Origin: Globomyces pollinis-pini
Taxonomy: Eukaryota > Chytridiomycota > Chytridiomycetes > Rhizophydiales > Globomycetaceae
Assembly (NCBI GenBank): GCA_025399215.1
Contig: MU621521.1
Location: 1-12,383, forward strand
Direction of reading: 5' to 3'
Length of the DNA stretch: 12,383 nucleotides
Both the position numbers and the translations under genes were made by a program. The notes beneath the pieces were generated by a model. It was not told the origin of the DNA. It did not search any database and worked only from the letters and a program-made list of their open reading frames with translations. Of the stretch, positions 1 through 12,383 are shown piece by piece. Each line of letters begins with the position of its first letter. Positions within the stretch are counted from its first letter, which is position 1.

Positions 1-407
1 TATTAATTTGTAATTATTAAACTATGCTTAAAAACCTAATCCAATGGTCGGTATAGCGAAAGTCAATCAATTCAATTATCATGTGTTATCAGCAATTGCA
101 AAGGATTATTTGACGATTCAGGCGTAAGTGTACCATTAGAGTGGGCTTTTTTAGATTTGGTAACAACAGATAGATGTTCTTTGGATGGACATCCTGTCGA
201 AAAGACCTCAATTCTTTAAATATATTTTATAGCATATCGATATGGATTCAAGATAGTGTTAGTAAACTTCATAAGATGTTTATATGGGTCACCATTGAGT
301 CACACGATTATTAGGAGTGGTTTAAATAGGTTGTGGTGGGTGAGGTTCTAACCTCTGAATCAACCCATGGGTTAGGTTCAGTCTTACATCAAGTAAATAT
401 AACATAT
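1..407. other. No supported gene; short open stretches only
   Basis: I see no reading frame here that I can support as a gene. A plus-strand open stretch runs from 40 to 219, about 60 codons, but it lacks a convincing start, has no recognisable domain and ends at TAA. A second plus frame begins at ATG 44 and reaches a GTAAG-like site near 124. Every continuation I tried after splicing meets a stop within a few codons. It could be the last exon of a gene lying to the left, or decayed sequence. The 11-mer GATGGACATCC occurs near 184 and again near 625; two copies of a word this short may be chance. Confidence 0.4.
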
Positions 408-633
408 TTAACGAATATCTAAAAAAACAAATAAGCATAACATTACTATGGCAATCCTGCACTCGCGAACTTAGGAAGGCTAACTTCTCAAATAAGGTAG
501 AAGCTGGTAATCCAATAACAAACGATTGAATATTTATAATTCTCCAAGAATTGGGTGCAAATAACCTCGGGGAATCTTCATAGTATGATATGAAGGTCAT
601 ACTATGAGTTGATTCATAGAAAAAGATGGACAT
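408..633 (-). CDS. Weak candidate short protein, one intron, unidentified
   Basis: An ATG at 633 directly follows an in-frame TAG and opens a frame with no similarity that I recognise. It contains a well-formed 28-nt candidate intron (419-446, GTAATG...TTTTTTTAG). Removing it gives a 65-residue product ending in CHNIR and a TAA at 408-410. Left unspliced, the same frame stays open to 322 (103 codons). The local text (FVIGLPASTLFEKL) looks protein-like, but codon statistics cannot be judged by eye. The true 5' end may lie in further small exons upstream towards 700, where other GT...AG pairs are possible. It has the same orientation as the gene at 839-1858. No function is assigned. Confidence 0.25.
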
Positions 634-838
634 CCACTAATCTGGCTCACCTACAATAATTCCCTGTATGGTGATGAATACATGACCCTCACAGATTTGC
701 CATTAAAAATATCACAAAATCGAATGAGTCAATTAGCGTCAGCTGTGCTTGAGTGTAGTGTATAATGATATATTCATAGTTTTAAAATACATAACAACCA
801 ATTGCTTTCCCTCACCTACATTAGTACAATTACTGATT

Positions 839-1858
839 CTATCCATAAGTCTTCATAGACACCTGAATATGACGCTTCAAAGATTGCATGGATCCCAACA
901 ATCTATAAGTTTTACAGAAATTGCTGGCTATCTCATTAGGTTCATCATTCTAAAGTTTTTACACATATTAATTTTACCTGGTGAATCGGAAGCATTTTAT
1001 ACACACCAGATCGTATCTCAACTTTTAAGCAACATATTAATTTGCCTCTATCGCCTTCAGTAGTTTTATGTGATTTTGCACTGGGTAAGAATGATTCTTT
1101 CCTCTTTTGTGACTCTGATTTCTCTTTTGTCCATGAACTGACAAAAAGTGGTGAATCCACTCGAGAGCCAGTTAAAGGAGCTTCTCCCAGCAACGGTAGT
1201 GATTTCTGTCGCGATTGCAATCTACTTCGATCCTCTTTGTATATTATATTTGAGTCTGGGGATAATAGAGAAGGTGCCGAAAAAGAATCGTACTCACTAG
1301 CTGTTATTTGCTAAAAAAAGTTACGCTCCTCTTCTTTTTGAGATAATACAAGGTCGGGGTAGAACTGGGTTTGCTACAGGTGTATCAGGATCATCTAACA
1401 ACATTGGAATCCTGAAGATTAGTATCCGATTAGCTTACGATTGGGCCCATTTGGCTACGCGCTCGTTTGCAGAGATTGGATAGGCATGTTTCATATATTC
1501 GGTATATTTTTTCAGGTTAGTTTCTGTCAATGCGACTCTGTGAAGTGTTAGAATATCTGTTTCCATACAATTTTAATGCTGATTTTTCTTTGGGAGGGTC
1601 AGTCTCTGGATCTGTGAATCGAACCTTTGAAGTTCTTTCTTCACTCTCCCTGCTTTCGCGTTTCTGTTTCTGCTCTGTTCTATCAGAGGTTGTCATCGGC
1701 CTTGATAACGAATGCTGATTCCTAATTCTTTGAGGAGTCACTGGTTTTGCTTGTTTTATGAGCGTCTCAATTGTTGCTTGGTTTGCCATTCCTAGTTGTT
1801 TCATATTCGACTTTGGTCTTGACCTTTGAGGAATTTTATATGACCATGATGTAGACAT
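839..1858 (-). CDS. Unidentified, largely disordered protein with small C-terminal domain; 5 exons
   Basis: Exons on the minus strand are 1569-1858, 1439-1537, 1350-1411, 978-1300 and 839-949. They join in consistent phase to 294 residues ending at TAG. The first three quarters is rich in Ser, Lys, Arg, Glu and Pro (for example KQKRESRESEERTSK) and looks disordered. The last ~55 residues look folded: LKVEIRSGVYKMLPIHQ, then NDEPNEIASNFCKTYRL and a final helix. The pattern 'hydrophobic strand, D-x-P, x-(I/L)-A-x-x-F-C, L' recalls short C-terminal modules of some protist flagellar proteins, but I cannot name the family. I chose ATG 1858 (MSTSW). The frame is open to 2005, but that would run into CFAP300. 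The weakest splice is the 49-nt intron 1301-1349, which has competing sites. A GT...AG pair at 809-838 would put a TAA directly after the CAG codon instead. It lies downstream of CFAP300 on the same strand, so a ciliary role is only guilt by association. Confidence 0.62.
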
Positions 1859-1982
1859 TGTTGGTAGACTGATATGAATAGCTAAAATTGGCTTTTTAGA
1901 AGTAAGATTTTGATGACGTCTCCAGAACAATCGTTTATTTTCACCCCTAACAATTTCATTGTAAACAAAAAATTCGAATTTA

Positions 1983-2965
1983 TTAATAGTAAGCTTCAGA
2001 AGCATGATAAAGAAGGTTCAAATGTCTACGATTGGCATCGATTGTAACGTAACAGAAATTCTGTGGATGATCCAAAGGAAACAATGGAGAAACAGAAGAC
2101 TCAACACCAGTGACTTTGTAAACATATGAGGACACTTTGAGGACACCGGATTTGTCTTTAGCAACGCTACGTCTGAGTTTTCGATGTCTTACCAAATTAA
2201 GTCCTTGTACAATTTTTTTGTTATTGATAAATATGGTTCCAAATCGTCTTCGTACTATATGTTAAAGATAAGTAACTACCTGACATAGACGTCCACCCAG
2301 ACAAATAGCTTTAAAAATGTGGAATATAAATTCTTCTCTATCTGTTTGAGTAAAGAGATTAAAATGCTGAAAATCATTCATCAAAAGACATTTGCGCAAT
2401 TCGTCACCAATCAAAAAGTTTCCAAAATATTCATCCAAACACTTGATGATTTGGCCATTTGGTCGAACAATTGCTGAAAATTAATGTATAACTTTACTTC
2501 CTTTCAGTCGATCGAAAAAGTTCAAGGATGTAATGGTATGAGAGGTGGTTTGTTTGGAAACTTCTGTGACGCGTCCTAGAGTTCCCCAACGATCAGTGGA
2601 ACTTAAAACCTAGTGAATATTTGAGATGAGAATCAGATCTTACTTTAATATGTGGATTCTGGTTAAAGAAATCCACCAAGAATCCATCAATTTGGTATGG
2701 TTGAAAAGGTTGGTCAAACGTAAATCGTTTTATATAACAGTGATCTTGCATTCCCCTGATTTTATACTTATTAAATATCGATATCTTACCATTTAAATAG
2801 AAAATCTTGAGTGTCGTTATCAGCGAAACCTTTGAATTTAGTATTTTCCAACAAGGTAAATGAAAACTTGTCTACATCATCAACAGAGTCTGCTTTCTTC
2901 ATCTCATCGATGACTTTGATTTCTTCAATAAGCTTTTTCTGAGGGATAATGTTGTCGCTGATCAT
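1983..2965 (-). CDS. CFAP300: CFAP300-like dynein-arm assembly factor, 6 exons
   Basis: Exons are 2790-2965, 2644-2755, 2498-2609, 2280-2473, 2193-2254 and 1983-2166. Together they are 840 nt and encode 279 residues; human CFAP300 is about 267. Family landmarks appear in order: FKGFADNDTQDFLFKWGMQ, FTFDQPFQPYQIDGFLVDFF, FFDRLKGTIV, IIKCLDEYFGNFLIGDELRK, FTQTDREEFIFHIFKAICLG, then GGRLCQYEDDLEPYL and YKDLICV, and finally DANRRHLNLLYH. From family knowledge, CFAP300 (also DNAAF17) is a cytoplasmic factor needed to assemble axonemal dynein arms, and its loss causes immotile cilia. The introns are 34, 34, 24, 25 and 26 nt. The last one (2167-2192) removes an apparent frameshift and restores family spacing after YKDL. 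Its start codon is 35 bp from that of divergent FRA10AC1. Presence of the gene implies the organism builds motile flagella with dynein arms. Confidence 0.93.
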
Positions 2966-3000
2966 TTAGAAAGTTTAATATTTTTTCAAACAAAATTTCA
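2966..3000. promoter_or_regulatory. 35-bp divergent CFAP300/FRA10AC1 promoter interval
   Basis: Only 35 bp, almost all A/T, separate the start codons of CFAP300 (minus) and FRA10AC1 (plus). It contains TTTAATATTTTTT but no element I can name. It must hold both 5' UTRs and initiation signals unless transcription starts inside the opposite coding region. The two genes are probably driven by one bidirectional promoter; this is inferred from spacing alone. Confidence 0.5.
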
Positions 3001-3856
3001 ATGGAAAAGTTACCAACAAATTCGACTTACTTCTCACTGCCATTAAAAACCAATGCGGATATAAAAGCTATTAAAATGCCTTCGGATCCATATCAGAGAC
3101 ACAAGTATTTGCTTAAACACTATCCAGGTCCAACTTTAACCAAATCGGATACCATATCAGAAATCGATATCCTTAAAAAAAATCATCAGTAACCTAGTAG
3201 TTCTAACTTTAGATTTCTAAGAGATTCTAATGACGTAAGTTGGGAGGCAAGAGTTGCGCAAAAGTATTATGACAAGTTGTTCAAGGAATACTGTTTGGGG
3301 GACTTTTCTAGATATAAAACTGGTGCTATTGGTTTACGATGGAGAACAAAACAAGAATGCATTTCTGGAAAAGGTTTTCAATGTCATCTCTCAGTCATTA
3401 GGGTAATTGTTACTTCACTGACACCAAAGACAATTTGTGTGTGGTAATATAAAGTGCGATATAGGTGAGGATCTACACTCTTGGGAAGTTAATTTCGTCT
3501 ATTTGGAAGAGCGTACAAAGAAGAATGCCTTAGTAAAAATCAGACTTTGTCCAAAATGCTCTGTTCAATTAAACTACAAAAAGATGAAAGAGGAGAAAGT
3601 ACGAGCAAAAATGGAAAAGAAATTGAAGCGTAAAGAAAGCCAAAAGGATTGTGAAAGTGATATGTCCAACCTCAAGCGGCAAAAAGTAAACGAGACAAGT
3701 GATAAAGAAGCGGAATTGGACGTGGAAGAAATTATTGAAAATCCAGTCGAGCATCAGAACATTTGGAGTAAACCAATTGTACTATCTACAGAAGAATTGG
3801 GTGCGAAATCTAAGGAGGAAGAAATGGATGAATTTTTGTCGGATTTGTTACTTTAA
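3001..3856 (+). CDS. FRA10AC1: FRA10AC1 family nuclear protein, with candidate 1-nt exon
   Basis: Exon 1 is 3001-3188, exon 2 is 3213-3373, then a single base at 3402, then 3430-3856. The product is 258 residues. Signature blocks are HKYLLKHYPGPT (~34-45), LKKNHQFLRD (~58-67), KYYDKLFKEYC, GLRWRTKQE and SGKGQFVCGN, followed by WEVNF and NALVKIRLCPKCSVQLNY. Four cysteines (121, 126, 157, 160) form CxxxxC and CxxC pairs that look like a zinc site. The C-terminus is Lys/Glu-rich and acidic, ending EEMDEFLSDLLL. From family knowledge, FRA10AC1 is a nuclear protein linked to the spliceosome. The intron 3189-3212 is 24 nt with TTCTAAC before its AG. Joining exon 2 to the last exon with one GT...AG intron breaks the frame. 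Two adjacent introns around a lone G, or an indel, are needed (see separate entry). The gene ends 31 bp from the convergent gene at 3888. Confidence 0.92.
3374..3429 (+). other. Twin-intron segment around a putative 1-nt exon (G3402) in FRA10AC1
   Basis: Intron a is 3374-3401 (28 nt, GTTTTC...CATTAG). Intron b is 3403-3429 (27 nt, GTAATT...CCAAAG). The single G at 3402 is all that remains between them. The join reads GGA AAA G|G|A CAA, that is, G-K-G-Q, exactly the conserved SGKGQF block. A single 56-nt intron leaves the frame one base short. Alternatives giving the same mRNA are a non-canonical TT...AG intron (3375-3429) or a GT...AA intron (3374-3428). A missing G in the assembly (AAAAGGG read as AAAAGG) is also possible. 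The two-intron lengths match the window's typical intron size. Confidence 0.5.
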
Positions 3857-3887
3857 ACGGAATATAGTAAAAATAGTATATATTGTC

Positions 3888-4917
3888 CTATTCTGACTGA
3901 TTTTTTAATGCTCTGAGCTTTGCAAAACGGGATGTGAACTCGGTTTTCTTCAAGATTGGGAACGATTTACCAAACTTAGATCCGTACCGATGTACAGATG
4001 CACTACCAGTCTCTGGAACTTTGTTTTTAACCTTCCATGTTGATTTGTTGCTCCAAAATGATTCGGGAGTAAGTGGGGTTGGCTTAGGCTTCGTTGCAAT
4101 TGGATGATGATATATGTCATCCCGACGTTTGGTATTAAATCCAGGAACATCTGGGTATCTAAAGAATTAGGAACATTAATTAAATTGTTAAAGCAAATCA
4201 AAAATGTAAATAATGAAGAAACATACCTGTTCCTTTGCAAAATCAACTTTTGATGCTGGATATAAGTTGGCCACACCAATTTCTCTTCATCTGGAATAAA
4301 CTGATATTCGTCTCTTTCCCAGTGTAACTGAATGTCTAAATCGTCTACCTCGGCTGATTTTTTGTTTAAAAATTTACAGAGTGCAATAGTCTTCACTTTT
4401 ACTTCATCTGGAATTTTCCAACCTAAAGGTAAATATCTCAGTTTCTTACCACTGAACTGTGAGTGCCAACTACTCTTATGCTGAACTGGAAACTTAAATA
4501 ATTTTTTCGATATTGGTTGTTTGAATACTGTGGTGCATTTCTTGATGAGTGGGTCACTAGCTTTAACTGGGAATGAATTACACTATCCTTGGGTTTAATC
4601 CAGTAATCACGCAAAATGGAACATAATGATCAGGTCTGATTTTCAATTGATTGCGATGTTCACCAGTCTGATTCAAAATTGAATTCTACAATTAGCTAGA
4701 ATTCAAGTACCTCCATTCGGAATCTTGGACTAACAAGAACTTTGTTTGTGATCTTTAATGACTTAAAATGAACTTTAGATTTACCATATTCCTGAAGAAA
4801 TAAACATTGGCTTTCGGCATTGTGTTGAGAGGAATTCGTAAAAAAAATTAAACCTTCGCCACACTGAACTTGACTGAAAACGCGAACAACTTCATACGCT
4901 GAAAACTGATGAATCAT
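3888..4917 (-). CDS. Unidentified conserved-looking protein, 4 exons
   Basis: Exons are 4711-4917, 4611-4685, 4227-4582 and 3888-4158. They join in consistent phase to 302 residues ending at TAG. The N-terminal ~70 residues look folded (GEGLIFFTNSS, QEYGKSKVHFKSLKITNKVL). The centre has DHYVPFC and WHSQFSGKKLRYLPLGWKIP. The third part is acidic and Trp-rich (HWERDEYQFIPDEEKLVWP), followed by YPDVPGF. The C-terminus is basic and rich in Lys, Pro and Ser (TSRFAKLRALKNQSE). There is no membrane segment or catalytic motif, and I do not recognise the family. The introns are 25, 28 and 68 nt, the last being the longest in the window. The start is uncertain: ATG 4917 fits the long exon, but an upstream ATG at 4939 with a 34-nt intron is also possible. 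Either start overlaps the TTC16-like first exon on the other strand. Position between FRA10AC1 and TTC16 hints at, but does not show, a ciliary role. Confidence 0.68.
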
Positions 4918-6684
4918 AAAGAGATAAATTATCAATCATCTCTGAAGCAGTAAGTTGAATTGTAGAATTAAATATCTGTAGCAGCTTAAAAGGTTTAAAT
5001 AACCTATTGAATACTCAGAATTATAACCAAGCAATTGCAGATTTTTCAAAAGCAATTTATATTGATCCAGTAGAACCAGTATATTACTGGTATAGAGCTG
5101 AAGCGTACCTGTGTTTGGCTGATTTTGAGAGTGCCATACTGAACTTTAGACAACATAGAAGTTTATCGAATCTGAAAATAACAAAAGCTCAAGATAGTTC
5201 ATATTACGTAACTAGAAAACGAATGGCACAAGCATGTTTTACGTGGGGACAATGCTTACTCGATCAATTTCGGTTTAACGACGCATTGGAACAGTTTAAC
5301 ACTGCAGCGGAGCTAGGAATGGACCCGGATATCGTTGCATTACGTATAGCAATAGCGAAAATTGGAGTAAACGATCTAACAAGTAATGCTATATACTAAT
5401 ACAATGATAGGTTCAATGACTTACTTATTCCAACTTATTAATAATCACTGCTCCGATATTGATGTGTATATACTTCGTGCGAAACTATACTACCAACAAG
5501 AGAATATCTTCTTTTGCAATCTAGACCTGCGAGATGCTGTGATAATCAATCCTTTACATCCAGAAATCAAGTCGTTACAACTCTGTGTACTTGAATATGC
5601 AGTTCAGTTTAAAAACAAAGCATCAGAACAGGTACTGAGGAAAAAATTCGATCTTGCGATTTGGTATTTGAACCAAGCAGTGGAACTGGACCCAGAAGAT
5701 TGGAGCAGTCAATTACTACGGTACAATTGATTTTTAATATTCAGCGGTGTATTATTAGGAGAAACGCAGCACTATGATGCTGGAATTGATGATCTTATGG
5801 AAGTACTTGGAAATGAAAGCCGTTGTGAAGTTAGAGAGGAGGAAATCAAAAAGCATATATCCGCTTTACACAATAAAGCTGCTATTCAGATGTTCAAAGA
5901 AAAGAATATAACGATGGCAATTCAAAGGTTTACTATTGCATTAAATTTTAATCCACCGGACCATATCATCAAGAAAAATAGGGCAGGTACTTGAGACTGT
6001 GAGTATTTACGTTAGAATGCTACTTTCTATTGCATGAATACGACTGTGCATTGACCGATTTGTTTTCTGTTTCTAAAGAACATCCAGATGATTTAGATGT
6101 TAAAAGTCGTATATCTTCGATTTATGGGCTACTTGGGAAAAGGCTCCTTCTCCAAGGAAAGGTTGAAGAAGCAATAAGATCTTTAAGTGAGGTGAATATT
6201 AACCACCATCATTAACTAGTAGGCAATCATTTATGATCCAAATCAATCAAGTTTATATTTTGATAGGGCAGAGAGTTATTTATATTTACAGGTTTAAGCA
6301 TTTGAAATAGCTAACTGTTAGGAGCTAGATCTAATGAAAGCAGACCTTTTGAGCTGTATTAAGCTATCTGGTCAACATGAGCTCGCCCATAGTCTCTTGA
6401 GTCTCTTTTCAAATCACGATGAAAAGGCTTCCCGACAGAATCTAATTAGTAAATTAGAAGGAAAGTATAAATCTAATAATCATGAATGGAAACAATCAAA
6501 TTCTCCAAACGAATTATGTACTCACTCAATATTGATAGCAACAAAGTATTTGCCAAGACTTAGGCCTCATGAAGGTGGACCAAACTACATCCTCTCGGAA
6601 GGTATTCGCTACAGATGCGAGGCAGATCAATTGATAAAAGTTGTTCCAAATTATCCAATAAAGGGTAAAACTGTAAAGGGTTAG
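4909..6684 (+). CDS. TTC16: TTC16-like tetratricopeptide repeat protein, 7 exons
   Basis: Exons are 4909-4949, 4982-5382, 5411-5720, 5745-5986, 6016-6191, 6223-6291 and 6322-6684. They total 1602 nt and encode 533 residues. TPR units repeat along most of the length: YNQAIADFSKAIYIDP, then DVYILRAKLYY with LRDAVIINPLHP. These are followed by FDLAIWYLNQAVELDPEDW, MAIQRFTIALNFNPP and VEEAIRSLSEAIIYDPNQS with FDRAESYLYLQ. The order and wording match vertebrate TTC16 (AEAYLxLxDFxSAxxNxR, QCLxxQxxFxDAL, AAEL). TPR proteins are helical scaffolds. TTC16 itself is poorly understood; it is expressed in ciliated cells and conserved with cilia. Without splicing the frame breaks six times; introns of 32, 28, 24, 29, 31 and 30 nt restore it each time. 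ATG 4909 is preceded in frame by TGA nine bases upstream. The first exon overlaps the start of the opposite gene. The 3' end faces the gene at 6768, with an 83-bp gap. Confidence 0.85.
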
Positions 6685-6767
6685 ACAAACGAAAAATACA
6701 ATAATTTATCTAATCGCAAAAATATTTATTCTTTTCTCACCTTGAAACTATTTAAATCGTTGTATTT

Positions 6768-9661
6768 TCATCTTGAGGACTTGGTTAGTTGCGGTAAGCT
6801 GCCTGCCCGATGCAATGGTGTTGATTTTTGGTGAGATAATCGAGGTTCTGATTTACGAAATTTATCTTTAACTAGCTGTGATTTTGATTTTCGAAAATCA
6901 ACTCTATTTTGATGAGATGGTGAATCAACTGTAACATTTGAATCGCGGGATTTGTTAGATTCATCCAAAACGGGTGGCTCGTGATATGCTGGCATTCCAT
7001 GATGCATGTTTGCCACACGCTGATTGATTGATAAATTTGAACCGAATTGCGAGCTTCGTTTCACAGAATCAGCCTCTGAGGCAATATCTTCTTCTTTTGG
7101 CGAATCTTCAAATGAAACTGATTGAGGAACGGGAGTTTTAGGCAGAGGTATATATGCTTGGAATTATAATACAAAAAATACCTGCTAATGGAACAAAGCT
7201 AACAGGAGAATCCATTCCTTCTATGCAAAATTAATAGCGAAATATATACCTTCTAAATCACCTACTAGGCAACCGGTAACGTAATATGTCGCTCCTACAG
7301 GAGTTTTAGTTTATGATCGAATACCATCTTGTAGGCCATTGACCACAACAGACTCTTCAGTTAGCGGAATCATGTCACTTTTTCCTAGCAAAGGGTGCAT
7401 ATCTGGACTAAGAGACCATTTAAGTTTATAGCCATTAATTTTTGGCTTGCCGGTACCGTCTAATGTGGGTAGAATGACACGGAAACTGTCACTGGAAGCC
7501 ACTTCAATTTGTAGTGAATTCATCGCTGGAACAAGTCCCTCTGTTATACATCAATTATGAATTGAAATACCTATATCAATTTCATCGCTCCATTCGCTTT
7601 CTTCAGACTCCCCATATTCGTTCGTGGCATATACTTTCACTTGATAAGTAGTTCCAGGTATCAACTCGTTAATTTGATATTGAAGTTCTTTGTATCCTGG
7701 AGTTGCACAAGATGTTGCTAGTGCCTTAAATTCAAAGTCTGGATTAGCCTCTCGAACTTTTTCTCCATTAACTTCCACCACTTTAAATAGTTGAATTCGA
7801 AATGATACTGTCGGAGAACCTATTCCATTTTTTGATAAAGCTGCTATTAGAACAGATAATGATGTCTGTCTTTTGACACTTGGTTTGTTTGGTGCAGGTG
7901 GTGGAAAGTCTATGGTTATTATATGATTAAATTACCAATGATACTTCTTGAACTCATTTCACTTAATGGCCCTTCTCCCATTTTATTCACTGCTGAAACT
8001 TTAAAATAGTAATTGACTGCTATTTGAGGATCAGAAAGACACACTTTTAGACTTGTTGATCCTTCCAAAGATTTTACTTCTTCCTTTGGCGAATTCAAGG
8101 CCAAAAAATACTCTTTAAAGTCACTCGTTGGTGAATGATACACTTTGTATGATAATGTATCAGACCCTTTGTTTCCTATTGTTGGCTGGAATATAATATC
8201 AAAAGATGGCGGTGATGAATTGGCAGAGGCTGAAAGTATAACCAACTCGTTTGGTAAACAGTCTAATATCAGTAAATGTAATTCTCTTTACCAACAAGTG
8301 CGCTAATGGGTCTGGAAGGGTCTCCTAAAACATCATCAAACCCAACAACAATGTTAAAATAATATTGGGTTCCACATTGCAAACCTTCGATTATTATTGG
8401 TCGTTTTAATGATTTTTGATAATTTGAAGGATCCAATTTCTTTTTAAGAACATTTGATGACATTGTAGGGTCACTAGAATAAGAAACAGACATGGAATTG
8501 AATTTCCACGCTTTTGGTTCAATTTCTGTTGAGTAACCGAGTGTCAGTTCCACAGAAGTTGCAGAGGTTACTTTAACATGATTCACCTCCATAGGAGGTA
8601 GATGCTCTATTTAGATTAGATTCTCATTTAAAACCTCTTATTTCTCGTTTCCTCTTCAATTCTGATTCATCCTTTTCGCGCTTCAAGCATACCTTACAAA
8701 CCACTTCGGCTTTTCGATGAATGGCATTATACCGATAAATAGATAGCGAAGCTATTTCCTTGTCTTTTTCCTACATCTTAGATAAACTTTGGATTTACTC
8801 GAATAATTTCTTTGAGTGAATCCGTCTGGTCCTGAATCAGTGTCTTTTCACGTTCCAAAAAGTGGATTTTCCCTCTCAATTGTCGATTGTCTGCTGAAAG
8901 ATTTCTATCAATCAACTCCAAACTTTTTTCGGTTTCCTATTATCAGCAGCTACCGTGCTTACTTTGTACACTTGTTGTAGCAGTGTTAACTTTTTGGTAG
9001 TGTCAGATAGTTCACTCTGAAGTTTTTCTTTGCTACCAATATCATTTTCTGCAATTGTTTGCTCTAATTGCTTGATTTGTTCTTTCAGTCTGTTTCTGTC
9101 ATCGTGAAATTGCCGCAGCATTCTTGAATCTTCTCCAATCTGTGAAAAATAGTGTCGGATTTTGGCCTTTTGTTAATTTGGTTTTATTTACTTTGTGTAT
9201 ATGTATTTCATCCCTTAACCCCTTTATAATTCTTGGCGCATCATTGGTAGACACCTCTAGTTGTTCAATGTCTTTTTGGTGTTTTCTCTCTCTCTGTTCG
9301 ATTAACAAATAATTGGACATACTTGTTTTAATATAGAGTTTTCTGTTTTCACTCGAACAATTTCCAGCTCTCTTTCACGTAAAATAACTCGTAATCGCTC
9401 TAGTTGGGCAGCATGAGATTCCAGCTGTAACCTAGTCACTGTCTGGATTGACTTTGCTCTCCCACCCACAGAAGAATGCGCCGATCCTTGTCTAGAATGT
9501 GTATTGTTTTCTTCCTCGTTTGTCATTGGAGGTAACACAGTGGTGACTTTAGATTTTTTACCAAAGTCGTGTCCTTTAGAATTCTGTGAAATATTAGGAA
9601 TCACTGGAACTCCATAGATTCGTGCCGTTTCATTATTGACCGTTGATATAACATCGCTCAT
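6768..9661 (-). CDS. Lebercilin-like coiled coil fused to four fibronectin type III domains, 12 exons
   Basis: Exons are 9323-9661, 9192-9293, 8963-9139, 8799-8936, 8635-8770, 8292-8606, 7936-8262, 7571-7909, 7325-7540, 7250-7294, 7182-7220 and 6768-7156. All phases agree, giving 853 residues ending at TGA. Residues ~1-75 are Ser/Thr-rich and disordered. Residues ~78-295 form a coiled coil (LERLRVILRERELEIVRVK, APRIIKGLRDEI, DDRNRLKEQIKQLEQ, LRGKIHFLEREKTLIQ) resembling the lebercilin (LCA5) ciliary family. Four FN3 domains follow at ~300-402, ~403-511, ~512-625 and ~626-711; typical ends are YYFKVSAVNKMGEGP and YQVKVYATNEYGESEES. The tail is basic and disordered (KSEPRLSHQKSTPLHRAGS). There is no signal peptide or membrane helix, so it is likely intracellular, perhaps at the basal body or axoneme. 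The joint depends on the 28-nt intron 8607-8634. If that intron is retained, the coiled-coil half ends at TGA 8624-8626 and the FN3 half would start at ATG 8592. I prefer one gene. Confidence 0.75.
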
Positions 9662-10043
9662 AGTTGTGATGGAATCGGAAGATTCTTTGTGGTGAAAATG
9701 ACTACGTCAACTGCATTTTTTTTAAATATTTATAACAAGAAAGACTTGTAAAGACATTATAGACTTATCAGTGTAAAACTGTTAGCTATTCATTAGGGTA
9801 CCATTGTAGACAACAATTGAGATCACTTTGATTAAGGGACTGTGTAACTTAACTAAGGGAACGATGCCATATCCCACCAAAATTGCCCAGATATTCTTTG
9901 GCTATTGGCAAATGGGTCCCATTGTAACTACTGTGTACTACACAATAGGTTTTTGTTGAGGAAAACATTGAATCTTAAAAGATATTACACCCAATGATAG
10001 GGTTTGATCTGGTCAAGAATGATTCAAAACAGATTAATGAGTA
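9662..10043. promoter_or_regulatory. Spacer upstream of coiled-coil/FN3 gene, with inverted repeats
   Basis: This 382-bp spacer holds the presumed promoter of the gene starting at 9661 and the 3' end of the sterol oxidase. It carries two exact 13-bp odd palindromes, AATGGGTCCCATT at 9911-9923 and TGTGTACTACACA at 9932-9944. Two ATTGT...ACAAT inverted pairs lie at 9803-9817 and 9921-9946, and TAAGGGA is repeated at 9833 and 9854. A plus-strand frame from about 9812 to 9959 encodes a hydrophobic peptide that includes FFGYWQMGPIVTTVYYTIG. It has no neighbouring exon that I can join. I do not call it a gene, although a decayed membrane-protein fragment is possible. Confidence 0.4.
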
Positions 10044-11075
10044 TTATTCGTTCTTGTATTTCATTAAACGAGCTCTGATTGCTTTCTTTGTTTCTGGTTT
10101 AATATCTGTATCAAATACCCAATCCCTATTCACATATCAATATTGATTACTATATACCAAAATCGAAAAAAAGAACCATAGTTCCCCACAAAAGCAGAGT
10201 GATGATAATCGTGAAATTCGGCTCCAGCCCAAACAGGAATATAATGGTGCAACGACTAGTTTGAGGTTTTAAAGAATGCTTACCCAAGGAAAATCATAAC
10301 CAGAGTGACAGTCAATGGATTGAATAATACGAACTGCAAACCTACCGATTATTAACGTGTTCATCTACCACAACAACAGTTGAATTACATGCATGCCTCT
10401 GAAGTAAGAAAGAACAGCGGGACCTTTTTTTAGAGATAGATATTATACCAAAAAAGAACTCGAATGCGACACACAGTGCTTCTGCCGTTGTTGAGTATTC
10501 TGACACCAAAACGTTCGAATGAGTGAATTCATGATGCTTTTTATGTATATGTTTATACAACGGACCCCAATGCAATGCTCTATGCATAAAATAATAAAGA
10601 AAGTCTTGAACAACTACAAAGAATATCAAGGAAAGTATAATTTCCGAGACTTCAGGAAAGACTGATTTTGTAGAAAAGTTCAATGCTACCGTAACAGGAT
10701 AGATGATTCCACTGAAGAGACGAGAGACGAACGAGTGTTTAATCAAAGTCCAATAGTCTGCTTTTGAAGTTGTTTTAGCCTAAGAGATATAAGATTATCA
10801 GATATTTGATTACTTGTTGGATTTTGAATTGCTTAAACCAAGGAATAAAGTCGATGGCGATGTAAGGTAAAATTCTAAAGGGTGAGAGGAAATGTAGTTA
10901 ACCTTGGTATCGTGACTATTTCATGCCAAACGCACATGAGTAGAGTAAGACGTAATGCAATATTATCAGAAGACTCAATATAGTTGAACCATAAAGATTC
11001 TAAATAAGTTTTGTAGAAAGACATGAATTGATGAAACAAAAGTTTGTGATAAATATAGTACCAAAATAGGAACAT
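10044..11075 (-). CDS. MSMO1: Sterol C-4 methyl oxidase / fatty acid hydroxylase superfamily, 7 exons
   Basis: Exons are 10903-11075, 10814-10874, 10449-10779, 10369-10423, 10284-10341, 10158-10255 and 10044-10125. They join in consistent phase to 285 residues, a normal length for the family. The three di-iron histidine clusters are intact: HRALH (144-148), HKKHH (157-161) and HDYHH (241-245). HSGYDFPW and [19 protein letters not shown] are also present, as in MSMO1/ERG25. From family knowledge these are ER membrane oxygenases acting on 4-methyl sterols in sterol synthesis. Several hydrophobic stretches (for example ~125-142) fit a membrane enzyme. Related enzymes of the superfamily (C-5 desaturase, plant-type SMO, other hydroxylases) cannot be fully excluded. 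The start could be ATG 11075 or the in-frame Met at residue 18. The introns are 28, 34, 25, 27, 28 and 32 nt. The gene is divergent from the ABCG gene. Confidence 0.9.
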
Positions 11076-11287
11076 GGAAAATCATTGAACACCAAATGAG
11101 TCAAAATGAGGTATAAAGATGAACTATAGAAATGAACAATAAACAACGATTGATGAACTATGGTTTACTATTAATCTGATGTTATTCTAATGCCCCATTT
11201 AGGATTCATTTTATTTTTTTTTATTTTTTGTAATACCTGTGTGGAGAATCTTAAATCCATGTTTCATCCAATTCCAAAAAAATAAAG
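11076..11287. promoter_or_regulatory. Divergent promoter interval between sterol oxidase and ABCG gene
   Basis: This 212-bp non-coding interval separates two head-to-head genes. It contains a T-rich block around 11207-11228 (runs of T broken by single A), which would read as A-rich just upstream of the sterol oxidase. No specific factor site is recognisable. Shared or opposing control of the two genes is possible but not shown. Confidence 0.45.
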
Positions 11288-12383
11288 ATGTTGAAAGTCA
11301 AGCCAATTGCGGTAAATGTAAAGGATTTATCAATCATATCAAATCATAAACACATATTAAATAACATCAATCTGGATTTAGTACCTGGTCAAATTATTGC
11401 CATGTAAAATTATATTCTTTAACCTGTTAGTTTGGGTGCTTCTGGTTCAGGAAAGGTTTAGATATCTCTTATATAATTAACAGACTACTTTATTAAACGT
11501 ATTGGCTGGCAGATTCGCCAATAAAAATCAAATATCAGGTTCCATTCAGTTTAATCATCAGGATCCTTTGCAATATTACACTGATGGATCTTGCGCTTTC
11601 GTTCAGCAATTTGGTATTCACTAATATTAACATAAGATTATTTAATGCCAAACTTAACCGTCAGAGAAACGTTACAGTATGCCGCAGAGTTTGGATTAGG
11701 TTCGTCTATCACCAAAGGCGAACGAAACGAAATCGTTGAATCAACTATTCTAGAATTGGGGTTGAAAGAATGTGCAAATGCGCGTATTGGTGACTCGTGG
11801 AATAAAGGGATATCTGGAGGTGAAAAGAGAAGAGTTTCGTAACAGTCTTATTGTTCTTACTTTAGTGTTGGATGCCAACTATTGACGAATCCATCTCTAA
11901 TATTTCTGGATGAACCAACAACAGGACTAGATGCATTCAGTGCTTACAATTTGATGGAAATCTTAAAAAACTTATCAAGAAAGGGCCGAACAATCTTCAT
12001 TACCATTCACCAACCAAGATCAGACATTTTTTTACTGTTTGATTCCATTATTCTACTCTCGAAAGGTGAATGTGTTTATGCTGCTGCTGGAGCTACAAAA
12101 TTGACTAATTATTTGGCCTCACATAATCACATATGTCCTACCCAAAAGAATCCTGGTGATTTTGTCATTGATTTGATATCAATTGATGATGGTGATAAAG
12201 CGGTTGAATTGGAATCAAAAACAAGAGTGAATCGATTGGTAAATTGTTGGAGTGAAGTTGTGGCTTCCGGTAGGCTTACAGATTACCTATACTCACCTGC
12301 GCTCGTTTCAGTCACTTCAAATGTTCTGGCAAATCCAAATTTGCTAGACGAAACAGAAAAGAGCACTTTTATCTTAAAATCTT
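11288..12383 (+). CDS. ABCG-family ATP-binding cassette transporter, N-terminal nucleotide-binding domain (cut by window edge)
   Basis: Exons are 11288-11403, 11431-11455, 11484-11613, 11637-11838 and 11866 to beyond 12383; 330 residues are visible. The ATPase domain is complete: Walker A GASGSGKT (41-48), Q-loop FVQQ (Gln 88), signature ISGGEKRRVS (149-158), Walker B LIFLDE (169-174), D-loop GLD (178-180) and H-loop His 206 in ITIHQPRSD. After these come the ABCG-type YAAAG and NPGDFVIDLIS. The domain order, ATPase first, is that of the White/ABCG subfamily. The membrane half lies outside the window, so half-size versus full-size (Yol075c- or Pdr-like) is undecided and the substrate is unknown. 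The introns are 27, 28, 23 and 27 nt. Exon 2 is only 25 nt and encodes most of the P-loop. The 23-nt intron (11614-11636) is the shortest in the window. Confidence 0.93.

Follow-up and report, generated by a model that had tools for sequence, protein, structure and literature searches.

Among published single-nucleotide exons, the closest described cases are the one-nucleotide microexons of the plant genes APC11 and VPS55 (PMC4674806; PMC8831610) and, in a fungus, the exon of Fusarium CYP621A (PMC12940212), and a search of the partial open literature returned nuclear exons of this kind from plants and Fusarium only. Two further arrangements come near: fungal stwintrons, in which adjoining introns are spliced out in turn by intron definition (PMC5639578), and the ratchet points of recursive splicing, where an AG runs directly into a donor (PMC8605326). 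A first-pass annotation of the DNA studied here, which counted very few one-nucleotide exons and named one in Arabidopsis, was incomplete in this respect, as APC11 and VPS55 (PMC8831610) and CYP621A (PMC12940212) show.

In this work, we analyse FRA10AC1 of the chytrid Globomyces pollinis-pini, whose genome assembly spans 18.5 Mb in 459 contigs, within a window that comprises one entire contig (C425, 12,383 bases). We put at roughly 84% the probability that this gene carries two ordinary minimal spliceosomal introns, of 28 and 27 nt, around one exonic G that forms the middle of the Gly117 codon, and that they are removed one after the other. FRA10AC1 belongs to a splicing-associated family, as the first-pass annotation had stated and in agreement with the abstracts of PMC13199054 and PMC10048706; we see no link between that association and the gene's own unusual exon.

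Reading frame and family constraint of FRA10AC1

The gene lies on the forward strand. By translation, exon 1 (3001-3188) opens with a start codon at 3001, the same start as in the public model P0001, and is followed by a 24-nt intron (3189-3212, GTAACC..CTAAC..TTTAG) whose junction is also found in P0001. Exon 2 (3213-3373) ends in GGAAAAG, the last letter of which is the first base of the Gly117 codon. It is followed by intron A (3374-3401, 28 nt, GTTTTC..TTAG, with a weak branch site), the putative one-nucleotide exon (3402, a G, the second base of the codon split as G/G/A), intron B (3403-3429, 27 nt, GTAATT..CACTGAC..AAAG) and the last exon (3430-3856), which opens with ACAATTTGTG (QFVCGN) and closes with a stop codon at 3854-3856. 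Exactly one base stands between the AG acceptor of A and the GT donor of B, and both introns have canonical GT..AG ends. Joining 3001-3188, 3213-3373, 3402 and 3430-3856 yields an unbroken protein of 258 residues that contains SGKGQFVCGNIKC. The letters and coordinates of both introns are exactly those given by the first-pass annotation, and removing 3374-3429 as one 56-nt intron does break the frame, as it had also stated. The assembled genomic letters at the junction are AAAAGGTTTTC, and the mRNA predicted once 28+1+27 is resolved into two introns reads GGAAAAGGACAATTT; the predicted junction would instead be GGAAAAGGTGAGGAT with a 91-nt intron, GGAAAAGGTTTTCAA with A kept and GGAAAAGACAATTT with no G.

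We enumerated 920 sets of zero to two GT/GC-AG introns at 3330-3520 and scored the resulting proteins with a profile of 13 relatives. An open frame is retained in 149 of these sets, and the 28+1+27 solution ranks top at 327.7 bits, about 24 bits ahead of the next (303.6). Its protein is produced by this one canonical set only and, when single introns with any ends were tried (donors at 3360-3379, acceptors at 3420-3435), by three non-canonical 55-nt introns (GT-AA, TT-AG and TT-GA). When the interval was shuffled 20,000 times with dinucleotides preserved, 2.3% of the shuffles held a G-type one-nucleotide exon with both introns of 23-40 nt. Taken by itself, the AG-G-GT motif is modest evidence; the weight lies in the frame together with the conserved block. 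Introns A and B were also considered as duplicates of each other and rejected, their similarity being no higher than that of shuffles (p 0.67, 5,000 shuffles).

The enumeration and the listed relatives agree that, without G3402, the frame would be lost within a conserved motif. These 119 relatives (P0002-P0120) are those listed as best among 425 matches and, as the query already held the block, are no blind sample. Gly117, Cys121, Cys126, Cys157 and Cys160 are each identical in all 119, Phe119 in 118 and Gln118 in 113. In 115 of the 119 the gap from GKG to FxC[GA] is one residue, with the remaining four outside the pattern used, and none of these 115 has an insertion at the point where the glycine codon is split. 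Solved structures gave no match to FRA10AC1 at E 0.001, and scans for the DNA of relatives at this locus matched 40 stretches of genome contigs and two of viral contigs, none of them from a relative.

The closest record among the matches listed, P0001, is the public FRA10AC1 model of Globomyces sp. JEL0801, whose contig measures 54,606 bases, compared with 12,383 here, and which thus comes from a separate assembly. It equals our 258-residue translation minus the 12 residues QFVCGNIKCDIG, with 246 of 246 shared residues identical, and a 91-nt GT-AG intron at 3374-3464, which takes out those residues, reproduces it letter for letter. The block without which P0001 stands holds two of the cysteines that are invariant in the 119 listed relatives. 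A predictor that skips so conserved a block is what we would expect if the JEL0801 DNA, too, lacks a simple frame. Since a single in-frame 56-nt intron would have been easy to model yet was left unused, that DNA presumably lacks one, and a local assembly slip is argued against because a model on another contig skips the same block.

Splice signals and competing explanations

To describe the introns of this genome we used a purpose-written gene finder trained on 212,383 bases, of which 8,944 are N (L008 1-3018 and L014 1-5926 read N). It called 225 introns, 203 of them 23-40 nt long with a mode of 28 nt and 22 longer. Some longer introns are real, for instance one of roughly 150 nt that interrupts a kinesin P-loop. 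In the range from 41 to 63 nt only two were called (54 and 55 nt), each divisible into two intron-sized units. GTA predominates at the donors and TAG at the acceptors, with YTRAY-like branch sites 6-10 nt before the intron end. Introns A and B lie inside the 23-40 nt range, and with 28 nt as the commonest length, their description as typical for this DNA holds. Ranked by splice signals among 231 called introns, B is ordinary (20.8th percentile) and A weak (0.9th), with the branch site of A at the 1st percentile of 203, and the gene finder leaves the one-nucleotide junction uncalled, taking only 3584-3856 with or without micro-exons. Because the junction is uncalled, the case for FRA10AC1 rests on homology, not on signals.

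Several other explanations have to be weighed. Were the assembly short of one base at the exon boundary, FRA10AC1 would have a single ordinary GT-AG intron of about 56 nt; one absent G would mend the frame, and such an intron would retain the weak GTTTTC donor along with the good branch site of B. Against this, the frameshift-aware gene finder found no frameshifts in 113,870 coding bases at a penalty of -10 and six at -8 (it recovered 81 and 100, respectively, of 160 simulated indels), and base-level assembly slips are therefore probably uncommon. Single introns near 56 nt are rare here, an AG-G-GT inside such an intron would have arisen by a 2.3% chance, and the separate JEL0801 record skips the block, although one in-frame 56-nt intron would have made an easy model. 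The assembly deletion, which the first-pass annotation had raised, is therefore weakened by the JEL0801 model and the low frameshift rate, and we regard it as very improbable. The same low standing applies to a canonical 52-nt intron at 3403-3454 (GTAATT..ATAAAG), with which 3374-3402 would be coding and the protein, perhaps an alternative isoform, would read GKGFQCHLSVIRCDIGEDL. It is open and in frame and slightly outscores the two-intron parse on splice signals (-11.6 against -13.3), but it falls 25 bits below that parse against the relatives, would make the family motif QFVCGNIKC at 3430-3456 intronic by accident, implies an insertion found in none of the listed relatives that fit the pattern (115 of 119) and is unused in the JEL0801 model.

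A true frameshift in a decaying gene, or a real 91-nt splice of the JEL0801 type that omits the motif, seems more improbable still: the public model has that form and intron A is weak, whereas elsewhere the protein is intact and matches JEL0801 in every shared residue, and the block lost would include two cysteines that no listed relative lacks. Least credible is one non-canonical intron, GT-AA at 3374-3428 or TT-AG at 3375-3429. Both had been suggested as giving the same mRNA, and both do give the same protein, but the ends are non-canonical, the length is 55 nt and the AG-G-GT in mid-intron would have to be coincidental. Two introns with G3402 kept, as the first-pass annotation read the locus, are supported because this is the sole canonical solution enumerated that restores the conserved block unchanged, because both introns have usual lengths and because AG/G/GT occurs in a dehydrogenase gene too.

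That both introns are spliced, and singly, we infer from the observed sequence, frame, family constraint and intron lengths and from the like arrangement elsewhere. Introns A and B would each be recognised alone, by intron definition, and removed in two rounds, with G3402 carried through as a whole exon. If A left first, AAAGG/GTAATT would stay as a good donor, and if B left first, TTAG/G would stay usable. As to origin, an exonic GG probably offered neighbouring insertion points, AG/G and GG/N, with one intron gained at each, which would fit since the base is the middle of a glycine codon in two of the three cases here and in Fusarium.

Predicted one-nucleotide exons and touching introns elsewhere in the genome

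The dehydrogenase case (L029 1440-1620, plus strand) is a short-chain dehydrogenase (SDR) gene in which a G stands between introns of 29 and 32 nt, both starting GTATTTCATT. The order G/29 nt/G/32 nt/T restores TFGKLNIIFNNAG, with the junction at TFG/KLNIIFNNAG, and the base is the middle of a glycine codon, as in FRA10AC1. The gene finder called this exon unaided (total 70.5 with micro-exons and 63.2 without), and homology concurs: two of 34 intron sets are open, scoring 546.9 versus 495.1 bits with a profile of 28 relatives. The best 120 of 8,000 scored homologues, bacteria included, are 67-86% identical; a strict motif for the junction fits 80 of them, and none of the 120 is a Globomyces record. 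The SDR exon is stronger than that of FRA10AC1, and the arrangement is almost unavoidable there.

A further candidate is found in an RBR gene (L033 600-760, minus strand), where the gene finder and homology place a G between introns of 26 and 34 nt. The order V/26/G/34/AG gives CPFCNYVEEAPERT, and relatives read CPFCRYIEELP, CPFCKYIEEQP and CPFCKYVEEQP, whereas the public G. pollinis-pini model P0241 (VEAPERT) uses a single 63-nt intron and lacks one Glu found in relatives. The 26+G+34 solution is best in both homology (378.5 versus 370.8 bits with six relatives, 339.6 versus 331.7 with three) and splice score (-4.5 versus -11.1). It is a candidate only, because its difference from P0241 is one residue. 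Both the SDR and the RBR exons are of the form AG/G/GT.

Whole-genome patterns show no excess of one-nucleotide spacing. Strong doublets with a one-nucleotide G spacing match five times, compared with three in a reversed control, and these five loci comprise one one-nucleotide exon (SDR), one stretch read as exon and three single introns after which the coding sequence opens with GGTA. A looser pattern has 47 matches and its control 141, that is, fewer in the genome; of 11 of the 47 loci examined, two are called one-nucleotide exons (SDR and RBR) and nine are not. Further counts were 9 against 22 in the reversed control and, for bases other than G, 127 against 398. A score-only census of 262,383 bases found no one-nucleotide doublets over threshold and 1, 1 and 0 for three decoys. 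At L009 (7307-7361, plus strand), a translation-GTPase-like gene may hold a 3-nt exon (GGA) flanked by introns of 26 and 25 nt, in frame but in a poorly conserved stretch, so that a 54-nt intron is equally good.

Candidate touching introns, with AG joined to GT, were also counted. When doublets were allowed across the 262,383 bases, the gene finder took four with zero-nt and one with 3-nt spacing, compared with two events in total, none zero-nt, for seven decoy dinucleotide pairs, and the score-only census counted eight zero-nt doublets, where each of three decoys gave none. In whole-genome patterns the counts against control are 85 and 35 at zero nt, where part of the 85 must reflect single introns upstream of an exon that opens with GTA, 19 and 21 at 2 nt, and 21 and 13 at 3 nt. 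Zero-nt pairs of intron-sized GT..AG units lie at L010 (1120-1175 and 2646-2704, minus strand), in a trehalase gene at L020 (2383-2447, minus strand, 30+34 nt), which aligns gap-free across the junction to solved neutral trehalases, and at L003 (4784-4845, plus strand), one of the four being in a weak gene (score 6.3), that of L003. In a kinesin-13-like gene (L013 7299-7381, minus strand), two, perhaps three, touching introns lie between VRKRPVNSK and EMKKGIFDII, where 26+28 nt, and perhaps another 28, must go between VNSK and EMKKG.

Longer runs also occur. L042 (432-544, plus strand) has four head-to-tail GT..AG units (32, 30, 26 and 24 nt), three with a branch-like CCTAACT, and L043 (minus strand) has runs of four (199-305; 30, 25, 26 and 25 nt) and three (441-536; 31, 29 and 35 nt) look-alike GT..AG units, which we suspect of having arisen by tandem duplication. 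As no gene was called at either locus, these arrays could instead be minisatellites or single long introns. We found no description of arrays of touching nuclear introns in the partial open literature searched. A supposed array at L044 was dropped, the gene finder reading most of it as exon; L045 lies outside any called gene.

It is conceivable, though we hold it at somewhat less than even odds, that the spliceosome of this fungus is limited to introns near 28 nt and that FRA10AC1 is one point on a continuum of zero-nt doublets, AG/GT arrays of three or four and one-nucleotide exons at GG codons, cleared one at a time and with no lower exon limit. If so, the arrays would show intron multiplication through tandem duplication.

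Significance and comparison with known systems

A one-nucleotide exon between near-minimal introns leaves no exon sequence to recognise, so that the spliceosome must there work by intron definition alone. Several such exons together with touching introns, in one small culturable genome, would allow direct tests of the order of splicing and of how the introns were gained. They also carry a warning that automatic annotation loses conserved blocks, as in JEL0801 FRA10AC1 with its two missing invariant cysteines and, as a second example, the G. pollinis-pini RBR model with its one missing residue.

Stwintrons (PMC5639578; PMC9024468) are likewise fungal and likewise consist of paired short U2 introns in contact or almost so, but in them a splice signal of the external intron is interrupted by the internal one and nothing between the two is retained, whereas in FRA10AC1 both introns are whole and G3402 must stay, which sets the gene apart from that class. 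A ratchet point (PMC8605326) is a zero-nt exon in long introns, AG joined straight to GT. The resemblance noted by the first-pass annotation is thus a likeness only, as one G is kept here between minimal introns, and a closer match to ratchet points than FRA10AC1 is offered by the zero-nt doublets found at other loci of this genome. Like the plant exons of APC11 and VPS55 (PMC4674806; PMC8831610), which are constitutive or alternative, the FRA10AC1 exon is one nucleotide long and needed for the frame; in place of its G, APC11 has an A, within a stretch of 422 nt, and the plant exons have been tested by RT-PCR, reporters and RNA-seq, whereas FRA10AC1 is read from sequence. Closest is Fusarium CYP621A (PMC12940212), also fungal, where annotation likewise misses a single G in AG/G/GT that is the central base of a conserved glycine codon. 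Its intervening stretch is longer, 139 nt in F. graminearum compared with 56 nt in FRA10AC1, and it has RNA reads and about 20 orthologues behind it, compared with genomic sequence for FRA10AC1. To the published single-nucleotide exons of plants and Fusarium, FRA10AC1 would add one marked by unusually short flanking introns.
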